A stretch of DNA of 64,000 bases from Bradyrhizobium diazoefficiens. Its GTDB lineage: Bacteria; Pseudomonadota; Alphaproteobacteria; Rhizobiales; Xanthobacteraceae. The translations under genes and the position numbers were made by a program. Of this stretch, positions 1-64,000 are shown one piece after another. Location of the stretch: NCBI RefSeq assembly GCF_018131185.1, contig NZ_JAFCJE010000002.1, forward strand, positions 620,001 to 684,000, written 5' to 3'. Below the pieces are notes generated by a model that saw only the letters and a list, made by a program, of their open reading frames with translations, did not search any database and was not told the origin of the DNA. How positions within the stretch are numbered: the first letter of the stretch is position 1; the number at the start of each line of letters is the position of its first letter.

Positions 1-237
1 GAAGGCACCGGCCTCGGACTTTCGATCGTGAAGAGTCTCATAGCGTTGCATCTCGGCGAATTGACGGTACAAAGCAAGCTGGGGGAGGGCACCGCCGTTA
101 CCGTCAGGCTGCCGCTCGTCTACACCCCGCTGCAAGTCAAGCCGGCCGAAAGCAAGATCGCCACGCTGACTCCGGTGCTGCGCCAGGAGTCTCATGACCA
201 AACTGACCAACCCGCTCTGGTGAAGAAAAGTGCCTAA
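1..237 (+). CDS. Sensor histidine kinase, C-terminal end (partial)
   Basis: Only the last 78 residues are in the window; the frame is open from base 1. It begins in the G2 box of a HATPase_c domain ([11 protein letters not shown]), followed by a segment ending in [12 protein letters not shown], the usual last strand of a histidine kinase ATPase domain. About 40 polar residues follow as a tail. The protein therefore autophosphorylates a histidine using ATP, but the sensor part and the His box lie outside the window, so the signal and partner cannot be named. The next gene starts 8 bases before this stop, which suggests co-translation. Confidence 0.85.
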
Positions 238-934
238 GAAGTCTGCCAAGGACGAATCCGCTCGTCGCCGCCGCGGCGCCAAGGCCGCGGTTGTCGATGT
301 CGAGACCGAGCGCAATCTCGTCTTGCGCGTGCTGCTGCACAGCCCCAAGGACACGCTGGCTGGCCTCGTCGCCGTCGCTGCGATCGGTGCGATCGTTGCC
401 AATGCGCTGTTCCTCCAGACCGGCCGGCATCCCGCGCCGATGTTCGGCACGGTGATCAATCTCCCCGCGCCGTCCTCGGCGTCGCTGTCGAATCCCTTGC
501 CGCGTCCGCGTCCGGTCGGCGCCGACACATCGCCGCTCGAGCCGCGCGCAACGGAATTCCGCGCCGAGCCCAGACCTGCCGAGCGCGCCGCCGAGAAGGC
601 GCCCGAAAAACCGGTCGAAGCGACCGCCTCGACGCGCTCGAACGATCCGATGACCAATCTGGTCAAGCAAACGACGTCGACGCCGCCGTCCGCGATGCGG
701 CCGCCGGCGCCGATTCCCGTGCCGCAGAGCCCGGCCGCACGGCGTATCGCCGGCGTGCAGCGTGCGCTGTCCGAATATGGCTACGGGAACTTGAAGATCA
801 CGGGCACGATGAGCGGCGAGACCCAGTCCGCGATCCAGAAGTTCGAGCGCGAGCACAAGATGCAGGTCACCGGCCAGGTGTCCGATCGGCTGCTGCGCGA
901 ACTCGGAGCCGCGATCGGCCATCCCGTCGAATAA
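230..934 (+). CDS. Membrane-anchored peptidoglycan-binding domain protein
   Basis: 234 residues from a GTG start that overlaps the kinase stop by 8 bases. A basic, Arg/Lys-rich N-terminus is followed by one hydrophobic segment (about residues 44-65), a Pro/Ala/Arg-rich linker (about 75-165) and a C-terminal PG_binding_1-like domain (about 175-228; [14 protein letters not shown]... [12 protein letters not shown]). The expected topology is a cytoplasmic N-terminus and a periplasmic wall-binding domain. No catalytic domain is present, so it probably localises or senses at the wall. Overlap with the kinase gene suggests a shared envelope or cell-cycle role, which is inference. Confidence 0.8.
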
Positions 935-1087
935 CGCGCACTCCACTGTCATTGACGCCGATCAATTCCGCCCGTCACGCGCCGGCAGACCATGGCGCGT
1001 CCTGCAGGCGCGATTTGCTTGGGATCAATGACGGCCGACAGATGCGGGAACATGATCGCTCGTCTTCAACGAAGAAGAGAGGTTGTC

Positions 1088-1297
1088 ATGTTCAAGGTCT
1101 CCGTCCTGGTCTGGATCATGCTCGGCACGGTGCTGGCGGGCGTCAGCCTGATCGTGGTGCTGATGGTGCCGAGCTTCGCCGCCGACGCGATCAGGAACAT
1201 TCCCTACGCGGTCGCCGTGGGATTTGCGCTTGCGATGCCGCTGTCATACCTCGTTGCGCGCCAGATCAACGGCGGGCAGGGTGTAGGCAAGGCGTGA
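1088..1297 (+). CDS. Small two-TM membrane protein, conserved hypothetical
   Basis: 69 residues. The ATG at 1088 is chosen because a purine-rich ribosome site (AAGAAGAGAGG) lies just upstream and the hydrophobic N-terminus starts there. Two predicted membrane helices cover about residues 5-28 and 38-58, joined by a short loop with PSFAADAIRNIP; the tail is polar. Similar small proteins occur in Bradyrhizobium and Rhodopseudomonas, as far as I recall, without a demonstrated function. The gene is isolated, with about 150 bases upstream and 53 downstream. Confidence 0.65.
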   Translation: MFKVSVLVWIMLGTVLAGVSLIVVLMVPSFAADAIRNIPYAVAVGFALAMPLSYLVARQINGGQGVGKA

Positions 1298-1350
1298 CAA
1301 TCGGACGCTGACACTGGCGGCGTGCGCCGCGCTGGCCTATCGTTCGACTC

Positions 1351-1695
1351 ATGCGTTTGAAATCCAACATATGGGTCGCGGCTTACCTGCGCCGGTGCCA
1401 GACCGAGGGCGTGTTCGGCGCGGTCCGCCGTCGCGGCGCCGAGGAGGCGGGCGCGGTGTTCGTGAAGGTGTCGCTGCTCAACGGCCATGCGATGCTCTAC
1501 GCGCCGGCGCCGCAGACCTCTTACGACGACGGCCGCCCCGTCGATCGCTTCTTCGTGCCGGTCGCGCCGCAGCCGCTGCCGGAGCACACCATCGAGGAAC
1601 GTCTCACTAAGGAAGTCCGCTTCGATCCGGACGCCTGGATCGTCGAGACCGAGGATCGCGCCGGGCGGCATTTTCTGGAATTGGCGAAGGCGTAA
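1351..1695 (+). CDS. DUF1491 family protein
   Basis: 114 residues, near the usual full length for DUF1491, a family of small cytoplasmic proteins found almost only in alphaproteobacteria. Recognisable features are the start RLKSNIWVAAYLRRC, the central FVKVSLLNGHAMLYAPAP and a C-terminal segment with FDPDAWIVETEDR. No catalytic motif is evident and no function is established. It has no signal peptide or membrane segment. It stands alone, separated from the next gene by a palindromic repeat. Confidence 0.8.
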   Translation: MRLKSNIWVAAYLRRCQTEGVFGAVRRRGAEEAGAVFVKVSLLNGHAMLYAPAPQTSYDDGRPVDRFFVPVAPQPLPEHTIEERLTKEVRFDPDAWIVETEDRAGRHFLELAKA

Positions 1696-1712
1696 CTAGG
1701 ACGCTATCGCGG

Positions 1713-1798
1713 CGTCATGGCCGGGCTTGTCCCGGCCATCCACGTTCTTCTCGTATGAAGCCAAGACGTGGATGCGCGGGACAAGCGCGGGCATGACG
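1713..1798. repeat. Intergenic REP-like palindromic element
   Basis: An extended inverted repeat in the gap between two convergent genes. The left arm (1713-1749, starting CGTCATGGCCGGGCTTGTCC) and right arm (1763-1798, ending CGCGGGCATGACG) are complementary over about 36 bases with a few mismatches, around a short centre. The motif CGTCATGGCCGGGCTTGTCCC resembles a dispersed repeat that I recall as common in Bradyrhizobium and Rhodopseudomonas intergenic DNA. In transcripts it would fold into a long hairpin and could act as a bidirectional terminator or an mRNA stabiliser. Confidence 0.7.
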
Positions 1799-1838
1799 CG
1801 TTTGTGGAGCGACCGACCGTATCAAGTCGCGTTCAGCC

Positions 1839-2816
1839 TCACCGGTCCGACGATCCGTCGGTGCCAGTGCGGCGCGGCGGCATCGCGCCGGGCTGCACGC
1901 CCGGCCGCGTCTGGCTCGCGCCGGCGCGGACGCGCTGGCGTTCGCCCTCGTGCAGTGACGGCTGGTACTTTGCGCGGGTGACAGCGAGCGTCGAGCCGCG
2001 CCAGGCCGCCAGCATCACCAGCGCCGAGCGGTCGCTGAGGCGGTCGTAGAGCCGCGACAGCCGGTACACCTCGTTCACCGACGTGCCGATCTCCGGTTTG
2101 AAGAACAGCAGAATGCGCTGGAAGTTCGGGCTCGGCATGTCGAGCGCCCGCGCCGCGACCGCGAGCGCCTCCCCGCCGGCATCGTCGACGATCTGCGCTG
2201 CGACGCGCGAGGGCAGGATCAGGCTGTCGCCGAGCTCCAGGGTGAAGCTCTCGACGTCGCCCGCGATCGCCGCCATCTCCAGGATCTGGATCGCGCGCTT
2301 GGCGCGCACGGTCGGAATCCGCGGCGCGGCCTTCAGCGGGGTCTGAGCCAGATTGTGCAGGATCAGCGCGCGCTCGGATGCGCCGGCGCGGAAGAACATG
2401 TCGTGGATCTCGGCGGCATCCTTCGGCTGCATCGCCATGTTCGAGGCCATGCGCAGCTCGGCGTCCGAGGGCGTGCGGACCGGCGCGGGAGCGGGTGCGG
2501 GAGTTGGGATCTCGCGGGCGAGCGGAACCCTGCGGCCTTCCTGTGCGGCGACCAGCCCGAGCCTCTGCAGCACCGGGACGGGCGTCTGCGGGTAGATCGC
2601 GAGCTTGGCCTTGATGGCCGCACGCGTCGCATCGTCGACCTGGTCGATCAGCCGTGTTGCCAGTTCGGTAAACTGACGCTGCTCGTCCTCGCTGTGGACG
2701 CGCGTCTGGACGTAAAGGTCGGTCAGCACGCGCAGCAGCGTCGGCCGAACATCGACGCCTTCGCGACGGGAGAGGGACATCAGCCCGTCGAATCCGGGAA
2801 ACAGCGACTTGGTCAT
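1839..2816 (-). CDS. DUF2336 domain-containing protein
   Basis: 325 residues, cytoplasmic, largely helical. The N-terminal half (GFDGLMSLSRREGVDVRPTL, then RLIDQVDDATRAAIKAKLA) and the central part (AQTPLKAAPRIP, RAKRAIQILEMA) match DUF2336, an alphaproteobacterial family of HEAT-like repeat proteins without known activity. A Pro/Ala-rich linker near residues 105-120 (PTPAPAPAPVRTP) splits the two halves. The C-terminus is Arg/Gly-rich and probably unstructured. A CtrA-like TTAA-N7-TTAA site lies about 55 bases upstream of the start. Confidence 0.75.
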   Translation of the reverse strand: MTKSLFPGFDGLMSLSRREGVDVRPTLLRVLTDLYVQTRVHSEDEQRQFTELATRLIDQVDDATRAAIKAKLAIYPQTPVPVLQRLGLVAAQEGRRVPLAREIPTPAPAPAPVRTPSDAELRMASNMAMQPKDAAEIHDMFFRAGASERALILHNLAQTPLKAAPRIPTVRAKRAIQILEMAAIAGDVESFTLELGDSLILPSRVAAQIVDDAGGEALAVAARALDMPSPNFQRILLFFKPEIGTSVNEVYRLSRLYDRLSDRSALVMLAAWRGSTLAVTRAKYQPSLHEGERQRVRAGASQTRPGVQPGAMPPRRTGTDGSSDR

Positions 2817-2870
2817 GGAGAGATACGCGACCTGGAAGAGATACTCGTCGCCAGCCTATCGCGGGCTCCT

Positions 2871-2885
2871 TTAAAGGCTCGTTAA
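2871..2885. promoter_or_regulatory. Candidate CtrA-binding site (TTAA-N7-TTAA)
   Basis: TTAAAGGCTCGTTAA matches the alphaproteobacterial CtrA consensus TTAA-N7-TTAA exactly. It lies about 55 bases upstream of the leftward DUF2336 gene. A half-site TTAACCAT sits at 2995-3002, upstream of the rightward small gene at 3071. Two such AT-rich motifs in one 250-base gap of high-GC sequence are suggestive, but binding is inferred. Confidence 0.45.
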
Positions 2886-3070
2886 GGAAAACGAGGCGTG
2901 AAGCGGAACGCTCGTCTTGCCGCGGTTTCGTGCCGCAGCGGGACACCGCGGCCGGCCCGTGCGGATACGGTCCGTACGCCGCGTTTACACCCCGTTAACC
3001 ATGAACTGATCTTAATGAATTGCATGTTGCAGGGGCGCGTTCGGTCGCGCGGCAATTGAAGAGAGCTGAC

Positions 3071-3259
3071 ATGGGGACCATCATAGAATTTCCGGCCGGT
3101 CGCCGGGTGGGCTCGTCGGGGGATGTCGCTCCGCGCGCGGACATGGGAACGATCCTGATCCTTCCCGTCATCCGTATCGAGCGCGAGGCAGATGAAACCA
3201 GCGGCGATCGCGGGCCTGAGCAGGGCACAGCGCCGGGGCGCCGACGCCGCCGTCGCTGA
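3071..3259 (+). CDS. Small conserved-looking protein with MGTIIEFP motif
   Basis: 62 residues from an ATG preceded by GAAGAGAGC at good spacing. The N-terminus MGTIIEFPAGRR recurs in altered form as MGTILILPVIR about 24 residues later, suggesting an internal duplication. The tail is Gly/Arg-rich and ends in six arginines. It overlaps no strong alternative frame until its stop, 16 bases before the lipoprotein start. IIxFP-containing starts are seen in small alphaproteobacterial proteins of unknown role. Function unknown. Confidence 0.45.
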   Translation: MGTIIEFPAGRRVGSSGDVAPRADMGTILILPVIRIEREADETSGDRGPEQGTAPGRRRRRR

Positions 3260-3275
3260 CATCCGGTTACCTGCA

Positions 3276-4037
3276 ATGCCGGATACCATCCGCCAGCTCC
3301 GGCCCGTCCTATCGGCCGTCCTGCTCGCGCTGCTTGCTGCCACGCTCGGCGCGTGCAGCGGTGGTGATTTCGGCCGCACCCGCGCCGACATGCGCAGTGA
3401 CGACATGCATCGCTGGCTGGGCGCGGAGGTCACCTCCAGCGTCGGCCTGAATCCTTCGCAATTCCAGCTCACCGACGAAGAGCGCCAGCTGCGCGACCTC
3501 GCCTATCCCATGATCGAGCCGCCGCTGTCGCGCCCCGCTTGGAAGAGCGTGTTCGGCGACTACAAGCCGCTACCCTCGCCCTGGCGTCAGAAGATCGTGT
3601 TCGACCGAACCATGTACGGACGCACGCTGATCGACGAGCCGCACCGCTCGCATTCCTCACGTTATGCGCAGCTGATCGAGGACGTGCGCAACGACATCAC
3701 CCGTTTCGAGCCGTTCTTCGCCTCTGCGATCCGCGTCATCGATCTCGACAGGAAGCGCGACGCCAGCATGGCGCGCGTCTCCGCCCTTTCGCCGCGGGAG
3801 AAAGCCGACGCGGTCGCACGCATGCAGGAGAATTCGCTGATCGTGCAGTGGGTGCAGCAGTGCCTGGAGCAGCGCGTTTCGTCCTACCGCTGGGCGCTCG
3901 AGCGCTTGGTGATCCAGGCGCCCGACGGCATGGCGGCCGATGCCGATCGCCTGATCGGCGAGCTCGCCGCCCAGACCGCCAACCCGCCGGTCGCGGCGCA
4001 GCCGCCTTACGGCCGCGCCGTCGTCTCGAAGGGCTGA
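3276..4037 (+). CDS. Putative lipoprotein, conserved hypothetical
   Basis: 253 residues from the ATG at 3276, chosen because it gives a normal lipoprotein signal: a short basic start, a hydrophobic run (VLSAVLLALLAATL) and a lipobox L-G-A-C with the modified cysteine at about residue 27. An in-frame ATG at 3192 would put about 28 extra charged residues before the signal and is less likely. The mature part is mostly helical and charged, with no recognised domain (motifs such as DEERQLRDLAYPMIEPPL and VQWVQQCLEQRV). It is likely anchored to the outer or inner membrane facing the periplasm. Function unknown. Confidence 0.65.
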   Translation: MPDTIRQLRPVLSAVLLALLAATLGACSGGDFGRTRADMRSDDMHRWLGAEVTSSVGLNPSQFQLTDEERQLRDLAYPMIEPPLSRPAWKSVFGDYKPLPSPWRQKIVFDRTMYGRTLIDEPHRSHSSRYAQLIEDVRNDITRFEPFFASAIRVIDLDRKRDASMARVSALSPREKADAVARMQENSLIVQWVQQCLEQRVSSYRWALERLVIQAPDGMAADADRLIGELAAQTANPPVAAQPPYGRAVVSKG

Positions 4038-4246
4038 GGGCGGTCTCCGTCTGTCGAATGCGGCCATCTTGGCCCGGCGGCTGATCAGCCTGAGCCGCCT
4101 GTCCGTATCCATGGAACCGTGCCGGCCCTAGCCGCCCAACCCTGTTGAGGCAGACGGGAACCGGCATTGAAGGCCCTTGTCCTTCCGGGCCGGCCAGATA
4201 GGATTGTCACGTTTCTTCAAAGTCATTTTTCCAAAGGTCCTTAGAG

Positions 4247-7200
4247 ATGAGCTTAGACGCCCCGCGTCCGTTCAAGAGCCGTCCGGACGCTTTCCCCCGC
4301 CATCTGCTGGCACTTGCCGTTCTGCTCGGGTCCACCGGCTCCGCAGCCGCGCTGAGCAAGGAAGGAGCGCTCGAGAATTGCCGGATGACGGCCGGCCGGC
4401 CGATCGTGCAAGCTTGCATGCGCGCCGGCGGAGGGCCGGCCGGAGGCGCCAATCTCGAAGCCTGCCGCGCCAAGGCAGCGCCTCAGGTCAGGGCCTGTGT
4501 GATGGCCGCGCTGAATGCCGCCAATGGGCGTGCCAATGTTGCGGTGGAGCTTCCCAAGGACGCGGCGCCCAAGCTCGAGTCAGGTACGGCGCTGCCGAAG
4601 GATTTCGTCGCGCCGCCGCGCAGCATCGCCGACATCACGGCGATCCTCGATGGCGACAAGCCCGACGAGAAGATGATCGCCGAGCTGAAGGCGGACGCCG
4701 ACACGGCACCGACCGGGAAGGAGTCCCGCCAGGATCTCGCGCAGCTCTATTTCGATCGCGCCAATGCGCGCGCGCAGCTCGGACGCCTCGCCGAAGCGAT
4801 GTCCGATGCCGACAAGGCCGTGGAGGTCGGGCGCGGGGCTGTCGGCCCGCAACTGCTCGGGCGGATGTTGCAGCTTCAGTCGCTTCAGCACTCTATCGCG
4901 GGTGATCCGAAGCGCGCGCTCGAGATCATGCAAAGGCTTCTCCGCGAATCGGCCAGCATGCCGGGCGCCAAGGGCTTCATATTCACCACGAACCGCGCGA
5001 TCGCGGCCGTTCTGGTCCAGATGGGCGATCTCGCGCAAGCCGAGGCCTATCTCCGCCGCAGCCAGAGCGCTATCCAGGAGGCGCGCACCAGCGGCCATCC
5101 CAATTGGCGAGCGGCCTATGCGAAGTTCGGGCAGAGCTGGGAAGGAGAGCTTGAAATCTCTCGGGCACTCGTCTTCGAGGCGCGCGGACAGTATGCCGAC
5201 GCCGAGGCAGCGTACCGCATGGCGGAGGTGCGCAAGCGCGCGAGCACGAAGGCGATCATGGCGTCCGACAATGCGCCGGCCGAGACGATTCTGCTGCAGG
5301 CGATCGACGGCACCGTCTTGAGCCAGGCGCGCATGAAGGCGAAGCAGGGCCGGCTCGCCGAGGCCGAGGTGGACGCGCGCCGTGCGCTGCTCTCGCGCCT
5401 GCAGGACACCGGCAAGTACAACTCGGTTACGCCGCGCTACGTCATGGGTTTGGCGGGCATTCTGGTCGACCAGGGCCGTTACGAAGAAGCCGAGAAGCTC
5501 GGCCGCGTCGCCCTCGATATCAACAAGACCGTCGGTGTGCCCGAGGAGGCGCAGACCACCGTGCAACTGCTGTCGCAGCTCGCCGGCATCCTGACGCTGC
5601 GGCGCCAGAATGTCGAAGCGAACGCGATGTTCGCGCGGATCGACAAGGCCGTCGCCGGCTGGGATGCGCAGCGTCGCCAGGTGTTCGAGCTCAATCCATC
5701 CCGGATCCTGTCGCTCTATGGTGCCGGGCAACTGGACGCCGGCATCGCCGCCGCCGAACAGCTCGTGAAGAAGCAGGTCGCCCGGGTCGGGGAAAACCAC
5801 TTCGACGCCGCCTCGGCGCGCGGCACGCTGGCGGTCGGATTGATGCGCGCGCGGCGCGATGCCGACGCGATCAGGGAGTTCAAGGCCGCCATTCCGGTCA
5901 TGATGGCGAGCGCCAACGAGAACGCCGACGACGAAAACACGACCGTAGTGGCCGCGCGCAGCCAGCGGCTGCAGACCATCGTCGAGAGCTATCTGCTGCT
6001 GCTCGGCAGGGCGGAAGGAGCCGGCAAGGACGTCGGTGATGAGACGTTCAGCCTCGCCGATGCCGTCCGCGGCCGCTCGGTGCAGCAGGCATTGGCAGCT
6101 TCGAGCGCGCGCGCGGCGGCCAAGGATCCCGCGCTCGCCGAGCTCGTGCGCAAGGAGCAGGATCTGACCAAGCAGGTCAACGCTCAGCTCGGCACGCTCA
6201 ACAACGTGCTTACGCTTCCGGCGGCGGAGCGCGACGAGAAAGGCGTTGCACAAATTCAGGCCTCGATCGCGGCGTTGCGCGGCCAGCGCGACAAGGCGCG
6301 CCAGGAGATCAAGCAGAAGTTTCCGATCTACGCCGATCTCGTCTCGCCCAAGCCGCCGAGCGTCGCCGAGATCCGCGCGACGCTGGCCGACGACGAGGCC
6401 ATGCTGTCGTTCTATTTCGGCCAGAACGGCAGCTTCGTCTGGGCCGTGCCGAAATCGGGGCCGGTGGCGTTCGCCGCCGTGCAAGCCAAGATCGGCGACA
6501 TCGAGAGCAAGATCCGCAAGCTGCGCGAAGCGCTCGAGCCGCAGGCCGCGATGATCTCGGACATTCCGCCGTTCGACCTCAAGCTCGGTCATGAGCTCTA
6601 TGAGCTGCTGCTCAAGCCGGTCGAGAGCGGCTGGAAGCCGGCCAAGAACCTGATCGTCGTGACCAACGGCGCACTCGGACTCCTGCCGCTGTCCCTGTTG
6701 CCGACGGCACCGGCAGAGGTGGCTGCGGACGAGGATCCCCTCTTCGTCGGCTACCGCAACGTGCCGTGGCTGGCGCGGACCCATGCCGTGTCGACGGTGC
6801 CGTCGGCGGCAGCGTTGCGCACGTTGCGGCAATTGCCGCCCGGCAAGCCGGGCCGCGGCGACCTCGTCGCGTTCGGCGATCCCTATTTCAACGCCGATCA
6901 GCACGCCGAGGCGGAAAGCAGCGGGGAGAAGATCCAGGTCGCCGATGCCGGCGGCAACACCACGCGCGGCGGGCCGCTGAAGCGGCGCAACAGTCCCAAG
7001 CTCGACGGCGTCGACAGCGCCGAGCTGGGCCTCCTGCCCAGGCTTCCCGATACCGCCGACGAGCTGAAGTCGATCGCGCTGGCCTTGCAGGCGGACCCCT
7101 CGAAGGTGCTGTTCCTCGGCAAGAGCGCGACCGAGAGCGCGGTGAAGACCATGAACCTCTCGGGCTTCAAGATCCTGGCTTTTGCCACCCACGGTCTGGT

Positions 7201-7663
7201 CCCGGGCGAGCTGAACGGATTGACGCAACCGGCGCTCGCTTTGTCGTCGCCGGTGGTGACGGGCGAGGGCGGCGACGGGCTCCTGACCATGGAGGAGATC
7301 CTCGGCCTCAAGCTGGACGCGGACTGGGTCGTCCTGTCCGCCTGCAACACCGGTGCGGGCGCGGGCGCCGGCGCCGAGGCGGCATCCGGGCTCGGCCGTG
7401 CGTTCTTCTACGCCGGCACGCGCGCGCTGCTGGTGACGAACTGGTCGGTGCATTCGCAGTCCGCGCGGCAATTGGTGACCGACCTGTTCAAGCGGCAGGC
7501 CGACGATCCCAAGCTGTCGCGCGGTGAAGCGCTGCGCCAGGCGACGATGGCCCTCGTCGATGGTCCCGGCTATCTCAACAGCGAAGGCAAGACCGAGTTT
7601 GCCTATGCCCATCCGCTGTTCTGGGCGCCTTACACCATCATCGGCGATGGCGGCTTGCGTTGA
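4247..7663 (+). CDS. Secreted TPR-CHAT domain protein (caspase-like)
   Basis: 1138 residues with a Sec-type signal peptide (hydrophobic core about 20-34, cleavage near SAA-ALS). A Cys-containing segment follows (four Cys between about 45 and 86), then a long TPR region (about 150-560; motifs such as GRLAEAEVDARRALL and GRYEEAEKLGRVALDI), a coiled-coil-like stretch (about 630-700) and a C-terminal CHAT domain (about 780-1138). The CHAT catalytic dyad is present: His982 in FATHG and Cys1033 in LSACNTG. CHAT proteins are caspase/separase-clan cysteine peptidases that cut partner proteins when TPR sensors are triggered. Export is unusual for a sensor-protease. It heads a run of four closely packed genes. 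Confidence 0.85.
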   Translation: MSLDAPRPFKSRPDAFPRHLLALAVLLGSTGSAAALSKEGALENCRMTAGRPIVQACMRAGGGPAGGANLEACRAKAAPQVRACVMAALNAANGRANVAVELPKDAAPKLESGTALPKDFVAPPRSIADITAILDGDKPDEKMIAELKADADTAPTGKESRQDLAQLYFDRANARAQLGRLAEAMSDADKAVEVGRGAVGPQLLGRMLQLQSLQHSIAGDPKRALEIMQRLLRESASMPGAKGFIFTTNRAIAAVLVQMGDLAQAEAYLRRSQSAIQEARTSGHPNWRAAYAKFGQSWEGELEISRALVFEARGQYADAEAAYRMAEVRKRASTKAIMASDNAPAETILLQAIDGTVLSQARMKAKQGRLAEAEVDARRALLSRLQDTGKYNSVTPRYVMGLAGILVDQGRYEEAEKLGRVALDINKTVGVPEEAQTTVQLLSQLAGILTLRRQNVEANAMFARIDKAVAGWDAQRRQVFELNPSRILSLYGAGQLDAGIAAAEQLVKKQVARVGENHFDAASARGTLAVGLMRARRDADAIREFKAAIPVMMASANENADDENTTVVAARSQRLQTIVESYLLLLGRAEGAGKDVGDETFSLADAVRGRSVQQALAASSARAAAKDPALAELVRKEQDLTKQVNAQLGTLNNVLTLPAAERDEKGVAQIQASIAALRGQRDKARQEIKQKFPIYADLVSPKPPSVAEIRATLADDEAMLSFYFGQNGSFVWAVPKSGPVAFAAVQAKIGDIESKIRKLREALEPQAAMISDIPPFDLKLGHELYELLLKPVESGWKPAKNLIVVTNGALGLLPLSLLPTAPAEVAADEDPLFVGYRNVPWLARTHAVSTVPSAAALRTLRQLPPGKPGRGDLVAFGDPYFNADQHAEAESSGEKIQVADAGGNTTRGGPLKRRNSPKLDGVDSAELGLLPRLPDTADELKSIALALQADPSKVLFLGKSATESAVKTMNLSGFKILAFATHGLVPGELNGLTQPALALSSPVVTGEGGDGLLTMEEILGLKLDADWVVLSACNTGAGAGAGAEAASGLGRAFFYAGTRALLVTNWSVHSQSARQLVTDLFKRQADDPKLSRGEALRQATMALVDGPGYLNSEGKTEFAYAHPLFWAPYTIIGDGGLR

Positions 7664-7689
7664 CGAACTGGGAAAGGGGTGCACGGAAA

Positions 7690-8133
7690 ATGAAGCGGAC
7701 TGTTTTGCTGGGCCTCGTGGTCGCGGGTTTGTTGTCGTCGGGACCATCGCTTGCGGTGCCATTGATCACGGAGGAGGAAGCCAAGCTGCCGCCGCCGAAA
7801 GGCGCGGTTGCCGTCGATCAGCGCGGCATCATGCGCGGCCCGAAGGTCGAGTTCGTCTCGCCGGGCGCATCGGCGAGCTCGCCCCTGCCGCTGGTATTGA
7901 AATTCCAGTCCTATGGCGGGGCGAAGATCGATCTGGAGTCCGTCAAGATGATTTTCCTGCGGACCCCGAATGTCGACTTGACCTCGCGCGTCAAGCCGTT
8001 CGTGAAGGCCGACGGCATCGACATGCAGGATGCGGAGCTGCCGCCCGGCGAATACGCGGTGCGTGTCGATATCAAGGACAGTGACGGCCGTTCGGGCACG
8101 ACCATCTTCATGCTGAAGGTCGCGCCGAAGTGA
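7690..8133 (+). CDS. Small secreted protein of the CHAT operon
   Basis: 147 residues from the ATG at 7690, which follows a GGAAAGGGG ribosome site; a TTG at 7660 overlapping the CHAT stop is an alternative. A clear signal peptide (MKRTVLLGLVVAGLL..., cleavage near LA-VP) leads into a mature domain of alternating strands (VEFVSPGAS, PLVLKFQSYGGAKIDLESVKM, GEYAVRVDIKDSDGRSGTT), which reads like an Ig/CARDB-type beta-sandwich. It is expected in the periplasm with the CHAT protein. It may be a partner or substrate, but that is guilt by association. Confidence 0.75.
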   Translation: MKRTVLLGLVVAGLLSSGPSLAVPLITEEEAKLPPPKGAVAVDQRGIMRGPKVEFVSPGASASSPLPLVLKFQSYGGAKIDLESVKMIFLRTPNVDLTSRVKPFVKADGIDMQDAELPPGEYAVRVDIKDSDGRSGTTIFMLKVAPK

Positions 8134-8327
8134 CGTGCCCCTACTGCAAGGCAGGGACCGGGGAAGGCGCGCTTGTCTGCCCGTCCTGCGGGCGCGACAT
8201 CGCCGTTCCCGCGACGCTGATCGCGGAGCGTGACGATCTCCTGCGCAAGCGACAGGAGCTGCGCGACGAGTTGAAACGGGCCAGAGACGAGGCCGAAGCC
8301 TTCATCAGGCGGAGGCATTCGCGCTAG
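8130..8327 (+). CDS. Zinc-ribbon coiled-coil small protein
   Basis: 65 residues from a GTG overlapping the preceding stop by four bases (GTGA), so translation is coupled. The N-terminus has a zinc-ribbon pair, CPYC at about 3-6 and CPSC at about 17-20, followed by a charged helix (about 29-62) likely to form a coiled coil. No signal peptide, so cytoplasmic. Double-CxxC ribbons of this type usually act as structural or recognition modules. It sits between the secreted CHAT-operon gene and a membrane zinc-ribbon gene. Confidence 0.7.
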   Translation: MTCPYCKAGTGEGALVCPSCGRDIAVPATLIAERDDLLRKRQELRDELKRARDEAEAFIRRRHSR

Positions 8328-8329
8328 CG

Positions 8330-9094
8330 ATGGAGTGCCCGTTCTGCGCCGAGACGATCAAGGACGAAGCCATCGCGTGCAAGCACTGCTCGCGCGACCT
8401 GCGCGTGGTGCGGCCGACCTTGCTCGAGATCGAGGAGATCGTCGCCGATCTGGACAAGCTCAGGCGCGATCTCGACCGGGTCAATGTCCGGCTCGAGCGG
8501 TACAAGAATCCGCTGCGCTATTTCACGACGCATGCGGTGCTCTACGTCGCGATACCGTCCCTTCTTCTGGTGATCGCGCACGTGCTCGTGACCATCACTT
8601 TCAACGCGTCTCCGATCCCGCTTCGGATTGCCTCCATCGCCATACCGCTGCTGTTCGGATTCCTGGCCTACCCGCTACACCGGGTTTCGGCCTTGACGGC
8701 CTTTCTGCTGGCGTTCTTGGCGGCGGCCGTCAGCGTGCTGTCGATGCTGACGGTCACCGGGATTCACGATCATGTCCCGATCCTGCCGCAAGCCTGGATC
8801 GAATGGCGGGAAGTGTTCGAATACGGTGCCAGCATCCTGCTCGCCTTCGTCTCGGGAAACATCTTGAGCGTCGTGGTCTTCCAGGTCCTGCCGCGCGTGC
8901 TGACACAGGGCGGCAAACCGAATGCGTTCGCCTTCCGCTCGGCGCGCCTGCTCGGACAGCACGTCGGCGAGGAACAGCTGCGGCGACGCGCCCGCTTGAT
9001 CCAGGACCTGATGCAGACCGTTGGGCCGCTGGTCGGCGTCGCCGCGACCGCGGTCGGCTCGATCTACGCGGGATTGAAGGGCTTGCTTGGATAG
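8330..9094 (+). CDS. Zinc-ribbon multi-pass membrane protein
   Basis: 254 residues starting two bases after the previous stop. It has an N-terminal zinc ribbon (CPFC at 3-6, CKHC at 17-20), a helical linker with coiled-coil character (about 28-58), four membrane helices (about 64-90, 95-118, 120-145, 165-190) and a soluble C-terminal part ending in a hydrophobic stretch (VGPLVGVAATAVGSIYAG). The ribbon is of the same style as that of the 65-residue protein just upstream, so the two may pair. As last gene of the CHAT set it could link cytoplasm and periplasm, but no activity is known. Confidence 0.75.
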   Translation: MECPFCAETIKDEAIACKHCSRDLRVVRPTLLEIEEIVADLDKLRRDLDRVNVRLERYKNPLRYFTTHAVLYVAIPSLLLVIAHVLVTITFNASPIPLRIASIAIPLLFGFLAYPLHRVSALTAFLLAFLAAAVSVLSMLTVTGIHDHVPILPQAWIEWREVFEYGASILLAFVSGNILSVVVFQVLPRVLTQGGKPNAFAFRSARLLGQHVGEEQLRRRARLIQDLMQTVGPLVGVAATAVGSIYAGLKGLLG

Positions 9095-9238
9095 CCAGCC
9101 GTCACCGCTGGCCGTCATGCACGGAAATATCGGATGCCTTGAGGCCCCCGATGCGCGCGTGAGGGCGGCCGCCGGTTGCCATCACGAGGCCGAAGGCGAT
9201 CTCGTCGCGCCTTGGCGCGTCCCACAGCGTCATCTCCG

Positions 9239-9910
9239 GCGACCTACAAGAGCCTCGCCTACCAGCCCGCCGACAGCTTCGAGATGATCTCGACGCTGGT
9301 GTACTACGCACTCGTGATTGCGGTGCGTAACGACCATCCGGCAAAATCACTGGGCGAGCTCATCACCATCGCCAAGGCAAAGCCCGGCTCGCTCAGCTTC
9401 GGATCGGTCGGTTTCGGCAGCACCCACCACCTCGCCGGCGAATTGCTCAACGCCACCGCCGGTGTCGAGATCGTGCACGTGCCGTATCGCGGCGATTCTC
9501 AATCCACCACCGCGCTGCTCGGTGGAGACGTTCCCGTCATCGTCGGCACGCCCGTGCTGCTGGCCCCGCAAATCCAGAGCGGCGCGATCCGTGGCCTGGC
9601 GGTGACCTCGCCGACGCGCACCGCGCTGCTCCCCGATGTTCCGACGGTTCAGGAAGCCGGCATCAAGGGATATGACGTGCGCACCTGGGCAGGCCTGCTG
9701 GCGCCCAAGGGCACGCCGCCCGCCATCGTCGCCGCGCTCAATGCAGCGACGCTGGACGCACTCGGAAACTCGGAAATCAAGCAGCGTCTGGAGACGGCCG
9801 TCGGCGGCGAGGTCCGCGGCAGCTCGCCCGAGGAGATGAAGCGGCTGATCGAGACCGAGATCGCCAAATGGACCGGCGTGGTCGAGCGGGCGAAGATCCC
9901 GAAGATCTGA
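9239..9910 (+). pseudogene. TctC/Bug-type solute-binding protein, N-terminus lost
   Basis: The frame from about 9239 encodes the C-terminal two thirds of a tripartite tricarboxylate transporter binding protein: YKSLAYQPADSFEMIS, then PAKSLGELITIAKAKPGSL, THHLAGELL, HVPYRGDSQS and the end KWTGVVERAKIPKI. Family members run to about 320 residues with a signal peptide and an N-terminal lobe. Roughly the first 110 residues are missing, and upstream DNA in the same frame (from 9176) is Arg-rich nonsense. The join is abrupt near 9236, consistent with a deletion. No TctA/TctB membrane genes are nearby. A re-initiated truncated protein is possible but should not bind ligand normally. Confidence 0.75.
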
Positions 9911-9956
9911 ACCGGGCGGGCGACGGCGGTGCCGGTCGGCACTCGCTCACGAATGC

Positions 9957-9970
9957 TTGATCCGGATCAA
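9957..9970. promoter_or_regulatory. Perfect FNR/FixK-type box before the copper operon
   Basis: TTGATCCGGATCAA is a perfect palindrome matching the FNR consensus TTGAT-N4-ATCAA and the rhizobial FixK/FnrN form TTGA-N6-TCAA. A plausible -10 (TATGTT, 9992-9997) would put the box centre at about -40.5 to -41.5, the class II activator position. The first gene starts at 10040. This points to activation of the efflux operon at low oxygen by a FixK/FNR-family regulator; the binding protein is inferred. Confidence 0.75.
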
Positions 9971-10039
9971 AAAGCGCCACGGGCACCGGGATATGTTACT
10001 AAGGAGGCGCTCCGGCCCCCGAAAGGCAAGTCGATAGAG

Positions 10040-10405
10040 ATGCGGTTCGTCCGTACCATCCTGGCATGTGCAATCGCCCTATCCCTGGCGATGCTGCCCG
10101 TTGGCGCGTCCGCATCCAGCCTTGCAATGTCGTCGGATGACATGCAGGCGACCATGCAAATGGGCGGCGACGCCGAGATGGCGATGGACGATTGCTGTCC
10201 CGACATGAAGGGGACGTCCTCCCAGACCGGCGCCTACAAATGCGGGATGGGTTTTTGCTGCGTCGGCGGCACCATTGCGCTCGACGACATCAGGCCCGTC
10301 GCCTTCGGCCATGTCGTCGTAGCGGCGAGCAGGATCGCCCTTCCTGCCGATCAGGTCGTGTCCGTCCGCGGCGGCAGTCCTCCCTTCCGACCTCCTCGAA
10401 TCTGA
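10040..10405 (+). CDS. Small secreted Cys/Met-rich protein of the copper operon
   Basis: 121 residues from the ATG at 10040, which begins a clean signal peptide (MRFVRTILACAIALSLAML, cleavage near ASA-SS). The mature N-terminus is rich in Met and Asp with paired cysteines (MAMDDCCPDM, later CGMGFCC), a composition typical of periplasmic copper or silver binding proteins. No named family was recognised. It is the first gene after the FNR/FixK box and precedes a YtkA-like protein, CusB and CusA, so metal capture for efflux is the best guess. Confidence 0.65.
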   Translation: MRFVRTILACAIALSLAMLPVGASASSLAMSSDDMQATMQMGGDAEMAMDDCCPDMKGTSSQTGAYKCGMGFCCVGGTIALDDIRPVAFGHVVVAASRIALPADQVVSVRGGSPPFRPPRI

Positions 10406-10504
10406 TCTCGCTGAGCCCGAGACGCGAGCGGCACGCCTGCTCGCGATGACGACTGACGTGCGCGCCATGCGCCACGGCGAGAGATCATTCATGAGGACAG
10501 GACA

Positions 10505-10897
10505 ATGCTTTCCAAGTTCAACACCGCGGCGCTCGCCGCCACCCTTTCGCTTGCCGCTTCCGCCGCGATGGCGGGTGCCGCCGACTACGCCTTCGAGCCC
10601 GTCAATGCGCAAATGAAGAAGGGTGAGGACGTCACTCTTTCCGTTCGCCTGACCAACAAGCAGACCGGCAAGCCGGTGGCGGATGCCGTCATCTTCAAGA
10701 CCCGCATCGACATGGCCCCGGACGGGATGGCCGAGATGGAATCGGCGGTGGCGCCGCTGCCGTCGAAGGAACCGGGCGTCTACGCCTTCAAGACGGACCT
10801 GCCGATGGCCGGCCGCTACCAGGTCACGTTGTCGGCAAAGGTGCAGGGCGAGACGGAGACCGTCACCGGCAAGGTGATCGTCACGGCGACCAAGTGA
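10505..10897 (+). CDS. YtkA/FixH-like periplasmic domain protein
   Basis: 130 residues with a signal peptide (core LAATLSLAASAAMAG, cleavage near AGA-AD). The mature part is a single beta-sandwich of the YtkA-like type: KGEDVTLSVRLTN, GKPVADAVIFKTRIDM, EMESAVAPL, GVYAFKTDLPMAGRYQVTLSAKV. The DMAPDGMAEM segment resembles the Met-containing signature of YtkA/CopC-like folds linked to copper handling. It lies 79 bases before the CusB gene in the same orientation. A periplasmic copper-related role is likely. Confidence 0.7.
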   Translation: MLSKFNTAALAATLSLAASAAMAGAADYAFEPVNAQMKKGEDVTLSVRLTNKQTGKPVADAVIFKTRIDMAPDGMAEMESAVAPLPSKEPGVYAFKTDLPMAGRYQVTLSAKVQGETETVTGKVIVTATK

Positions 10898-10976
10898 GCG
10901 TGCGGACGCCGCTCGCGGCGTCCGAATTTCCCTTTCCCATTCACATGGACGCGCGCCGGGCGCGCGAACACACACC

Positions 10977-12395
10977 ATGAAGACGCTGCGTCTCCTGACG
11001 ACTCTCGCTCTCGGCGGTGGCCTCGCCTTGGCGACGTACTGGTCCTCGAACGACGGGCATTGGTCCGTTCATGCGGAGGTGAACCCGGCTGCGGCCGAGG
11101 CGAATCGAGCTCCGCTCTACTATCGCGACCCCAGTGGTGCGCCGCTCTGGTCCGCCGGTCCGAAGAAGGACGACCGCGGGCGCGACTATTTGCCGGTCTA
11201 CGAGGACAATCAGGCAGAAGCGCCACCGAAGCCGCCTCAAGCGGCGTCATCGCGAAAGATCCTCTACTACCGCAATCCCATGGGCCTGCCCGACACCTCG
11301 CCGGTGCCGAAGAAGGATCCGATGGGGATGAACTACATCCCCGTCTACGAAGGCGACGAGATCGACGACGGCACGGTGAAGCTCTCGCCGGGCAAGATCC
11401 AGCGCACCGGCGTGAAATCCGAACCTGTCGAGCGGCGCGCGATCCGTGTCTCGGTCAAGGCGCCGGGCACGATCCAGCTCGACGAACGCCGCATTTCCGT
11501 GATCGCAATGCGCGCCGAGAGCTTCGTGCAGAAGGTCGCCGACGTCACCACCGGCACGCGGGTGAAGGCGGGGCAGCCCTTGATGGAGATCTACAGTTCG
11601 GCAGTCGCCTCCGCCGCCGCCGAATATCTCGCGACGATCACCTCGAAGACGGTGGGCGGCGTCGAAATGTATGGCCGCGGCTCGCGGCAACGGCTGGTCA
11701 ATCTCGACGTCCCCGAGCAGGTGATCGCCGAGATGGAGCGGACCCGCGTCGCGCCCGTCACCGTGCATTGGTCGGCCCCGCGCGACGGCATCGTGCTCGA
11801 GCGCAGCGCGATCGAAGGCATGCGCGCCAATCCCGGCGATGTGTTGTTCCGAATTGCGGACACCTCGCTGGTCTGGGCGCTGGCCGACGTCGCCGAGCGC
11901 GATCTCGGCAGTATCGCGCTGGGGCAGTCCGTGGCGGTGCGCGCGCGGAGTTTTCCCGGCCGGGTCTTCAGCGGCAAGATCGCGGTCGTCTATCCGCAGG
12001 TGAACCGCGATACAAGAACGGTGCGCGTCCGGATCGAGCTCGCCAACCCCAATGCGGTGCTGCTGCCCGACATGTATGTCGATGCCGACATCGACACCGC
12101 GGATGGCACGCCAGTTCTTGCGATCCAGGACAGCGCGGTGCTCGACACCGGCACGCGCCAGGCCGTCCTCGTCGACAAGGGAGAGGGGCGCTTCGAGCCG
12201 CGCGAGGTGAAGCTCGGCCGGCGCGGCGGCGGTTACATCGAGGTGCGCGACGGACTTGCGGTCGGCGAGGCGGTGGTCACATCCGCCAACTTCCTGATCG
12301 ATGCGGAGAGCAATCTCAAGGCTGCGCTCAAGAGCTTTGGCGAGGCGGCTCCTCCGGCGTCCGAACCTCGCCATGCGACCGGAGATCACAAATGA
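10977..12395 (+). CDS. cusB: CusB-type RND periplasmic adaptor
   Basis: 472 residues, membrane-fusion subunit of a heavy-metal RND efflux pump. After an N-terminal signal/anchor (about 1-25) come two heavy-metal-binding-domain repeats: a degenerate one (LYYRDPSGAPLWSAGPKKD, about 41-70) and a canonical one (YYRNPMGLPDTSPVPKKDP then MGMNYIPVYEG, about 95-125). The adaptor proper follows: beta-barrel and lipoyl halves (VKAGQPLMEIYSSAVASA, DGIVLERSAIEGMRANPG) and a membrane-proximal domain (IQDSAVLDTGTRQAVLV). The stop overlaps the CusA start (ATGA). The PMG/MGM style fits Cu(I)/Ag(I). Confidence 0.88.
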   Translation: MKTLRLLTTLALGGGLALATYWSSNDGHWSVHAEVNPAAAEANRAPLYYRDPSGAPLWSAGPKKDDRGRDYLPVYEDNQAEAPPKPPQAASSRKILYYRNPMGLPDTSPVPKKDPMGMNYIPVYEGDEIDDGTVKLSPGKIQRTGVKSEPVERRAIRVSVKAPGTIQLDERRISVIAMRAESFVQKVADVTTGTRVKAGQPLMEIYSSAVASAAAEYLATITSKTVGGVEMYGRGSRQRLVNLDVPEQVIAEMERTRVAPVTVHWSAPRDGIVLERSAIEGMRANPGDVLFRIADTSLVWALADVAERDLGSIALGQSVAVRARSFPGRVFSGKIAVVYPQVNRDTRTVRVRIELANPNAVLLPDMYVDADIDTADGTPVLAIQDSAVLDTGTRQAVLVDKGEGRFEPREVKLGRRGGGYIEVRDGLAVGEAVVTSANFLIDAESNLKAALKSFGEAAPPASEPRHATGDHK

Positions 12396-15300
12396 TCGCC
12401 CGCATCATCGCCTGGTCGGCGCGCAACCTGCTGCTGGTGCTGTTCGGCACCGGCTTTGCGGCCGCAGCCGGTCTCTATGCGCTGATCCATCTTCCGCTGG
12501 ATGCGATCCCCGACCTCTCGGACACCCAGGTCATCGTCTATACCGAGTATCCTGGCCAGGCGCCGCAGGTGATCGAGGACCAGGTCACCTATCCCCTGAC
12601 GACGGCGATGCTGACCGTGCCGAAATCGAAGGTCGTGCGCGGCTTCTCGTTCTTCGGCGTGTCGTTCGTCTACGTGATCTTCGAGGACGGCACCGACATC
12701 TATTGGGCGCGCTCGCGCGTCCTGGAGTTCCTGAATGGCGCTGCGTCGCGGCTTCCCGCCGGCGTCAGCCCGACCATCGGGCCCGACGCGACCGGCGTCG
12801 GCTGGGTCTATCAGTACGCTGTTCTGTCGAAGGAACTGAACCTCGCGGATACCCGCACGCTCCAGGACTGGAATTTGAAGTTTGCGCTGGCCAAGGCCGA
12901 AGGCGTCGCCGAGATCGCCAGCATCGGGGGCTTCGTCAAGCAGTACAACGTGGTGCTCGATCCCCAGCGGATGCGGGATCGCGGCATCAGCATGCAGAAG
13001 ATTCGGGAGGCGATCCGCGCCAGCAATGCCGACGTCGGCGGACGCACGGTCGAGCTCGCCGAATTCGAGTACGTCATTCGCGGCAAGGGTTACATCAAGG
13101 GCATCAACGATCTCGGCAACATCGTCCTGAAGACGAGCAATGGCACGCCGGTGCTGCTCCGCGACGTTGCCAATGTCGAGCTCGGACCGGACGAGCGCAG
13201 GGGCATCACCGAGCTGAACGGCGAGGGCGAGGTCGCAAGCGGCATCGTGCTGCAACGCTTCGGCGTCAACGCCCTCGACGTCATCGAGAACGTCAAGAGG
13301 CGCTTCAAGGAGATCGCGAGCAGCCTGCCAAAATCGGTGGAGATCGTCCCGGTCTACGACCGCTCCAACCTGATCTACGCGGCCATCGACACGCTCAAGC
13401 ACACGCTGTTCGAGGAGAGCGTCGTGGTTGCGCTGGTCTGCATTGTGTTCCTGCTGCACGTCCGCAGCGCGCTGGTCGCCATCCTGATGCTGCCGGTCGG
13501 CGTGCTGATGGCGTTCGGTGCCATGAAGTTGCTTGGCCTCGGCTCGAACATCATGAGCCTCGGGGGCATCGCGATCGCGATCGGCGCCATGGTGGATGCC
13601 GCGATCGTCATGATCGAGAACGCTCACAAGCATCTCGAACGCGCCAAGCCCGATCAGTCCCGCGTTCAGGTCCTGATCGATGCGGCATCCGAAGTCGGCC
13701 CGGCGCTGTTCTTCAGCCTGCTGATCATCACCGTGTCGTTCATGCCGATCTTCACGCTGGAGTCGCAGGAGGGGCGGCTGTTCAGCCCGCTGGCGTTTAC
13801 CAAGACGTTCTCGATGGCGGCTGCGGCCCTCTTGTCCGTCACCCTGGTGCCGGCGCTGATGGTGATTTTCGTCCGCGGCCGGATCGTGCCGGAGGGCAGG
13901 AATGTCATCAATCGTTTCCTGATCTGGATCTATCGGCCGGTGATCAAGGGCGTGCTTCGCGCCAAGACGCTGGTGATCCTGGCCTCGCTCGTCGTGCTCG
14001 CCGTCACGATATGGCCGGCCCGCCAGCTCGGCACCGAGTTCATGCCGACCCTGAACGAGGGCACGCTGCTCTACATGCCGACGACGCTGCCCGGCATCTC
14101 GGTGACCAAGGCGGCCGAGCTGATGCAGACCCAGGACCGCATCATCAAGTCGTTCCCCGAAGTCGCCTCCGTCTACGGCAAGGCGGGGCGCGCGGCGACC
14201 GCGACCGATCCGGCACCGACCGAAATGTTCGAGACGGTGGTGAACCTGAAGCCGAAGGAGTCCTGGCGCCCCGGCGTCACCATCGACGGTCTCATTGCGG
14301 AGATGGACAAGGCGCTGCAGTTTCCCGGCGTCTCGAACGCCTGGACGATGCCGATCAAGGCGCGCATCGACATGCTGTCGACAGGCATCCGTACGCCTGT
14401 CGGCGTCAAGGTCATGGGCACCGACCTCGTCGAGATCGACCGGCTGGCGCGGCAGGTCGAACGGGTGATCAAGACCGTCCCGGGCACGTCGTCCGCTTAC
14501 GCCGAGCGCGGCATCGGCGGCTACTATCTCGAGATCGTGCCGGACCGCGAGGCGCTCGCCCGCTACGGCATTTTGATCCAGGACGTTCAGGACACCATCG
14601 CGGCAGCGCTCGGCGGCCAGACCGTGACCACGACGGTGGAAGGACGTCAGCGCTTCACGGTGAACATGCGCTACCCCCGTGACCTCCGCGACAATCCCAA
14701 GGCGATCGCTGGCGATATCCTGGTGCCGATGCCGTCGGGCGGCGCCGTGCCGCTCGGCGAAGTCGCGAAGGTCGAGCCGGCGCGCGGGCCGACGTCGATC
14801 CGGACGGAGAACGGTCAGCTCGCGACCTACATCTATGTCGACATCCGCGATCGCGACATCGGAAGTTACGTCGCTGACGCGCAACGCGCCGTGACGGAGA
14901 GCATCCAGTTTCCGGCCGGCACCTATGTGGTCTGGAGCGGCCAGTACGAATATCTGCAACGCGCGGCAGCGCGCCTCAAGATCGTGATCCCCGTGACGCT
15001 CACGATCATCTTCCTGCTGCTGTACCTGAACTTCAGGGCGATGACCGAGACCCTCATCGTCATGCTATCGTTGCCGTTCGCGCTGGTCGGCGGCATCTGG
15101 GTGATGTGGTGGTTCGGCTTCAATCTGTCTGTCGCGGTCGCCGTGGGCTTCATCGCGCTCGCGGGGGTCGCCGCCGAGACCGGCGTCGTGATGCTGATCT
15201 ATCTCGATCACGCGCTGGCGGAGATGAAGGCGAAGCGCAACACCGAGGGCAGCCCGTTCACCCGAAGGGATCTCCACGACGCCATCATGGTGGGCGCCGT

Positions 15301-15577
15301 CGAGCGCGTCCGGCCCAAGATGATGACCGTGGTCGCCATCATGGCGGGCCTGCTGCCGATCATGTGGAGCACCGGTGCCGGGTCGGAGATCATGCAGCGC
15401 ATCGCCCTGCCGATGATCGGCGGGATGATCTCATCGACGCTGCTGACGCTGATCGTGATCCCGGCGATCTTCGGCCTGGTGAAGGGGCGGGGACTGCCTG
15501 ATGACGAGCAGCCGGCGCTCGCCGGGCACGCCGCGGACGCGGCGCGCGGCATGCAAGCTTCGCAAGCGGCCGAATAG
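12392..15577 (+). CDS. cusA: CusA/CzcA-type heavy-metal RND efflux pump
   Basis: 1061 residues, the normal length of the inner-membrane proton/metal antiporter of the HME-RND family. The ATG at 12392 overlaps the adaptor stop and gives the standard start MIARIIAWSARNLLLVLF. Twelve membrane helices are expected: TM1 at about 12-33, TM2-6 within about 340-540, TM7 near 530-550 and TM8-12 within about 865-1045. The TM4 proton-relay segment GAMVDAAIVMIENAHKHLE is the copper/silver-type version. No outer-membrane channel gene follows, so it must use a TolC-like protein elsewhere. Confidence 0.9.
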   Translation: MIARIIAWSARNLLLVLFGTGFAAAAGLYALIHLPLDAIPDLSDTQVIVYTEYPGQAPQVIEDQVTYPLTTAMLTVPKSKVVRGFSFFGVSFVYVIFEDGTDIYWARSRVLEFLNGAASRLPAGVSPTIGPDATGVGWVYQYAVLSKELNLADTRTLQDWNLKFALAKAEGVAEIASIGGFVKQYNVVLDPQRMRDRGISMQKIREAIRASNADVGGRTVELAEFEYVIRGKGYIKGINDLGNIVLKTSNGTPVLLRDVANVELGPDERRGITELNGEGEVASGIVLQRFGVNALDVIENVKRRFKEIASSLPKSVEIVPVYDRSNLIYAAIDTLKHTLFEESVVVALVCIVFLLHVRSALVAILMLPVGVLMAFGAMKLLGLGSNIMSLGGIAIAIGAMVDAAIVMIENAHKHLERAKPDQSRVQVLIDAASEVGPALFFSLLIITVSFMPIFTLESQEGRLFSPLAFTKTFSMAAAALLSVTLVPALMVIFVRGRIVPEGRNVINRFLIWIYRPVIKGVLRAKTLVILASLVVLAVTIWPARQLGTEFMPTLNEGTLLYMPTTLPGISVTKAAELMQTQDRIIKSFPEVASVYGKAGRAATATDPAPTEMFETVVNLKPKESWRPGVTIDGLIAEMDKALQFPGVSNAWTMPIKARIDMLSTGIRTPVGVKVMGTDLVEIDRLARQVERVIKTVPGTSSAYAERGIGGYYLEIVPDREALARYGILIQDVQDTIAAALGGQTVTTTVEGRQRFTVNMRYPRDLRDNPKAIAGDILVPMPSGGAVPLGEVAKVEPARGPTSIRTENGQLATYIYVDIRDRDIGSYVADAQRAVTESIQFPAGTYVVWSGQYEYLQRAAARLKIVIPVTLTIIFLLLYLNFRAMTETLIVMLSLPFALVGGIWVMWWFGFNLSVAVAVGFIALAGVAAETGVVMLIYLDHALAEMKAKRNTEGSPFTRRDLHDAIMVGAVERVRPKMMTVVAIMAGLLPIMWSTGAGSEIMQRIALPMIGGMISSTLLTLIVIPAIFGLVKGRGLPDDEQPALAGHAADAARGMQASQAAE

Positions 15578-15656
15578 GATCGCGAGGCGGATGCCCGCGA
15601 AGCGGTTGCGATAGCGTACCGACGTCAGCAGGGTTGCGTCGCGATGCCGTGGAGCC

Positions 15657-16064
15657 TTAAACCTGTCGCCCTTCCACCACTTCGCCGTCCTCCTTCACGA
15701 AGCGGCCGACGGGATTGTCCAGCAGGTCGATGACGGCCTCCGAGGGGCGGCACAACCGCGTGCCCTTTGGCGTCACGACGACCGGACGGTTGATCAGAAT
15801 GGGATGGGCCAGCATCTGGTCGATCAACTCGTCATCGGTCCATTTCGGGTCGTCGAGACCGAGGTCGTGAAAGGGCGTGCCTTTCTCCCGCAGCAGCGCC
15901 CGAGGGGAGATCCCCATGGCCTTGACGAGCTCGACCAGTCTGTCGCGCGATGGCGGCGTCTTCAGATACTCGATCACGTCAGGCTCGACGCCGCTCTGCC
16001 GGATCATCGCGAGCGTGTTGCGCGAGGTGCCGCAGGCGGGGTTGTGATAGATGGTGACGGTCAT
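15657..16064 (-). CDS. arsC: Arsenate reductase, glutaredoxin-coupled (Spx/ArsC fold)
   Basis: 135 residues, full length for the plasmid R773 ArsC type. The start IYHNPACGTSRNTL carries the catalytic Cys11, which attacks arsenate; conserved basic residues are present in LINRPVVVTPKGTRLCRPSE (Arg positions that hold oxyanion in the family). It reduces As(V) to As(III) using glutathione and glutaredoxin in the cytoplasm. It is the last gene of the leftward ars operon, 54 bases after acr3. The operon also holds a second arsenate reductase of an unrelated fold. Confidence 0.92.
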   Translation of the reverse strand: MTVTIYHNPACGTSRNTLAMIRQSGVEPDVIEYLKTPPSRDRLVELVKAMGISPRALLREKGTPFHDLGLDDPKWTDDELIDQMLAHPILINRPVVVTPKGTRLCRPSEAVIDLLDNPVGRFVKEDGEVVEGRQV

Positions 16065-16118
16065 GATCGGATCTCTACGACAGTAGGCTGGCGTACGCCA
16101 TCAGCGGCATATGGTACG

Positions 16119-17180
16119 TCATTGGCGCGCCTCCAAGGCTGCCGTGGCTTTGCCAGCGCCCGCTTCGTACCAGCCCCGGGTCGCCTTGACGATGCGGACG
16201 ACGGACAGCATCACCGGAACCTCGACGAGCACTCCGACCACGGTCGCCAGCGCAGCGCCGGAATCCAGGCCGAACAGGCTGATTGCGGCGGCAACCGCCA
16301 GCTCGAAGAAGTTGCTCGCGCCGATCAGGGCGGCCGGAGCGGCTACGCACCAGGCTACGCCGAACCGTCGGCTCAGCCAGTACGCCAACCCGGCGTTGAG
16401 ATAGACCTGGACCAGAATCGGCACTGCGAGAATGGCAATGACTCCCGGCTGCCTGACGATCTGCTCGCCCTGGAAGCCGAAAAGCAGCACCAGCGTCGCG
16501 AGCAGCGCAACCAGAGAAAGAGGCTGCAGTATTCGCATGGCGTGGCCGAAGCTGTCACCGCCATTTCGCAGCAGTGCCTTGCGCCAGAGCTGTGCGACGA
16601 TCACCGGGACCACGATGTAGAGAAGAACGGACAGCAACAAAGTGCCCCACGGGACGGTGATCGACGCCACTCCGAGCAGTAACCCCACGAGCGGAGCGAA
16701 CAGGAACACCATGATGACGTCGTTCAGCGCCACCTGACTGAGGGTATAGTGCGGCTCTCCCTCGCAGAGGTTCGACCATACGAATACCATCGCGGTGCAA
16801 GGCGCGGCTGCCAGCAGAATCAACCCAGCGATATAGGAGGAAATCTGGCCGGCCGGCAGCCATGGTGCGAAGAGGTGACCGATGAAGAAGGAGCCAAGCA
16901 GCGCCATCGAGAACGGCTTCACCGCCCAGTTGATGAAGAGGGTGATGCCGACACCGCGCCAATGCTCCCGGACCTGGCCCAGCGAGCCGAAGTCGATCTT
17001 CAGCAACATGGGCACGATCATCAGCCAGATCAGCAACGCCACCGGAATGTTGACCTTGGCGATCTCGGCGGCTGCGACCGCGCCGAAGAAACCGGGCATG
17101 GCGTGTCCCAGCGCGACGCCGACGACGATACAAAGCGCAACCCACAGAGTGAGATATCGTTCGAAAGTACCCATGGTCAC
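16119..17180 (-). CDS. acr3: Arsenite efflux transporter, Acr3 family
   Basis: 353 residues with about ten hydrophobic helices, the size and pattern of Acr3 (BART superfamily) carriers that export As(OH)3 with proton exchange. The conserved cysteine of TM4 is seen at Cys128 in LLAAAPCTAMVFVWSNL, and the TM9 Glu-containing segment appears as ASNFFELAVAAAISLFG. The start is GTG overlapping the end of the upstream arsC; an internal ATG two codons later is an alternative. Overlap implies coupled translation of reductase and exporter. Confidence 0.92.
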   Translation of the reverse strand: MTMGTFERYLTLWVALCIVVGVALGHAMPGFFGAVAAAEIAKVNIPVALLIWLMIVPMLLKIDFGSLGQVREHWRGVGITLFINWAVKPFSMALLGSFFIGHLFAPWLPAGQISSYIAGLILLAAAPCTAMVFVWSNLCEGEPHYTLSQVALNDVIMVFLFAPLVGLLLGVASITVPWGTLLLSVLLYIVVPVIVAQLWRKALLRNGGDSFGHAMRILQPLSLVALLATLVLLFGFQGEQIVRQPGVIAILAVPILVQVYLNAGLAYWLSRRFGVAWCVAAPAALIGASNFFELAVAAAISLFGLDSGAALATVVGVLVEVPVMLSVVRIVKATRGWYEAGAGKATAALEARQ

Positions 17181-17704
17181 GCCACATCGTTCCTGTTGGA
17201 AGTCGTCCCTTCGCTGTGGCCAATCTCGCGCAGCCTGGTGCCGAGCGAGAGCTTGTCGATGCTCCTCAACGGGAGGCTTACAAAAGCGTCGATCCGGTTC
17301 TTCAAATGGCGGAATGTAGTGATGAACGCGACCTGCTTGTCGAGGTCGGAGCCTTCGGCGGCGGCAGGGTCCTCGATGCCCCAGTGCGCCGTCATCGGCT
17401 GACCCGGCCAGATCGGACAGGATTCACCGGCGGCGTTGTCGCAAACGGTGAAGACGAAATCCATCACCGGCGCATCGGGCGCGGCGAACTCGAGCCAGCT
17501 CTTCGAGCGCATTCCGTCGATCGGGTAGTCCATGATCTGAAGCGTCCGCAGCGCCAGCGGATGCACCGCGCCCTTCGGAGTGCTCCCGGCTGAGAACGCC
17601 CGAAAGCGGCCCGCGCCATCCTCGCGCAGGATCGACTCGGCGAGGATCGAACGCGCCGAATTGCCGGTACACAGAATCAGCACGTTGTAGATCTGGTCAG
17701 CCAC
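17177..17704 (-). CDS. arsC: Arsenate reductase, low-molecular-weight phosphatase type
   Basis: 175 residues from GTG. The P-loop LCTGNSARS (Cys12) is that of LMW protein tyrosine phosphatase-type arsenate reductases, and a Cys pair (Cys88 and Cys96 in VCDNAAGESCPIWPG) matches the redox relay of the thioredoxin-coupled class. The catalytic Asp of classic phosphatases is replaced by the WGIEDPA segment, as usual in this branch. A C-terminal extension (about 145-175) is unassigned. It starts 8 bases before the ArsR stop and ends overlapping acr3. Confidence 0.9.
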   Translation of the reverse strand: MADQIYNVLILCTGNSARSILAESILREDGAGRFRAFSAGSTPKGAVHPLALRTLQIMDYPIDGMRSKSWLEFAAPDAPVMDFVFTVCDNAAGESCPIWPGQPMTAHWGIEDPAAAEGSDLDKQVAFITTFRHLKNRIDAFVSLPLRSIDKLSLGTRLREIGHSEGTTSNRNDVA

Positions 17705-18059
17705 GGCTTCTCTCCTTTCGCTTCGGCGAGCAGCAGGATTGCAGGGTTTGAACGACGGGCTCGCAAACTTCGGGGCGTCCGCCGCAGCAATCGCGCAGCA
17801 GGAAGACCGCGATGTCGCGAAATTCGTCGAGGTTGGCGCGATAGACGATCGAGCGGCTGTGCCGCTCGGACGACACGAGGCGTGCGCGGCTCAGGATCGC
17901 TAGGTGCGCCGAAAGCGTGTTCTGGGGGACCTCCAGCAGGCGGGCGAGATCGCCTGCCGCAAGTCCGTCGGGCTCGTGTCGGACCAGCGTCCGGAAGGCC
18001 TCCAGACGGGTCGATTGGGACAATGCTGCGAGCGCCAGTACAGCTTCTTCGGTTTCCAT
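17697..18059 (-). CDS. arsR: ArsR-family arsenic-responsive repressor
   Basis: 120 residues with a winged-helix domain (about 8-85): ALAALSQSTRLEAFRTLV, then the recognition helix VPQNTLSAHLAILSRA and wing RHSRSIVYRANLDEF. Candidate arsenite-binding cysteines are clustered after the DNA domain (RDCCGGRPEVC, about 91-101, and SCC near 109-110), unlike the classic ELCVCDL site, so sensing is by a C-terminal Cys set. It is first gene of the leftward ars operon and overlaps arsC by 8 bases. A near-perfect promoter sits so close that the mRNA may be leaderless. Confidence 0.88.
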   Translation of the reverse strand: METEEAVLALAALSQSTRLEAFRTLVRHEPDGLAAGDLARLLEVPQNTLSAHLAILSRARLVSSERHSRSIVYRANLDEFRDIAVFLLRDCCGGRPEVCEPVVQTLQSCCSPKRKERSRG

Positions 18060-18062
18060 ATA

Positions 18063-18095
18063 TCCAGATTTATGGAATTATTGAGTGTGCGTCAA
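18063..18095 (-). promoter_or_regulatory. arsR promoter with overlapping dyad
   Basis: On the minus strand TTGACG (18095-18090), a 17-base spacer and TAAATC (18072-18067) form a sigma-70-like promoter. The expected start point is near 18060, one base before the arsR ATG, so the transcript may be leaderless. A dyad TCCA-N6-TGGA (18063-18076) covers the -10 and is a likely autoregulatory operator. All read from sequence; untested. Confidence 0.55.
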
Positions 18096-18114
18096 CCGGA
18101 GAAGGGCGGGGGGT

Positions 18115-18140
18115 TATATTTCGAATGTTCTAGAAATATA
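18115..18140. promoter_or_regulatory. Palindromic operator between the two arsR genes
   Basis: TATATTTC...GAAATATA form perfect 8-base arms around a 10-base centre. The core TTCGA-N3-TTCTAGAAA (18120-18136) recurs at 18514-18530 before the flavoprotein gene. A TTGACA -35-like hexamer (18142-18147) follows directly. The site is well placed for repression of the rightward transcript by one of the ArsR proteins. Confidence 0.6.
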
Positions 18141-18178
18141 GTTGACACGAATCCGAGAATGGGCGCATGTTATCGATC

Positions 18179-18496
18179 ATGAAGATCGATGACGCAGCAG
18201 CGCGGCTGGAAGCCCTGGGTAACCGGACCCGGCTGCAGATCTATCGGGCCCTCGTCCGGGCCGGGCACGCCGGCATGCCCGTCGGCCGCTTGCAGGACAA
18301 GCTGAAGATCCCGGCCTCGACGCTGTCCCACCACATCAAGAGCCTGGTTTCGGTCGGGCTCGTCAGTCAGGTGCGCGAATCCACCAGCCTGGTCTGTCAC
18401 GCGAACTATGACACGATGCGAGGCCTGCTCGATTTCATGGCGGCGGAATGTTGTGCCGACGAGGCCGAATGCAAGGGTACGCAAACGGCGGCCTGA
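18179..18496 (+). CDS. Second ArsR/SmtB-family regulator
   Basis: 105 residues from the ATG at 18179; an in-frame ATG at 18167 adds four residues. The winged helix reads ARLEALGNRTRLQIYRALV, ASTLSHHIKSLVSVGLV, and wing VRESTSLVCHANY. Cysteines lie at the C-terminus (ECCADEAEC, about 91-99), a pattern parallel to the first ArsR but in a clearly different protein. It is divergent from the ars operon and leads the flavoprotein-MFS pair, which it probably controls. Thiophilic metalloid sensing is inferred from the Cys cluster. Confidence 0.82.
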   Translation: MKIDDAAARLEALGNRTRLQIYRALVRAGHAGMPVGRLQDKLKIPASTLSHHIKSLVSVGLVSQVRESTSLVCHANYDTMRGLLDFMAAECCADEAECKGTQTAA

Positions 18497-18513
18497 TCTT
18501 TTTTGTCCGTTTA

Positions 18514-18530
18514 TTCGATGATTCTAGAAA
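18514..18530 (+). promoter_or_regulatory. Repeat of the ars operator before the flavoprotein gene
   Basis: TTCGATGATTCTAGAAA shares TTCGA-N3-TTCTAGAAA with the site at 18120-18136. It ends 15 bases before the flavoprotein start, overlapping where a ribosome site and start region lie. It may allow separate control of the downstream genes. Confidence 0.5.
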
Positions 18531-18545
18531 AATGGGAGAAGTAGA

Positions 18546-19910
18546 ATGAGCGAGAAGACGGTTGCGATCATCGGGGCAGGGCCGGTTGGCCTTGCGGCGG
18601 CCGCGCACGTGCTCGAACGCGGCATGTCGCCCATCGTGCTCGAGGCCGGAGGTGAGGCCGCCCACGCGGTCCGCCAGTGGCAGCACGTCCAGCTCTTTTC
18701 GCCGTGGGAATACAATGTCGACAAGGCGGCGGCGCGCCTGCTGGCGCCGACGGGATGGAATTCGCCGGACCCGCAATCCTATCCGACCGGCGGCGAGCTG
18801 ATCGAGCGCTACCTCGAGCCGCTCGCGACGCGAACGCCGCTGCGCGAGGCGATCCGGACCTCGAGCCGCGTCACGGCGATCAGCCGGGCCGGCTACGACA
18901 AGGCGAAGACGAAGGGCAGGGAGCAGGCGCCATTCGAAATCCGTTATCAGAACGGCAAAGGTCCCGAGGCGCTGCGCGCCGACGCCGTCATCGATGTGTC
19001 AGGCACGTGGTTCTCGCCCAATCCCGCCGGCAGCAACGGTCTGCCCGCGATCGGCGAACACGAGCGCACGGACCGCATCGCCCATGGCATGCCGGACGTG
19101 CGGGGCACAAGGCGCGCCAGATATGCCGGGAAGACCGTCGCCGTGCTCGGTGCCGGCCATTCCGCCGTGGGCACGCTGATCGATCTCGTGCAACTCGCTG
19201 ACGAAGTGCCCGGTACCAGGCCGGTCTGGCTCCTGCGCGGCACTGAACCCGCGAAGGCCTTCGGCGGCGGTAGCAACGACCAGCTTGCCGCGCGCGGCGA
19301 GCTTGGCTCGACCTTCGCCGCGCTCGTCGCTGCGGGCAAGATCGCGGTCGAGACCGGATTCGGCGTGACGCACGTGTCGGATTCCGAGGGCCGCCTCAGG
19401 ATTTCGGCCGGCGCCTGTTGCGGCGCGCGCAGCGTGATTGCAGATGAGCTGATCGTCGCAACCGGCTTTCGCCCGGACCTTTCATTTCTGTCCGAGCTGC
19501 GGCTTCGGCTCGACCCGGCCATCGAAGCGCCGGTCGCGCTCGCGCCGCTGATCGATCCCAACGAGCACAGCTGCGGCACAGTCCGTCCTCACGGCGCGCG
19601 CGAGCTCGCGCATGACGAGCCGGGCTTCTACATCGCCGGCATGAAATCCTACGGCCGAGCGCCGACCTTTCTGATGACGACCGGCTACGAGCAGGTCCGC
19701 TCCATCGCCGCCGACATCGCCGGCGACAAGGCGGCCGCAGCGCGCGTCGAGCTGGTCTTGCCGGAGACCGGCGTCTGCACGCGCGGCGGGGTGGAGTCGG
19801 GGGCTGCGGCGGGATGTTGCGGCGGTCCGGCCAAGGAAGATGTCTCGGCGTGCTGTGCCGCCGACGAGACGGCGAAGAAGGCGGGCGCTTCCGGCTGCGG
19901 CTGCTCATGA
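18546..19910 (+). CDS. FAD/NAD(P)-dependent oxidoreductase with Cys-rich tail (ars-linked)
   Basis: 454 residues after a GGAGAAG ribosome site. Two Rossmann motifs are clear: AIIGAGPVGLAAAAHVLERG (about 7-26) for FAD and AVLGAGHSAVGTL (about 199-211) for NAD(P), with an ATGFRPDLSFL segment near 310. This is the layout of flavin monooxygenase/thioredoxin-reductase-like enzymes, as in the ArsO group found in some ars operons. The last 35 residues carry six cysteines (CCGG, ACC, GCGC), probably a metalloid-binding or redox tail. Translation is coupled to the MFS gene (ATGA). The substrate is unknown; arsenical oxidation or reduction is plausible. Confidence 0.78.
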   Translation: MSEKTVAIIGAGPVGLAAAAHVLERGMSPIVLEAGGEAAHAVRQWQHVQLFSPWEYNVDKAAARLLAPTGWNSPDPQSYPTGGELIERYLEPLATRTPLREAIRTSSRVTAISRAGYDKAKTKGREQAPFEIRYQNGKGPEALRADAVIDVSGTWFSPNPAGSNGLPAIGEHERTDRIAHGMPDVRGTRRARYAGKTVAVLGAGHSAVGTLIDLVQLADEVPGTRPVWLLRGTEPAKAFGGGSNDQLAARGELGSTFAALVAAGKIAVETGFGVTHVSDSEGRLRISAGACCGARSVIADELIVATGFRPDLSFLSELRLRLDPAIEAPVALAPLIDPNEHSCGTVRPHGARELAHDEPGFYIAGMKSYGRAPTFLMTTGYEQVRSIAADIAGDKAAAARVELVLPETGVCTRGGVESGAAAGCCGGPAKEDVSACCAADETAKKAGASGCGCS

Positions 19911-21121
19911 GGCAAATTGTCGGCGGTCGGGCGACAGGTCCGCTTGCCCTGATCATCGCACTCGGCACCACGCAGACCATTGCGTGGGCGTCGAGCTATT
20001 ATCTTCCCGCCATTCTTGCTGCGCCGATCGCGCGAGACCTGGGGCTTGCGCCGACCTACGTGTTCGGAGCGCTGTCGGGCGCGCTCGTCATTTCCGGCCT
20101 TCTCGGTCCCCGTGTCGGTCATGCCATCGATACGTTCGGGGGACGCGGTCTGCTTGCGGTCTCGAACCTCGTCTTCGCTGTCGGCTTGCTTCTGCTGTCC
20201 TTTGCGCAGGGGGCGGCGGTGCTGATCGCCGCGTGGATGCTGCTCGGCATCGGCATGGGCATGGGCCTCTACGAGGCGGCCTTTGCGACACTGGCCCGCA
20301 TCTATGGCGCGGGCGCGCGAAAATCCATCACGGGCATCACCCTGATCGCCGGCTTCGCCAGCACGCTCGGTTGGCCGCTCACGTCCTGGCTGGATTCCGA
20401 GTACGGTTGGCGCGTGGCCTGTCAGGTCTGGGCGCTGATCCACATCCTCCTGGCGCTGCCGCTCAACCTCCTGCTGCCGCGTGCCGTGCCGCAGGATCAG
20501 GCGCGACCGGGGTCGGCACCTCGGCATGGCTCAGGACGCCAGAGCGAGACGTTCGCGATGGTGCTGCTGGCCTACATGTTCGCCGCCGCAAGCTTCGTCA
20601 GCTCGGGAGTCTCGGCAATCCTGCCGACCATGCTGGTCGCGTTCGGCGCGAGCCCGGGAGAGGCCTTGCTCGCGGGAGCGTTGGTCGGACCTGCCCAGGT
20701 CGGAGCCCGTCTCCTCGAAGCCGGGTGGCTCGGCCGGTTTCATCCGCTGCTGTCGGCGAGGCTCGCCATGCTCATGAATCCGATCGGTGTCGTTGCGCTG
20801 GTCGCGGGGGGACCTGTCCTCGCGCCGGCCTTCGCGGTGCTGTACGGCGCGGGCAACGGCATCATCACCATTGCCCGTGGCACGCTCCCACTGGCGCTGT
20901 TCGGGCCAACGGGATTCGGCAGGCGCGTCGGCATGATCTCGCTTCCGTCCAGGATAACAGGGGCTCTTGCGCCGCTCGCGCTCGGTCTGATGGTGGAGCA
21001 TTTCGGCAGCAGCGCGCTATGGGTGAGCGCGCTGGCATCGATCTCCGCGCTTGTCGCGCTTCTGCTGTTGCGTGCGGATCGGACGACATCGGAGCCGCTC
21101 CCGAGCCGAGGCAATGCGTGA
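19907..21121 (+). CDS. MFS transporter linked to the arsenic island
   Basis: 404 residues with about twelve hydrophobic helices; the ATG at 19907 overlaps the flavoprotein stop. The N-terminal half contains GTTQTIAWASSYYLPAILA and the loop RVGHAIDTFGGRGLL, a variant of the MFS motif between TM2 and TM3. The protein lacks drug-pump signatures I know. Coupled translation with an arsenic-linked flavoprotein argues that it exports the product of that enzyme or an arsenical, as ArsJ, ArsP and ArsK do in other islands, but it cannot be assigned to one of them from sequence alone. Confidence 0.75.
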   Translation: MRQIVGGRATGPLALIIALGTTQTIAWASSYYLPAILAAPIARDLGLAPTYVFGALSGALVISGLLGPRVGHAIDTFGGRGLLAVSNLVFAVGLLLLSFAQGAAVLIAAWMLLGIGMGMGLYEAAFATLARIYGAGARKSITGITLIAGFASTLGWPLTSWLDSEYGWRVACQVWALIHILLALPLNLLLPRAVPQDQARPGSAPRHGSGRQSETFAMVLLAYMFAAASFVSSGVSAILPTMLVAFGASPGEALLAGALVGPAQVGARLLEAGWLGRFHPLLSARLAMLMNPIGVVALVAGGPVLAPAFAVLYGAGNGIITIARGTLPLALFGPTGFGRRVGMISLPSRITGALAPLALGLMVEHFGSSALWVSALASISALVALLLLRADRTTSEPLPSRGNA

Positions 21122-21138
21122 GCTGAGCGGGCCTTGCG

Positions 21139-21543
21139 TCAAGGCTGTGGAGGAAAACGGTCGAACATCGGCAGCTCGTGTGCATGCTCCATCCAGCGCA
21201 GACGCTCGGCGACCTGGATCTGCATCGTCGCCGGGATCGCATTCGGATCGTCATTGGTGGCGCTCTGCACGTCGATGATCCCGGGCATGCTGGCGTTGAC
21301 GTAGAACAGGCCGGTTCCGCAGTCGGCGCAGAACTGCCGCTGCACGTGTTCCGAAGACCGGTACACCTTGGGCTCGCCCTTGGTGACCTTGACGGCATCT
21401 TCTGCGTACATCGTCCAGCCGACGACAGGGGCGCCGGCTTGCAGCCTGCAATCGCGGCAGTGACACAGTGCATGCACGATCAGTTCGCCGTCGATCTGAT
21501 ATCGGATTGCGCCGCAATGACAGCCGCCGGTGATGGTGCTCAT
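21139..21543 (-). CDS. GFA family zinc protein
   Basis: 134 residues from the ATG at 21543, preceded by GGGAGGAACGC. The family (named for glutathione-dependent formaldehyde-activating enzyme) is recognised by its cysteine set: GCHCGAIRY (about 7-15), CHCRDCR (about 27-33) and CADCG (about 72-76). These bind two zinc ions in a Mss4-like fold. Most members are not proven formaldehyde enzymes. It ends 17 bases from the convergent MFS gene and is not obviously tied to the ars genes. Confidence 0.85.
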   Translation of the reverse strand: MSTITGGCHCGAIRYQIDGELIVHALCHCRDCRLQAGAPVVGWTMYAEDAVKVTKGEPKVYRSSEHVQRQFCADCGTGLFYVNASMPGIIDVQSATNDDPNAIPATMQIQVAERLRWMEHAHELPMFDRFPPQP

Positions 21544-21673
21544 GCGTTCCTCCCGCTTGAGAGCAAGTTTTGCAGATCGATAGCTCCCGAGGCCTGCTGC
21601 TTCAACGCTGCAATCGATTTGCGATTGCGTCCTACTGTCGCCTGACAACTGCTGCCATTGCGGGCGCCGTCGC

Positions 21674-22564
21674 TCAAGCCGGGCGGCCGGCCGCAAGCTC
21701 GCGCGTGATCCACTCGGTAAAGGCGCGGATGGCTCGACGCTGCTGGCCTGCGCGGGGAAAGACCAGATGATGGCCGACATAGCGAATGTCGGTGGAACGT
21801 CCGGCAAGGGGCGCCACCAGCCGCCTGGTCGCGATCTCGCGTTCGGCGAGCCGCGTCGATTCCAGCGTTACGCCGAGGCCGCCTGAGGCCATCGCGATCG
21901 CCAGGAAGCTGCGGTCGAAGCGCATGCCGTGGATGGCCGGCGCTTCGAGGCCGTTGGCGGTGAACCATTGATGCCACTGCACCTGCTTGACATCCGAGCG
22001 GATCAGCACCTGGTCGAGCAGATCCTTCGGCTTGCGGATCTTCCTCGCGAGCCCGGGCGTGCACAGCGGCGTCACGGTTTCTTCGCCCAGTGAAATCACC
22101 TCGACACCCTCCGCCCGCGGCTGGCCGTAGACGATGTCGATGTCGAAATCGTCGTTGCTGAACCTTGCATATTCGGTGTTGGCGGCGAGCCGCACCTCGA
22201 GCCTGGGCTCGGCGGCCATGAAGCGGGCGAGGCGCGGGGCGAGCCACTGCGCGGCGAAGCTCGGAGCGCAGTGCACCCGCAGCAATTGCGGCCCGCGGCC
22301 TGCGACCTCCTCGATACCGCGGCGCAGGTTATCGAACGCGGCGCCGGCATGGCGCATCAGGTTCTCGCCCGCCGGCGTCAGCCGGACCGCCCGGGCGCTG
22401 CGTTCGAACAGGACGGTGCCCATCGCGCTTTCGAGCTTTCGGATGGCGTGGCTGACCGCGCTCGGCGTGAGATGAAGCTCGTTCGCGGCGTCCCGGAACG
22501 AGCCGGTGCGTGCGGCCGCCTCGAAGGCGCGGATCGCGGATATCGGGATGCTGGATAGCAACAT
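21674..22564 (-). CDS. LysR-family transcriptional regulator (GcvA-like)
   Basis: 296 residues. The N-terminal helix-turn-helix (about 8-65) reads IRAFEAAARTGSFRDAANEL then TPSAVSHAIRKLESAMGTVL, with LFERSARAVRLTPAGE. The rest is a periplasmic-binding-like effector domain (about 92-290; HCAPSFAAQWLAPRLARF, DDFDIDIVYG). The arrangement is closest to the GcvA/AmpR-type subgroup. It is divergent from the SDR and transketolase genes 130 bases away and is the likely local regulator of them; the effector is unknown. Confidence 0.88.
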   Translation of the reverse strand: MLLSSIPISAIRAFEAAARTGSFRDAANELHLTPSAVSHAIRKLESAMGTVLFERSARAVRLTPAGENLMRHAGAAFDNLRRGIEEVAGRGPQLLRVHCAPSFAAQWLAPRLARFMAAEPRLEVRLAANTEYARFSNDDFDIDIVYGQPRAEGVEVISLGEETVTPLCTPGLARKIRKPKDLLDQVLIRSDVKQVQWHQWFTANGLEAPAIHGMRFDRSFLAIAMASGGLGVTLESTRLAEREIATRRLVAPLAGRSTDIRYVGHHLVFPRAGQQRRAIRAFTEWITRELAAGRPA

Positions 22565-22693
22565 CCGACAAGTGAACCAAATTCACCCATGCAAGACAAC
22601 AGCGCGTTTGTCGGATGACCGGACGCCCGCATAATCACGGGCAAGACGGCGGCACCGTCGGGTGCCCGGCAAATCCATCGAGGGAGGACCATC

Positions 22694-23455
22694 ATGCTGC
22701 TGCGCGGCAAGACAGCCATCATCACCGGAGCTGCGTCTCCGCGCGGCATCGGCCTTGCGACCGCCCGCCGCTTTGCGGCCGAGGGAGCCCGCGTCGCCAT
22801 TCTCGACATCGACGGCCCGGCGGCGGAAGCTGCCGCGCGCGGCCTCGAACCGGCCATGGGCGAGCCGCATCACGGCCTTGCCCTGGATGTCTCCGACAAG
22901 CAGGCCTGCATCAGGGCGGTCGATGCGGTCATCGCCAAATTCGGCCAGATCGACATCCTCATCAACAACGCCGGCGTGACCCAGCCGGTCAAGCTTCTCG
23001 ACATCAAGCCGGAAGATTGGGACCGCATCCACGACGTCAATCTCAAGGGCATCCTTTTCCTGTCGCAAGCGGTGATCCCGCACATGAAGAAGCGTCGGCG
23101 CGGCTCGATCGCCTGCATGTCCTCGGTCTCGGCGCAGCGCGGCGGCGGCATCTTCGGCGGACCTCATTATTCGGCCGCGAAAGCCGGCGTGCTCGGGCTT
23201 GCCAAGGCGATGGCGCGCGAGTTCGGACCTGACGGCATCCGCGTCAACTGCGTGACGCCGGGCCTGATCGGAACCGACATCACGGCGGGCAAGCTCACCG
23301 ACGAGATGCGGGCGAAGATCCTGGAGGGCATTCCGCTCGGCCGGCTCGGCGAGGCCGCCGATGTCGCCGGCATCTATACTTTCCTCGCCTCCGACCTCTC
23401 GGCCTATGTCACTGGCGCCGTGATCGATGTCAACGGCGGCATGCTGATCCACTGA
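22694..23455 (+). CDS. Short-chain dehydrogenase/reductase
   Basis: 253 residues, standard classical SDR length. The NAD(P) motif is TGAASPRGIG (11-20), the NNAG motif is at 91-94, and the catalytic set is Ser143/144, Tyr159 and Lys163 (YSAAK). Asp38/Asp40 after the second strand (AILDID) favours NAD(H) over NADP(H). The C-terminal SAYVTGAVIDVNGGMLI is usual. The gene starts after GGGAGGACC and precedes the split transketolase by 22 bases, suggesting oxidation or reduction of a sugar or polyol that then enters a transketolase reaction. Confidence 0.88.
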   Translation: MLLRGKTAIITGAASPRGIGLATARRFAAEGARVAILDIDGPAAEAAARGLEPAMGEPHHGLALDVSDKQACIRAVDAVIAKFGQIDILINNAGVTQPVKLLDIKPEDWDRIHDVNLKGILFLSQAVIPHMKKRRRGSIACMSSVSAQRGGGIFGGPHYSAAKAGVLGLAKAMAREFGPDGIRVNCVTPGLIGTDITAGKLTDEMRAKILEGIPLGRLGEAADVAGIYTFLASDLSAYVTGAVIDVNGGMLIH

Positions 23456-23477
23456 GCGGAGCAGGGGAGAGACGATC

Positions 23478-24323
23478 ATGGCAGCACTAACGCTCGCAAA
23501 CGCGCCGACGCTCGCGCAGCGCGCCCGCAACATCCGCCGCAACGCGCTGCTGATGGGCGAGGTCCAGGGCCAGGGCTATATCGCCCAGGCACTCGACATC
23601 GCCGACGTTCTGGCGGTGGCCTATTTCCACGCCATGCGTTTTCGCGCGGAAGAGCCCGCCTGGGAAGGCCGCGACCGCTTCCTGCTGTCGAACGGACATT
23701 ATGCGATCGCGCTCTACGCAGCCCTGATCGAGGCCGGCATCATTCCCGAAGCCGAGCTCGAAACCTACGGCTTCGACGACAGCCGGCTGCCGATGTCCGG
23801 CATGGCGTCCTATACGCCGGGCATGGAGATGTCGGGCGGCTCGCTCGGCCTTGGCCTCGGCATCGCAGTCGGCATGGCGCTCGGGCTGAAGCGCAAGCGG
23901 TCGGCCGCGCGGATCTTCACGCTGTTCTCCGATGGCGAGCTGGACGAGGGCTCCAAATGGGAGGCCATCATGTCGGCGGCTCACCACAATCTCGACAATC
24001 TCATCGCGATCGTCGACGTCAACAATCAGCAGGCCGATGGTCCCTCCAGGCAGATGCTCGGCTTCGAGCCGCTGGTCGACAAGCTCGCGGCGTTCGGCTG
24101 GTTCGTGCAACGCGTCGACGGCAATGATCTCGACGCCGTCGTCGGCGCCTTCGATGCCGCGATGGCGCATTCCGAGCCGAAGCCACGCATGATCGTCGCT
24201 GACACGTTGATGGGCAAGGGCGTGCCCTTCCTGGAGCAACGCGAGAAGAACCATTTCATTCGCGTCGAGCCGCATGAATGGCAGCTCGCGCTGTCGGCAC
24301 TGGACGCGGGAGAGCAGCCATGA
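23478..24323 (+). CDS. Transketolase N-terminal subunit (TPP-binding half)
   Basis: 281 residues corresponding to the TPP-binding half of transketolase made as a separate chain. Visible motifs are DRFLLSNGHYAIALYA (about 69-84), GGSLGLGLGIAVGMALG (about 120-136) and the TPP/Mg motif FSDGELDEGSKWEA with later NQQ (about 153-185). It should form an alpha2beta2 enzyme with the next gene, moving two-carbon units between ketose and aldose phosphates. The stop overlaps the next start (ATGA). Confidence 0.88.
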   Translation: MAALTLANAPTLAQRARNIRRNALLMGEVQGQGYIAQALDIADVLAVAYFHAMRFRAEEPAWEGRDRFLLSNGHYAIALYAALIEAGIIPEAELETYGFDDSRLPMSGMASYTPGMEMSGGSLGLGLGIAVGMALGLKRKRSAARIFTLFSDGELDEGSKWEAIMSAAHHNLDNLIAIVDVNNQQADGPSRQMLGFEPLVDKLAAFGWFVQRVDGNDLDAVVGAFDAAMAHSEPKPRMIVADTLMGKGVPFLEQREKNHFIRVEPHEWQLALSALDAGEQP

Positions 24324-25330
24324 AGTCCACCGCGCCAACCACGTCGGCAAAGCCGCGGCTGACGACGTCGGCCATGATCGCCTCGATCGCGGCGGAAGGG
24401 CAGCGCACCAGGCCGGCCCCGTTTGGGCACGCGCTGGTCGAGCTCGCCCGCAGCCGCGAAGACGTCCTCGGCATGACCGCCGATCTCGGCAAATACACTG
24501 ATCTGCACATCTTCGCGCAGGCCTTCCCCGATCGCTACTATCAGATGGGCATGGCCGAGCAGCTTCTGTTCGGCGCCGCTTCCGGTCTTGCCGCCGAAGG
24601 CTTCATGCCGTTCGCGACCACCTATGCGGTGTTCGCCTCGCGCCGGGCCTATGACTTCATCCATCAGACCATCGCGGAAGAAGACCGCAACGTGAAGATC
24701 GCCTGCGCGTTGCCCGGCCTGACCTCGGGCTACGGGCCGAGCCACCAGGCCGCCGAAGACCTCGCGCTGTTCCGCGCGATGCCCAACATGACCGTGATCG
24801 ATCCCTGCGACGCGCACGAGATCGAGCAGGTCGTGCCTGCCATCGCCGCGCATCGCGGGCCCGTCTACATGCGGCTGCTGCGCGGCCAGGTGCCGCTGGT
24901 GCTCGACGAGTACAATTACTGGTTCGAGCTCGGCAAGGCCGCGCTGCTGCGCGACGGCGCCGATGTTCTGATCGTCTCCTCGGGCATCATGACCATGCGC
25001 GCGCTGGAGGCGGCCAAGGCGCTGTCGGACGATCGCGTCAATGCGGCTGTCCTGCACGTGCCGACGATCAAGCCGCTCGATGCCGAGGCCATCCTGCGCG
25101 AAGCCGGCAAACCCGGCCGCCTCGTCGTCGTCGCCGAGAACCACACCGTAATCGGCGGCCTCGGCGAAGCCGTTGCCGCGCTGCTGATGCGCGCGGGCGT
25201 GCATCCGGCATTCCGGCAGATCGGGCTCCCCGACGAGTTTCTGGCTGCCGGCGCGCTGCCGACATTGCACGATCGCTACGGCATCTCGACCGCGGAAGTG
25301 ACGCGGCAGATCAAGGAGTGGCTGCGCTAG
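24320..25330 (+). CDS. Transketolase C-terminal subunit
   Basis: 336 residues from the ATG overlapping the previous stop. It carries the pyrimidine-binding domain (GMTADLGKYTDLHIFAQAFP, then YYQMGMAEQLLFGAASGLA with the Glu that activates TPP) and the C-terminal domain (LIVSSGIMTMRALEAAKAL, VVAENHTVIGGLGEAV). The first 30 residues are a low-complexity Thr/Ala/Arg extension. Separate small-subunit transketolases are typical of specialised sugar routes rather than the housekeeping tkt. The SDR-TktA-TktB-LysR set has no kinase or transporter here, so the sugar is undetermined. Confidence 0.88.
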   Translation: MKSTAPTTSAKPRLTTSAMIASIAAEGQRTRPAPFGHALVELARSREDVLGMTADLGKYTDLHIFAQAFPDRYYQMGMAEQLLFGAASGLAAEGFMPFATTYAVFASRRAYDFIHQTIAEEDRNVKIACALPGLTSGYGPSHQAAEDLALFRAMPNMTVIDPCDAHEIEQVVPAIAAHRGPVYMRLLRGQVPLVLDEYNYWFELGKAALLRDGADVLIVSSGIMTMRALEAAKALSDDRVNAAVLHVPTIKPLDAEAILREAGKPGRLVVVAENHTVIGGLGEAVAALLMRAGVHPAFRQIGLPDEFLAAGALPTLHDRYGISTAEVTRQIKEWLR

Positions 25331-25716
25331 CAGCGCGCGCAGCCAAACCACGTCCGATCAAGCCGGCACGCGTCGCGGCAACGGTGCGGAGAGGGCGAGC
25401 TGCTTTTCAATGTCGGCATACCGAGAGCCGGCCAGCAGCAAAAAAAAGCTGGTGGCGAGACCCGCACGCCACCTCGTCGGCATCGTTGCAGCGCATTCGA
25501 GCGAATGTCCGTGTGACGCACCGTCGGCTTTTCTCCTTGAAGTCTCTCAACTGCTGGTATATTGTCCGTTGCATCGATACTGGCCGAACAACTGTTCCGC
25601 TTTCGCCTCATATCCTGACGGCGCGCACGTTTCAGACATTCTCCATCATCGACTAACCGGACCGCTGGCCGCAACTCTGCGCGCCAGGTCCTGCGCGCAT
25701 GCGAAAGGAAATCCTG
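25331..25716 (+). promoter_or_regulatory. Long leader and promoter region of the cold-shock gene
   Basis: No convincing gene lies in these 386 bases. A sigma-70-like promoter is visible: TTGAAG (25537-25542), 17-base spacer, TATTGT (25560-25565). The predicted start near 25572 leaves a 5' leader of about 145 bases, as is usual for cspA-type mRNAs whose leader controls translation with temperature. The -35 overlaps TTGAAGTCTCTCAA, a TTGA-N6-TCAA match of weak symmetry. Confidence 0.5.
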
Positions 25717-25926
25717 ATGAATACAGGTACAGTGAAGTGGTTTAACACCCAAAAGGGCTTCGGCTTTATCCAGCCATCAAACGGCAGCAACGACGTTTTT
25801 GTTCATATCAGCGCGGTCGAACGCGCCGGTATGGGAACACTGAACGAAGGTCAGACGCTGTCTTACGACGTCGTCGCAGACCGTCGCACGGGCAAGTCCG
25901 CTGCCGAAAACCTTCGTGCTGCTTAG
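25717..25926 (+). CDS. cspA: Cold-shock domain protein
   Basis: 69 residues, normal CspA length. The ATG at 25717 follows AAGGAAATCCTG. RNP1 (KGFGFI, about 15-20) and RNP2 (VFVHIS, about 28-33) are intact, so it binds single-stranded RNA or DNA as a chaperone. GTVKWFNTQKGFGFIQP at the start is diagnostic. A Rho-independent terminator follows about 60 bases downstream, making the gene monocistronic. The long leader fits post-transcriptional control. Confidence 0.95.
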   Translation: MNTGTVKWFNTQKGFGFIQPSNGSNDVFVHISAVERAGMGTLNEGQTLSYDVVADRRTGKSAAENLRAA

Positions 25927-25987
25927 TTAAGAGCACGACAGACCTGTCGCTCCAGCCACGGATGTACTGGCGGAGCTTGTGGTCCCG

Positions 25988-26020
25988 CCCCGCCCCCGAG
26001 CCATCGGGAGCGGGGTTTTT
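25988..26020 (+). terminator. Rho-independent terminator after cspA
   Basis: CCCCG plus CCCGA pair with TCGGG plus CGGGG across a small internal loop, followed by five T (26016-26020). Placed 62 bases after the cspA stop. Confidence 0.8.
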
Positions 26021-26182
26021 GATTCAGTGCACGAGAGCTTCTCGAAGCGCAAACCTAGAGCCGCGCGACGTCTACAGGCTGCCCGGTAAGAGGCTTTCGA
26101 CCGTCTGCCGAGCACGGCGGCCTATTCACCAAGCGTGGGTGCGTCCGGGACGTGATATGGTCGGTACCAAGCAGGAGATTCA

Positions 26183-26422
26183 ATGAGCATTGTAAGACGT
26201 CATCTGGCCGAGCATGAAGAGCGCCTGGTCCTGGTCGAGGAGATTTGCATTGATACAGGAGCGCTTGTCTTGGACACTGCCACGGACGAGGTCTACTTTT
26301 CTGCAGACGACGTGGCTTACAAGCATGCCTACGTGACCGTGTTTCAGGCCTGGGCGAAGGGCACGATCAAGGGCACAGCGGAACAGATATTCGAGGCTAC
26401 GAAATCCATTCTTGAGGATTAG
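26183..26422 (+). CDS. Small hypothetical protein (79 aa)
   Basis: 79 residues, ATG after CAGGAGATTCA. Acidic, soluble, no signal or membrane segment: HLAEHEERLVLVEEICIDTG at the start, then DEVYFSADDVAYKHAYVTVF, ending in a helix (GTAEQIFEATKSILED). No known domain recognised. It opens a run of small genes in sequence that looks less GC-rich than the rest of the window, with normal start signals, so likely a real accessory gene. Confidence 0.55.
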   Translation: MSIVRRHLAEHEERLVLVEEICIDTGALVLDTATDEVYFSADDVAYKHAYVTVFQAWAKGTIKGTAEQIFEATKSILED

Positions 26423-26479
26423 AGGATTCGCCTGGAACACATGGGGCTGGACACAATCCGTAAGCGGTGAGGTAAAAAC

Positions 26480-26686
26480 ATGCCATATGCCTATAAGCTG
26501 AATGAAGACGTTCGCCACCAAGCTCAAGGCCCACAAGGGCGCGCCGCAACTGAACCGCCGATGATTTACACGATCGTACAGCACATGCCCATCGAGTCGG
26601 ATGGGCGAGTGAGGTATCGTATCAAGTGCAAGTCCGAGAAGATCGAGCGCGTCGTTACGGAAGATCAGCTTTCGTATTTTCAGTGA
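26480..26686 (+). CDS. Small hypothetical protein (68 aa)
   Basis: 68 residues from an ATG after GTGAGGTAAAAAC. Composition changes midway: a hydrophilic start (MPYAYKLNEDVRHQAQGPQG) and a strand-rich end (IYTIVQHMPIESDGRVRYRI then KSEKIERVVTEDQLSYF). The second half looks like a small beta domain. An ORF on the opposite strand covers both this and the previous gene but lacks a ribosome site. Function unknown. Confidence 0.5.
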   Translation: MPYAYKLNEDVRHQAQGPQGRAATEPPMIYTIVQHMPIESDGRVRYRIKCKSEKIERVVTEDQLSYFQ

Positions 26687-26799
26687 CGTCCCGGATCCAT
26701 TCCGCAAGCGCAAGCGTCCATTGGCCTCCCATACCGTCGGGAGGCAGCCAGCTCAATCCGAGCCCAAATGGCGACTCGTTGCGCACCCGGCCACGTGAC

Positions 26800-26985
26800 T
26801 CATTTGGACGACTTGTGCGCTGCATCTCGCGCCAACCGCTCCGCCCTGAGACGTTTGTGGTTTTCGTGAAACTCTGGATCGGCTTGACTGTCCGCGATCG
26901 TCTGCCGCGCTCCGTTCGGGTTCTGCGCCCGTCGGTCCGCCTCATCGGCGATCTGCTGCTCGGCGGAGCGTTTGGTTTTGGTCAT
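26800..26985 (-). CDS. Small charged hypothetical protein (61 aa)
   Basis: 61 residues from the ATG at 26985, chosen because GGTAAGGATCCAGCA provides an AAGGA ribosome site at good spacing; the upstream ATG at 27003 lacks one. Highly charged and helical: MTKTKRSAEQQIADEADRRA, GARQTIADSQADPEFHENHK, LRAERLARDAAHKSS. No membrane segment. It resembles small Lys/Arg/Glu-rich proteins that I recall as widespread in Rhizobiales. Function unknown. Confidence 0.55.
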   Translation of the reverse strand: MTKTKRSAEQQIADEADRRAQNPNGARQTIADSQADPEFHENHKRLRAERLARDAAHKSSK

Positions 26986-27116
26986 TGCTGGATCCTTACC
27001 CATTGATCAGGGCCGCGTCGCCATTTGGCGCTGATGGCCATAACAGCTGGCCGCAAACTCGGCAGACCTTCACCGCAAGCCAGAAGCCGCAGGCGACAAG
27101 CGGAAGAGTTATCGAG

Positions 27117-27302
27117 TCACTTCGCGTAGCCCTGTGATCGGAGCCAAGCGATCCGACGCTCTCCATTCATCCAATCGTCAATATCGGCCTTGCTCGCGAA
27201 GCCCGTTATCTCTCGGGGTTCTGCGCCTGGGTACTCGGCGATGATAGCCCAGTCGCCCTCAGATTTACGAACCGGTTTGAAGCTCACTTTTGCTTTTGCC
27301 AT
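27117..27302 (-). CDS. Small conserved-looking protein (61 aa)
   Basis: 61 residues with a well-formed, non-repetitive sequence: VSFKPVRKSEGDWAIIAEYP, GAEPREITGFASKADIDDWM, GERRIAWLRSQGYAK. The strand-strand-helix pattern with Trp and aromatic residues suggests a small folded domain. I recall near relatives in Bradyrhizobium. No clear Shine-Dalgarno sequence precedes the ATG. Cytoplasmic. Function unknown. Confidence 0.6.
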   Translation of the reverse strand: MAKAKVSFKPVRKSEGDWAIIAEYPGAEPREITGFASKADIDDWMNGERRIAWLRSQGYAK

Positions 27303-27484
27303 GCCGAACTATGGAGGAAAGCGGGCGAAAAGGGAACCCTCCAACTGTTGCGACTGAGGAGGCACAAACATTACGCCTGCAGGGCGTTCCCGGTGCCAGG
27401 GATGTGAGCAATCGTGAGGCCACGATGTGTTGGAACGCTCCGGCCGAACGCCAACTAAGCAGGCGGGGGTTTGGAGAAACAGCG

Positions 27485-27757
27485 ATGCGGTTCATTCTGG
27501 CCTTGAGTCTTCTGATCACCTTGGGCGGCGTGGCCAACGCGGCGCGGGTGCATCATCCACAGCGGCGCCACGCTATTGTTCATTCCGGTCAGGGCGTGAT
27601 CCCATCAGGTCCCACGTCTGCCTTTGCCTACTCACCTCCGACGACGCAACACGGGGCCGCGGTCTACCCTGGCTTCAGCGAGCCGTATTTTGGCGCTTCT
27701 CAGGGTTACGCGCCTGGCGAAAAGGAGCGGTTTCTCCGTAGCCTGTTCAGCCCGTAG
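27485..27757 (+). CDS. Small secreted protein (90 aa)
   Basis: 90 residues from the ATG at 27485, which begins a textbook signal peptide (MRFILALSLLITLGGVANA, cleavage near ANA-AR). The mature part is His, Pro, Ser and Tyr-rich (HHPQRRHAIVHSG, PTTQHGAAVYPGFSEPYFG) and probably unstructured. An earlier in-frame start would place hydrophilic residues before the signal. A strong hairpin terminator lies between it and the convergent secreted gene. Confidence 0.55.
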   Translation: MRFILALSLLITLGGVANAARVHHPQRRHAIVHSGQGVIPSGPTSAFAYSPPTTQHGAAVYPGFSEPYFGASQGYAPGEKERFLRSLFSP

Positions 27758-27795
27758 CGTTGGCCCGTGACGCGCCGCATGGCCGACGGCCCCGA

Positions 27796-27827
27796 GGGAA
27801 GCTGCTGGTATAAACCAGCAGCTCCCT
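27796..27827. terminator. Bidirectional hairpin terminator between convergent genes
   Basis: AGCTGCTGGT (27800-27809), loop ATAA, ACCAGCAGCT (27814-27823) form a perfect 10-bp stem, extended by GGG/CCC. It lies between two convergent genes ending at 27757 and 27855. The T-tract is poor on both strands. Confidence 0.65.
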
Positions 27828-27854
27828 TCCTCACATCACGAGGCGAGGAGGTTG

Positions 27855-28172
27855 TTACCGTCGGGTCGGATCGTTGGAGCCGCCGGGACGGATAGTCTGA
27901 GGACCGCCCTGGCCAGCGGCACCCGCGGCACCCCCGCCGGTGCTCGCGCCGGATCCGGTCGTGCCGCCCGTCGCACCCGTCCCGCTCGACCCTGTTCCCG
28001 CCGCAGCGCCGCTCGTTCCGCCATCCGAGCCGGCGGCGGCTCCTCCAGTTCCAGCGCCAGCGCCTGCACCGCCGGCTCCACCCGCGCCGCCTCCTGCCTG
28101 CGCATGGGCGAAACCGATCGACGCGCCGGCAAGCAACGCACACATGGCCACTGAGAAGATTGTCTTTCGCAT
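27855..28172 (-). CDS. Secreted Gly/Ala/Ser/Thr low-complexity protein
   Basis: 105 residues with a signal peptide (MRKTIFSVAMCALLAGASIG, cleavage near AHA-QA) after a GGAG ribosome site. The mature chain is almost entirely Gly, Ala, Ser and Thr in irregular GAG, GGA and GTG repeats up to about residue 88, then a polar end with RPGGSNDPTRR. Such proteins are intrinsically disordered and exported; similar ones are frequent in Bradyrhizobium. The repeats make length variation between strains likely. Function unknown. Confidence 0.6.
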   Translation of the reverse strand: MRKTIFSVAMCALLAGASIGFAHAQAGGGAGGAGGAGAGAGTGGAAAGSDGGTSGAAAGTGSSGTGATGGTTGSGASTGGGAAGAAGQGGPQTIRPGGSNDPTRR

Positions 28173-28391
28173 TGTTCAAACTCCGGTTGACGATGACACG
28201 CCAATCAAAGCCGCGCGCAAACGTTCCTGATGACATTCATCGAAGGCTTATGCGGTTCGCAGGAACGATCTTGCGCAACGTCGAATTGATTCTGGTTGCC
28301 GCCACGCGATGCCTCCTTGTGCGAGGGGAAGTACGGCCAATCGGAAAGCTGCGACTTGTCGGGTGCGATCTGGGCTGCGGGCGATGCAGGA

Positions 28392-29192
28392 CTAGAGCTT
28401 CTCAGATCCATCGCCCGCACCGTCCTCGTCAGCCTGAAGGATGGTTTCCGACAGCAGCGCGGCGGCCTTCTGAAGAGGCGCGATGAAGCGGTCCAGCTCG
28501 GCGAAGCTCACGCGGGCCAGGGGAACGGAGACGCCGAGACAGGCGATCAGTTCGCGGTCCGGAGACAGGATGGGCACGGCGCAGCCGACCACCCCTCGCA
28601 CATATTCTTCGTTGGTCTTGGCCCAGCCGCGCTTGCGGGTCTCGTCGAGGACCTTCATCAGACCTTCGACGTCGACGATGGTGGTCTCCGTGTACTTAGT
28701 GAGTACAAGTGCGCGGCACAGCTTTTCGCGCGCCCGCTCCGGCAGCCGGCTCATATAGATCTTGCCGGTCGAGGTGCAGTGCAGCGGCGCCGCCTGGCCC
28801 GGATTGAATTGCAGCCCCTGCGGTTGCGACACGCGGACACTGTCGACATAGGCCACGACATTGTCCCGCACCACGCCGATCTCGCATTGCTCGCCGATCT
28901 CGGCCGCGACAGCGCGCAGCACGGCGTGCCGGCGCGCGGTGCGGAAGGCCGCGCCGATGACCTTGGCCGACAGCGTGACCAGTTGATTGCCGACCACGTA
29001 GCGCTTGGTTCCCAACGCCTTCTGCAGAAGCCCGCGCTGCTCGAGATTGCCGATCAGGCGATGCGCGGTCGGCAGCGGGAGGGCCAGCGCGCTGGCGATC
29101 TCCGCGACCGAGACCGCTCTGACCTGGCCGGCGACGTGACCCACGATGGCGAATGCCCGGTCGAGCGGTCCATCGGCATTGATCTCCGGCAT
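28392..29192 (-). CDS. IclR-family transcriptional regulator
   Basis: 266 residues from the ATG at 29192, which follows GAGGGAGGACGG; ten further in-frame codons upstream are less likely coding. The winged helix (about 10-70) reads VSVAEIASALALPLPTAHRL then IGNLEQRGLLQKALGTKRYV. The C-terminal effector domain (about 85-250) has the usual GIVRDNVVAYVDS-like core and TSTGKIYMSRLP, NEEYVRGVVGCAVPI. It is divergent from an aminotransferase-ABC importer operon, with a dyad in the shared promoter. It probably responds to the imported amino acid or its product. Confidence 0.88.
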   Translation of the reverse strand: MPEINADGPLDRAFAIVGHVAGQVRAVSVAEIASALALPLPTAHRLIGNLEQRGLLQKALGTKRYVVGNQLVTLSAKVIGAAFRTARRHAVLRAVAAEIGEQCEIGVVRDNVVAYVDSVRVSQPQGLQFNPGQAAPLHCTSTGKIYMSRLPERAREKLCRALVLTKYTETTIVDVEGLMKVLDETRKRGWAKTNEEYVRGVVGCAVPILSPDRELIACLGVSVPLARVSFAELDRFIAPLQKAAALLSETILQADEDGAGDGSEKL

Positions 29193-29220
29193 CTGTATCC
29201 GTCCTCCCTCGGAATTGCAC

Positions 29221-29263
29221 AATTATCATTTTTCGGAATAAATACTATTGAAATATGAAAATT
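29221..29263. promoter_or_regulatory. AT-rich dyad, candidate IclR operator
   Basis: AATTATCATTTTTC (29221-29234) and GAAATATGAAAATT (29250-29263) are inverted copies matching at 12 of 14 positions around a 15-base spacer. It lies in the divergent promoter between the IclR gene and the aminotransferase operon and is strikingly AT-rich for this genome. Confidence 0.5.
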
Positions 29264-29370
29264 AATCTCGACCGTCCGTCCGGATTGCTCATATCGTTGG
29301 CGTTGCCGAAAGGTGATCGGGATTTGTGCAGTGCGTCCACGGCTCCGGGCGCGCTCATCGGGAGAACGGG

Positions 29371-30531
29371 ATGTTTCGCCATTACGACGTCGATGCCGTG
29401 CGGAAGGAATTTCCGGCCGTCGAGCGTATCACCTATCTCGACTCCGGCTTCCAGGCCCCGCTCGCGCGGCCGGTCAAGGCGGCGATCGATCTTTTCCTCC
29501 GCGAGGGTCTTGAGACGGCCGGCCCGAAAAGCGTCTGGCTCGACCGTGTCGAGCAGACCCGCGAGAAGCTGGCGCGGTTTCTCGGCGTGACGGGCGATGA
29601 GGTCGCCTTCACCAAGAACACCTCGGAAAGCATGAACATCGCCGCCAACGCGCTGCCTCTGCGCGCCGGCGACAAGGTGCTGATGATCCACGGCGATCAT
29701 CCCAACAACGCCTATGCGTTCCTCAATCTCAGGCGCAAGGGCGTGACGGTCGATTTTGCGCCGATGACGGAGGTCGTGAACGCAGACAGCCTTCGTCCGC
29801 ATATTGGCGAGAAGACCCGGGCGATCTCGATGTCGCAGGTGACCTTCCACGCCGGTCATCGTTTCGACGTCGAAAGCGTCGGCGCGCTCTGCGCGGAGAA
29901 GGGGCTCTATTTCGTCGTCGACGTGATGCAGGCGATCGGCGTCGCGCCGATCGACGCGAGGGCGATGCGCGCGACCTTCATCGGGTCGGGCAGTCACAAG
30001 GGCTTGCTCGTGCCGCAGGGGCTTGGCCTGCTGGTCTGGGACAAGTCGAGGACCGAGCTCGCGCCCGCTTATCTCGCCGCCGCCGGCCTTGCCGAGGTCC
30101 CGGCCGATCTGATCGCCCGGCCCAACAAACTGGAGCTCGCCTCCAGCGCGCGCCGCTTCGAGCTCGGCAACTTCAATCTTCCGGCGATCCACGCGCTCGG
30201 CGCCTCGCTCGACATGATCGAAGCCCTGGGCGTGCAGAACATTCATAACCATTGTCTCGATCTCGGCGATCATCTCATCGCCGGCCTCGACGCGCTGGAT
30301 ATTCGCCTCGTCGGTCCCCGCGAGCGGCGGCACCGCGCGCCGCACATCTACGTCATCGCGCTCCCTGCCGCCGAATGGCTCGGCCATTTCGAAGAGAACG
30401 GCATTCGCGTGTCGCCGGAGCGCGACGGCATTCGCGTGTCGTTCGGGATGTTCAATGATTTCGCCGACGTCGATCGTCTGATCGACGTCATCAGGCGGCG
30501 CGGCGTGAAGCCGTCATTCAGGGCCGCCTAG
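29371..30531 (+). CDS. Class V aminotransferase fold PLP enzyme
   Basis: 386 residues from the ATG at 29371 after GGGAGAACGGG. The class V fold (cysteine desulfurase/isopenicillin N epimerase-like) is recognised from ITYLDSGFQAPLARPV at the start, KNTSESMNIAANAL, the PLP Asp184 in FVVDVMQAIG and the Schiff-base Lys210 in GSGSHKGLL. It lacks the active-site Cys loop of true IscS-type desulfurases in the position expected, so a lyase, racemase or transaminase role is likelier. First gene of an operon with a polar amino acid importer, so it probably acts on the imported compound. Confidence 0.82.
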   Translation: MFRHYDVDAVRKEFPAVERITYLDSGFQAPLARPVKAAIDLFLREGLETAGPKSVWLDRVEQTREKLARFLGVTGDEVAFTKNTSESMNIAANALPLRAGDKVLMIHGDHPNNAYAFLNLRRKGVTVDFAPMTEVVNADSLRPHIGEKTRAISMSQVTFHAGHRFDVESVGALCAEKGLYFVVDVMQAIGVAPIDARAMRATFIGSGSHKGLLVPQGLGLLVWDKSRTELAPAYLAAAGLAEVPADLIARPNKLELASSARRFELGNFNLPAIHALGASLDMIEALGVQNIHNHCLDLGDHLIAGLDALDIRLVGPRERRHRAPHIYVIALPAAEWLGHFEENGIRVSPERDGIRVSFGMFNDFADVDRLIDVIRRRGVKPSFRAA

Positions 30532-30556
30532 ACTGTATTTCAGAGGGGAGATGCAC

Positions 30557-31459
30557 ATGACTGGTTTTGCACGTGTCTGGGGCGTTCTGTCCGGCCTTGC
30601 GGCCGCCGCCACCTTCGCTGCGCCGTCGATTGCGGCCGACAGTCCCACGCTCGCCAGGATCAAGTCGAGCGTGGCCATCACCATCGGTCATCGCGAGGCG
30701 TCCATTCCGTTCTCCTATCTCGGTCCCGATCAAAAGCCGATCGGCTTCTCGATGGACCTCTGCGCGGCGATCGTCGAGAGGGTCAAGACGGAGCTGAACC
30801 TGCCCAATCTCGCCGTCAAATATACGCCGGTGAACTCGTCCAACCGGATCCCCCTCATTCAAAGCGGCACCATCGACATCGAGTGCGGCGGCACGGCGAA
30901 CGACAGGAAGCGGCAGGAGCAGGTCTCGTTCTCGGTCGCCACCTTCGTCAGCCAGCCGCGCTGGCTGGTCAAGGCGGATAGCGGCCTGAAGACGGCGGGC
31001 GATCTCAAGGGCAAGACCATCGTCGTGACCCAGGGCTCCAATGCCGTCGGCTTCGCGCAAGGCGTAAACGCAAAGGAGCAGCTCGGCTTCAATATCGTCC
31101 AGGCGAAAGACCACGCCGAATCCTTCCTGATGCTGAATACCGGCCGCGCGGCCGCCTTCATGGAAGACGATATCCTTCTCGCCGGCCTCAAGGCCGCGGC
31201 TCCGAAACCGGATGCGCTGATCTTTCTCCCCGAGGGCTACGCCAAGATCTATTATGGCCTGATGTTCACGAAGGGCGATGCGCCCTTCAAGGCGCTCGTC
31301 GACGACGTTCTGTCGAAGCAGATGGCCTCGGGCCAGTTTGAAAAGACTTACGCCAAATGGTTCACGCGGGCGATTCCGCCCAAGGGCGAGAACCTCGCTT
31401 TCCCGCTGACGGACGAACTGCAGCAGCGGATCGCCCATCCCAGCGACGCGGTCGATTAG
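30557..31459 (+). CDS. Polar amino acid ABC transporter, binding protein
   Basis: 300 residues from the ATG at 30557, spaced correctly from GAGGGGAG; an ATG two codons earlier touches that site. Signal peptide cleavage is near IAA-DS. The SBP family 3 fold is clear: KSSVAITIGHREASIPFSYL, KPIGFSMDLCAAIVERV, VNSSNRIPLIQSGTIDIECG, KGKTIVVTQGSNAVGFAQG and EKTYAKWF near the end. The IECGGTAND segment places it with the glutamate/aspartate-type (GltI-like) group. It delivers substrate to the two following permeases. Confidence 0.88.
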   Translation: MTGFARVWGVLSGLAAAATFAAPSIAADSPTLARIKSSVAITIGHREASIPFSYLGPDQKPIGFSMDLCAAIVERVKTELNLPNLAVKYTPVNSSNRIPLIQSGTIDIECGGTANDRKRQEQVSFSVATFVSQPRWLVKADSGLKTAGDLKGKTIVVTQGSNAVGFAQGVNAKEQLGFNIVQAKDHAESFLMLNTGRAAAFMEDDILLAGLKAAAPKPDALIFLPEGYAKIYYGLMFTKGDAPFKALVDDVLSKQMASGQFEKTYAKWFTRAIPPKGENLAFPLTDELQQRIAHPSDAVD

Positions 31460-31524
31460 CCGGAGAACAGGAATGTCCGTCGCACGCTGACCCTCTCTCG
31501 CATCCGAAAGCTTCGAGGTTGGCC

Positions 31525-32319
31525 ATGTTCGCAGTGCTTTTTGAACCGACGGCAGATGGCCAGCGCTACATCGACTGGCTGTTGTCGGGCCTCGGCTGGA
31601 CCCTGGCACTGGCGTTCTTCGGCTGGTGGATTGCCTTTGCGGTCGGAATCGTCGTCGGCATCGGCCGCACCGTGCAGAACCGGGCGGTTGCGGCGCTTGC
31701 GCGGCTCTATGTCGAGATCTTCCGCAACATCCCGGTCCTGGTGCAGATGTTCCTCTGGTACTTCGTCCTGCCGGAGATCCTTCCCACGACGCTTGGAAAC
31801 GCGATCAAGCAGATTCCGCCGCCCTGGGGATCGTTCTTTCCGGCGCTCATTTGCCTCGGGCTCTACACCGCGGCCCGGATCGCCGAGCAGGTCCGTGCGG
31901 GGATCGAGGCCCTGCCGAAAGGACAGACCGAGGCGGCGAGCGCGCTCGGGCTCAGCTGGTATCTGACCTATCGCCACATCATCGTGCCGCAGGCACTGCG
32001 CTTGATCGTGCCGAGCCTGACGAGCGAGGTGATGGGCATCTACAAGAACACCTCGGTCGCGCTCACGATCGGGCTGATGGAGCTCACGGCCCAGGCGCGC
32101 CAGATCAGCGAAGCGACGTTCCAGACCTTTACGGCGTTCGGCGCTGCGACGCTGATCTACCTCGCGCTGGCGCTGATTGCGTATCAAGGGATGGCGCTGA
32201 TCGACCGGGCCGTGCGCATCCCTGGCACGGCGCGGACACACGATGATATCGCGCCGAACCTCGCCGAGGATATTCAACAGGCCGGCTCGTTGCCTGCGGG
32301 AATGGAGATCGCGAAATGA
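31525..32319 (+). CDS. Amino acid ABC transporter permease (GltJ-like)
   Basis: 264 residues from the ATG at 31525, downstream of a CGAGG ribosome site. About five membrane helices with the HisMQ/GltJ signature: [20 protein letters not shown] and the EAA loop [20 protein letters not shown] then [17 protein letters not shown]. The C-terminal 30 residues are a polar extension. Its stop overlaps the next permease start (ATGA). Together they form the membrane channel of the importer. Confidence 0.9.
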
Positions 32320-33011
32320 ACAGCCTCGATTTCTCGATCGTTCTGCAGGCGTGGCCCTATCTCTGGTCCGGATTGCTGTTTTCGTTGGCGCTGACCGCAG
32401 TTGCCTTCGTGGTCGGCATGGTCCTCGGCACCTGCTTTGCACTGCTGCAGCACTTCGAGGTGCCGGTGATCGCAAAGATCGTGCGCGGCTACATCGCCCT
32501 CGTCCGCTCGATCCCGCTGATCCTCGTCCTGTTCTGGTTCTTCTTCCTGGTGCCGATCGTGCTTGGCCATCTCGGTGGAAGCGGGCGGCCGGTCCCGATC
32601 GGCGCGACCTGGACGGCCTTCATCACCTTCGGCCTGTTCGAGGCGGCCTATTATTCGGAGATCATCCGCGTCGGCCTGCGCGCCGTGAACCGCGGGCAGT
32701 TCGAGGCATGCCAGGCGCTCGCATTGTCCACCTTCGAGACCTATCGCAGCGTGATCATGCCGCAAGTGCTTCGCGTGGCGAGCCCGATCATCCTGAGCCA
32801 GACCATCATCCTGTTCCAGGACACGTCGCTGGTCTACGTGCTCTCGCTCACCGATCTGCTCGGCGCAGCCTCGAAGCTGGCGCAGCTCAATGGCCGCCTC
32901 GTCGAGATGTACCTCGTGATCGTCGTGGTCTACCTCGCGATCAGCTCGGCGGCTTCGCAAGGTGTTGCGCTGCTGCGCAAGCGCTATGCGATTGCCGGAA
33001 CGCGCCAATGA
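32316..33011 (+). CDS. Amino acid ABC transporter permease (GltK-like)
   Basis: 231 residues, overlapping the previous gene by four bases. About five membrane helices with [20 protein letters not shown] and the EAA loop [20 protein letters not shown] then [17 protein letters not shown]. It is the partner of the GltJ-like subunit. The stop lies within the possible extended start of the ATPase gene. Inner membrane. Confidence 0.9.
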
Positions 33012-33049
33012 GCAACGTTGCGAGACATCCTGTCCCCTGGGAGACGAAA

Positions 33050-33820
33050 ATGGTTCAGCAGACCGCAGTGGGCGAGACGGGCCGACCGCAGGCCATCGTC
33101 GCCGTGGAGGGGGTGGTGAAGCGGTTCGGCCGCTTCACGGCCCTGAATGACATCAATCTCAGTGTGAGGGCAGGTGAGAAGATCGTGCTTTGCGGTCCGT
33201 CGGGTTCGGGCAAGTCGACGCTGATCCGCTGCATCAACCATATCGAGACGCATGATTCCGGCCGGATCGTCGTCGACGGCGTCGAGCTGACGGACCGGAT
33301 GGGGGACATCAACACCGTCCGCCGCGAGGTCGGCATGGTGTTCCAGAGCTTCAACCTGTTTCCGCATCTCTCGATCGTCGAGAATTGCATGCTGGCGCCG
33401 ATGAAGGTGCGCGGCCTGTCACGCGCGCAGGCGCACGAGCGCGCGCAGGGTTTCCTGCGCAAGGTGCGCATCCACGATCAGGCGAACAAATATCCGGGAC
33501 AGCTGTCCGGCGGCCAGCAGCAGCGTGTCGCCATCGCGCGCGCCCTCTGCATGCAGCCGAAGATCATGCTGTTCGACGAGCCGACGTCCGCGCTCGACCC
33601 CGAGATGGTCAAGGAGGTGCTCGACATCATGGTGGAGCTCGCGCGGGACGGCATGACCATGGTCTGCGTCACGCACGAGATGGGCTTCGCCCGCGAAGTC
33701 GCGGACCGCGTGGTTTTCATGGACCGCGGGGCGATTGTCGAGGAAGCCGATCCCGAAACCTTCTTCCGCGCGCCACGCACGGAACGGGCGAGGGATTTTC
33801 TCGGCCAGATCATTCATTGA
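33050..33820 (+). CDS. Amino acid ABC transporter ATPase (GltL-like)
   Basis: 256 residues. Walker [10 protein letters not shown] (about 49-57), Q-loop [11 protein letters not shown], signature [15 protein letters not shown], Walker [12 protein letters not shown] and switch His in [11 protein letters not shown] are all intact. The ATG at 33050 has a GGGAG site six bases upstream; an in-frame ATG at 33008 overlaps the permease stop and would add 14 residues. Cytoplasmic energising subunit; last gene of the operon. Confidence 0.92.
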
Positions 33821-34008
33821 CCGGGGAGGACCGTTCCTCGCGATGATGCCGTTCTGCGGGTGTTTTGCCCGCCCTGTCAAAGCAGCGTCATTGCGAGCCA
33901 TCGTGTCGTCACCGACGACTGAAGACCCCAATGATTTCAATGGCCCCGCTACTGTGCATGGGGTTGTTTTCGCACTTTTTGTTATGAGGCTGGCGAAACG
34001 GCCGCGCC

Positions 34009-34593
34009 TCAGCGCCGGCCACGCGGCGCCTCGGCCTTGGCGGGCTGATCGGTCTGTGGTCCGCAGCTCGCGGCTGCAAGCGTCGCCTGCGCCTGCGGCA
34101 TCAGGCCGGGCTCGGGGGCGAGCGCCTTCATCACGATCAGGCCGGTGGTCGAGGGGGAATCGATGATCAGTCGGTCGGCCGCGGTGACCTCTTCGTCCTC
34201 GGGCAGCTCGCTGTGCTGCGCTTCCGTCATCAGGTCGAGTTCGATCACCTTGCGGCCCGCCGAGCGGTCGTTGATGGCGTAATAGGCGATCTCGTTGCGG
34301 GTGTAGAACGACACCGAGGTATAGGCCTGGCTCACCGGCACCGTCAGCTTGATCGGTCCGTTCGTCAGGTCATAGCGGCAGATTGCCAGCGCGAAGGCCG
34401 GATCCATGAACGGCATTGGCGAGGTGTTGGGATCGGCGAGGGGAAGCTGGCTGACGCCGTTGAGCTTCGTCATCGGCGTCAGCCGCGAATAGGCATCCTG
34501 CGTCGCGATCCGCGGCAGCGCCAGCACGCTGACGAGATGGACGACGAGGCCCAGAACGATGCCGGCGATGATGGTGAACAGCAGGCGGATCAT
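34009..34593 (-). CDS. DUF1254 family membrane-anchored protein
   Basis: 194 residues from the ATG at 34593. One N-terminal membrane segment (IRLLFTIIAGIVLGLVVHLV) precedes a soluble domain with MDPAFALAICRYDL, PVSQAYTSVSFYTRNEIAYY and NDRSAGRKVIELDLM, matching the short DUF1254 family. The C-terminus is Pro/Ala/Lys-rich. It overlaps the DUF1214 gene by four bases. DUF1254 and DUF1214 modules are often fused or adjacent; their function is not established. Confidence 0.8.
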   Translation of the reverse strand: MIRLLFTIIAGIVLGLVVHLVSVLALPRIATQDAYSRLTPMTKLNGVSQLPLADPNTSPMPFMDPAFALAICRYDLTNGPIKLTVPVSQAYTSVSFYTRNEIAYYAINDRSAGRKVIELDLMTEAQHSELPEDEEVTAADRLIIDSPSTTGLIVMKALAPEPGLMPQAQATLAAASCGPQTDQPAKAEAPRGRR

Positions 34594-35168
34594 GAGCAGC
34601 CCGCCGTCGTGATGCTGGGCATCGGCGCATCGCGCTGGGTGCGCGTCGCAACGCCAACGGGGGTGTCGTAGAGGCGCAGCATGAGTCCGTAGCGCTCGAT
34701 GCCGCCGGTCGGCAGCCAATTGCCGGCGCGCGAGCGCGAAGCGATGCGGATTTCGAACGAACCGTCGGACTGCCGCACGATCTCCTGGCTGGTGAAGCCG
34801 TAGCGTTGGAGTGAATTGGGTACGAGGTGGCCCTTGCGGTCGTAGAGCGTCAGCGTCCAGAACCGCGCCGGCGGCGTCACGCCGGAAACGACGACGTCGC
34901 AGCGGCCGTCGAGCGCCTTCTTCTTGTCGTCAGTGGTGGCGGTGAAGGCGACGCCGTCGCCGGTGCCGATCGGCAGCTCGCCGTTGCGCACGATGGTGGC
35001 GCGCGAATAGGGATCGACGTCTGCGGTGCCCGTGCGCGGCCGCGCGGTCCAGGCGCCGATCGTCAGCGCGCCGATCTCGGTGCCTCGCGTCGTCGTCATC
35101 CAGGTCGCGCCGACGCCGACCACGGTCGCGAGCAGGAGGGCCGTCAATGTGATCAGGATCAGCCGCAC
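34590..35168 (-). CDS. DUF1214 family membrane-anchored protein
   Basis: 192 residues from GTG. A hydrophobic N-terminus (LILITLTALLLATVVGVGATW) anchors or exports it. The rest matches DUF1214: DVDPYSRATIVRNGELPIGT, PPARFWTLTLYDRKGHLVPN, SLQRYGFTSQEIVRQSDGSF and NWLPTGGIERYGLMLRLYD. Translation of the following DUF1254 gene is coupled (ATGA). The stop of the upstream penicillin-binding protein gene is only 9 bases away, so all three may be one transcript acting at the envelope. Confidence 0.8.
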   Translation of the reverse strand: MRLILITLTALLLATVVGVGATWMTTTRGTEIGALTIGAWTARPRTGTADVDPYSRATIVRNGELPIGTGDGVAFTATTDDKKKALDGRCDVVVSGVTPPARFWTLTLYDRKGHLVPNSLQRYGFTSQEIVRQSDGSFEIRIASRSRAGNWLPTGGIERYGLMLRLYDTPVGVATRTQRDAPMPSITTAGCS

Positions 35169-35177
35169 TTGTTTCGA

Positions 35178-37466
35178 TCAGTTCTTGCGCGGGACGGACA
35201 CGTTGGCATTCTCTTCCGCATAATTCTGCGGGAAGGCGAGCGCGCTCGCCGCCGAGGACGGCCCGGCCGGCTTGGTGTCGGCATCCGCCGATTTCCTAGC
35301 GGACTTGGCCGCGTCATCCAGCAGCTTCTCGACGCGCACCAGGATGTCGGCGCCGCGCTTGGTCAGTACCGGCGGCGGACCCGGCTTGGTCTCCAGGATC
35401 TTCGGCGCCGCATTGGCCTGCGCGTTGCTGACATGCTGCGGCGGCAGCTTCTGGCCCATGCCGATGCCGGGGATCTCCCGGACCTCGATGCCCTGATGCG
35501 CCGCGAGCATGATGTCGTGCCAGGTCTGCGCCGGCAGCGAGCCGCCGGTCATGCGGTTGGTCGGCGAGTAGTCGTCGTTGCCGTACCACACCGCGCAGGT
35601 GAAATTGCCGGTGTAGCCGACGAACCAGGCGTCGCGATACGCGTTGGTGGTACCGGTCTTGCCCGCGGTCGGAATGCCGTCGAGGGCTGCGCGGCGCGCG
35701 GTGCCTTCGCTGACGACGTGGCTCATCATGCCGGCCATGTCGGCGGCAACGGAGGCGGGGATCGCCTGCCGCGGCTTCGGCCCGTCGCGGTCCCAGCGCC
35801 AGACCGGATCGCCGGCGCCGGTGCGCACCTCCAGCACGGCGTGCGGCGTCACGGCCTTGCCGCGGTTCGGAAACGTCGCGTAGGCCACGGCGTGCTCGAG
35901 CACGGTGACTTCGTCCGAGCCGATCGGCAGCGACGGCGTGTCGGGCAGCGGCGCCTTGAGCCCGAACCGGCGCGCGACCTCGACGATCTTGGCGCGGCCG
36001 ACCTTGGCGGGGTTCTGCGTCTTCGGCTCGTTCTTCCGGCCGATCTCGATCGACAGTTTCACCGGCACGACGTTGATCGAGCGCGTGATCGCCTGCGTCA
36101 GCGTCACCGAGCCGGAATAGGAATGGCCATAATTCTGCGGGCACCAATTGCCGATGCAGACCGGGCCGTCGACCACGATCGAGTTCGGCGTGTAACCGTT
36201 CAGCAGCGCGGTGGTGTAGACGTAAGGCTTGAACGAGGAGCCGGGCTGGCGATAGGCGTCGGTGGCGCGGTTGAACTGGCTGGCGCCGTAGTCGCGGCCG
36301 CCCACCATGGCGCGGATGCCGCCGTCGAGATCGGCCACGACGGTCGCGGCCTGCGTCGCGTGATAGTCGCGGCCGAACTGGCGCAACTGGTTCTCGACCG
36401 CGTCTTCGGCGGCCTTCTGCACGTTGGCGTCGATCGCGGTGCGGACCACGAAGACGCGCTCGGTGTAGGATTTCGGGAAGGTGTCGACCAGCTTGCGCAT
36501 CTCGTCGAAGGCGTAGTCGAGATAATAGTTCGGCGACGCCTCGTCGCGGCGGTCGACCGCGAAGGCGGGGTTGCGGCGGGCGCCGAACACCTGGCCCTCG
36601 GTCATGAAGCCGGCATCGACGAGATTGTCGAGCACGACGTTGGCGCGGGCGCGCGCCGCAGGCAGGTTGATGTGGGGCGCGTATTTGGTCGGCGCCTTGA
36701 ACAGGCCGGCGAGCATCGCCGCTTCCGCCAGCGTCACGTCGCGCGCGGATTTGTTGAAGTAGAAATGCGCCGCGCCGTCGACGCCGAAGGTGCCGCCGCC
36801 CATATAGGCGCGGTCCAGATACAGCTTGAGGATCTCGTTCTTGGTCAGCCGCCATTCAAGCCAGATCGCGAGGAAGGCCTCGTTGACCTTGCGTTCGATG
36901 GTGCGCTCGTTGCTCAGGAACAGGTTCTTGGCGAGCTGCTGGGTGATGGAGGAGCCGCCCTGGCGGACGCCGCCAGCTTGCGCGTTGGTGACGAGCGCGC
37001 GCGCGGTGCCGGCGATGTCGATGCCGAAATGCTCGTAGAATCGGCGGTCTTCGGTCGCCAGCGTCGCCTTGATCAGCACGTCAGGAAAATCTTCCAGCGG
37101 GATCGAGTCGTTGTGCTTGATGCCGCGGCTGCCGATCGGGTTGCCGTAGCGGTCGAGGAAGCTCACCGCCAGATCGGACTTCTTCAGCCAGTCCTCGTCC
37201 GCGGTCTCGCGGAAGGCGGGAATGGCGAGGGTGAGCATCACGACCAGGCCGCCGAGGCCGAGGGTCGCGGCCTCCGACAGCGGCTCTATGAATACCCAGC
37301 GCTTCCACCGCCCGACATAGAAGCGGTCCATGAAGGTCGAGTAGCGCTCGTAGAGCTCGCGGATGCCCTTGGCCGAGGAGAACAGCGAGGAGTCGATGCG
37401 CGCGTCCAGATCCAGGAAGAAATTCCGGATCCTCTGCTTCCAATGCGGTGGTATGATCTGGCGCAC
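35178..37466 (-). CDS. Class A penicillin-binding protein (PBP1A-type)
   Basis: 762 residues from GTG, bifunctional peptidoglycan synthase. A membrane helix (about 68-86) follows a cytoplasmic start. The glycosyltransferase domain has the catalytic Glu139 in ATEDRRFYEH and GGSSITQQLAKN (171-181). The transpeptidase domain has SSFK (Ser410, Lys413), SIN (463-465) and KTGT (603-606). The C-terminal 70 residues are a Pro/Ala/Lys-rich periplasmic tail. It polymerises lipid II and cross-links peptides. All catalytic motifs are intact. Confidence 0.92.
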   Translation of the reverse strand: MRQIIPPHWKQRIRNFFLDLDARIDSSLFSSAKGIRELYERYSTFMDRFYVGRWKRWVFIEPLSEAATLGLGGLVVMLTLAIPAFRETADEDWLKKSDLAVSFLDRYGNPIGSRGIKHNDSIPLEDFPDVLIKATLATEDRRFYEHFGIDIAGTARALVTNAQAGGVRQGGSSITQQLAKNLFLSNERTIERKVNEAFLAIWLEWRLTKNEILKLYLDRAYMGGGTFGVDGAAHFYFNKSARDVTLAEAAMLAGLFKAPTKYAPHINLPAARARANVVLDNLVDAGFMTEGQVFGARRNPAFAVDRRDEASPNYYLDYAFDEMRKLVDTFPKSYTERVFVVRTAIDANVQKAAEDAVENQLRQFGRDYHATQAATVVADLDGGIRAMVGGRDYGASQFNRATDAYRQPGSSFKPYVYTTALLNGYTPNSIVVDGPVCIGNWCPQNYGHSYSGSVTLTQAITRSINVVPVKLSIEIGRKNEPKTQNPAKVGRAKIVEVARRFGLKAPLPDTPSLPIGSDEVTVLEHAVAYATFPNRGKAVTPHAVLEVRTGAGDPVWRWDRDGPKPRQAIPASVAADMAGMMSHVVSEGTARRAALDGIPTAGKTGTTNAYRDAWFVGYTGNFTCAVWYGNDDYSPTNRMTGGSLPAQTWHDIMLAAHQGIEVREIPGIGMGQKLPPQHVSNAQANAAPKILETKPGPPPVLTKRGADILVRVEKLLDDAAKSARKSADADTKPAGPSSAASALAFPQNYAEENANVSVPRKN

Positions 37467-37758
37467 CTAGAACCCTTGAGGCTCGCTTCGAAAGCGTTCA
37501 AGCACCCGGCCGGGGCGGCGTCGAGACGTCTTGGGGGAATGTTGCGGCAAACCCAAGGCGCCCGGCCAGCATCCGAGGGACTTGCTGTTCCTTCTAGCCG
37601 AGCGGAGCCCATAAACCAATGGTCACGCTCGCGATTTTGAACAACAGGCTGAATTGACCCCGGGTCACTACGGGCCCCAAAAGCGCGTTGCTTGCACCAC
37701 CCCGGCCGCACGCCCTAGATGGTTTCGCCGTAGCTCTTTTGAACTTTTGTTGAGGCGC

Positions 37759-38274
37759 ATGACCGCAGTTCCCAAACGACCTTCAGGCCAGGAAGGATTC
37801 TTCTGGAAAACCAAGACGTTGGAAGAGATGTCGGGGCCCGAATGGGAAAGCCTGTGCGACGGCTGCGGGCGCTGCTGCCTGAACAAGCTCGAGGACGAGG
37901 ATACCGGGCAGATCTATTTCACCCATATCGGCTGCAAGCTGCTCGATGGCGCGAGCTGCGGCTGCAAGGACTATCCGAATCGCTCCGACAAGGTTCCGGA
38001 TTGCGTCCGCCTGACCCCGGCCAATGTTCGTACCCTGAACTGGCTGCCGCCGAGCTGCGGCTACAAGCTCGTTGCCGAAGGCCGCGATCTCTATTGGTGG
38101 CATCCGCTGGTCTCCGGTGATCCCAACACCGTGCATGACGCCGGCGTCTCCGTGCGCGGCCGGGTCGAAGGCAGCGAGGAGCAGATTCCGGACGAGGAGC
38201 TCGAAGACCACATCGTGCAATGGCCGGCGCTGCTGCCGAAACGGGCCCGCCTGAAGCGACGTCCGAAGGACTGA
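37759..38274 (+). CDS. YcgN-like cysteine-cluster protein (UPF0260/YkgJ family)
   Basis: 171 residues from the ATG at 37759. The family signature is the cysteine cluster: CDGCGRCC (about 33-40), [15 protein letters not shown] and later CVRL and [23 protein letters not shown] at the start is diagnostic for YcgN/UPF0260. The cysteines probably bind zinc or an iron-sulfur centre; no reaction is established. Cytoplasmic. Preceded by about 290 bases without a gene, divergent from the PBP. Confidence 0.87.
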
Positions 38275-38429
38275 TCCGACGCACGCCGCCGTTCAATTGT
38301 TCGGGATGACCCCCGGGCGGGATGCTCCCATGCGCCGCGGTGCCTGCCTGGGACAAACTTTGCTGTCTACATTGGCTGCATAGAACGAATCCATCGCGGC
38401 GTTGCGCCGCCCCACGATGCCCGATCGAA

Positions 38430-40013
38430 ATGAACAAGTTCGAACGGCAGACCAGTTCTGCCGATACCCAGACTTTGCCCGACGATATCGCCGAAGAGCT
38501 GTCCCGGCTTCCGAGCGAAGTCATCAGCGTCGATGATGCCCCGTCGATCGCGCCGCCGGCGCCGCTGTCGCAGGACGAGGTCCGCACCATCGTCATCAGC
38601 CTGATGCTGACGATGTTCCTGGCCGCCCTCGACCAGACCATCGTGGCGACCGCGCTGCCGACCATCGGGCGCCAGTTCCAGGACGTCTCCAATCTCTCCT
38701 GGGTCATCACCGCCTATCTGCTCGCCTCGACCGCGGTCGCGCCGGTGTTCGGCACCTTGAGCGACATCTACGGCCGGCGCGCCATGATCATCATCTCGCT
38801 CAGCCTGTTCGTGGCGGGCTCGGTGCTGTGCGCGATCGCGCCGAACATGCCGATGCTGATCCTGGCGCGCGGCCTTCAGGGTCTCGGCGGCGGCGGCATC
38901 ATGCCTGTGGTGCAGACCGTGATCTCCGACGTCGTCTCCCCGCGCGAGCGCGGCCAGTACCAGGCCTATTTCTCCAGCGTGTGGATGGTCGGCGGCATCC
39001 TGGGCCCGGTCATCGGCGGCGTATTCGCCGAGCATCTGCACTGGTCGATGATCTTCTGGATCAATCTGCCGCTGACGGCCGCGGCGCTCGCGCTGCTGCT
39101 GCCGAAGATGAAGAAGATTCCGGTGTTTCACCGCAAGCGCAAGGTCGACTGGCTCGGCGGCGTTCTGCTGATGGCCTCCGCCGTCGTCTTCATGCTGGTA
39201 CTGACCTGGGGCGGAACGCGTTTTCCGTGGCTGTCGCCGACTGTGCTGGCGATGGTCGGTGGCGCCGTCGCGCTCGCGGTCAGCTTCGTGTGGCACGCCC
39301 GGCGCGCCGACGAGCCGTTCCTGCCGCTGCCGCTGCTCGGCGGAAGCGTCGTGCCGTTCGGGCTCATGGCCGGCGGTTGCGCTCTCGGCGCCATCACCGG
39401 CCTCACGGTCCAGCTCCCGCTCTATTACGAATCCGTCTATCACCTCACCGCCAGCGAGGCGGGCCTTGCGCTCATTCCGCTCGCCGCCGTCTCGACCGTT
39501 GGCGCGGCCGTTGCCGGCCGCACCATGGCGCGGGCCAAGCACTACAAGCGCGTCGCCATCATCGGCACCTCCTGGGCCGTGCTGTGTGGCCTTGGCCTCA
39601 CGCTGACGACGCTGCCGCTATGGGGCCTGCTGACGCTGATGGCGGCGTTTGCGCTCGGCCTCGGCACCACCTTTCCGGTCTGCGTGGTCTCGGTGCAGAA
39701 TTCGGTCGCGCGGGCGCAGGTCGGCACCATCACCGGCGCCTTGAACTTCTTCCGCTCGCTGATGTCGTCCTTCACGGTCGCCGCTTTCGCGGCTATCCTG
39801 CTGATCGCGCTCGGCATCGACGTTCCGCTCGCCGGCGAGCATCATGCCGCAGGCAGCGTCGCCATTCCCGCCGAAGACATGCGGCACGCCTTCCGCTACG
39901 TGTTCGGCGCCGCCACCGCGCTGATGACCATTGCCGCGCTCTGTCTGATCATGATGGAGGAGCGGCCGCTGGCCGGTCCCTCGGCGAAGCAACCCGTCGA
40001 GATGGCGGAGTAG
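38430..40013 (+). CDS. MFS drug transporter, DHA2 (EmrB/QacA) family
   Basis: 527 residues from the ATG at 38430. A polar N-terminus of about 55 residues precedes 14 predicted membrane helices. Family markers are LDQTIVATALPTIGRQF in TM1, GTLSDIYGRRAMIIISL (motif A), RGLQGLGGGGIMPVVQTVIS (motif C region) and GPVIGGVFAEHLHW. Such pumps expel hydrophobic compounds using the proton gradient. No adaptor (EmrA) or regulator gene is adjacent. It ends 1 base before the convergent hydrolase gene. Confidence 0.88.
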   Translation: MNKFERQTSSADTQTLPDDIAEELSRLPSEVISVDDAPSIAPPAPLSQDEVRTIVISLMLTMFLAALDQTIVATALPTIGRQFQDVSNLSWVITAYLLASTAVAPVFGTLSDIYGRRAMIIISLSLFVAGSVLCAIAPNMPMLILARGLQGLGGGGIMPVVQTVISDVVSPRERGQYQAYFSSVWMVGGILGPVIGGVFAEHLHWSMIFWINLPLTAAALALLLPKMKKIPVFHRKRKVDWLGGVLLMASAVVFMLVLTWGGTRFPWLSPTVLAMVGGAVALAVSFVWHARRADEPFLPLPLLGGSVVPFGLMAGGCALGAITGLTVQLPLYYESVYHLTASEAGLALIPLAAVSTVGAAVAGRTMARAKHYKRVAIIGTSWAVLCGLGLTLTTLPLWGLLTLMAAFALGLGTTFPVCVVSVQNSVARAQVGTITGALNFFRSLMSSFTVAAFAAILLIALGIDVPLAGEHHAAGSVAIPAEDMRHAFRYVFGAATALMTIAALCLIMMEERPLAGPSAKQPVEMAE

Positions 40014-40014
40014 G

Positions 40015-41733
40015 CTAGCCGCCTCGATCGGCGTAAGGCTCGTCTGCGACATTGCCCTCGGCGGCCTTTCGCGCCGCCGCTGCGAGGTGGGTCTTGAGCT
40101 GCGCCAGCGCCTCGGCGGACCAATCCCGGACATCTGTGACGGCGACCCAGGCATCGACGTAATGTTCGGGCGCGTAGACATGGCCAAAGCCCATCGGCGT
40201 ATTGGTCGCGACCGCCATGTCGAGGGCGAGCTGCAGCATGGTCACGACGGGATACCATCGCAACTCCAGTGACACATCCGGCCCGCGCGGCGCCGTCATC
40301 CAGTCAGGGGCCTGATAGGCGTCGCGATAAGCGAAGAAGGTGATCGCGTCGCTCGCATATTGCAGATAGACGACGCGCATCGGACCCCAGGGCGCATCTG
40401 CCGGCACGGTCGGTCCATTCTGGTTCATGAAGCGTACGAAGCGGCCGTCGCGGAATTCCGGCAGCCAGGCCGGCGTGCCCGGATTGCGACCCGCCGTGAT
40501 CGAGCGCCAGATGCGACTTTCGAACGGCGCGCCGCTCAAGAGTGCGCCCGCAATTGGATCGCCGATCATCTCGAACAGCTCTGCGGATTTCTCCGAGTTC
40601 ATCGCGCCGAGGCTCAGTCCATGCAGGTACAGCTTCGGCCGCCGGTCCTTCGGCAGCGTCGTCCAGTAGCCGTAGATTTCTGAAAACAGGGCGCGCGCCG
40701 CTTCTGCACCGTATTCGGGCTGAAACAGCAGCGACAGCGGACTGTTGAGATAGGAATACTGCATCGCGACACTGGCGACGTCGCCATGGTGGAGATATTC
40801 GACGGTGTCCATCGCGGCGGGGTCGATCCAGCCGGTTCCGGTTGGCGTGACGACGATCAGGATCTTGCAGTCGAAGCCGTGCTGGCGCTTGAGCTCGTCG
40901 AGCGCGAGCCTGGCGCGCGCTTGCGCCGTGTCGGCGCCACCTAGGCCGACATAGACCCGCACGGGCTCCTGCGCGGGCCGTCCCGTAACGGCGCTGATCT
41001 CCGTTGCGGTCGGCCCCGAGGCGATGAACCGGCGCCCCATGCGTCCAAGCTGCGTCCATTTCACCAGCGAGGCGGGACTTCCCGTCCGTTCCGGCGCGGT
41101 TGGCTGCGGCCGCTCGGGCTCGAGCAAGGCGTCGACTTCGCGAAAGGACGAATCGAGCGCGTTGAACGCCGTGCGGATCAGGACATTGCTGGCGATGGAC
41201 CAGAACAACAGGCCCGCGGCGAGCACGCCGATGACGTTCGCGATCCTCCGCGGAATGACGCGCCTCGCACGCGCGGCGATGAAGCGCACGGCAAGCGCGA
41301 ACAGCCGCCCCAGCGCCAGCAGCACGACGAACGTCATCACGGCGATGGCGCAGACCTTGAGCGGATGGGCGGTCTCGACCGGCGCCATCTTCATCACGCT
41401 GCGGATCGAGTCCTGCCATCCTGCCGCCCGCCACAGAAAAACAGTGACGACGAGCAGGCAGGCGGCCGCGACCAGTGCGTTTGCGGTCGATCTCAGGCGC
41501 GCCGACGGCTCGGGCAATTCGAGATAGTGCCACAGCCAGCGCCAGACATTGCCGGCGAGATAGCCGATCCCGAAGCACGCGCCGGCGATGGCGCCCTGCG
41601 TGAGATAGCTCCGCGGGATCAGCGTCGGCGTCAGCGAGGCTGCGAAGAACAGGGCACCGAGCATGAGGCCGACGCCGGACAACGACAGCAATTGCCGCCG
41701 AATGAGCCACGCCAGTTTGCCGAAGGCACCCAC
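40015..41733 (-). CDS. Membrane-bound alpha/beta-hydrolase (Abhydrolase_9 type)
   Basis: 572 residues from GTG. The N-terminal third has about four membrane helices (within about 15-195), and the C-terminal two thirds is a hydrolase domain with the nucleophile elbow LHGLSLGAM, a GLGGADTAQARA segment and LSGAPFESRIW. The combination of membrane region plus this hydrolase matches PF10081 with its N-terminal partner domain. The serine is intact. Substrate unknown; facing direction uncertain. Convergent with the MFS gene. Confidence 0.78.
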   Translation of the reverse strand: MGAFGKLAWLIRRQLLSLSGVGLMLGALFFAASLTPTLIPRSYLTQGAIAGACFGIGYLAGNVWRWLWHYLELPEPSARLRSTANALVAAACLLVVTVFLWRAAGWQDSIRSVMKMAPVETAHPLKVCAIAVMTFVVLLALGRLFALAVRFIAARARRVIPRRIANVIGVLAAGLLFWSIASNVLIRTAFNALDSSFREVDALLEPERPQPTAPERTGSPASLVKWTQLGRMGRRFIASGPTATEISAVTGRPAQEPVRVYVGLGGADTAQARARLALDELKRQHGFDCKILIVVTPTGTGWIDPAAMDTVEYLHHGDVASVAMQYSYLNSPLSLLFQPEYGAEAARALFSEIYGYWTTLPKDRRPKLYLHGLSLGAMNSEKSAELFEMIGDPIAGALLSGAPFESRIWRSITAGRNPGTPAWLPEFRDGRFVRFMNQNGPTVPADAPWGPMRVVYLQYASDAITFFAYRDAYQAPDWMTAPRGPDVSLELRWYPVVTMLQLALDMAVATNTPMGFGHVYAPEHYVDAWVAVTDVRDWSAEALAQLKTHLAAAARKAAEGNVADEPYADRGG

Positions 41734-41747
41734 TGCGCGATTTAACC

Positions 41748-44210
41748 TCAGCTGTTGTCTGACAGACCGCTCTTGCGCGGCAGCACGATCGTGAATTCGG
41801 TAAACTTGCCGGGCACCGTCGCGACGTCGATCGCGCCGCCGTGCTGCTTCACCACGATGTCGTGGCTCATCGACAGTCCGAGGCCGGTGCCTTCGCCGGC
41901 CGGCTTGGTGGTGAAGAACGGATTGAACATCTTTTCCCTGACCTCATCGGCAATGCCCGTGCCGTTGTCGCGGATGCGGATCTCCACGCTACCGCCGCGG
42001 TCGCGGGTTGCTGCGGTCACCACCGGCTCGTAACCGGCGGCGCCGTCGGCCTTGCGCTTGGTGACCGCATGAAAGCCGTTCGAGATCAGGTTCAGCAGCA
42101 CCCGGGTGATTTCCTGCGGAAACACCTCGGCTTGCCCGGCCGCCGGATCGAGCTCTCGCAGCAACGTCACGTCGAATCCCGGCTTCTCGGCCCGGGCGCC
42201 GTGATAGGCGAGATTGAGGCTCTCTTCCACCAGCCCGTTGATGTCGCTCAGCCCGTGCTCGCCGCCACCCTCGCGCGAATGCAGCAGCATGTTCTTGACG
42301 ATGGAATCGGCGCGCCGTCCGTGCTGCACGATCTTTCCGAGATTGTCCTTCAGGAGCCCGGTGAGCTCGTCGACTTCGCCGCGGATATCGTCCGCGAGGG
42401 CGACGGGTGCGAGCAGCTCGTTCAGCTCCTCGGTCAATTCGGCGGAGAGCGAGGCGAAATTGTTGACGAAGTTGAGCGGGTTCTTGATCTCGTGCGCGAT
42501 GCCGGCGGTGAGCTGGCCGAGCGATGCCAGCTTCTCGGTCTGGATCAGGCGATCTTGCGCGGCGCGCAGATCGTCCAGCGATCGGCCAAGCTCGCGCGTG
42601 CGGTCCTGCACCTCGTTGAACAGGCGCGTGTTCTCGACCGCGATCACGGCCTGGTCGGCGAAGGTCTTGAGCAGGTTGATCGCCTTGTCCGGGAAGTGAC
42701 CGGGCTCCGGCCGCGTCACGGCAATGGTGCCGATCGCAACGCCGTCGCGCAGCATCGGCACCACGAGGATGCTGCGATAGCCTCGCGTTCGCGCCAGCTC
42801 CTTCATGGCCTCGGTGAGGTCGGGTTCGTTCTGCATGTCGCTGCGGAAGGCATATTCTCCGCTCGCCGCCACCCGGCTGTGAATGCCTGACGCCGATAGC
42901 GGCGCCGGGAAGGAGCCGAGCAGATCGGCGTTGCCGGCCTCATTGTCGGTGGTGAAGGCGGCCAGATGCAGCATACCGTCGATGAGGCGGGTGACGGTGG
43001 AGGAGTGTCCGCCGATCAGCGCCTTGGCGCTGTCGGAGATCGCCTGGAACACCGGGGTGACGTCTGCGGGCGAGGCCGCGATCACCTTGAGGATGTCGGC
43101 GGTCGCGGTCTGGCGTTCCAGCGCTTCCCTGGTTGCGTTGAACAGGCTGACATTCTTGATCGCGATCACCGCCTGGTCTGCGAAAGTCTGCAGCAGCCGC
43201 ACGTGATGATCGCCGAACGAGCCCGTCGCACGGCGCGTGGCGATGATGATGCCGATGGCCTCACCCTCGCTCATCAGCGGCGTGAACAGCATGCTGCGAT
43301 AGCCCCGCGCACGCGCGATGTCGCGCGCCGCGGGCTCGATCTCGGTGTCGGGCAGCTGCGCGGCGGCACCATTGGCAACGAGCTGGCAGGGCGGGAATTG
43401 CGCGAACGGCACCGGAAAGGACGCCTGGAGCACGCGGTCGCCGGCCGGATCGGTCGGCGTGAATGCGGCGAGGTGCGCGGCGCCGTCGACATAGCGCAGC
43501 ACCGCGGTGGAAAAGCCGCCGATCAGCCGGTTGGCGTTGGCGGCGATGGCGTCGAACACCGGCTGCACGTCGGAGGGCGAGGCCGCCATCACTTTCAAAA
43601 TGTCCGCCGTGGCGGTCTGGCGCTCGAGCGCTTCGCGCGTCTCGTTGAACAACCGTGCATTCTCGATCGCGATCACGGCCTGGTCGGCGAAGGTCTGCAG
43701 CAGCTGCACGAGATCGGGCGCGAACGCGCCCGGCTCGGCGCGGGTGACGCTGATCATGCCGACCGGCGTGCCCCGGTTCATCAGCGGCATGAACAGCACG
43801 CTGCGGAAACCGCGCAGCCGCGCCAGTTCGCGGTTTAGCTCCGGGACGTCATCGGCTTCGCTGTCCGGAAACTGGATGGTCTTTCCGTCACGCACCAGGG
43901 CAAAGGTCGGGAAGTCCGCAATCTTGCGCGGGAACGAGGCTTTGAGCCCGTCATCCGCCTCCGGGCTGGTCGGCGTGAACGCCACGAGATGCAGCTCGTC
44001 GCCGATGAATTGAAGCACGGTGGCGGAGAAGCCGTCGAGCAAACGCTTGGAACTGGACGCGATCGCCGCGAAGACCGGCCGGGCATCGGAGGGCGAGGCC
44101 GCGATATTGCGCAGGATCTCGGCGCTAGCGTTTTGACGATCCCGCGCGATCGCGAGCTCGCTGCGCAGCCGGGCGTTCTCGTCGGCGATATCGTTGGGAC
44201 GGTCAGTCAT
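41748..44210 (-). CDS. Soluble histidine kinase with three tandem GAF domains
   Basis: 820 residues from the ATG at 44210. Three GAF domains in series (about 35-185, 200-355, 370-525) are joined by near-identical linkers of the form REALERQTATADILKV-AASP, clear internal duplications. A coiled linker leads to the HisKA domain with His573 in GIAHEIKNPLNF and a HATPase domain with GNG-type box [30 protein letters not shown]. No membrane segments, so it senses a cytoplasmic ligand. No response regulator lies next to it. The kinase is of the group often found orphan in Bradyrhizobium. Confidence 0.88.
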   Translation of the reverse strand: MTDRPNDIADENARLRSELAIARDRQNASAEILRNIAASPSDARPVFAAIASSSKRLLDGFSATVLQFIGDELHLVAFTPTSPEADDGLKASFPRKIADFPTFALVRDGKTIQFPDSEADDVPELNRELARLRGFRSVLFMPLMNRGTPVGMISVTRAEPGAFAPDLVQLLQTFADQAVIAIENARLFNETREALERQTATADILKVMAASPSDVQPVFDAIAANANRLIGGFSTAVLRYVDGAAHLAAFTPTDPAGDRVLQASFPVPFAQFPPCQLVANGAAAQLPDTEIEPAARDIARARGYRSMLFTPLMSEGEAIGIIIATRRATGSFGDHHVRLLQTFADQAVIAIKNVSLFNATREALERQTATADILKVIAASPADVTPVFQAISDSAKALIGGHSSTVTRLIDGMLHLAAFTTDNEAGNADLLGSFPAPLSASGIHSRVAASGEYAFRSDMQNEPDLTEAMKELARTRGYRSILVVPMLRDGVAIGTIAVTRPEPGHFPDKAINLLKTFADQAVIAVENTRLFNEVQDRTRELGRSLDDLRAAQDRLIQTEKLASLGQLTAGIAHEIKNPLNFVNNFASLSAELTEELNELLAPVALADDIRGEVDELTGLLKDNLGKIVQHGRRADSIVKNMLLHSREGGGEHGLSDINGLVEESLNLAYHGARAEKPGFDVTLLRELDPAAGQAEVFPQEITRVLLNLISNGFHAVTKRKADGAAGYEPVVTAATRDRGGSVEIRIRDNGTGIADEVREKMFNPFFTTKPAGEGTGLGLSMSHDIVVKQHGGAIDVATVPGKFTEFTIVLPRKSGLSDNS

Positions 44211-44302
44211 TCGCAATCCAGCTCGATGCCGCGAGCTGCGCGGCACCGGGCCGGATTATCACATCCCCCACGGCGGGAGCCAGTCTCGGAAGCCTTGAGG
44301 AC

Positions 44303-45937
44303 TCACGTCCCCGGCCGCGACACCTCCGTCTCCTTGCTGGTGATGAACTCCAGCAGCACCGGCACGCCTTCCTGCGTCTTCTGGATGCCGCGCCTGATCG
44401 CGGGAATGATGTCTTCCGGCCGCGTTACCCGCTCGCCATAGCCGCCAAAGGCGCGCGCCATTGCGGCATAGTCGCCGGAGATGTCGGTCGAGCGATATTT
44501 TTCAGTCGAGATCGGCATCACCTTCAGTTCGATCGCCATCGAGAAATTATTGAGCAGGATCGACATGATCGGGATGCGCTCGCGCACCGCGGTCTCGAAA
44601 TCCATGCCGGTGAAGCCAATCGCCGCATCGCCCCAGACGTTGATGCAGAGCTTGTCGGGCCTTGCGAGCTTGGCGCCCATGGCCAGCCCAAGGCCGTAGC
44701 CGAGCTGCGTCGTCTTGCCCCAGCCGAGATAGGTGAGGGGTTTGACCGTCTTCCAGAACGGCGAGAGCTGGTCGCGCGGACTGCCGGCATCATGGGTGAT
44801 GATGGTGTTCTCGATGTCGACGGTGTGCTGCAAATCCCACAGCACGCGATAGGGGCTGAGCGGCGCGTCGTTGCTGGTGAGCTTCGGCATCCATTTCGCC
44901 AGCCATTCCTTGTGCGAGGCCGCGATCTCGGCCGCGACGGCGGAAGCATCGCGATCCGCGGTGACGGTCTTGCCGATCTCCTCGAGCAGCGCGTCGAGCA
45001 CGAGGCCGGCGTCACCGACGAGGCCGATCTTGGCTTCCACGTCCTTGTTGAGATGATTGGGGTCGAGTGTGGAATGGATGATGGTCTTGCCCTTCGGCAT
45101 CGCGATGCCGAAATTGGTCTCGGTGAAGGAGCAGCCGATGCCGAAGACGACATCGGCCTCGCTCAGAAACTTCGGCACCGCGCGCGGCACCGCAAGCCCA
45201 CCCGAGCCGAGCGAGAGCGGGTGCGTTTCCGGGAACGATGATTTGCCCCCTAGGCTGGTGGTGACGGGGATCGCCAGCCGCTCGGCCAGCCGCTTCAACT
45301 GCGGCCAGGCCTGCGCGTAGTGCATGCCCTGGCCCGCATAGATCACAGGCCGTTTTGCATTCACGAGCAGGCTCGCGGCTTCCTTCACGTGGACCGGATC
45401 GGCGCCGTAGCGGGTGCGCAGCACCGGCGTGTAGTCGAGCGGCTCCGGCACCTCCTCGTTCCACATGTCGGAGGGGATCTCGACGATCACCGGCCCGCCG
45501 CGGCCGTTCTTCAGCTTGGTGAAGGCGCGGCGGAAGATGTTGGCGACTTCCGCGGCGAGGATGATCGGCTCCGACGATTTCGCGAACGGCTTCATCGCCT
45601 CGCTGGAATTGAAGTTCGGCTCGATATGCGCCAGCCTGCGCTGATAGCCCATCGGCAGCACCAGCACCGGCACGGATTCGCCAAAGCACTGCGCGACGCC
45701 GCCCATCGCGTTCTCGGCGCCCGGCCCATGCTGCATGCAGAACGCGCCGATGCTGCGGCCCGACGTCACCCGCGAGATCGCATCCGCCATGTGGATGCCG
45801 ACGCGCTCCTGCCGCACCATCACGGGGCGGATCTCGGCCTTGGCCGCATGCTCGATCAGATGGTTGACGGGATAGCCGCAGAGGATCTCGATCCCCTCGC
45901 GCTTCATGATTTCCGCAATGGCGGTGCCGAGCTTCAT
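44303..45937 (-). CDS. Thiamine pyrophosphate-dependent enzyme (acetolactate synthase-like)
   Basis: 544 residues with all three domains of the ALS/benzoylformate decarboxylase family. The catalytic Glu is in VMVRQERVGIHMADA (about 38-52), the central domain includes KRPVIYAGQGMHYAQAWPQL, and the Mg/TPP motif reads NVWGDAAIGFTGMDFETAVR then LLNNFSMAIE. The FAD-binding and regulatory features of biosynthetic IlvB cannot be confirmed, and no small subunit follows. It most likely decarboxylates or carboligates a 2-oxo acid; substrate not deducible. Confidence 0.82.
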   Translation of the reverse strand: MKLGTAIAEIMKREGIEILCGYPVNHLIEHAAKAEIRPVMVRQERVGIHMADAISRVTSGRSIGAFCMQHGPGAENAMGGVAQCFGESVPVLVLPMGYQRRLAHIEPNFNSSEAMKPFAKSSEPIILAAEVANIFRRAFTKLKNGRGGPVIVEIPSDMWNEEVPEPLDYTPVLRTRYGADPVHVKEAASLLVNAKRPVIYAGQGMHYAQAWPQLKRLAERLAIPVTTSLGGKSSFPETHPLSLGSGGLAVPRAVPKFLSEADVVFGIGCSFTETNFGIAMPKGKTIIHSTLDPNHLNKDVEAKIGLVGDAGLVLDALLEEIGKTVTADRDASAVAAEIAASHKEWLAKWMPKLTSNDAPLSPYRVLWDLQHTVDIENTIITHDAGSPRDQLSPFWKTVKPLTYLGWGKTTQLGYGLGLAMGAKLARPDKLCINVWGDAAIGFTGMDFETAVRERIPIMSILLNNFSMAIELKVMPISTEKYRSTDISGDYAAMARAFGGYGERVTRPEDIIPAIRRGIQKTQEGVPVLLEFITSKETEVSRPGT

Positions 45938-46054
45938 GGCGTCTCTCTCCTCGAGGCTTGGCCGGTTGGTCCGGCTGCTTGGGCAGAGAGGATCAGGAAA
46001 TGCCGGGAGCGTAAAGCGTGGGCAGGCGACAGTCAGCTATGCAGCGAAACTGTC

Positions 46055-46136
46055 ATAGTCGGATGGAGCGCAGCGCATCCGGGATAAAACTGCATTGGCG
46101 TGAGTTGCTCTCTCCTTGCGCCATCCGGGCTATGGA
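46055..46136. repeat. Possible intergenic repeat fragment
   Basis: GGATGGAGCGCAGCGCATCCGGG and the later GCGCCATCCGGGCTATGG form partial inverted copies (CCGGATGG-type cores) in a gap between divergent and convergent genes. Similar GGATGGAGCGCAGC blocks occur in Bradyrhizobium intergenic DNA, as far as I recall. Low confidence. Confidence 0.3.
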
Positions 46137-46141
46137 GCCGG

Positions 46142-46477
46142 CTATCTGCAATTCTTGCAGATCGTCAGTTTGCGCTTCAACGCCTCGTCCTCATGGTCGA
46201 GGCTGCTTGCATCCGGATAGGAGCCGGAGCCTCCTCGGGCGCGGGATCTCACAGGAGGTGTCACCTGACTCGGGATATCAGTCTCGTCCGCGGCGCTGAA
46301 GCCGTCGTAATCGGCCGCCGGCGGAATCCTGGAATTCCCGGTGTTCGCGCGCGACGGCGAGGCAGTTTGCGGAACCAGCGACACCGGCGGCTCGACCGAA
46401 GCCTGTCCCCTCGCGCTGTCCTGCGTCCAGGCGCCGATCGACATCAGGCCGACCGCCAGGAGCGTCACGCTTCTCAT
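46142..46477 (-). CDS. Small secreted hypothetical protein
   Basis: 111 residues from the ATG at 46477, six bases after GAGGG; an ATG two codons earlier lies inside that site. A signal peptide (MRSVTLLAVGLMSIGAWT, cleavage around ARG-QA) precedes a hydrophilic, Pro/Ser/Asp-rich chain ending KLTICKNCR. The two C-terminal cysteines could form a disulfide or bind a ligand. No family recognised. Confidence 0.45.
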   Translation of the reverse strand: MRSVTLLAVGLMSIGAWTQDSARGQASVEPPVSLVPQTASPSRANTGNSRIPPAADYDGFSAADETDIPSQVTPPVRSRARGGSGSYPDASSLDHEDEALKRKLTICKNCR

Positions 46478-46769
46478 CCGCATCCCTCAAGCCGCTCCGG
46501 TCCATCGAATGACGGCATCGCGCGTCGAGCGGCGCTATGAAGACTATCGCGCAGTCGCATGGCGGTCAAAGTTGACTGAAATGGGATACGAGTGGTCGCC
46601 CGCGCGGACCCGAGACGCGGGCCGGGATGCGGTGACCGTGACCGACGTGAAAGCCGATCGCGACGACAAGGCGTTCCGCAGGGATTGCGCATGATCCCGC
46701 AGGATTCGGCAATACGGTTCAGCGTCCGTCGTGCAGTTCTGTTGGAAATGCGCAAACGGACATACCGAC

Positions 46770-47234
46770 ATGATTGAGCTCACCGTCAACGGAACCAAGC
46801 ACCGTGTCGACGTCGTTCCCGAGATGCCCTTGTTGTGGGTGTTGCGCGACGAGCTCGGCATCACCAGCGCAAAATACGGTTGCGGGGTCGCGCAATGCGG
46901 CGCCTGCACCGTTCACATCGACGGCAAGGCGGTGCGGTCCTGTCAGTCGCATATCGGCGAGGTCGCCGGCAAATCGGTCGTCACACTCGAAGGTCTCGGC
47001 AACAAGGACCACCACCCTGTGTTGCAGGCCTGGATCGAGCATCAGGTTCCGCAATGCGGCTACTGCCAGACCGGCCAGATCATGCAGGCGATCACGCTGC
47101 TCACCAAGATCCCCAAACCGACGGACGAGCAGATCGATCAGGTGATGTCGGGAAATCTCTGCCGCTGCGGCACCTATCCGCGCATCCGCGCGGCGATCCA
47201 TGCGGCCGCGGCCAAGAAAATGGCGGAGAAGTGA
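46770..47234 (+). CDS. iorA: Isoquinoline 1-oxidoreductase-type [2Fe-2S] subunit
   Basis: 154 residues, the small subunit of a xanthine-oxidase-family molybdenum hydroxylase. All eight cluster cysteines are present: Cys38, 43, 46 and 58 for the ferredoxin-type cluster ([14 protein letters not shown]) and Cys96, 99, 131 and 133 for the helical one ([22 protein letters not shown]). It passes electrons from the molybdenum centre to the acceptor. Its end is 1 base before the molybdopterin subunit start. A near-identical arrangement defines IorAB and related aldehyde oxidases. Confidence 0.88.
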
Positions 47235-47235
47235 C

Positions 47236-49491
47236 ATGGGTCGTATGCAGGACCTTTCGCGCCGCGCGTTTGTCTTCGGCTCCGCCGCGCTGGCGGGCGG
47301 AATCGCCTTCGGCTCCTATAGCGGTGCTGAAGCGGCCGCACCGGCCGCCGGCGACAATCCCTTGACCGCCGGCCTCGGGCCGAATTCCGTGACGTTCAAT
47401 CCCTGGGTCGAAATCAGCCCGGACAAGATCACGCTGATCGCCCAGCATGCCGACATCGGGCAGGGCGTCGGCTCGGTGCAGCCGATCATGATAGCCGAGG
47501 AGATGGACCTCGATCCCGGCCAGTTTGAAGTTCGCTTCGCCGGCCCGAGTCCCGCCTATTTCAACACCGGGTTCAAGGAGGAACTGGCGCCTTTCCTCGC
47601 CTCGGATCAGAGCCCCGCAGCCGAAGCGGGGCGCGCCGCGGCGCTTGAGGGTCTTCGAAAGTCCGGCCTGCAGATGACGGGCGGCTCGAGCACCATCCCC
47701 GACACCTACGAGAAGCTGCGCAAGGCCGGCGCCGTAGCGCGCGAAACGTTGAAGGCCGCTGCCGCCAAACGTTCGGGCGTCGCGGTGGCCGACATCCGCA
47801 CCCGATCCGGGCACGTGATCCTCCCCGACGGCAAGAAGATTCCCTATGTCGAGCTCGCGGCGGACGCCGCGAAGATCCCCCCGGTGCTCGATGCGCAGAC
47901 GCGCGATCCCTCCACCTGGCGCATGATCGGCAAGCCGATGATGCGCCTCGACGTGCGTTCGAAGGTGATGGGCGAGCTGAAGTTCGGCATCGACATGAAA
48001 ATGGACGGCATGCTGTATGCCTCCGTCAAGCTGAACCCCAACAAGGGGCAGCCGCTGAAATCCTACGATGCGCGCAAGGCGCTTGCGATGCCGGGGGTCA
48101 AGAAGGTCCTCGAGCTCAGGAACGGCGTCGCGGCGATCGCGACGAACAGCTGGTACGCAATGAAGGCGGCCGACGCCATCGTTTGCGAGTGGGCGCCCTC
48201 GACCTATCCCGCAGAGCAGGCGGACCACTGGAAGGTTCTGGAATCGTCTTTCAAGCCGGAGTTCCTGGGCAAGGAATGGCGCACGATCGGCGATGTCGAA
48301 GCCGGCCTGAAGACGGGAACGCGCATCGAGGCCGAGTATCGCGCGCCCTATGTCGCCCATCAGCCGCTCGAGCCGCTCAACGGTATCGGCCTCGTCACCG
48401 ATAAGGGGATGGAGATCTGGGTCGGACACCAGAGCCCCCAATTCGTGCAGCATGTCGCGGCGACCGCGATCGGCCTGAAGCCGGAACAGGTCACCTTCCA
48501 CAATCAGTGGACCGGTGGGAGTTTTGGCCACCGTCTCGAATACGAGAACGTCCGTGTGCTTGCCGAGATCGCAAACCAGATGCGCGGCACGCCGATCAAG
48601 CTGGTGTTCTCGCGCGAGGAGGATTTCCTCCAGGACATTCCGCGGCAGATTGCCATCGCCCGGCACAGAGGCAGCATCGACAAGGGCAAGATCGTCGCGG
48701 CCGATTTGCAGTTGGCCTCGACGGCGCCGCTCAAGGGGCTGCTCGAACGTTCGGGCGCCCCCTCGACGGATCCCGACGCGCAATTGGCGGCCGGCCTCTG
48801 GAACGTCTCCTACGACATCCCGAATTTCCGGGCCACGACTTACGAGGCGCAGGGACTGTCGCCGAGCACCACATGGCGGTCGGTCGGCGCTTCGACGGCC
48901 GGCTTCTTCACCGAGAGCTTCATCGACGAATTGATCCATGCGGCGGGGCTCGATCCGATGAAGGCGCGGATCGAGATGTGCGCCGTGCCACACTACCGCA
49001 AGCTGCTGGAGACGCTCGCGGAGATGTCGGACTGGAAGGGACCGCTCGGCAACGGCAGGGGCCGGGGCGTTGCCTTGGTCGAGTCCTTCGGCACACCGGT
49101 CGCCGAAGTCGTCGAGGTCACCAAAACCGACCGGGGCATCAGGATCGACAAGGTCTGGGTCGCGGTCGACGTCGGCAAGGTGATCGATCCCGTCAATTTC
49201 GAGAACCAGGTACAGGGCGGGGTGGTCTGGGGCCTCGGCCACGCCATCAACTGCGAGCTCACTTACGCGAAGGGCGCGGTGCAGCAGACCAACTACAACC
49301 ACCACGAGGCCATGCGCATCTATCAATGCCCGGTGATCGAGGTTCGCGGGCTCGAGAACGAGCCCAAGGTGAGGGGAGTCGGAGAGCCGCCCGTTCCGCC
49401 GGCCGCGCCCGCGCTCGCCAACGCGATCTTCGCTGCGACCGGGCTGCGCATCCGCGAAATGCCCTTCAACAAGTTCATCGATTTCGTGTGA
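47236..49491 (+). CDS. iorB: Molybdopterin-binding oxidoreductase, large subunit (IorB-like, Tat-exported)
   Basis: 751 residues from the ATG at 47236, which starts a twin-arginine signal (LSRRAFVFGSAALAGG, about 5-25). The two molybdenum-binding halves are visible: PWVEISPDKITLIAQHADIGQ, then YRAPYVAHQPLEPLNGIGL, VTFHNQWTGGSFGHRLEYEN, and the catalytic Glu717 in GVGEPPVPPAAP. With the Fe-S subunit it hydroxylates an N-heterocycle or oxidises an aldehyde in the periplasm. The substrate cannot be told from sequence. The iorA partner lacks its own signal and is probably carried along. Confidence 0.87.
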   Translation: MGRMQDLSRRAFVFGSAALAGGIAFGSYSGAEAAAPAAGDNPLTAGLGPNSVTFNPWVEISPDKITLIAQHADIGQGVGSVQPIMIAEEMDLDPGQFEVRFAGPSPAYFNTGFKEELAPFLASDQSPAAEAGRAAALEGLRKSGLQMTGGSSTIPDTYEKLRKAGAVARETLKAAAAKRSGVAVADIRTRSGHVILPDGKKIPYVELAADAAKIPPVLDAQTRDPSTWRMIGKPMMRLDVRSKVMGELKFGIDMKMDGMLYASVKLNPNKGQPLKSYDARKALAMPGVKKVLELRNGVAAIATNSWYAMKAADAIVCEWAPSTYPAEQADHWKVLESSFKPEFLGKEWRTIGDVEAGLKTGTRIEAEYRAPYVAHQPLEPLNGIGLVTDKGMEIWVGHQSPQFVQHVAATAIGLKPEQVTFHNQWTGGSFGHRLEYENVRVLAEIANQMRGTPIKLVFSREEDFLQDIPRQIAIARHRGSIDKGKIVAADLQLASTAPLKGLLERSGAPSTDPDAQLAAGLWNVSYDIPNFRATTYEAQGLSPSTTWRSVGASTAGFFTESFIDELIHAAGLDPMKARIEMCAVPHYRKLLETLAEMSDWKGPLGNGRGRGVALVESFGTPVAEVVEVTKTDRGIRIDKVWVAVDVGKVIDPVNFENQVQGGVVWGLGHAINCELTYAKGAVQQTNYNHHEAMRIYQCPVIEVRGLENEPKVRGVGEPPVPPAAPALANAIFAATGLRIREMPFNKFIDFV

Positions 49492-49499
49492 GGCAGGCC

Positions 49500-50132
49500 A
49501 TGAAGGGACCTCTGATTGCGCTCGTCCTCGCGGGCTCGACTATCGCCGCCGTCACCGGCATCGTCGCGGCCAAGGACGAGGTCGCCAAAGACCTGCTGCC
49601 GCCGGGCAGCGTCAGCCGCGTCGAGGGGCTGGAGGCCTGGAAGCGGATCGAAGCGGTGGTGACGCATCCACGTTGTGCCAATTGCCATGTCGATGCCAAG
49701 GCCATCCCGATCTGGACGCCGGCAGGCGAAACCAAGCCCCGCGTGCACGGCATGAACATCCACGGCGGCGAGAGCCGCATCGGCGCGGAGGCGATCCCGT
49801 GCTCGACCTGTCACATGACTTCGACCCAGGCGAACGAGCCCGCGCCGGCGCCGCCGCGCGCCGGCATCGACTGGCAGCTTGCCCCGGTGGCCTTCATCTG
49901 GTTCGGCAAGAGCGGGTCCGAGATTTGCGCGCAGATGAAGGATCCCAAGCGCAATGGCGGACGCGATGCCGCCGGCCTCGTCGAGCATTTGCGGCACGAT
50001 GCCTCGCTGAACGGATTCATTCCGCGCGGCTGGGCGCCCGGCGCGGGCCGGTCGACGCCGCCGGGTTCATTCGAGGATCACGTCAAGGATATGGCGAAGT
50101 GGGGAGCGGCGGGGCAACCCTGTCCGAATTGA
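49500..50132 (+). CDS. Dihaem cytochrome c, likely electron acceptor of the Ior enzyme
   Basis: 210 residues with a signal peptide (MKGPLIALVLAGSTIAAVTG, cleavage near VAA-KD). Two haem c sites are seen: CANCH (59-63) and CSTCH (101-105). Between and after them are segments typical of the cytochrome of periplasmic molybdenum hydroxylases (HGMNIHGGES, PRAGIDWQLAPVAFIWFGKS). It starts 9 bases after iorB and completes a three-gene operon that feeds electrons into the respiratory chain. Confidence 0.83.
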   Translation: MKGPLIALVLAGSTIAAVTGIVAAKDEVAKDLLPPGSVSRVEGLEAWKRIEAVVTHPRCANCHVDAKAIPIWTPAGETKPRVHGMNIHGGESRIGAEAIPCSTCHMTSTQANEPAPAPPRAGIDWQLAPVAFIWFGKSGSEICAQMKDPKRNGGRDAAGLVEHLRHDASLNGFIPRGWAPGAGRSTPPGSFEDHVKDMAKWGAAGQPCPN

Positions 50133-50370
50133 CGGTCCTGCGCGTCGGATGCCAAGTGCTGTCGCAGGGGGTAAAACGGCAATTCGACGCGGCCGGATTT
50201 CACGGCAGCTTGGCCGATCCACCTACCATCCATTGTGCTGCCCGACGGGCAAAACATACCACGGCTGGGTCGATGGCCGAACGTCAAAATATTCGAATTT
50301 ACAGAAGTTCGGTTTTGCCGTACAAGCTCCGCCATCCCGCCCGCCACAAGGGGCGTTTCGCGATCGTCAC

Positions 50371-50830
50371 GAGACGCGGGCCGGGATGCGATGGCCGCGA
50401 CGGCGTCGGCGCGCAATGGTGGCTGCAGGGCGGGGAAACCCGTGAGCAGCGGCAGGCGCGATACGACACGGCGCTGACAGCGTCTTCGAATGGTCTTTGC
50501 GGCGAGCGCACGCCAGCCGTCGAGAACCCAGCGAGGACGTGCGCGGACGGAGAAGTCGTGTGGTCCTGACGCCCGGGGTTCTGGCGTCAAGGCTTGCGGT
50601 GATGTGGCGGCCAACCGGTGCGCGCATCTGAAATCCGCAAGGCGACGGGGGCAATAGTGCAACGCTCCCCGAGGAGAGCACGAAGGACACCGTGAAAACC
50701 ATCGCGCAGGGAAGGCCGGGCGACCGGCAACACCTGTGGTCCACCCCGTGCGCTTCTTTCAGCACACGCGGGACTTCGGGTGCCAGCCGGCGCCCGGCCT
50801 TCCCTGCGCCCTTGCTTTCAAGGGCGTGAG
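50371..50830. repeat. Dispersed repeat with long stem-loop
   Basis: This gap holds no convincing gene; frames across it give only Arg/Ser/Pro-rich nonsense. Within it GCGCAGGGAAGGCCGGGCG (50704-50722) and its exact complement (50791-50809) form a 19-bp stem that extends further with one bulge, enclosing about 68 bases with a smaller hairpin. The first 20 bases (50371-50390) occur exactly again at 46612-46631. The block closely resembles a multi-copy intergenic element I recall from Bradyrhizobium genomes. Function unknown; it may be a structured RNA or a non-autonomous mobile relic. Confidence 0.55.
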
Positions 50831-50895
50831 ACGAACGCAAAGCTCGGGCAAAACACGCCGCGAGGATGATCAGCCATGTCTATCGCCAAACGGCG

Positions 50896-51031
50896 CTCTC
50901 GTGCCCCGGACGCGCCGCGGCACGAAGTGATGCGGTGCAGAGCCGGGGCCCAGTCTCACCGCGCCACCTCGGAGACATGGGTCCCGGCTGCGCAGCAGCA
51001 AGAGCGCTGCTGCGCAGCCGGGACACGAGAG
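50896..51031. repeat. Terminal-inverted-repeat element with perfect internal hairpin
   Basis: 136 bases bounded by CTCTCGTG-CCCGG (50896-50909) and its near-exact complement (51018-51031), 13 of 14 matching. Inside, 50981-50999 and 51006-51024 are perfectly complementary over 19 bases around a 6-base loop. The GTCCCGG/CCGGGAC and CGTGCCCCGGACGCG motifs resemble a common Bradyrhizobium repeat. It lies downstream of the beta-CASP gene and may serve as its terminator. Confidence 0.6.
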
Positions 51032-51079
51032 CGGCGCGATATGGCCAATGACGCCGGTTGGAGAGGCGCCAACGCGCCG

Positions 51080-52675
51080 CTACGTCGTCTCCTCCAGCGC
51101 GCGGTGCAGCCGTCGGATGATCACGCCGCGGGCGCGGTCGTCGGCGGCGGCCCCAATCCGGTCGTTGATGTCCAGCATGAGTTCCGACATTTCGTTGTGC
51201 CAGTCGAGACGGGTCACGGCCTCCGGCGCGAGCCGCCGGCGATGATCGACGTCGCGCACGCGCGGTTCGGGTGCGGCGAGTTCGTAGATGTCGTCCAGCA
51301 TCGGCTGGTAGACCCTCGCCGCCGGAATGATGCGCTCGGCGACGCGTTCGGCGAGGCCCGCGATCGCTGCTTCCTCGCCATGGACCAGGAACAGCCCGCG
51401 GGCGATCGGCCGTCGTGCCGCGATCCAGCCGGCGATGCCGGCGCCGTCGGCATGGCCCGAATATTCGTCGATCATGCGGATGCGGGCCGCGACCTTGATC
51501 TCGTCGCCCTGGATCCGCACGGCCTTGGCCCCGTTCTGGAGGAAGCGGCCGAGCGTGCCGTTGGCCTGGAAGCCGGCGAGCAGCACGGTCGCGCGCTCGT
51601 TCCACAGCCAGCGCTTCAGATGATGGCGGATACGGCCGGCATCGCACATGCCGCTCGCGGCGATGATGATATGGAATCCGGACAGACGCATGATCGCCTT
51701 GCTCTCGTCAGCGGTCTCGGTGAACTTGAGATGCGGCGAGTTGAGCAGCCGGCTGGCATCGACGGAGGGGTCGAGGCTCTCCGCATGGCGGCGGAAGACT
51801 TCGGTGGCGCGGATCGCCAGCGGAGAGTCGAGGAAGATCGGTGCCGTCGGAATCTCGCCATGCTCCATCAGGTCGACGAGGTCGACGATCAGTTCCTGGG
51901 TGCGCTCGACCGCGAAAGCGGGCATCAACAGCGCGCCGCCGGCCGCCGCGGCATCGCGCACCTCGGCCGCGAGGTGCTTGCGGCGGAGCGCAGGCGTCGT
52001 GGCCTCGCGCACCCGGTCGCCATAGGTCGATTCCGAGATGACATAGTCGAAATCGGTCGGCGCTTCGGGATCGGGCTGGAGCAGCTTGGCCTCCGGCCCG
52101 ACGTCGCCGGAGAGCAGCACGCGCAGCGGACGCGTCGAACCCTGCTCGGCGATTTCGAGCTCGATCGAGGCCGAGCCGAGCAGATGGCCCGCGTTCCAAT
52201 AGCGCGCACGGACGCCCGGGATCACGTCGGTCCAGGTTTCATAATCGACCGCGCGAAACGATTGCAGCGATGCGATAGCGTCGGCCTGCGTGTAGATCGG
52301 CGCGACCTGCTTGCGACCGCGCGAGGCGTTGCGCCGGTTGAGCTGCGTGACTTCCGATTCCTGGATGCTGCCGGCGTCGGGCAGCATGTAGGAGCAGAGG
52401 TCGATCGTGCCGCGCGTCGCCAGGATCGGTCCCTCGAATCCCGCGCGCACGAGTTTCGGCAGCAGACCGCTGTGGTCGATATGGGCGTGCGTGAGCAGCA
52501 CGGCATCGATATCGGCGGGGCGGAACGGAAAGGCGCCGTAGTTGAGCTCCTTCAGCGTCTTCTGGCCCTGGAACAGGCCGCAATCGACCAGGAAGCGACC
52601 GCCTGCGGTCTGAAACAGATAGCTCGAACCGGTCACGGTGCGGGCGGCGCCGCAAAATCGAACGGTGATGCTCAT
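51080..52675 (-). CDS. Beta-CASP metallo-beta-lactamase-fold ribonuclease
   Basis: 531 residues. The metal motif HAHIDH is at 63-68 (His63, His65, Asp67, His68), with GHLLGSASIEL and LLSGDVGPEAK as later metal ligands. The beta-CASP part has MPAFAVERTQELI, ASGMCDAGRIRHHLKRW, GFQANGTLGRFL and EYSGHADGAGI, the RNA-specificity set of CPSF/archaeal-type exo/endonucleases. The C-terminal 60 residues are extra helices. It should degrade RNA in the cytoplasm. Its start overlaps the end of the PRPP synthetase-like gene (ATGA), tying it to nucleotide recycling. Confidence 0.87.
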   Translation of the reverse strand: MSITVRFCGAARTVTGSSYLFQTAGGRFLVDCGLFQGQKTLKELNYGAFPFRPADIDAVLLTHAHIDHSGLLPKLVRAGFEGPILATRGTIDLCSYMLPDAGSIQESEVTQLNRRNASRGRKQVAPIYTQADAIASLQSFRAVDYETWTDVIPGVRARYWNAGHLLGSASIELEIAEQGSTRPLRVLLSGDVGPEAKLLQPDPEAPTDFDYVISESTYGDRVREATTPALRRKHLAAEVRDAAAAGGALLMPAFAVERTQELIVDLVDLMEHGEIPTAPIFLDSPLAIRATEVFRRHAESLDPSVDASRLLNSPHLKFTETADESKAIMRLSGFHIIIAASGMCDAGRIRHHLKRWLWNERATVLLAGFQANGTLGRFLQNGAKAVRIQGDEIKVAARIRMIDEYSGHADGAGIAGWIAARRPIARGLFLVHGEEAAIAGLAERVAERIIPAARVYQPMLDDIYELAAPEPRVRDVDHRRRLAPEAVTRLDWHNEMSELMLDINDRIGAAADDRARGVIIRRLHRALEETT

Positions 52676-53595
52676 GTCGTCGTCTCCGGAAGATGTGCCG
52701 TCGGCAGTTCGGACCGCAGGGTGGCCGCGAGAATCTCGTCGAGCGCGATCGCATTGGTCGGATGCGGCACGCTGTCGGTCGAGCGCACCGACCGGATGCC
52801 GGCCTCGGCGAATGCGGCGATCATCCCGGCTGGGAAAAGCGCGTGCGTCACGATCGCATCGACGGCGGTCGCGCCCATCGCCGTCAGGGCCTTCGCCGTG
52901 GCCATCAGCGTCGTCCCGGAGGAGACGATGTCATCCACCATGAGCGCCGGCCGCCCCGCGAGCAGGCCGGGATCGGCGAAACTGATCGCCACGGAACGAT
53001 CGCCGTGCCGCGTCTTTCGCGCCACCGTGTGCTGCAATCCGAGCCGGCTCGCGACGTCGTTCACCCAGGGCTCGGACTCCATGTCGGGTCCGATCACGAT
53101 CGTCGCGGGATGGATGCCGCCGCCCCTCGCCAGTGCGTGCGCGATCGCCGGCATGGCGGACAGGTTCTCGGCTTCGATACCTGGAAAAACGGACGCGATG
53201 TCGGGAGTGCGATGGAGGTGCGCATCCACGGTGACGATTCGGTCGACGATCGTTGCAAGCAGACCGCCCATGGCACGCTGGCTGATCGCCTCGCCCGCAT
53301 GAAATGCTGCATCCTGCCGCATGTAGCAGAGATAGGGCGCGATCAGCACCAGCCGCTTGGCGCCACCGCGGCGCAGGGCCTCCGCGGCAAACAGCAGGGC
53401 GATCAGCTTGTCATTGGGTTGATCGAGCGGGGCATACAGGAGGACGATGTCGGTCGGCGGCGCGACGGCCACGCGCAGCTCGCCGTCCGGAAAGCGATGG
53501 ACGGCGATCTCGCTGCAGGAAAGCCCGAGCCGCGCCGCAAGCCGCTTCGCCGCATCGCTACCGCCGGGCAGTGTCTGGAGCGCGATCGTGCTCAC
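52672..53595 (-). CDS. Ribose-phosphate pyrophosphokinase homologue (archaeal-like)
   Basis: 307 residues from GTG. Family motifs include [41 protein letters not shown] and the PRPP loop [10 protein letters not shown]. The RQDxxFxxGEAIS pattern and the loop sequence are closer to archaeal class III enzymes than to the housekeeping bacterial Prs (VDDxIDTAGT type). It makes PRPP from ribose 5-phosphate and ATP or acts on a related ribose phosphate. Both ends overlap neighbours by four bases, so all three products are made together. Confidence 0.85.
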
Positions 53596-55133
53596 GGCGC
53601 GGTCTTGCCTTGCAGGGCCTCGTGACCGTTGACGACATACCCGGTTTCCTCGGCGGCGGCATCGGCAACCAGATCCTGCTCGGTGCGATCGAAAGTATGG
53701 ACACGGTAGAGCGGCTCGCCCTGCTCGACGCCATCGCCGATCTTCTTGAACAGGCGGATGCCGGCGCCCTTGTCGAGCGGTGCTCCGGCGGTGCGGGCGA
53801 GGCGGTTCAGACGCAGGCAGTCGATCGCGGACACGGTGCCGTCATGCGTCGCCTTGACATCGAAGCTGATCGGCCCCAGCTCGCTGCTGCATGTCGACGG
53901 ACCCTGGGCGTCGATGATTTTCTGCATCTGCTTCAGTGCCGCGCCGCTGTCGAGCAATTCGCGCGCTCTCGCATAGCCGGCGCCGCCGCGCAGCTTCGGA
54001 TCGTATTCCAGCAGATGAGCGGCGAGCCGGAGCGATTTCTCGCGCAGATCGCGCGGCGCATCCGGATCGTTGCCGAGCACGGCCATGACGTCATTGGCTT
54101 CGAGCACCGGCCCGATGCCGTTGCCGATCGGCTGGCTTCCGTCGGTCATGATGACCTCGACGGTGCGGCCGAAGCGGTCGCCGACGAATTCGAACAGCTT
54201 TCGCAGCCGCATGGCCTCGACGCCGCTGGTGACCTTCGCGGTCGGCCCGACCGGAATGTCGATCAGCAGATGCGTCGAACCCGCCGCGATCTTCTTGGAC
54301 ATGATCGAGGCGACCATCTGCTCGCGGGTATCGAGGCTCAGGGGACGCTCGACCGAGATCAGGACGTCGTCGGCCGGCGACAGGTTGACGTGGCCGCCCC
54401 AGATCAGGCAGCCGTTGCAGGCCGAGACGATCGCCTTCATCTCCTCGACGCCGATATTCACCCGCGCCAGCACCTCCATCGTGTCGGCGGTGCCGGCAGG
54501 CGAGGTGATGGCGCGCGAGGACGTCTTGGGGATCGGCAGGCCGTGGGCGGCGACGATCGGCACCACCACCATCGAGGTGCGATTGCCGGGGATGCCTCCG
54601 ATGCAATGCTTGTCGACGATGATCGGGGTCGGCCACACCAATTGCGTGCCGGCCTGGGCCATCGCTCCGGTCAGGGCGAGCAGTTCGTCGCTGGTGATGA
54701 AGCTCGCCGAACCGATCAGGAAGGCGGCGATCTCCATGTCCGAGTAGCGATAATGTGCGAGATCGTCGATGATCGCGCCGATCTCGGCCTGGCTCAAGGT
54801 TCGCCCGCGGATCTTCGCGCGCACCGCTTCCAGGCTCTCCGGAGGCGAGGCGGGCCTGACCGTGACCAGCGTGCCGACGCCTTGCGCGAAGCGTCGGAAC
54901 GCAGGCTCGGAGAGCCCGATCTCGTCCGGGGCAGCCAGCGCGTGGTCGTCCGTGATCAGCAACGTCGCCAGCATGACCTTGTCGCCCTGGCGAAGCTCGA
55001 CGCGGCTGAAGCCGCGGAAGATCTCGGCGCGCAGCGCTTTCGACTGCCGGGAGACGACGACGACGTTTTCGCGGCCGGTATCGAGCCGGACGCGGCGGAT
55101 CTTCAGCTGGGAGTGCGGGAGGTCTGGATGCAT
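53592..55133 (-). CDS. NMP/thymidine phosphorylase, archaeal AMP phosphorylase type
   Basis: 513 residues, longer than the 440 of E. coli DeoA because of an N-terminal domain (about 1-95) seen in archaeal AMP phosphorylases. The catalytic region reads [40 protein letters not shown] and [17 protein letters not shown]. Family enzymes split nucleotides or nucleosides with phosphate, giving base plus ribose 1,5-bisphosphate or (deoxy)ribose 1-phosphate. It is the first gene of the RNA-to-PRPP-like operon. Whether it uses NMPs or thymidine must be inferred; the N-terminal domain favours NMPs. Confidence 0.84.
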
Positions 55134-55192
55134 GGACAGGCCGGCAAGGAGGAAACCCGGCCTCCATGCTTAGACGTCGCGGTCCTGATGCT

Positions 55193-55206
55193 GTTGACCC
55201 AGATCA
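55193..55206. promoter_or_regulatory. Weak FNR/FixK-like site before the phosphorylase operon
   Basis: TTGACCCAGATCAT differs by one base from TTGA-N6-TCAA. On the minus strand a TAAGCA hexamer lies about 21 bases further, giving near class II spacing; the gene starts at 55133. Confidence 0.35.
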
Positions 55207-55280
55207 TGGCCTGGGGGAGGCCATGCGCGCCATGGCGATGTCCCCGATACCGGATGGCTGCATCCGGCCGGGGCGGCCGG

Positions 55281-55445
55281 TTACTTCATGGCGGAGTCGA
55301 TCGAGTTGAACTTGTTGTTGAGCAGCGCGCCGCCCGTGCTGTTCACGATGGTGACGATCGCCAGCGCGATCCCCGCCGCAATCAGGCCGTACTCGATCGC
55401 CGTTGCACCATTCTCATCGGCAAGGAACGACTTGAGCAAACGCAT
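55281..55445 (-). CDS. Flp/Fap-type pilin
   Basis: 54 residues from the ATG at 55445 after AGGAG. MRLLKSFLADENGATAIEYG shows the leader, the prepilin peptidase site G-A-TAIEYG with the conserved Glu5 and Tyr of mature Flp pilins, followed by one hydrophobic helix (LIAAGIALAIVTIV) and a short tail. Length is right. No cpa/tad assembly genes are in the window, so it depends on a cluster elsewhere. A palindrome CCTTAAATTAAGG (55579-55591) and AT-rich DNA lie upstream. Confidence 0.9.
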   Translation of the reverse strand: MRLLKSFLADENGATAIEYGLIAAGIALAIVTIVNSTGGALLNNKFNSIDSAMK

Positions 55446-55732
55446 TGCCAACTCCTGTTCATCCGATCCAACGTATGGTCGCATCGTCATCGGACTCGTA
55501 AATAGATCGAATAAGTCTTTATGCGCGCCAAAAGAATTAAGCCCGGGCGAGGGCGCCCCCCGCTCATACGACGGCACCCCTTAAATTAAGGTTCCACCGG
55601 TGCGTCCAAATGGATTCAAATCGGCCACCCACCGCCGTGAGGGGTGGTGAAGCGCGCCGGAAGGGGCTCTCCGTGCCGGGCAGGGGAGTGCCGCTTAACG
55701 AATTATTGAGGCTGTTTGCCAGGCCATCGCGC

Positions 55733-55969
55733 TCAGCCGCGCCGGCCACCCGCGTTCATCGCCCGCAGCATGGCGATGCGGGCGAACATCACCCAGCCGC
55801 CGCCCGTCTCGGCCGCCTCGATCAAGGTCTCGATCGCGGTCTGCCAGTGCGCCTCGTGCTGGGCGTCCTCGGGCAGGTGCATGATGTAGTCCGCGGCCTG
55901 CTGAAGCGTCAGCAGCTCGCGCTTGTTGTCCACGCGAACGGGATCGTCGAACGCCGTCGACCAGGGCAT
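55733..55969 (-). CDS. Small conserved-looking protein (78 aa)
   Basis: 78 residues: MPWSTAFDDPVRVDNKRELL, TLQQAADYIMHLPEDAQHEA, HWQTAIETLIEAAETGGGWV, MFARIAMLRAMNAGG. Helical, cytoplasmic. The ExPI/V...TLxxAxxYIxxLP layout and the FARIxxxRAxN end match a small protein family that I recall as common in Bradyrhizobium and Rhodopseudomonas. Function unknown. It lies in front of the ku gene in reading direction but separated by 58 bases downstream. Confidence 0.7.
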   Translation of the reverse strand: MPWSTAFDDPVRVDNKRELLTLQQAADYIMHLPEDAQHEAHWQTAIETLIEAAETGGGWVMFARIAMLRAMNAGGRRG

Positions 55970-56027
55970 GTCAGGCCGCCTGATCCGCGAGGAGTGACAT
56001 CACGGCGTGACTGCGGCTGCGATGCTG

Positions 56028-57023
56028 TCAGCTCGCCTTCTTCGCCCGCGCCGGCGCGCGCACCGGCTTGTCGGCGGCCTTTTTCGGGGCTTCCTTCGCC
56101 GTCTTCGCCGCAGCGTCCTTGCCGCCCTTGCCTGCGATCGGGAGCAGCATCTCGCGCTGGCCCTCGACGCGCTTCTTCGGCTTCCTGGCCTTGGTGGTCT
56201 CCTTGGCAGTCTCCTTGGCGACCTTCGCCGCAGGCGCAGCGTCCTTCTCGTTCGCGATGCTCTTCTTCAGCGCGTCCATCAAGTTGATGACGTTGCCGCC
56301 GCTCTTCGGCGTGGCCTTGGCCGCGATCGGCATGCCGCTGCGCTTCTTGTTGATGAGATCGATCAGGGCGGTCTCGTAATGATCCTCGAACAGCTCAGGC
56401 TCGAACGCGCCGGACTTCTTCTCGACGATGTGCCTGGCGAGGTCGAGCATGTCCTTCGTCAGCTTCACGTCCTGGATGTCGTCGAAATATTCCTGCTCGC
56501 TGCGGACCTCGTAGGGATAGCGCAGCAGCGTGCCCATCAGCCCGCTCTCGAGCGGCTCGAGCGCGATGATGTGCTCGCGGTTGGTCAGCACCACGCGGCC
56601 GATCGCGACCTTGTCCATGCTGCGGATGGTCTCGCGGATCACGGCATAGGCGTCGTGGCCGACCTTGCCGTCCGGCACGAGATAATAGGGGCGGATCAGA
56701 TAGCGGTTGTCGATGTCGGCCTTCGGCACGAACTCGTCGATGTCGATCGTGTGGGTCGAGTCGAGCGCGATGTCGTCGAGCTCGTCCTTGGTGACCTCGA
56801 TATAGGTGTCGGTGTCGACCTTGTAGCCCTTGACGATGTCCTCGGAAGTCACCTCGTCACCGGTCTCGGCGTCGACCTTGAGGTACTTGATCCGGTGGCC
56901 GGTCTTGCGGTTGATCTGGTTGAAGGAGACCTTCTCGGTATCCGAAGTGGCCGGATAGAGCGCGACCGGACAGGTCACGAGCGACAGACGCAGAAAACCC
57001 TTCCAATTGGCGCGGGGGGCCAT
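56028..57023 (-). CDS. ku: DNA end-binding protein Ku
   Basis: 331 residues. The Ku core domain (about 5-255) starts APRANWKGFLRLSLVTCPVA and contains RIKYLKVDAETGDEVTSEDI, KADIDNRYLIRPYYLVPDG and DVKLTKDMLDLARHIVEKKS. A Lys/Ala-rich low-complexity tail (about 265-331) should bind DNA. It forms a homodimer ring on double-strand ends and recruits LigD for non-homologous end joining. No ligD is in the window; Bradyrhizobium usually has several ku copies. Confidence 0.92.
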   Translation of the reverse strand: MAPRANWKGFLRLSLVTCPVALYPATSDTEKVSFNQINRKTGHRIKYLKVDAETGDEVTSEDIVKGYKVDTDTYIEVTKDELDDIALDSTHTIDIDEFVPKADIDNRYLIRPYYLVPDGKVGHDAYAVIRETIRSMDKVAIGRVVLTNREHIIALEPLESGLMGTLLRYPYEVRSEQEYFDDIQDVKLTKDMLDLARHIVEKKSGAFEPELFEDHYETALIDLINKKRSGMPIAAKATPKSGGNVINLMDALKKSIANEKDAAPAAKVAKETAKETTKARKPKKRVEGQREMLLPIAGKGGKDAAAKTAKEAPKKAADKPVRAPARAKKAS

Positions 57024-57258
57024 GGGCTACTCCAAACGCAACAGGGACAGACGATCAGGATACCATCGCGGAACAACGAATCAAAGCAAGGTCGGTTGCT
57101 GAATCTTCCAACTGCGTTAACCGGCCGCTGGGCCAAGCTGTCGCTGCCCGATCCGACCGCAACAGCCGGAACATCATATCCAATCACGCGTTGGCTTCGA
57201 ACATGGCTGCGAGGAGGTCGCGGCTACCCGAAAGCGACATCCAGAGATTGAGGGCATC

Positions 57259-57414
57259 ATGGCAACCACGCGAGAGCAGCGTCAGATCGTGGAAACTCCG
57301 ACCGAGGCGCGTCAGGGCGAGCCTGGGCCTTCGGTGGCGGCGCTGCTCGCCATCTCGACCGGCCTTGCGATCCTGATCCTTGCCGTCGTCTGGTTCGTGT
57401 TCTTCCGGACCTGA
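57259..57414 (+). CDS. Small single-TM membrane protein (51 aa)
   Basis: 51 residues: a hydrophilic start (MATTREQRQIVETPTEARQG) followed by a membrane helix (VAALLAISTGLAILILAVVW) and the short end FVFFRT. An AGATTGAGGG stretch precedes the ATG as a possible ribosome site. The charge pattern and clean helix make it a plausible real gene of a sort often missed because of size. Cytoplasmic N-terminus expected. A very strong hairpin follows 58 bases downstream. Confidence 0.5.
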   Translation: MATTREQRQIVETPTEARQGEPGPSVAALLAISTGLAILILAVVWFVFFRT

Positions 57415-57471
57415 CGGCCGAATTCACGGGAAGGGCGGACCTTCCGGCGCGCGCCGCGGTACGCGGCAATT

Positions 57472-57514
57472 GCGCCCGCCCTGCAGCCGGCTCGTCCGGC
57501 CGCAGGGCGGGCGC
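57472..57514. terminator. Perfect long GC-rich hairpin
   Basis: GCGCCCGCCCTGC (57472-57484) pairs exactly with GCAGGGCGGGCGC (57502-57514), and the loop itself has a GCCGG/CCGGC stem. No T-run follows, so it may be a Rho-assisted or bidirectional terminator, or an RNA element between the 51-residue gene and the response regulator. Confidence 0.55.
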
Positions 57515-57565
57515 AGTCGCGTTGGCTGCAAACACATCGTATATGACCGAAAAGTAATGCGGCCG

Positions 57566-57590
57566 GTTCCCGGCGTTCATATTCGGTTCA
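57566..57590 (+). promoter_or_regulatory. Direct repeats before the response regulator
   Basis: GTTCC (57566), GTTCA (57575) and GTTCA (57586) recur at 9 and 11 base intervals about 60-80 bases before the response regulator start. Direct repeats one helical turn apart are typical targets of OmpR/PhoB-family regulators, so autoregulation is possible. Confidence 0.35.
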
Positions 57591-57645
57591 CGCCGGAATT
57601 GCTCATCTGGTGCGGTGTTGATGTGGCCAATGTCTGGAGAGAAGC

Positions 57646-58311
57646 GTGCGCCTGCTCGTTGTTGAGGACGACCCCGATCTCAATCGCCAGCTCACCAAGG
57701 CGCTGACCGACGCCGGCTATGTCGTCGATCGGGCCTTCGACGGGGAGGAGGGGCATTATCTCGGCGACAACGAGCCGTATGATGCCGTCGTGCTCGACAT
57801 CGGCCTGCCGAAGAAGGACGGCATCTCGGTGCTGGAGGCCTGGCGCCGCAACGGCCGCACCATGCCGGTCCTGATCCTCACCGCCCGCGACCGCTGGAGC
57901 GACAAGGTGCAGGGCTTCGACGCCGGCGCCGACGACTATGTCCCCAAACCCTTCCACCTCGAGGAAGTGCTGGCCCGCATCCGCGCGCTGCTGCGCCGCT
58001 CGACCGGCCACGCCCAGAGCGAACTCAGCTGCGGCCCTGTGACCCTCGACACAAGGACCGGCCGGGTCAGCGTCTCCGGCAATCCGGTCAAGATGACCTC
58101 GCACGAATATCGGCTTTTGGCCTATCTGATGCACCATTCCGGGCGGGTGGTCTCGCGTACCGAGCTGGTCGAACACCTCTACGACCAGGATTTCGACCGC
58201 GACTCCAACACGATCGAAGTCTTCGTCGGCCGCATCCGCAAGAAGCTCGACGTCGACATCATCCAGACCGTCCGCGGCCTCGGCTATCTCCTGACCCCGC
58301 CGGCGGCCTGA
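57646..58311 (+). CDS. feuP: OmpR-family response regulator (FeuP/PhoP-like)
   Basis: 221 residues from GTG. The receiver domain has acidic Asp8/Asp9, phosphoacceptor Asp51, Thr79 and Lys101 (YVPKPF). The winged-helix output domain (about 125-217) ends IEVFVGRIRKKLDVDIIQTV then RGLGYLL. Position just upstream of a kinase, a conserved unknown and cytochrome c maturation genes matches the rhizobial feuPQ-cyc order. In rhizobia FeuPQ responds to the envelope or osmotic state; the signal here is not shown. Confidence 0.87.
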   Translation: MRLLVVEDDPDLNRQLTKALTDAGYVVDRAFDGEEGHYLGDNEPYDAVVLDIGLPKKDGISVLEAWRRNGRTMPVLILTARDRWSDKVQGFDAGADDYVPKPFHLEEVLARIRALLRRSTGHAQSELSCGPVTLDTRTGRVSVSGNPVKMTSHEYRLLAYLMHHSGRVVSRTELVEHLYDQDFDRDSNTIEVFVGRIRKKLDVDIIQTVRGLGYLLTPPAA

Positions 58312-58403
58312 CGCGTTCGGGCTTGACGGGCAGCCCGACAGGGGCCTTGGTCCGGACATGAGCTCTGACGCCCTGCCATCCTGCGCCTCCCGGGATCATT
58401 CCG

Positions 58404-59780
58404 ATGCGCGCTAGTTCGCTTGCGAACCGCCTGTTCCTGTCGGCGACCGCTTGGCTCGTGGTGATTCTGGCCGTCACCGGCGTGGTGCTGTCGTCGGTCT
58501 ACAAGAGCGCCACCGAGCGCGCCTTCGACCGCCGGCTCAATCTCTACCTCCGCACCCTCATCGCCGAGGTTGCGACCCCCGACGAGCCGCCGGACCGTCA
58601 GTTCCAGTCGCTTGGCGAGCCCCTGTTCGAGTTGCCGCTGTCCGGCTGGTATTGGCAGATCACGCGGACCGACACTGAAAAGCCCGAGGTGCGCTCCTCG
58701 CGCTCGCTCTGGGACAAGAAGCTGCCGAAGCTCGAAGAGCAGGGCGCCGAGCTCACCGCCGCCGGCATTCGCCTCGCCTATGTCGACGGGCCCGAGGGGC
58801 AGAACCTGCGCATGGTCGAACGTCCGGTCGATCTCGGCGCCGACGGCAAGTATCTGGTCAGCGTCGCCGGCGACGACACCGAGATTTTCGACGAGACGCG
58901 CAGCTTCGACTACTATCTCGGGGGCACCTTCACCGCGCTCGGCATCGTGCTGCTGCTGACGACCGTATTCCAGGTCCGTTTCGGCCTGGCGCCGCTCAAG
59001 CGCATCTCCGAATCCATCGCCGACATCCGCTCCGGGCGGGCGGAGCGGCTCGAGGGCGAGTTCCCGGTCGAGATCGCGCCATTGGCGCGCGAGACCAACG
59101 CCCTCATCGAGGCCAATCGCGAGATCGTCGAACGCGCGCGCACCCATGTCGGCAACCTCGCCCATGCGATCAAGACGCCGCTCTCGGTCATCGTCAACGA
59201 GGCCGGCGCCCATGCCGCCGATCCCTTCGCAGCCAAGGTGATGGAGCAGGCGGATGTGATGCGCGACCAGGTCGCCCACCATCTGGAGCGTGCGCGCATC
59301 GCAGCGCGGGTCTCGGTGGTCGCGACCGTGACGGAGGTGGCGCCCGCCATCGAGGCGCTGCGGCGGACCATGGAGAAGATCCATCGCGACCGCGGCATCG
59401 TGCTCGAAGCCAAGGCCGATCCGTCGGCAAGATTTCGCGGTGAGCGCCAGGATCTGGAGGAGATGGTCGGCAATCTCGTCGACAATGCCTGCAAATGGGC
59501 AGCCTCGCGCGTCTTCATCGAGGTCACCGTGGAGACGCCGCACAAGGCGGGGGCGGGTCCGCGCCTGCGGATCATCGTCGACGACGACGGCCGTGGTCTG
59601 TCGGAGGCCGAGCGCGCCCAGGTCTCCCGCCGCGGCCAGCGGCTCGACGAATCCAAGCCCGGCTCGGGACTAGGGTTGTCGATCGTGACCGACCTTGCCG
59701 CGCTTTATGGCGGCAGCCTCTCGCTCGGCGGGGCGCCGACCGGCGGCCTACGGGCCGACCTGGTCCTTCCGGGAGTGTAA
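58404..59780 (+). CDS. feuQ: Sensor histidine kinase (FeuQ/PhoQ-like)
   Basis: 458 residues. Two membrane helices (about 13-33 and 175-195) flank a periplasmic sensor domain of about 140 residues. A HAMP-like linker follows, then the His box with His254 in GNLAHAIKTPLSVIVNEA and a HATPase domain (NLVDNACKWA, DDDGRGLS, GSGLGLSIVTDLAALYGGSL). It phosphorylates the regulator encoded 92 bases upstream. Same order as rhizobial feuPQ. Confidence 0.88.
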   Translation: MRASSLANRLFLSATAWLVVILAVTGVVLSSVYKSATERAFDRRLNLYLRTLIAEVATPDEPPDRQFQSLGEPLFELPLSGWYWQITRTDTEKPEVRSSRSLWDKKLPKLEEQGAELTAAGIRLAYVDGPEGQNLRMVERPVDLGADGKYLVSVAGDDTEIFDETRSFDYYLGGTFTALGIVLLLTTVFQVRFGLAPLKRISESIADIRSGRAERLEGEFPVEIAPLARETNALIEANREIVERARTHVGNLAHAIKTPLSVIVNEAGAHAADPFAAKVMEQADVMRDQVAHHLERARIAARVSVVATVTEVAPAIEALRRTMEKIHRDRGIVLEAKADPSARFRGERQDLEEMVGNLVDNACKWAASRVFIEVTVETPHKAGAGPRLRIIVDDDGRGLSEAERAQVSRRGQRLDESKPGSGLGLSIVTDLAALYGGSLSLGGAPTGGLRADLVLPGV

Positions 59781-59939
59781 TCCGTTGTTCCAACGTGGCT
59801 TTCGTCTTCGCCAAGGCTCGGCCGAAGCCGACCGGACGGATTCCGTCCGACTTCCTAAACGGCTTCTTAAGTGGGCCCTCCTATGATCGCGCCCGGACGC
59901 ATCCCAGGTCCGCCATTTTACCGTGCATTACCCGGGCGC

Positions 59940-61340
59940 ATGAGCCAGACATCGATCGAGCGGCTGAGGGACTATCTCGCGCAGCTCCCGCCGCAGGCGC
60001 AGGCCCTGCTGATGCGGGAGTTCGAGCGCGCCCTGGAGCGCGGCCAGGACACGGCCGTCGCAACCCTCGTGCTCGAGCAATTGCGCAAGATCGTCCGCAA
60101 GACCGAAGCCGAGGAGGCCGTGCCTCCACGTACGGACGATCTGTCGCGGCTGCTGTTCCAGGTGTTGGAACCATTCCTGGTCGAGGCGGGCGCCCCTGTC
60201 AGGGCCGGGCAGATCCGCCGCTCCTCGCTGCATCCGATCTGGCAATGGCTCGGCCGCGACGGCGCCCCGGACAAGGTAAGCGAATTCGAGGCGGCGCTGG
60301 CGCGCATGCCGGCCGACAGCGCGGGACAGGTCGAGGCCTTGGCGCAGAAGCTCCAAGCGGTGGCTGCAGACGCCATTTTCGAGCTGACGGGCCCCGGTGG
60401 CGGCGACAAGTCGCGCGCGCTGGCCCGGGTGGGCCCGCCCAACGTGATCGAGGACCTTTATTCGATCGGAGCGGTGCTTCAGGTCCGGGAGGCGATCGCC
60501 AGCCTGAACGAGAAGCTGCCGCGCACCTTGCGCGCTTTCGGCGATTCCCAGATCGCCTCGGTGACGTCGGCGCTCAACATTCCGGTGCTCCAGACGCCGC
60601 AGATGCTGCCCTTTGCGCTGTCGATCGTGGTGCAGCGGATGACCGCCCCTTGGCAGATCATTCGCCTCGCCATCAAGATTGCTGCGTCCGACGACGAGAT
60701 CCGCGTCGCGGCGACGCCCTATGGCATCGCCGTCACGATCGCGCTGCACGATCTGTCCTGTGTTGCCGCCACCCTGCGCATGGACATCAAGCGCGGCCAT
60801 TTCGACAACGTTGCGGGCAATCTCAAGACATTGCACGACGGCGTGCGCGGCCTGCGCACCGAACTCGACCTGCGCAACGATTCCGCCTGGGGCAAGCAAT
60901 TGACCTCGATCCGGGCCGACATCTCCAATGCGCTGCAATCCGAGATCGACAGCGTTCCCGGCCGCGTTCGACGTATCCTGCGCCAGCGCCCGGAGAAGGA
61001 CATTCCGCCGGGCGCGCGGATCGACAGCACTGAGGTCGAGGAAGCGGTGGCGCTGATCGACTTTGTCGCCACCTGTCGCAACTATGCGAGTGAGCTTGCG
61101 ATCAACGAGGTGACGCTGCGCACCTATTCCGATCTCCAGCAATATGTCGAACGCTCGACCGAGCAACTGGTGCAGTCGCTGCGTGCCGCCGATCACAAGG
61201 TCCGCACCTACAGGCAACAGCAGGTGCAGGCCGCGATTCGCTTCTGTCAGGTGCTGTTCGGCGATGATTACGCCTCGCTGATGAGCCGGGCAGCGGAAAA
61301 CGCAGCCACGGGCGAGCGCAAATCGTCGCGCGCAAGCTGA
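59940..61340 (+). CDS. Conserved hypothetical helical protein between feuPQ and ccm
   Basis: 466 residues from the ATG at 59940; an in-frame ATG at 59886 is possible but gives an Arg/Pro-rich start. Mostly helical with no signal peptide: MSQTSIERLRDYLAQLPPQA, QALLMREFERALERGQDTAV at the start, a central hydrophobic-faced region (VLQTPQMLPFALSIVVQRMT, WQIIRLAIKIAASDDEIRVA) and a coiled C-terminus (YSDLQQYVERSTEQLVQSLR). I recognise no domain. Its place between the kinase and the ccm operon is, I recall, kept in Bradyrhizobium. Function unknown. Confidence 0.7.
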   Translation: MSQTSIERLRDYLAQLPPQAQALLMREFERALERGQDTAVATLVLEQLRKIVRKTEAEEAVPPRTDDLSRLLFQVLEPFLVEAGAPVRAGQIRRSSLHPIWQWLGRDGAPDKVSEFEAALARMPADSAGQVEALAQKLQAVAADAIFELTGPGGGDKSRALARVGPPNVIEDLYSIGAVLQVREAIASLNEKLPRTLRAFGDSQIASVTSALNIPVLQTPQMLPFALSIVVQRMTAPWQIIRLAIKIAASDDEIRVAATPYGIAVTIALHDLSCVAATLRMDIKRGHFDNVAGNLKTLHDGVRGLRTELDLRNDSAWGKQLTSIRADISNALQSEIDSVPGRVRRILRQRPEKDIPPGARIDSTEVEEAVALIDFVATCRNYASELAINEVTLRTYSDLQQYVERSTEQLVQSLRAADHKVRTYRQQQVQAAIRFCQVLFGDDYASLMSRAAENAATGERKSSRAS

Positions 61341-61375
61341 TCCAAGCGCATAATTTCGTGATCACAATTTGTAGT

Positions 61376-61404
61376 TGACCGTGCCGGTTGCGCGCCCTAC
61401 GGTC
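61376..61404 (+). promoter_or_regulatory. Candidate sigma-70 promoter for the 89-aa gene
   Basis: TTGACC (61376-61381), 17-base spacer, TACGGT (61399-61404); the gene starts at 61441. Confidence 0.4.
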
Positions 61405-61440
61405 CCCGTGCAAGTCCGGGGTACTTCTATTTGTGGGCGC

Positions 61441-61710
61441 ATGAAACCCGTTATCAGCTCCATCGAAATCGAGAACCGCGTCATTACTGCCAAATATCAA
61501 CGATTGATGGTCGGCGCGCAGGTGGTGCTGGTCGAAAAGGCAAGCGGTCGGCAACTGCCTGAGACAGTCACCAGGGTCGCCTCGCCGGTTCCGGTCGGGG
61601 CGTTGCGCATCCGACTGCCCGCGACAATCAGGCCCGGAACGTACTTCCTCAAGGCTCTCAACGGCCACGGTGAGGATGCCGCGCAAAGCACGGACTTCGA
61701 GATCGGCTAA
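61441..61710 (+). CDS. Small hypothetical protein (89 aa), beta-rich
   Basis: 89 residues from the ATG at 61441. Strand-rich, no signal: KPVISSIEIENRVITAKYQR, LMVGAQVVLVEKASGRQLPE, PVGALRIRLPATIRPGTYFL and ALNGHGEDAAQSTDFEIG. The order of strands and the ...RPGTYFLKALN end are reminiscent of an Ig-like fold. It lies between the conserved unknown and the ccm operon with its own promoter-like sequence. Function unknown. Confidence 0.6.
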   Translation: MKPVISSIEIENRVITAKYQRLMVGAQVVLVEKASGRQLPETVTRVASPVPVGALRIRLPATIRPGTYFLKALNGHGEDAAQSTDFEIG

Positions 61711-61754
61711 GCCGTTGGAGTTTCACCGTTTCGGGACGCGCACGGGTCGCGCCG

Positions 61755-61772
61755 AATTGACAATTGTCAATT
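61755..61772. promoter_or_regulatory. Perfect palindrome, FixK/FNR-type box before ccmI
   Basis: AATTGACAATTGTCAATT is an 18-base perfect palindrome containing TTGACAATTGTCAA, which fits TTGA-N6-TCAA. TGTAAA at 61793-61798 is exactly where the -10 of a class II promoter would lie (box centre at -41.5, start about 61805). The ccmI gene starts at 61842. Confidence 0.65.
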
Positions 61773-61841
61773 GCCGCATCGTCTGGCCGTGGTGTAAAGC
61801 CACCTATGGGCGCGGTTCGTGCGCTGCCGGAAGTTTACCTG

Positions 61842-62954
61842 ATGACGCTATGGTTCGTGTTCGCGCTGATGACGGTCGCGGCGATTTTCGCCGTGCTCCT
61901 GCCGCTTGGCCGCAGCGCGCGCGCGCAAGACCAGGGCAGCGAGGTCGCGGTTTACAAGGACCAGTTGGCCGAGATCGAGCGTGATCTCGCCGCGGGCTTG
62001 ATCCCCGCACCGGACGCCGAGGCGGCGCGCGTCGAGGTCAGCCGCAGGCTGCTCGCCGCCGCGGCCAGCGAACCCGCTGTGGCGCCGACGTCGAATCTCA
62101 AATGGCGCCGCGTGGCGGCGGTGCTGGCGCTCGCCGGCCTGCCGCTCATTGCGGTCGGCGTCTACATGCCGCTCGGCTCGCCCCGGCTTCAGGACTTTCC
62201 CCTGGCGGAGCGGGAGCGCGGATCCGGGTCCGGCATGGCGCAGTCGCTCGAGAATCTCGTGGCGCAGGTCCAGGACCATCTCGAGAAGAACCCGACCGAC
62301 GGGCGCGGCTGGAACGTGCTCGCGCCGGTGCTGGAGCGGCTTGGCCGTTTCGACGACGCGGTGCGCGCCTATCGCAACTCGCTCACCTACAATGGCGAGA
62401 GCGCCGAGCGCCGGTCCGATCTCGGCGAAGCACTCGCGGCCGCTGCCGGTGGCGTGGTGACCGCCGAGGCCAAGACTGAATTCGAGCGTGCACACGCCCT
62501 GAATGCCGATGATCCCAAGGCGAACTACTTCCTCGGCCTTGCCGCCGAGCAGGATGGCCGCAAGGACGATGCCGCCACGATCTGGCGCGCGCTGCTTGCG
62601 AAAGCGCCCGCGGATGCGCCATGGCGTGCCCTGGTGCAGTCCTCGCTGGCGCGAGTCGGTGGCGGCGGCACGATGCCGGCGCTGTCCGATGAAACGATTG
62701 CTGCTTCCAAGGAGATGGCAGAAGGCGATCGCAACGCGATGGTGCGCGGCATGGTCGAACGTCTGGCCACCCGGTTGAAGGAGAAGGGCGACGACGTCGA
62801 GAGTTGGCTGCGCCTGGTGCGCGCCTATCTCGTGATGGGCGAACGGGACAAGGCCGTGGGGGCATCGGCCGATGCCCGGCAGGCGGTCGCCAGCGACGCC
62901 GAACGGCTTCGCCAGCTCAACGAAGGCCTCAGAACTCTCGGACTCGGCGGATGA
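61842..62954 (+). CDS. cycH: Cytochrome c biogenesis protein CcmI (CycH)
   Basis: 370 residues from the ATG at 61842; ATGs at 61764 and 61806 would add a hydrophilic start. TM1 (LWFVFALMTVAAIFAVLLPL, about 3-22), a cytoplasmic loop with YKDQLAEIERDLAAGLIP, TM2 (about 90-110) and a periplasmic TPR domain (about 150-365) make the standard CcmI layout. CcmI chaperones apocytochrome c to the CcmF haem ligase. Length equals that of the known Bradyrhizobium CycH (about 370). First gene of the ccm operon. Confidence 0.92.
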   Translation: MTLWFVFALMTVAAIFAVLLPLGRSARAQDQGSEVAVYKDQLAEIERDLAAGLIPAPDAEAARVEVSRRLLAAAASEPAVAPTSNLKWRRVAAVLALAGLPLIAVGVYMPLGSPRLQDFPLAERERGSGSGMAQSLENLVAQVQDHLEKNPTDGRGWNVLAPVLERLGRFDDAVRAYRNSLTYNGESAERRSDLGEALAAAAGGVVTAEAKTEFERAHALNADDPKANYFLGLAAEQDGRKDDAATIWRALLAKAPADAPWRALVQSSLARVGGGGTMPALSDETIAASKEMAEGDRNAMVRGMVERLATRLKEKGDDVESWLRLVRAYLVMGERDKAVGASADARQAVASDAERLRQLNEGLRTLGLGG

Positions 62955-62991
62955 CGATGTCGGGACGAGACGAGCGGAGAATTGATACGCC

Positions 62992-63516
62992 ATGACGCGC
63001 AAGCAGCGACGTATGACCATCATCGGAGGCTCGCTCGCCGTGCTCGCCCTCGCGGCCGCGCTGGTGCTCAACGCGCTTCGCGACTCCATCGTGTTCTTCT
63101 CGACCCCCACCATGGTCGCCGAGAAGCAGGTCGAGCCCGGCAAGCGGTTTCGCCTCGGTGGGCTGGTGCAGCCCGGTTCGCTCCATCGTGGCGACAATCT
63201 CATGGTGACCTTCGAGGTCGCCGACGGTGGCGCCAAGCTGCCGGTGGCCTACAAGGGCATTCTTCCCGACCTGTTCCGTGAGGGACAGGGCGTTGTCGCC
63301 GAAGGCGCGCTCGACGCCAATGGCGTGTTCAAGGCCGATACCGTCCTTGCCAAGCACGACGAGACCTACATGCCCAAGGACGTCGCCGATGCGCTGAAGA
63401 AGCAGGGGCACTGGAAGGACGATTACGACGGCAAGACTTCTGACGCCAAGCCGTCTGGCGGCGGCAAGCCCGCTGCCACGACGGCGCAGGGCAATCCACA
63501 AGGAGCGGTGCGGTGA
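62992..63516 (+). CDS. cycJ: Haem chaperone CcmE (CycJ)
   Basis: 174 residues. An N-terminal membrane anchor (about 9-28) precedes an OB-fold domain: [40 protein letters not shown], and the haem-binding His122 with Tyr126 in [10 protein letters not shown]. The C-terminal 40 residues are Lys/Gly/Pro-rich. It binds haem covalently and hands it to CcmF in the periplasm. Its stop overlaps the next start. Confidence 0.95.
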
Positions 63517-64000
63517 TCGCGGAGTCAGGACATTACGCCCTGGTGCTGGCGCTCGCCCTCGCGCTGATCCAGTCCGTCGTGCCGTTGATCGGTGCGCGGC
63601 TGCGCGATGCCGCGCTGATGAATGTGGCGCGCTCCACCGCGCTGGCGCAGCTGCTGTTCGTCGGCGCCTCGTTCACGGCGCTGGTGATGTTGCACGTGAA
63701 CTCGGATTTCTCCGTCGCCAACGTTTACGAGAACTCCCACTCGATGAAGCCGCTGCTCTACAAGCTCACCGGCGTGTGGGGAAACCATGAAGGCTCGATG
63801 CTGCTGTGGGTGTTGATCCTCGCATTGTTCGGCGGGCTGGTCGCGGCTTTCGGCAACAATCTGCCGCTGTCGCTGCGCGCGCACGTGCTGGCGGTGCAGG
63901 CCTGGGTCGCCAGTGCCTTCTACCTCTTCATCCTCGTGACATCGAATCCGTTCCTGCGCATCGCGAGCCCGCCGATCGAGGGACGCGATCTCAATCCCGT
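63513..64000 (+). CDS. cycK: Cytochrome c haem lyase CcmF (CycK), N-terminal part
   Basis: The first 162 residues of a protein that normally has about 660; the frame runs off the window. GTG start overlapping the CcmE stop (GTGA). Several membrane helices are visible, and the segment [20 protein letters not shown] is a diagnostic CcmF motif, followed by ITSNPF-like VTSNPFLRI. CcmF transfers haem to apocytochrome c. The expected next gene is cycL (ccmH). Confidence 0.93.

What the first reader, a model, noticed from the sequence alone, without database searches (positions are those of the whole stretch)
4247..9094. Secreted TPR-CHAT protease operon with two zinc-ribbon partners
The sequence shows a 1138-residue TPR-CHAT protein with an intact His982/Cys1033 dyad and an N-terminal export signal, followed by a secreted beta-sandwich protein and two double-CxxC zinc-ribbon proteins, one with four membrane helices. 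CHAT proteins known in detail (Craspase, gasdermin-cleaving systems) act in the cytoplasm. A periplasmic CHAT coupled to cytoplasmic and membrane zinc ribbons would be a different type of module, perhaps envelope stress sensing or defence. Coupling is shown by overlaps at 8130-8133 and a 2-base gap at 8328-8329.
Basis: partly seen in the sequence, partly recalled or inferred. Interest (0 to 1): 0.78.

Follow-up and report, generated by a model that had tools for sequence, protein, structure and literature searches.

The report
Exported caspase-like protease with transmembrane partners
Many Bradyrhizobium relatives carry a four-gene unit in which an exported caspase-like protease is inherited with a small secreted protein and a membrane protein; in related bacteria the protease is swapped for a true caspase-fold enzyme and the inner domain for an immune-type TIR domain, so it looks like an undescribed signalling or self-destruct system spanning the cell membrane.

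Summary
The four genes are real and at the stated coordinates: TPR-CHAT (4247-7663), a secreted Ig/PKD-like protein SEC (7690-8133), zinc ribbon ZR1 (8130-8327) and zinc ribbon plus four helices ZR2 (8330-9094). In 68 orthologous loci with all four genes, all are on one strand in conserved order. His982/Cys1033 are invariant and the export signal is conserved. The unit is present or absent as one ~5 kb block at the same site in close relatives. SEC and ZR2 co-occur almost perfectly (19 genomes with both, 1 with SEC only, 100 with neither).

The SEC/ZR2 pair is constant, while the exported protease is CHAT or a secreted Peptidase_C14 caspase, sometimes carrying the same Cys-rich module plus TPRs. 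In three genomes the zinc ribbon of ZR2 is replaced by a TIR domain, twice directly behind CHAT-SEC.

Best reading: a transmembrane relay joining a periplasmic caspase-superfamily protease to a cytosolic zinc ribbon or TIR. The genetic unit is well supported; export and topology are predicted. Trigger, substrate and outcome (immunity or death versus envelope proteostasis) are inferred. A rival hint: SEC lies between clpP and clpX in three genera.

The parts
4247..7663 (+). TPR-CHAT protease, 1138 aa, exported (predicted)
   Evidence: Pfam CHAT E 1e-48 and TPR_12 E 5e-11; 84 full-length orthologs; dN/dS 0.10-0.13 against nine relatives
4247..4351 (+). N-terminal export signal (residues 1-35, AxA site near 33-35)
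   Evidence: hydropathy and AxA conserved in 83/84 orthologs; fastest-evolving part, dN 0.11-0.16 against about 0.02 in the CHAT domain
4355..4576 (+). four-Cys module (Cys45, 57, 73, 84), shared with TPR-C14 caspases of L077, L079, L231
   Evidence: only 5 Cys in the protein, the fifth being catalytic Cys1033; module profile hits TPR-C14 proteins at E 1e-19 to 1e-20
6581..7648 (+). CHAT domain
   Evidence: Pfam PF12770 residues 779-1134
7190..7192 (+). catalytic His982 codon
   Evidence: invariant
7343..7345 (+). catalytic Cys1033 codon
   Evidence: invariant
7690..8133 (+). SEC: secreted Ig/PKD-like beta-sandwich, 147 aa, no cysteine
   Evidence: AlphaFold2 pLDDT 82; Foldseek best matches PKD domains and CopC at E about 1e-3; no Pfam match above cut-off
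8130..8327 (+). ZR1: zinc ribbon plus predicted helical tail, 65 aa, GTG start
   Evidence: CxxC-x10-CxxC in 83/83; the ZR2 profile hits ZR1 copies at E down to 1e-12, so it is a paralogue of the N-terminus of ZR2
8330..9094 (+). ZR2: zinc ribbon, long helix, four membrane helices, basic C-terminal tail
   Evidence: AlphaFold2 helices 61-91, 96-117, 121-147, 156-191; charge pattern N-in/C-in
8762..8818 (+). predicted periplasmic loop 3 of ZR2 (HDHVPILPQAWIEWRE)
   Evidence: invariant D147, P150, P153, W159, E161; the W and neighbouring acidic residue are retained in TIR-type relatives

Best explanation
A modular transmembrane protease relay. Inferred topology: the protease (TPR-CHAT here, secreted C14 caspase elsewhere) is exported to the periplasm and associates with SEC, an Ig/PKD-like periplasmic subunit. 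SEC docks on the conserved periplasmic loop of the four-helix protein ZR2, whose N- and C-termini face the cytosol. ZR1 pairs with the zinc ribbon of ZR2 in the cytosol. Inferred mechanism: the TPR and four-Cys region senses envelope damage or an invader; the protease then cleaves SEC, ZR2 or another envelope target; ZR2 passes the event to its cytosolic domain, which is an adaptor (zinc ribbon) or an effector/signal enzyme (TIR). The probable result is a conflict or programmed-death type response. Shown here by sequence: one conserved, indel-like genetic unit, intact catalytic residues, and swapping of the protease and cytosolic domains on a constant SEC/4-helix core. Strongly predicted: export and topology. 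Inferred: physical complex, signal direction, trigger, substrate and outcome.
For: Unit: order and spacing conserved while flanks differ between clades; at one site the whole block is present or absent. Co-occurrence of SEC and ZR2 19/1/0/100, p 3e-21. Protease slot: CHAT near 81 of 107 SEC copies, C14 near 12, with catalytic His/Cys motifs intact in the C14 partners. The same four-Cys module precedes TPR-CHAT and TPR-C14. In L072 and L075 SEC and ZR2 are of Bradyrhizobium type but CHAT is of the Afipia subfamily, i.e. a protease swap. Cytosolic slot: Pfam TIR_2 E about 1e-10 fused to the ZR2 membrane domain (E 1e-22 to 1e-31) in L186, L237, L238, L239, beside CHAT in two and beside C14 in one. 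Topology: charges and TIR position both put the N-terminus in the cytosol. Purifying selection on all four genes.
Against: No direct evidence of a complex, of proteolysis or of a phenotype. The window and the loci examined are mostly in ordinary chromosomal surroundings, not defence islands (a possible OLD/AriA-like neighbour only in L234). SEC (with ZR1 and/or ZR2) also occurs without a protease in cis, between clpP and clpX in three genera or near tgt, which fits proteostasis as well. TIR-type versions come from three genomes only (G118, G435, G513), all fragmented and with estimated contamination of 4% or more. Sampling is dominated by close Bradyrhizobium relatives. The AlphaFold model of ZR2 is moderate (pLDDT 75).
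Confidence: 0.5

Rival explanations
1. An envelope proteostasis or regulated-proteolysis pathway: the exported protease degrades or processes misfolded or damaged envelope proteins and ZR2/ZR1 report to, or hand over to, cytosolic proteases such as ClpXP. No immune role.
For: SEC (with ZR1 and/or ZR2) lies between clpP and clpX in three genera (L182, L184, L235), clpP and clpX confirmed by Pfam, and tig in L182; housekeeping surroundings in Bradyrhizobium; zinc ribbons are common adaptor domains (general knowledge).
Against: Patchy presence inside Bradyrhizobium (16 of 26 sampled genomes); TIR in the cytosolic slot and C14 in the protease slot are typical of conflict systems; no HtrA- or site-2-protease-type gene in the unit.
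Confidence: 0.3
2. The protease and SEC work outside the cell, or on the cell surface, as a hydrolytic or competition factor, and ZR1/ZR2 are merely co-transcribed assembly or regulatory proteins.
For: Export signals on CHAT and SEC; two C14 partners carry a weak peptidoglycan-binding match (E about 1e-3) and several have Cys-rich C-termini.
Against: Near-perfect SEC/ZR2 co-occurrence even where the protease is elsewhere or absent; no secretion machinery in the unit.
Confidence: 0.1
3. No common pathway: neighbouring genes carried together because they share a promoter.
For: A few genomes have CHAT away from SEC (G014, G102) or no SEC (G005).
Against: Block-wise presence/absence, conserved overlaps, and independent pairing of SEC/ZR2 with C14, also in another order (L223).
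Confidence: 0.05

Closest known systems
TPR-CHAT of type III-E CRISPR (Craspase; PMC9729208)
   Same: TPR repeats with a CHAT protease and a His/Cys dyad
   Different: Craspase is cytosolic and RNA-guided; here an export signal, a four-Cys module and SEC/ZR partners, no CRISPR effector in the unit; no Craspase chain was found by the sequence profile
Type IV Thoeris (TIR signalling activates a caspase-like protease; Rousset et al. 2025, seen as reference 56 in PMC12799240)
   Same: pairs TIR with a caspase-superfamily protease, as in L237-L239
   Different: details of Thoeris are from general knowledge; there both parts act in the cytosol through a nucleotide signal, here TIR is fused to a membrane domain and the protease is exported; the window copy has no TIR
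Canu caspase-nuclease systems (PMC12799240)
   Same: caspase-family protease with Ig-like folds and TPRs
   Different: Canu acts on an MBL-fold nuclease inside the cell; the MBL-fold gene near some copies here is flanking DNA that is also present where the unit is absent
HetF, the CHAT protein of the Anabaena divisome (PMC8406250)
   Same: CHAT plus TPR, membrane-associated, active-site mutation loses function
   Different: HetF has a membrane segment inside the protein and no SEC/ZR partners are described
Alphaproteobacterial metacaspases (PMC3501461)
   Same: the C14 partners belong to this group; that survey notes N-terminal helices that may be signal peptides and many operons of unknown function
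   Different: the SEC/ZR1/ZR2 partner set was not found described in the passages read

Membership tests
CHAT proteases (PF12770) | CHAT domain above the curated cut-off | tested here: met
   166.6 bits against cut-off 24
CHAT proteases (PF12770) | catalytic His and Cys | tested here: met
   His982 and Cys1033 invariant
CHAT proteases (PF12770) | proteolytic activity | not testable with these tools
   needs an assay
Type III-E CRISPR Craspase | gRAMP/CRISPR partner and cytosolic location | tested here: not met
   partners are SEC/ZR1/ZR2; export signal
Bacterial gasdermin systems | gasdermin gene beside the protease | tested here: not met
   no gasdermin match of any of the four proteins in Pfam, NCBIfam or PADLOC
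Type IV Thoeris | TIR enzyme plus caspase-like protease in the same locus | tested here: not met
   no TIR in the window unit; relatives L237-L239 have TIR fused to the 4-helix domain, a different architecture
Canu | caspase with MBL-fold pro-nuclease partner | tested here: not met
   the MBL gene is a flank present in genomes lacking the unit
Anti-phage defence systems in PADLOC-DB | match to a known defence protein | tested here: not met
   no meaningful match for the four window proteins; C14 and TIR relatives match mainly the generic caspase and ThsB TIR models
Any anti-phage defence system | protects against phage | not testable with these tools
   needs infection assays
PKD/Ig-like domains (for SEC) | fold match to solved PKD/Ig domains | tested here: inconclusive
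   Foldseek E about 1e-3, TM 0.4 (query) and 0.6 (target); sequence profile hit to a PKD protein only at E 0.04

The most novel reading that the evidence does not exclude
A previously undescribed class of bacterial immune or death system, in which a caspase-superfamily protease works in the periplasm and is wired through a dedicated membrane protein to a cytosolic zinc ribbon or TIR domain: an outside-in counterpart of the cytosolic TIR-caspase and CHAT systems.
Probability: 0.35. Interest if true: 0.9.

Novelty: new variant of a known kind. Interest (0 to 1): 0.72.

Why it matters
The caspase-superfamily and TIR modules of bacteria that are known in detail act in the cytosol or at its membrane face, and bacteria of this family (rhizobia, Afipia) carry exported caspase-like proteins without a known partner or purpose. 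The finding defines two protein families without a Pfam match (SEC and the ZR2 membrane domain) that travel with exported CHAT and C14 proteases, and shows the cytosolic half to be exchangeable with TIR. That makes the role of exported bacterial caspases directly testable, with partners, catalytic residues and natural block-minus strains in hand.

Tried and rejected
PADLOC and NCBIfam gave no family for the four proteins. PDB sequence searches gave essentially only TPR matches (mostly kinesin light chain) for the CHAT protein and nothing useful for SEC or ZR2. The Foldseek search of ZR2 had no match below E 0.6. A weak RPW8 match of ZR2 (E 0.09) was dismissed as coiled-coil noise. The MBL-fold gene next to some copies was considered as a Canu-like nuclease partner and rejected, because it is present where the unit is absent. 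Exported caspase-like ORFs near the distant SEC of L225 and L228 have no Pfam match and no visible His/Cys pair and were not counted. Literature searches for a CHAT system in Bradyrhizobium found no paper. One translation with a wrong frame and one failed scan were repeated correctly.
Full report
WHAT IS THERE. The stated ORFs, overlaps and residues are all present. The CHAT gene is followed after 26 bases by SEC, which overlaps ZR1 by four bases (GTGA); ZR2 starts two bases after ZR1. Pfam finds CHAT (E 1e-48) and TPR repeats. The CHAT protein has only five cysteines: four in an N-terminal module (45, 57, 73, 84) and the catalytic Cys1033. Fifty-eight of 84 orthologs have four cysteines in the module and one elsewhere, and another nineteen have one more. 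That is what one expects of an exported protein with disulphides, although oxidation was not tested.

EXPORT AND TOPOLOGY. Across 84 CHAT and 91 SEC orthologs the N-terminus has a hydrophobic stretch followed by an AxA-type site (83/84 and 90/91), and in the CHAT protein this part evolves fastest (dN 0.11-0.16 against about 0.02 in the CHAT domain). A dedicated signal-peptide predictor was not available. ZR2 was modelled with a zinc ribbon, a long helix, four membrane helices and a C-terminal helical tail (pLDDT 75); the charge pattern suggests that both termini are cytosolic. The third loop (DHVPILPQAWIEWRE) is among the most conserved parts. SEC is a beta-sandwich (pLDDT 82) resembling PKD and CopC domains at E about 1e-3; no sequence family matches it above cut-off.

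ONE GENETIC UNIT. In 68 loci with all four genes, all are on one strand, with SEC-ZR1 within 20 bases in 64 and ZR1-ZR2 within 20 bases in 59. Outside the main Bradyrhizobium clade hardly any of the window's flanking genes is found beside the unit, yet the four genes remain together. In three close relatives (G556, G548, G529) the upstream gene 3192-4037 is 92-95% identical, but the unit is missing: a LysR gene and an MBL-fold gene follow directly, and the same LysR/MBL segment lies directly behind ZR2 in relatives that have the unit, for example L057, L043, L060, L102. So about 5 kb holding just these four genes is present or absent as a block. In a family sample of 120 genomes SEC and ZR2 are both present in 19, SEC alone in 1, ZR2 alone in none (Fisher p 3e-21). 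The genomes in that test are related, so the p-value overstates independence. All four genes are under purifying selection (dN/dS about 0.1-0.3).

THE PROTEASE SLOT IS EXCHANGEABLE. Five loci of the ZR2 search lacked CHAT. In each, a secreted Peptidase_C14 (caspase) gene is adjacent or divergent (Pfam E 1e-34 to 1e-37 for L077, L097 and L098). Wider sampling gave more cases: L193, L230, L231, L237, L241, L242 and, in another order of the class, L223. The C14 partners keep the GHG and DACR motifs. In L077, L079 and L231 the same four-Cys module precedes TPR repeats and C14 instead of CHAT. L072 and L075 combine Bradyrhizobium-type SEC and ZR2 with an Afipia-type CHAT. In the tally, 81 of 107 SEC copies have CHAT nearby, 12 have C14 and 14 have neither; the sample is dominated by Bradyrhizobium and is not independent.

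THE CYTOSOLIC SLOT IS EXCHANGEABLE. In G118, G435 and G513 the protein next to SEC begins with a TIR domain (Pfam TIR_2, E about 1e-10) and continues into the ZR2 membrane domain (profile E 1e-22 to 1e-31). In L238 and L239 the order is CHAT-SEC-TIR-4-helix; in L237 a C14 gene is close by. A conserved Glu (RVEIETAL) lies where NADase TIR domains have their catalytic Glu, by general knowledge. In L185 the membrane domain appears inserted into the TIR domain; this is a short contig of a fragmented assembly and may be an artefact.

OTHER SETTINGS. In three genera SEC (with ZR1 and ZR2 in L182, ZR2 only in L184, a ZR1-like gene only in L235) lies between clpP and clpX without a clan CD protease gene; in G014, G042 and G102 it lies near tgt (tgt confirmed by Pfam for the first two). 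This is the best support for a proteostasis rival, and also shows that SEC/ZR2 can exist apart from the protease in cis.

HOW IT PROBABLY WORKS. The constant part is SEC plus the 4-helix protein; the variable parts are the exported protease and the cytosolic domain. The simplest scheme is a relay across the membrane in which protease activity outside is coupled to a cytosolic adaptor or TIR inside. The direction of signalling, the trigger and the substrate are inferred. I favour an outside-in conflict or death response because both variable slots use domains of known bacterial immune systems (CHAT, C14, TIR), with proteostasis as the main rival. No phenotype, interaction or cleavage has been shown.

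RELATION TO KNOWN SYSTEMS. The protein is a CHAT family member by domain and dyad. It is not Craspase, gasdermin, Thoeris or Canu by the features tested. Type IV Thoeris is the closest in combining TIR with a caspase-like enzyme, Canu in combining caspase with Ig-like folds (PMC12799240), and HetF is a membrane-associated CHAT precedent (PMC8406250). The search of the held papers found no description of this unit, but subscription papers and preprints are mostly not held.

Noticed in passing
window 9237-9238: Deletion junction relative to relatives: about 4.5 kb present in G556 and G548 between these bases is missing, and the downstream TctC (Bug-type receptor) gene 9176-9910 is truncated at its 5' end.
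   Followed up: partly
L182:5209-10709, L184:5383-10474, L235:5172-10066: SEC with ZR1 and/or ZR2 sits between clpP and clpX in three genera; could be an ancestral location or a functional link to ClpXP.
   Followed up: partly
L185:1787-2680: TIR domain apparently split by an inserted ZR2-type membrane domain; short contig, possible artefact.
   Followed up: no
L093:4983-5345; G072:C153:160138-160350; G040:C18:1135475-1135642: The four-Cys N-terminal module also occurs in short or unrelated ORFs, so it may be a mobile domain of its own.
   Followed up: no
L087:2520-9215, L096:2746-9501, L097:5160-9170: Tandem proteases (two CHAT of different subfamilies, or two C14) upstream of one SEC/ZR1/ZR2 set.
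   Followed up: no
L188:4288-8990: In G014 a CHAT ortholog without SEC is followed directly by an SLT_2 lytic transglycosylase gene.
   Followed up: no
G000:C1:232689-233711, G000:C3:25805-26341, G000:C3:30897-31682: Other CHAT genes of the same genome, two of them neighbours on contig 3.
   Followed up: no

Follow-up and report, generated by a model that had tools for sequence, protein, structure and literature searches.

A copper efflux operon of Bradyrhizobium diazoefficiens with a conserved FixK/FNR-type box and a CutF-like leader: a putative two-input switch

Described relatives and operon layout

FixLJ relays low oxygen to activate FixK2, whose regulon in Bradyrhizobium diazoefficiens covers low-oxygen respiration and copper delivery, including fixNOQP and the PCu(A)C operon bsr7087-blr7088. 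The FixK2 box is described as TTGA/C-N6-T/GCAA, and in Bradyrhizobium FixK2 regulates fixNOQP through a box of this type (PMC9104804); its reported targets include hemN, ompW, nap and fixO/fixP (PMC6515984). A different mode of control is represented by R. capsulatus CutF (cutFOG), a short exported leader with a Cys motif and a Pro-rich C terminus, encoded ahead of copper genes and followed by a stem that shields the next Shine-Dalgarno sequence. CutF-like genes have been reported upstream of RND pump genes. In Bordetella pertussis, CruR (DUF2946, with a C-terminal RAPP) likewise heads a metal operon and, as in its relatives, keeps a fixed distance of about 45 residues between CxxC and RAPP (PMC9426467). 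CruR works with Rho termination, and copper lowers expression. The E. coli CusCFBA pump, controlled by CusRS, matters most in the absence of oxygen.

The operon studied here, in a window of 64,000 nucleotides from B. diazoefficiens (contig NZ_JAFCJE010000002.1, positions 620,001 to 684,000), shares features with each of these systems, and what is new is that a copper pump stands under both a FixK-type promoter and a CutF-like leader. The first-pass annotation had proposed the gene order Cys/Met-rich secreted protein, YtkA-like protein, CusB and CusA, with which the open reading frames and profile matches agree (Table 1); the start of cusA overlaps the end of cusB by 4 bp. CusA scores 1229 bits against TIGR00914 (CusA/CzcA; cut-off 701), and its 1247 bits against E. 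coli CusA (3k07), compared with 559 bits against the zinc pump ZneA, place it among CusA-type permeases. Met occupies all three positions aligned with the E. coli copper methionines (YMPTTLPG, TEMFET and IDMLSTG), whose numbering we take to be M573, M623 and M672, and CusB aligns with E. coli CusB, including the Met-containing N-terminal stretch. Given these scores, the matched methionines and the CusB alignment, the operon probably encodes a Cu(I)/Ag(I) efflux pump. The operon differs from E. coli CusCFBA in that neither the outer membrane channel CusC nor CusF is found among its open reading frames and CusRS is absent, with YtkA and the leader instead. Between ytkA and cusB lies a terminator-like hairpin of 9 bp (10903-10924), which could reduce the downstream message or serve in its processing.

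Table 1. Features of the operon and its promoter, numbered from the first nucleotide of the window
Feature	Position	Strand	Detail
TCACGAATGC, conserved 10-bp element abutting the upstream edge of the box	9947-9956	+	0.86-1.64 bits/column, 55 promoters
FixK/FNR-type box TTGATCCGGATCAA, predicted class II activator site	9957-9970	+	Centred near -41.5
-10-like TATGTT	9992-9997	+	21 bp after the box; TATGnTA columns 1.3-1.56 bits
Cys/Met-rich exported leader protein, CutF/CruR-like	10040-10405	+	121 aa, C terminus SPPFRPPRI
CCTCCTC, codons of the PPR motif, predicted anti-Shine-Dalgarno	10391-10397	+	Codon choice near-invariant
Predicted RNA structure pairing the PPR/stop-codon region with the ytkA ribosome-binding site	10391-10497	+	Folds and swap tests
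GAGGA, ytkA Shine-Dalgarno	10493-10497	+	Masked in the predicted fold
YtkA-like periplasmic protein	10505-10897	+	PF13115, E 2e-20; weakly FixH
CusB, periplasmic adaptor	10977-12395	+	HlyD_D23, 1.6e-68; Met-containing N-terminal repeats
CusA, Cu(I)/Ag(I) RND pump	12392-15577	+	ACR_tran; TIGR00914 CusA/CzcA

The FixK/FNR-type promoter and its candidate regulators

A full FNR/FixK palindrome with a -10 element at the class II position had been claimed ahead of the leader gene, and this description holds up in the orthologues. Within the window, TTGAT-N4-ATCAA has a single perfect occurrence, TTGATCCGGATCAA, and there are 18 perfect sites in the whole 6.94 Mb genome, compared with none for a reversed-pattern control. 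We assembled a footprint sample of 60 orthologous promoters from the operon's own branch (Bradyrhizobium, Nitrobacter and Afipia), taking boxes at <=180 bp from the leader start. The strict form TTGA-N6-TCAA is present in 53/60 and the relaxed form (TTGA/C-N6-T/GCAA) in 55/60, and the gap to TATGNT is exactly 21 bp in 49/60. Information content reaches 1.8-2.0 bits per column in the box arms and about 1.3-1.6 in the -10 element, and most columns further upstream stay below 0.55. Since box and gap are kept at these frequencies while the flanking DNA has diverged, the box is not a chance occurrence and, judged by this comparison, is a maintained class II site. The same 21-bp gap, which is class II spacing, predicts a transcription start near 10005. 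In three divergent copies (L060, L061 and L059), the box lies further upstream of the leader gene and is accompanied by a second, sigma-70-like promoter (TTGAC...18-19 bp...TATG).

The genome also encodes the expected type of activator. The fixK2 gene (C12:296154-296849) adjoins the ccoN region, and its product is 93% identical to FixK2 of B. diazoefficiens USDA110; the recognition helix is unaltered, and the redox-active Cys is retained. A perfect box of the same kind stands 70 bp upstream of ccoN, other perfect boxes precede genes that inspection by eye suggests are hemA, ompW and nap, and FixK2 matches are found in 203 of 265 genomes of the genus (E<=1e-100). Together, the conserved box, its fixed gap to the -10 element and the presence of FixK2 with FixK2-type targets make control of the operon by a FixK/FNR-type activator well supported by sequence comparison. 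The operon thus shares with the FixK2 regulon the same 14-bp box and the presence of the same regulator gene, but copper efflux operons of this type are not among the targets in PMC6515984 and PMC9104804, and the orthologous operon of the best-studied strain, USDA110, belongs to a branch whose sampled promoters mostly carry no box (see below).

Which CRP/FNR protein acts at the box is less certain. A FixK1-like paralogue (C12:153901), an FNR-type protein with a Cys cluster (C21:128067) and an NnrR-type NO sensor (C19:472409) are all encoded in the genome; the first two have the ETVSR recognition helix in common with FixK2, and the box does not distinguish between any of these proteins. That one of these proteins takes the place of FixK2 is possible, if somewhat doubtful, as FixK2 is widespread in the genus and is the known actor on this box type at fixNOQP (PMC9104804). 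FixK2 is therefore the most likely activator.

The conservation of TCACGAATGC, immediately upstream of the box, matches that of the -10 element in most columns, and the element may be the site of a further regulator. We rejected a role as a general copper box, because the 11 other copies of TCACGAATGC in the genome lie mostly within long open frames; in this genome the element is specific to the operon. Promoters of the second cus branch carry TCGTGA, to which TCACGAATGC is similar when reversed. GAATGC...GA(A/C)TGC forms a candidate direct repeat for a second regulator, the second copy of which overlaps the expected -35 region.

Exceptions to the box were found in two Nitrobacter loci (L133 and L134), where it is broken (the 13-bp TTGAGCGGATCAA, or CTGAGCGGGATCGA) and the adjoining TCACAAAT(G/A)C and the -10 element are kept. 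Loss of FixK was rejected as the cause, as both species have a FixK homologue. In Afipia birgiae (L140), the fixK2 homologue itself appears split (G296:C1:2684815-2688180), with residues 17-147 and 144-232 about 2.7 kb apart in an insertion-like arrangement.

A second branch of the operon, with identities of about 70% for CusB and about 50% for YtkA, has promoters mostly without the box, and both branches are present in some genomes (for example G034). By CusA and YtkA identity, the USDA110 copy belongs to this second branch, with its CusA orthologue at 5,467,144 (87% identical). In B. diazoefficiens, the CusA/CzcA gene blr4112 is induced by microoxia, with a log2 change of 4.8 in protein and a 6.4-fold change in mRNA (PMC6515984). 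We rejected this induction as support: placed in the USDA110 genome by its gene number and + strand, blr4112 corresponds to the gene at 4,544,845, a paralogue only 34% identical to the studied CusA, so that its induction says nothing about the operon described here.

The leader protein and the RNA around the ytkA start

The leader combines a signal-peptide-like start (judged by eye), a CC/KCGMGFCC Cys cluster and a C-terminal PPFRPPR. The published filters for CutF-like proteins (<150 aa, a signal peptide, PP within the 15 C-terminal residues, and a downstream gene on the same strand at <=1000 nt; PMC9973294) all select it, with the signal peptide read by eye. From the last Cys to the residue before PP there are 42 residues in 54 of the 57 distinct homologues in its own branch, and 41-42 in 39 of the 41 proteins of the second branch, a distance kept despite divergence of the sequence between and reminiscent of the fixed spacing in CruR. 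The CxxxC copper motif of R. capsulatus CutF is not present in the leader, which has CC...C-x4-CC here and CC...CxxC-x5-C in the second branch; Cys motifs also vary among CutF-like clusters (PMC9973294). The DUF2946 Pfam profile (PF11162) gives no match to the leader even at E 10, and the CopL profile reaches 14.9 bits, below its cut-off of 40. In view of the DUF2946 mismatch, the likeness to CutF and CruR is to be read as one of working alike, with family membership unproven. By analogy with CutF, the leader has the appearance of a translational copper sensor.

The codons of the PPR motif are the rare series CCT-CCT-CGA, and their choice is strongly constrained: within the operon's own branch, the first Pro is CCT in 54/57 and the second in 55/57. 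Among the Pro codons of the branch 1 leader tails, 164/226 are CCT, compared with 139/2475 (5.6%) in cusB of the same loci. In the RNA, CCUCCUC is complementary to the GAGGA that precedes ytkA about 100 nt downstream. One could suppose that CCT-CCT-CGA is kept to slow the ribosome and that the RNA pairing is a by-product, since CCT and CGA are indeed rare here. Rarity alone cannot explain the preference, as CCA is equally rare overall yet nearly absent from the PPR prolines of branch 1 (CCT 109, CCA 4). With the co-variation of the arms outside the codons (described next) also standing against it, we regard codon slowing as the primary cause as quite improbable.

At 102 of the 103 loci folded, the minimum-energy structure joins the ytkA GAGGA to the PPR codons. 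When the 3' end of the leader is treated as occupied, the predicted mean probability that the Shine-Dalgarno sequence is unpaired rises from 0.11 in the intact RNA to 0.51, with an increase in 89 of 90 loci. Because the invariant core of Shine-Dalgarno and anti-Shine-Dalgarno cannot itself reveal co-variation, the core was left out of an arm-swap comparison, in which own arms paired at -13.5 kcal/mol, swapped arms at -11.2 +/- 0.25 and arms swapped within a branch at -12.5 +/- 0.21, relatedness being only partly removed in this design. In both swap tests, the observed pairing energy was reached by 0/5000 shuffles. Other measures are more modest: the RNAalifold covariation term is small (-0.65), no common structure was found by RNAalifold in the mixed-branch alignment A2, and the single-sequence fold is unexceptional compared with shuffles (z -1.1). 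No known riboswitch or RNA family was found in 9000-18600. Taken across loci, the comparison points to RNA pairing between arms that co-vary.

The arrangement therefore resembles that of R. capsulatus CutF in its exported leader, Cys motif, Pro-rich C terminus, stem over the next Shine-Dalgarno and downstream copper genes, and differs from it in that the operon encodes a pump and not a multicopper oxidase, the Cys residues are not arranged as CxxxC, the anti-Shine-Dalgarno lies within the PPR codons, and transcription is under a FixK-type box. Compared with CruR, the distance from the Cys motif to the C-terminal PP is similarly fixed, but the RAPP of CruR is encoded by frequent codons, whereas the PPR here uses rare codons complementary to the Shine-Dalgarno sequence.

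A proposed mechanism with oxygen and copper as inputs

We propose that under low oxygen the box, at its class II position, is occupied by an activator of the FixK/FNR type, with FixK2 as the most likely one, and that this activator recruits RNA polymerase, giving a message that would begin with the leader. During export, the Cys cluster of the leader would bind periplasmic copper, and the copper-bound leader would hold the ribosome at the C-terminal PPR codons. As these codons are also the predicted ytkA anti-Shine-Dalgarno, a ribosome positioned there would open the stem and allow translation of ytkA, which cusBA translation would follow by coupling. The oxygen step of this model is drawn from the box, and the copper step from the CutF analogy together with the RNA and codon evidence. 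The first-pass annotation had suggested oxygen in place of a metal sensor; the conserved box, its spacing and FixK2 favour the oxygen part, whereas the replacement of metal sensing is not borne out, as the leader has the features of a copper sensor and lies over RNA that masks a Shine-Dalgarno sequence. With a CutF/CruR-like first gene and the next ribosome-binding site masked, oxygen and copper are probably both inputs, and we consider it probable that FixK-type transcription under low oxygen is combined with translation of ytkA-cusBA set by periplasmic copper. It seems that the cell makes the pump only where low oxygen and copper coincide.

A simpler account would make the operon an ordinary member of the FixK2 regulon that responds to oxygen only, with the Cys/Met protein as a plain periplasmic copper-binding partner of the pump. 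The strong conservation of box and spacing would fit such an account, as would the neighbourhood, in which no metal-sensor gene is conserved beside the operon in this branch; an arsenic cluster downstream of cusA contains arsC-like genes, an arsenite-transporter-like gene (SBF family) and two ArsR genes, which go with the arsenic genes. However, a fixed Cys-to-PP distance, near-invariant CCT-CCT-CGA codons and pairing of the Shine-Dalgarno sequence by co-varying arms at about 100 loci would be surprising in a protein that simply binds metal, and control by oxygen only is in our judgement unlikely.

The sign of the copper effect could also be the opposite, with copper relieving stalling and lowering downstream expression, possibly via Rho, as in Bordetella CruR, which works in this way with a similar layout (PMC9426467). 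CruR, however, controls a TonB-dependent transporter, and the genes downstream of the present leader export copper. In addition, the ribosome-binding site here is covered by the PPR codons themselves, so that a ribosome stalled on them would open it. We see only a small chance of a CruR-like sign, and propose instead that copper raises expression, as would suit exporters.

In its fullest form, the model is a switch with two keys, in which a shortage of oxygen, acting through FixK, supplies the message and a copper sensor, nascent and exported, governs its reading, the codons of the stalling motif being themselves the anti-Shine-Dalgarno, with TCACGAATGC perhaps providing a third input; we see this version as evenly balanced between right and wrong. 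If true, rhizobia would couple copper detoxification to their oxygen supply; in these bacteria Cu(I), the more toxic form, is favoured at low oxygen, and copper is required by the high-affinity cytochrome oxidase. A link of the operon to cbb3 oxidase assembly is plausible. Furthermore, the CutF/CruR idea would reach a pump operon in which the next ribosome-binding site is concealed by the very codons used for stalling.

Several further observations concern the surroundings of the operon. Two imperfect FixK/FNR-type boxes, TTGACGCCGATCAA (952-965) and TTGCTTGGGATCAA (1015-1028), are candidate sites placed before a small membrane-protein reading frame (992-1297) that has no assigned family. The TctC-family receptor reading frame at 9176-9910 matches its profile only from position 49, and its N terminus looks truncated. 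On the conjugative BTAi1 plasmid pBBta01 (L227), the operon copy is preceded by a heavy-metal P-type ATPase gene (copA) with a CsoR-like regulator and followed by an ECF-type sigma factor with a DUF1109 protein, together with other copper genes.

Follow-up and report, generated by a model that had tools for sequence, protein, structure and literature searches.

A FixK2-box operon of Bradyrhizobium diazoefficiens that may salvage nucleotide ribose under oxygen limitation

NMP phosphorylases have been described in archaea and, through metagenomes, in candidate-phylum bacteria with type III RuBisCO, and PhnN is the known kinase that converts ribose 1,5-bisphosphate (R15P) to PRPP. The archaeal carboxylating and non-carboxylating pentose bisphosphate pathways take nucleotides to central carbon (PMC9700705), and R15P, their hub, is the expected hub of the system described here as well. 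According to the accessible text of two reports, the B. diazoefficiens operon bll3117-bll3116-bll3115 is induced by microoxia in a FixK2-dependent manner (PMC9104804, PMC6515984); there, its genes appear only as members of the regulon, with no function proposed.

The same three genes, FixK2 box and box position are found in the window, the whole 64,000-nucleotide stretch of B. diazoefficiens DNA that we analysed (Table 1). Three minus-strand open reading frames, whose coordinates were checked, occupy positions 51080-55133 and encode a phosphorylase, a PRPP-synthetase (Prs) paralogue and an RNase. Both four-base overlaps described in an earlier note on this DNA are present and, as that note had also observed, neither an R15P isomerase nor RuBisCO neighbours the operon. 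No RNA families were found in 50-58 kb of the window, and no tRNA in the window as a whole. A neighbourhood survey of 117 flanked loci placed a Prs paralogue near the phosphorylase in 103 of them and RNase homologues in 60, so the arrangement is not a matter of chance.

Table 1. Features of the operon and its upstream region, in window positions
Feature	Position	Strand	Details
NMP (AMP-type) phosphorylase homologue	53592..55133	-	513 aa; TIGR02645/NF003338
Phosphorylase-linked Prs paralogue	52672..53595	-	307 aa, GTG start; NF005537/PRK07199
Beta-CASP metallo-beta-lactamase RNase homologue	51080..52675	-	531 aa
Overlap, phosphorylase/Prs paralogue	53592..53595	-	4 bp, GTGA
Overlap, Prs paralogue/RNase	52672..52675	-	4 bp, ATGA
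Phosphorylase codons 206-211	54501..54518	-	SRAITS, common to T. kodakarensis AMP phosphorylase, replaced in DeoA
Linked Prs codons 126-129	53209..53220	-	HLHR, family-specific active-site motif
Linked Prs codons 169-174	53074..53091	-	GPDMES, family-specific active-site motif (SPDxGG in ordinary Prs)
FixK2 box	55194..55207	-	ATGATCTGGGTCAA; first base 74 bases upstream of phosphorylase ATG

The FixK2 box is identical in motif and position (-74) to that given for bll3117 (PMC9104804). Microoxic induction at the protein level (log2) is reported as 2.1 for bll3117, 4.4 for bll3116 and 2.9 for bll3115, and as 4.3 for the phosphoketolase bll2518 (PMC6515984). Judged by its sequence, the window operon belongs with the FixK2-box operons, and its microoxic expression is predicted from these orthologues. 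The window genome also contains the FixK2-controlled phosphoketolase-acetate kinase pair, whose phosphoketolase bears the published bll2518 FixK2 box. The bll3117-3115 operon is not listed among genes induced in soybean bacteroids in the accessible published text, and a FixK/FNR box, sought across all loci, was conserved only around Bradyrhizobium.

The phosphorylase is currently annotated in the thymidine phosphorylase family. It scores 737.6 bits against TIGR02645 (cut-off 434.6), with residues 10-503 matched, and 690.3 bits against NF003338 (cut-off 434). Its score against the thymidine phosphorylase profile TIGR02643 is 130.7 bits, below the cut-off of 570.7, and it falls far under the DeoA and PyNP cut-offs. 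The alignment to the archaeal AMP phosphorylase 4ga5 begins at residue 10, and therefore the N-terminal domain that the earlier note had recognized is present; this domain is absent from DeoA and PyNP, and PyNP profile matches begin only near residue 102. Homology to the archaeal NMP/AMP phosphorylase of T. kodakarensis (TK0352, PDB 4ga4-4ga6) is full-length, the N-terminal domain included, and active-site residues are kept: G180, 206-211 (SRAITS), T215, D268, S276 and K300 are identical. We take the list of AMP-contacting residues to be that of the UniProt annotation of TK0352. DeoA differs at K300 (F), D268 (E) and the SRAITS segment. In the tree, the phosphorylase is split from DeoA with support of 100/100, and bacterial and archaeal AMP-type enzymes form one group apart from it. 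The phosphorylase phylogeny, one of three proposed in the earlier note, upheld the separation from DeoA, but the archaeal enzymes formed a separate sister clade to the bacterial ones, and the window protein also stays under the cut-off of the archaeal AMP phosphorylase equivalog TIGR03327 (479.8 bits, cut-off 535).

From the tree and the residues matching the characterized T. kodakarensis enzyme, the first gene probably encodes an NMP phosphorylase rather than DeoA. On the combined evidence of profile scores, residues and tree, a housekeeping thymidine phosphorylase was rejected. A housekeeping nucleoside phosphorylase, for thymidine or pyrimidine nucleosides, with incidental neighbours would agree with the current annotation and with the catalytic lysines and glycine loops common to the protein and DeoA; this is very unlikely, given the scores far under the DeoA/PyNP cut-offs, the deep separation in the tree, the conserved residues of 5´-phosphate type, the conserved neighbourhood and the fusion to PhnN described next.

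Five relatives (L141-L145) fuse PhnN to the phosphorylase; in the L145 fusion, the PhnN score is 181.7 (cut-off 156) and the TIGR02645 score 458.6. Because PhnN (TIGR02322) acts on the expected product of the phosphorylase, these fusions support R15P as that product, which the earlier note had suggested and which now appears likely. The window operon differs in having a Prs paralogue in place of PhnN. Eight loci have no adjacent linked Prs; six of these genomes lack the linked Prs altogether and all six have PhnN, while the other two carry a linked Prs elsewhere in the genome and have no PhnN. Genome G311, in which the phosphorylase gene is broken, was left out of this count, and in the fusion genome G435 the second Prs is not of the linked type. 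PhnN is over its cut-off in 9/9 Bradyrhizobium genomes examined, and since it is nearly universal there, three of the six cases are uninformative alone. Counted by lineage, the complementarity stands at 3/3 versus 6/28 (p = 0.019); genome-wide co-occurrence of PhnN and the phosphorylase is not significant by itself (14/44 versus 75/354, p = 0.13).

The linked Prs scores 389.7 bits against NF005537/PRK07199 (cut-off 322) and 169.4 bits against NF002095, below the cut-off of 296. The class III-like motifs that had been claimed for it were borne out: it has RQDxxFxxGE as in class III. Among solved structures, the Methanocaldococcus class III Prs 1u9y is its best relative. It shares its fold, nucleotide-binding residues and ribose 5-phosphate-loop residues with PRPP synthetases of class III (archaeal) and class I. 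The residues of a functional Prs are kept in FxDxE (F35, D37, E39), RQD (R93-Q94-D95), H126, D171, KxR (K194, R196) and the DD loop (D221-D222). It differs from both classes in invariant HLHR, GPDxES, W177 and KxRxxD: the ordinary catalytic-centre motifs SPDxGG and HAxQ are replaced by GPDMES and HLHR, and HLHR and GPDxES are nearly invariant in 147 linked Prs and absent from 30 ordinary ones. Where the phosphorylase is intact and standalone, the sampled genomes have an adjacent linked-type Prs and an ordinary Prs, with a single Prs seen in one incomplete genome, and four phosphorylase-negative Bradyrhizobium have one Prs each. On these sequence grounds, gene 2 is not the PRPP supply of the cell but a second Prs, dedicated and altered at its active site. 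The conversion towards PRPP put forward in the earlier note was borne out in part, its link to PRPP being supported by the PhnN fusions.

PhnN, elsewhere in the genome, might make PRPP from R15P, with the linked Prs either serving as an ordinary PRPP synthase or running in reverse (PRPP + AMP -> ribose 5-phosphate + ATP) to restore energy charge. No new enzyme activity would be required, the fusions and the retained Prs residues are in keeping with it, and the window genome has PhnN over its cut-off (226.7 bits). We nevertheless regard this as unlikely: PhnN is over cut-off in only 9 of 38 genomes with a standalone phosphorylase and linked Prs, the catalytic centre of the linked Prs carries invariant substitutions, and the cells already have an ordinary Prs. 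Our own suggestion, a tentative one that we hold at somewhat less than even odds, is that the linked Prs (NF005537) is a new R15P-acting enzyme that completes an unrecognized RNA-to-acetate pathway, by R15P + AMP -> ribose 5-phosphate + ADP or by forming PRPP in place of PhnN.

The comparison with type III RuBisCO did not hold. R15P isomerase is over its cut-off in 0/45 phosphorylase-positive genomes (the best match in the window genome is 140.4 bits against a cut-off of 314.1), sub-cut-off matches fit MtnA-type homologues, and the archaeal phosphorylases, as noted, form their own clade. The RuBisCO of the window genome is of form I, accompanied by its small subunit and CbbX, and its operon is an ordinary Calvin-cycle one. 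Conversion of R15P to ribulose 1,5-bisphosphate and carboxylation by this enzyme, as in the archaeal carboxylating pathway, would fit its presence and the mild enrichment of RuBisCO in phosphorylase genomes (20/44 versus 91/354, p = 0.012). Over half of the phosphorylase genomes lack RuBisCO, however, and with no isomerase over cut-off either, this route is highly improbable and was rejected as a general fate of R15P. The difference from the archaeal pathways (PMC9700705) is that the neighbours here suggest ribose 5-phosphate/PRPP and phosphoketolase.

Linkage to phosphoketolase and acetate kinase recurs. With AMPP denoting the phosphorylase, gene orders include AMPP-Prs-phosphoketolase (L154), RNase-phosphoketolase-acetate kinase beside AMPP-Prs (L146) and, on a Criblamydia plasmid, phosphoketolase-RNase-AMPP-Prs-acetate kinase. 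Phosphoketolase and acetate kinase genes both lie near the operon in L068, and L149 brings together Prs, a phosphoketolase-like gene, phosphotransacetylase and acetate kinase. Genome-wide, phosphoketolase is only modestly enriched (11/44 versus 40/354, p = 0.016), and the majority of sampled phosphorylase genomes lack it. Among the linked phosphoketolases are divergent ones, with about 24% identity and scores far under curated cut-offs.

The third gene is a beta-CASP RNase, as had been claimed, with Lactamase_B, Beta-Casp and RMMBL domains and RNase TTHA0252 as its best solved relative. RNase is lacking in nearly half of the loci and uncoupled in several, and because it is so often missing, RNA need not be the source of NMPs. 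AMP would rise under microoxia, and the phosphorylase and linked Prs might both serve to remove it, controlling energy charge, with the RNase a separate RNA-turnover factor. The patchy occurrence of the RNase speaks for this, as does pyruvate-phosphate dikinase near some loci. The RNase gene, on the other hand, overlaps the Prs gene in the window operon and adjoins phosphoketolase in L146 and the phosphorylase in L214, and we consider energy-charge control in place of RNA salvage somewhat unlikely.

We favour, at a probability of roughly 0.55, an oxygen-limitation operon that salvages nucleotide ribose, from RNA through NMP and R15P to ribose 5-phosphate/PRPP and phosphoketolase. The beta-CASP RNase would yield 5´-NMPs from RNA, and the phosphorylase would convert NMP and Pi to base and R15P. 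The simplest roles for the linked Prs at the R15P/PRPP/ribose 5-phosphate node would be a reversed, shortened Prs reaction (R15P + AMP -> ribose 5-phosphate + ADP) or PRPP formation from R15P in the place of PhnN; we infer both its reaction and the flux through the whole pathway. Ribose 5-phosphate would be isomerized to xylulose 5-phosphate, which phosphoketolase would cleave to glyceraldehyde 3-phosphate and acetyl phosphate, with ATP then made by acetate kinase. The expected outcome is ATP and reusable bases from surplus RNA and AMP when respiration is limited.

If true, ribose salvage of this kind would amount to an RNA-to-acetate energy pathway for times of oxygen limitation, spread across Proteobacteria and present in a chlamydia. 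Archaeal-type chemistry seems to be tied to PRPP/ribose 5-phosphate and phosphoketolase in the low-oxygen response of common aerobes. The proposal offers a testable function for three co-induced and so far unexplained rhizobial proteins, and for a "thymidine phosphorylase" family whose annotation is widely wrong; it also suggests that the PRPP synthetase fold may hold a new activity.

The operon comprises three genes on the minus strand of the window, overlapping by four bases each, as the earlier note had described; the overlaps are GTGA (phosphorylase/Prs) and ATGA (Prs/RNase).

Features of the operon and its surroundings (window positions unless a locus is named)
Feature	Position	Strand	Remarks
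Phosphorylase gene	55133..53592	minus	TIGR02645/NF003338
Linked Prs (PRPP synthetase) gene	53595..52672	minus	NF005537/PRK07199
beta-CASP RNase gene	52675..51080	minus	three beta-CASP RNase domains
FixK2 box	55207-55194		14-mer identical to published ATGATCTGGGTCAA, exactly -74
Small gene just upstream	55281-55577		resembles Flp-type pilin
Ku gene just upstream	56028-57023		
Perfect TTGA-N6-TCAA site	952-965		
Perfect TTGA-N6-TCAA site	9957-9970		
Perfect TTGA-N6-TCAA site	25537-25550		
Perfect TTGA-N6-TCAA site	61757-61770		
PhnN-phosphorylase fusion	L145:8506-10548		both parts above curated cut-off
Phosphorylase, apparently broken	L234, near 5074-5900		homology ends after about residue 348

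The phosphorylase passes the cut-offs of TIGR02645 (737.6 bits) and NF003338 (690.3 bits) in profile searches, falls below the archaeal AMP phosphorylase equivalog TIGR03327 (479.8 vs 535), and scores far under the cut-offs of the DeoA and PyNP (thymidine/pyrimidine nucleoside phosphorylase) models. Its alignment to the T. kodakarensis AMP phosphorylase begins at residue 10, so the archaeal-type N-terminal domain proposed earlier is present. A 58-sequence tree split the family from DeoA (100/100) and put the four archaeal enzymes in a clade of their own (98/100), thus giving no sign of recent archaeal transfer. Bacteria and archaea share residues that DeoA does not, among others K203, S206, T210, S211, W245, D268, K300, P342 and Q410. 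The AMP contacts annotated for the T. kodakarensis enzyme, G168, 194-199, T203, D256, S264 and K288, map to G180, 206-211, T215, D268, S276 and K300 of the window enzyme, all identical. By sequence, it is a predicted nucleoside 5'-monophosphate (NMP) phosphorylase.

PhnN is a known ribose 1,5-bisphosphate (R15P) kinase whose product is PRPP, and its fusion to the phosphorylase occurs in five loci (L141-L145). No other sequence evidence argues as strongly for R15P as the phosphorylase product. The fusions form a single clade (100/100, same tree) and their loci are without a linked Prs; four of the five genomes have one Prs only, and the fifth (G435) has a second, of another type. A nadC-like gene precedes the fusion in all five loci, passing the nadC cut-off in L141 and L142, which suggests either a base-exchange route or PRPP made specifically for the synthesis of NAD precursors.

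The phosphorylase family occurs in 44 of 398 Pseudomonadota genomes; among 117 loci with flanking DNA, a Prs paralogue lies nearby in 103 and the RNase, whose nearest solved structure is RNase TTHA0252, in 60. The linked Prs (389.7 bits to NF005537/PRK07199, cut-off 322) has the class III Prs of Methanocaldococcus as its nearest solved structure, in keeping with the class III-like motifs first pointed out, and is a dedicated paralogue with a changed catalytic centre. In the genomes sampled, an intact standalone phosphorylase goes with an adjoining linked-type Prs as well as an ordinary one, except in G292 (70% complete, single Prs), and four phosphorylase-negative Bradyrhizobium have one Prs each. 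G311, the genome of L234 with its apparently broken phosphorylase, has a single Prs only. Across 147 linked Prs sequences, F35, D37, E39, R93, Q94, D95, H126, D171, K194, R196, D221 and D222 (nucleotide binding/catalysis) are retained and D199 is invariant, with HAxQ changed to HLHR, SPDxGG to GPDxES, and R to W177; these positions adjoin the histidine and aspartate that, in this enzyme family, lie where the metal and the transferred phosphate bind. Eight loci have no adjacent linked Prs: six are in genomes without one anywhere, all six with PhnN, and the other two have one elsewhere, without PhnN. PhnN occurs in 9/38 genomes with a linked Prs vs 6/6 without (p = 7e-4 by genome, 0.019 by lineage), a count to be read with the near universality of PhnN in Bradyrhizobium. 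This is suggestive, though not proof, of equivalent work by the linked Prs and PhnN on R15P.

In the pathway that we favour, the RNase would cut RNA to 5'-NMPs, the phosphorylase would convert NMP and phosphate to base and R15P, and the linked Prs, or PhnN where present, would turn R15P into ribose 5-phosphate or PRPP; next, xylulose 5-phosphate would give acetyl phosphate and glyceraldehyde 3-phosphate, and ATP. The analysis shows the gene layout, the protein families, the FixK2 box and the linkage of genes; we infer every one of these reactions for the source organism. The comparison with archaeal type III RuBisCO did not hold: an R15P isomerase scores over cut-off in 0/45 phosphorylase-positive genomes, RuBisCO is absent from over half of the 44, and the source genome's own RuBisCO is form I, with small subunit and CbbX. 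Phosphoketolase and acetate kinase genes recur near the phosphorylase in relatives. L154 has phosphorylase-Prs-phosphoketolase, and in L146 an RNase-phosphoketolase-acetate kinase set lies 9-13 kb away from phosphorylase-Prs. Afipia L068 has both genes close to the operon. L149 groups Prs, a phosphoketolase-like gene, phosphorylase, phosphotransacetylase and acetate kinase, and L150 and L169 carry related sets. A Criblamydia plasmid has, in this order, phosphoketolase, glgP, ATP-cone protein, RNase, phosphorylase, Prs and acetate kinase. Acidovorax and Paracoccus plasmids (L216, L217) add type II glyceraldehyde 3-phosphate dehydrogenase; there phosphorylase-Prs-RNase sits in islands with that gene, heavy-metal P-type ATPases and phosphoketolase-like genes, and L216 also carries polyphosphate kinase 2. 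Some linked phosphoketolase-like proteins are divergent. Some loci were chosen because an earlier search showed phosphoketolase near the phosphorylase, so the number of linked loci does not measure how frequent the linkage is. Genome-wide, enrichment is modest (11/44 phosphorylase genomes vs 40/354 others, p = 0.016). Six loci (L080, L086, L092, L107, L162, L163) have a pyruvate-phosphate dikinase gene no more than about 8 kb from the phosphorylase.

The B. diazoefficiens orthologues bll3117-bll3116-bll3115 are published as one operon with a FixK2 box, ATGATCTGGGTCAA, at -74, and bll3117 and bll3115 fall 6.6-fold and 30.6-fold in a fixK2 mutant (PMC9104804); at 0.5% O2 the protein log2 changes are 2.1 (bll3117), 4.4 (bll3116), 2.9 (bll3115) and 4.3 for the phosphoketolase bll2518 (PMC6515984). 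The source genome's phosphoketolase-acetate kinase locus bears the published bll2518 box, TTGACCTCACGCAA; elsewhere, too, FixK is predicted to target phosphoketolase (PMC2908626). A near-identical box stands at about -70 throughout Bradyrhizobium loci; none was found upstream of the operon in the distant lineages compared. With one mismatch allowed, TTGA-N6-TCAA sites number 20 in the window vs 9.5 expected, so further FixK-type targets may lie there. The operon is not among the genes listed as induced in soybean bacteroids, so its condition is free-living microoxia, not symbiosis.

The open-licence papers searched offer no proposal for the operon's function. We class it as a variant of NMP-phosphorylase-based ribose salvage, in which any novelty is most likely to lie in the linked Prs.
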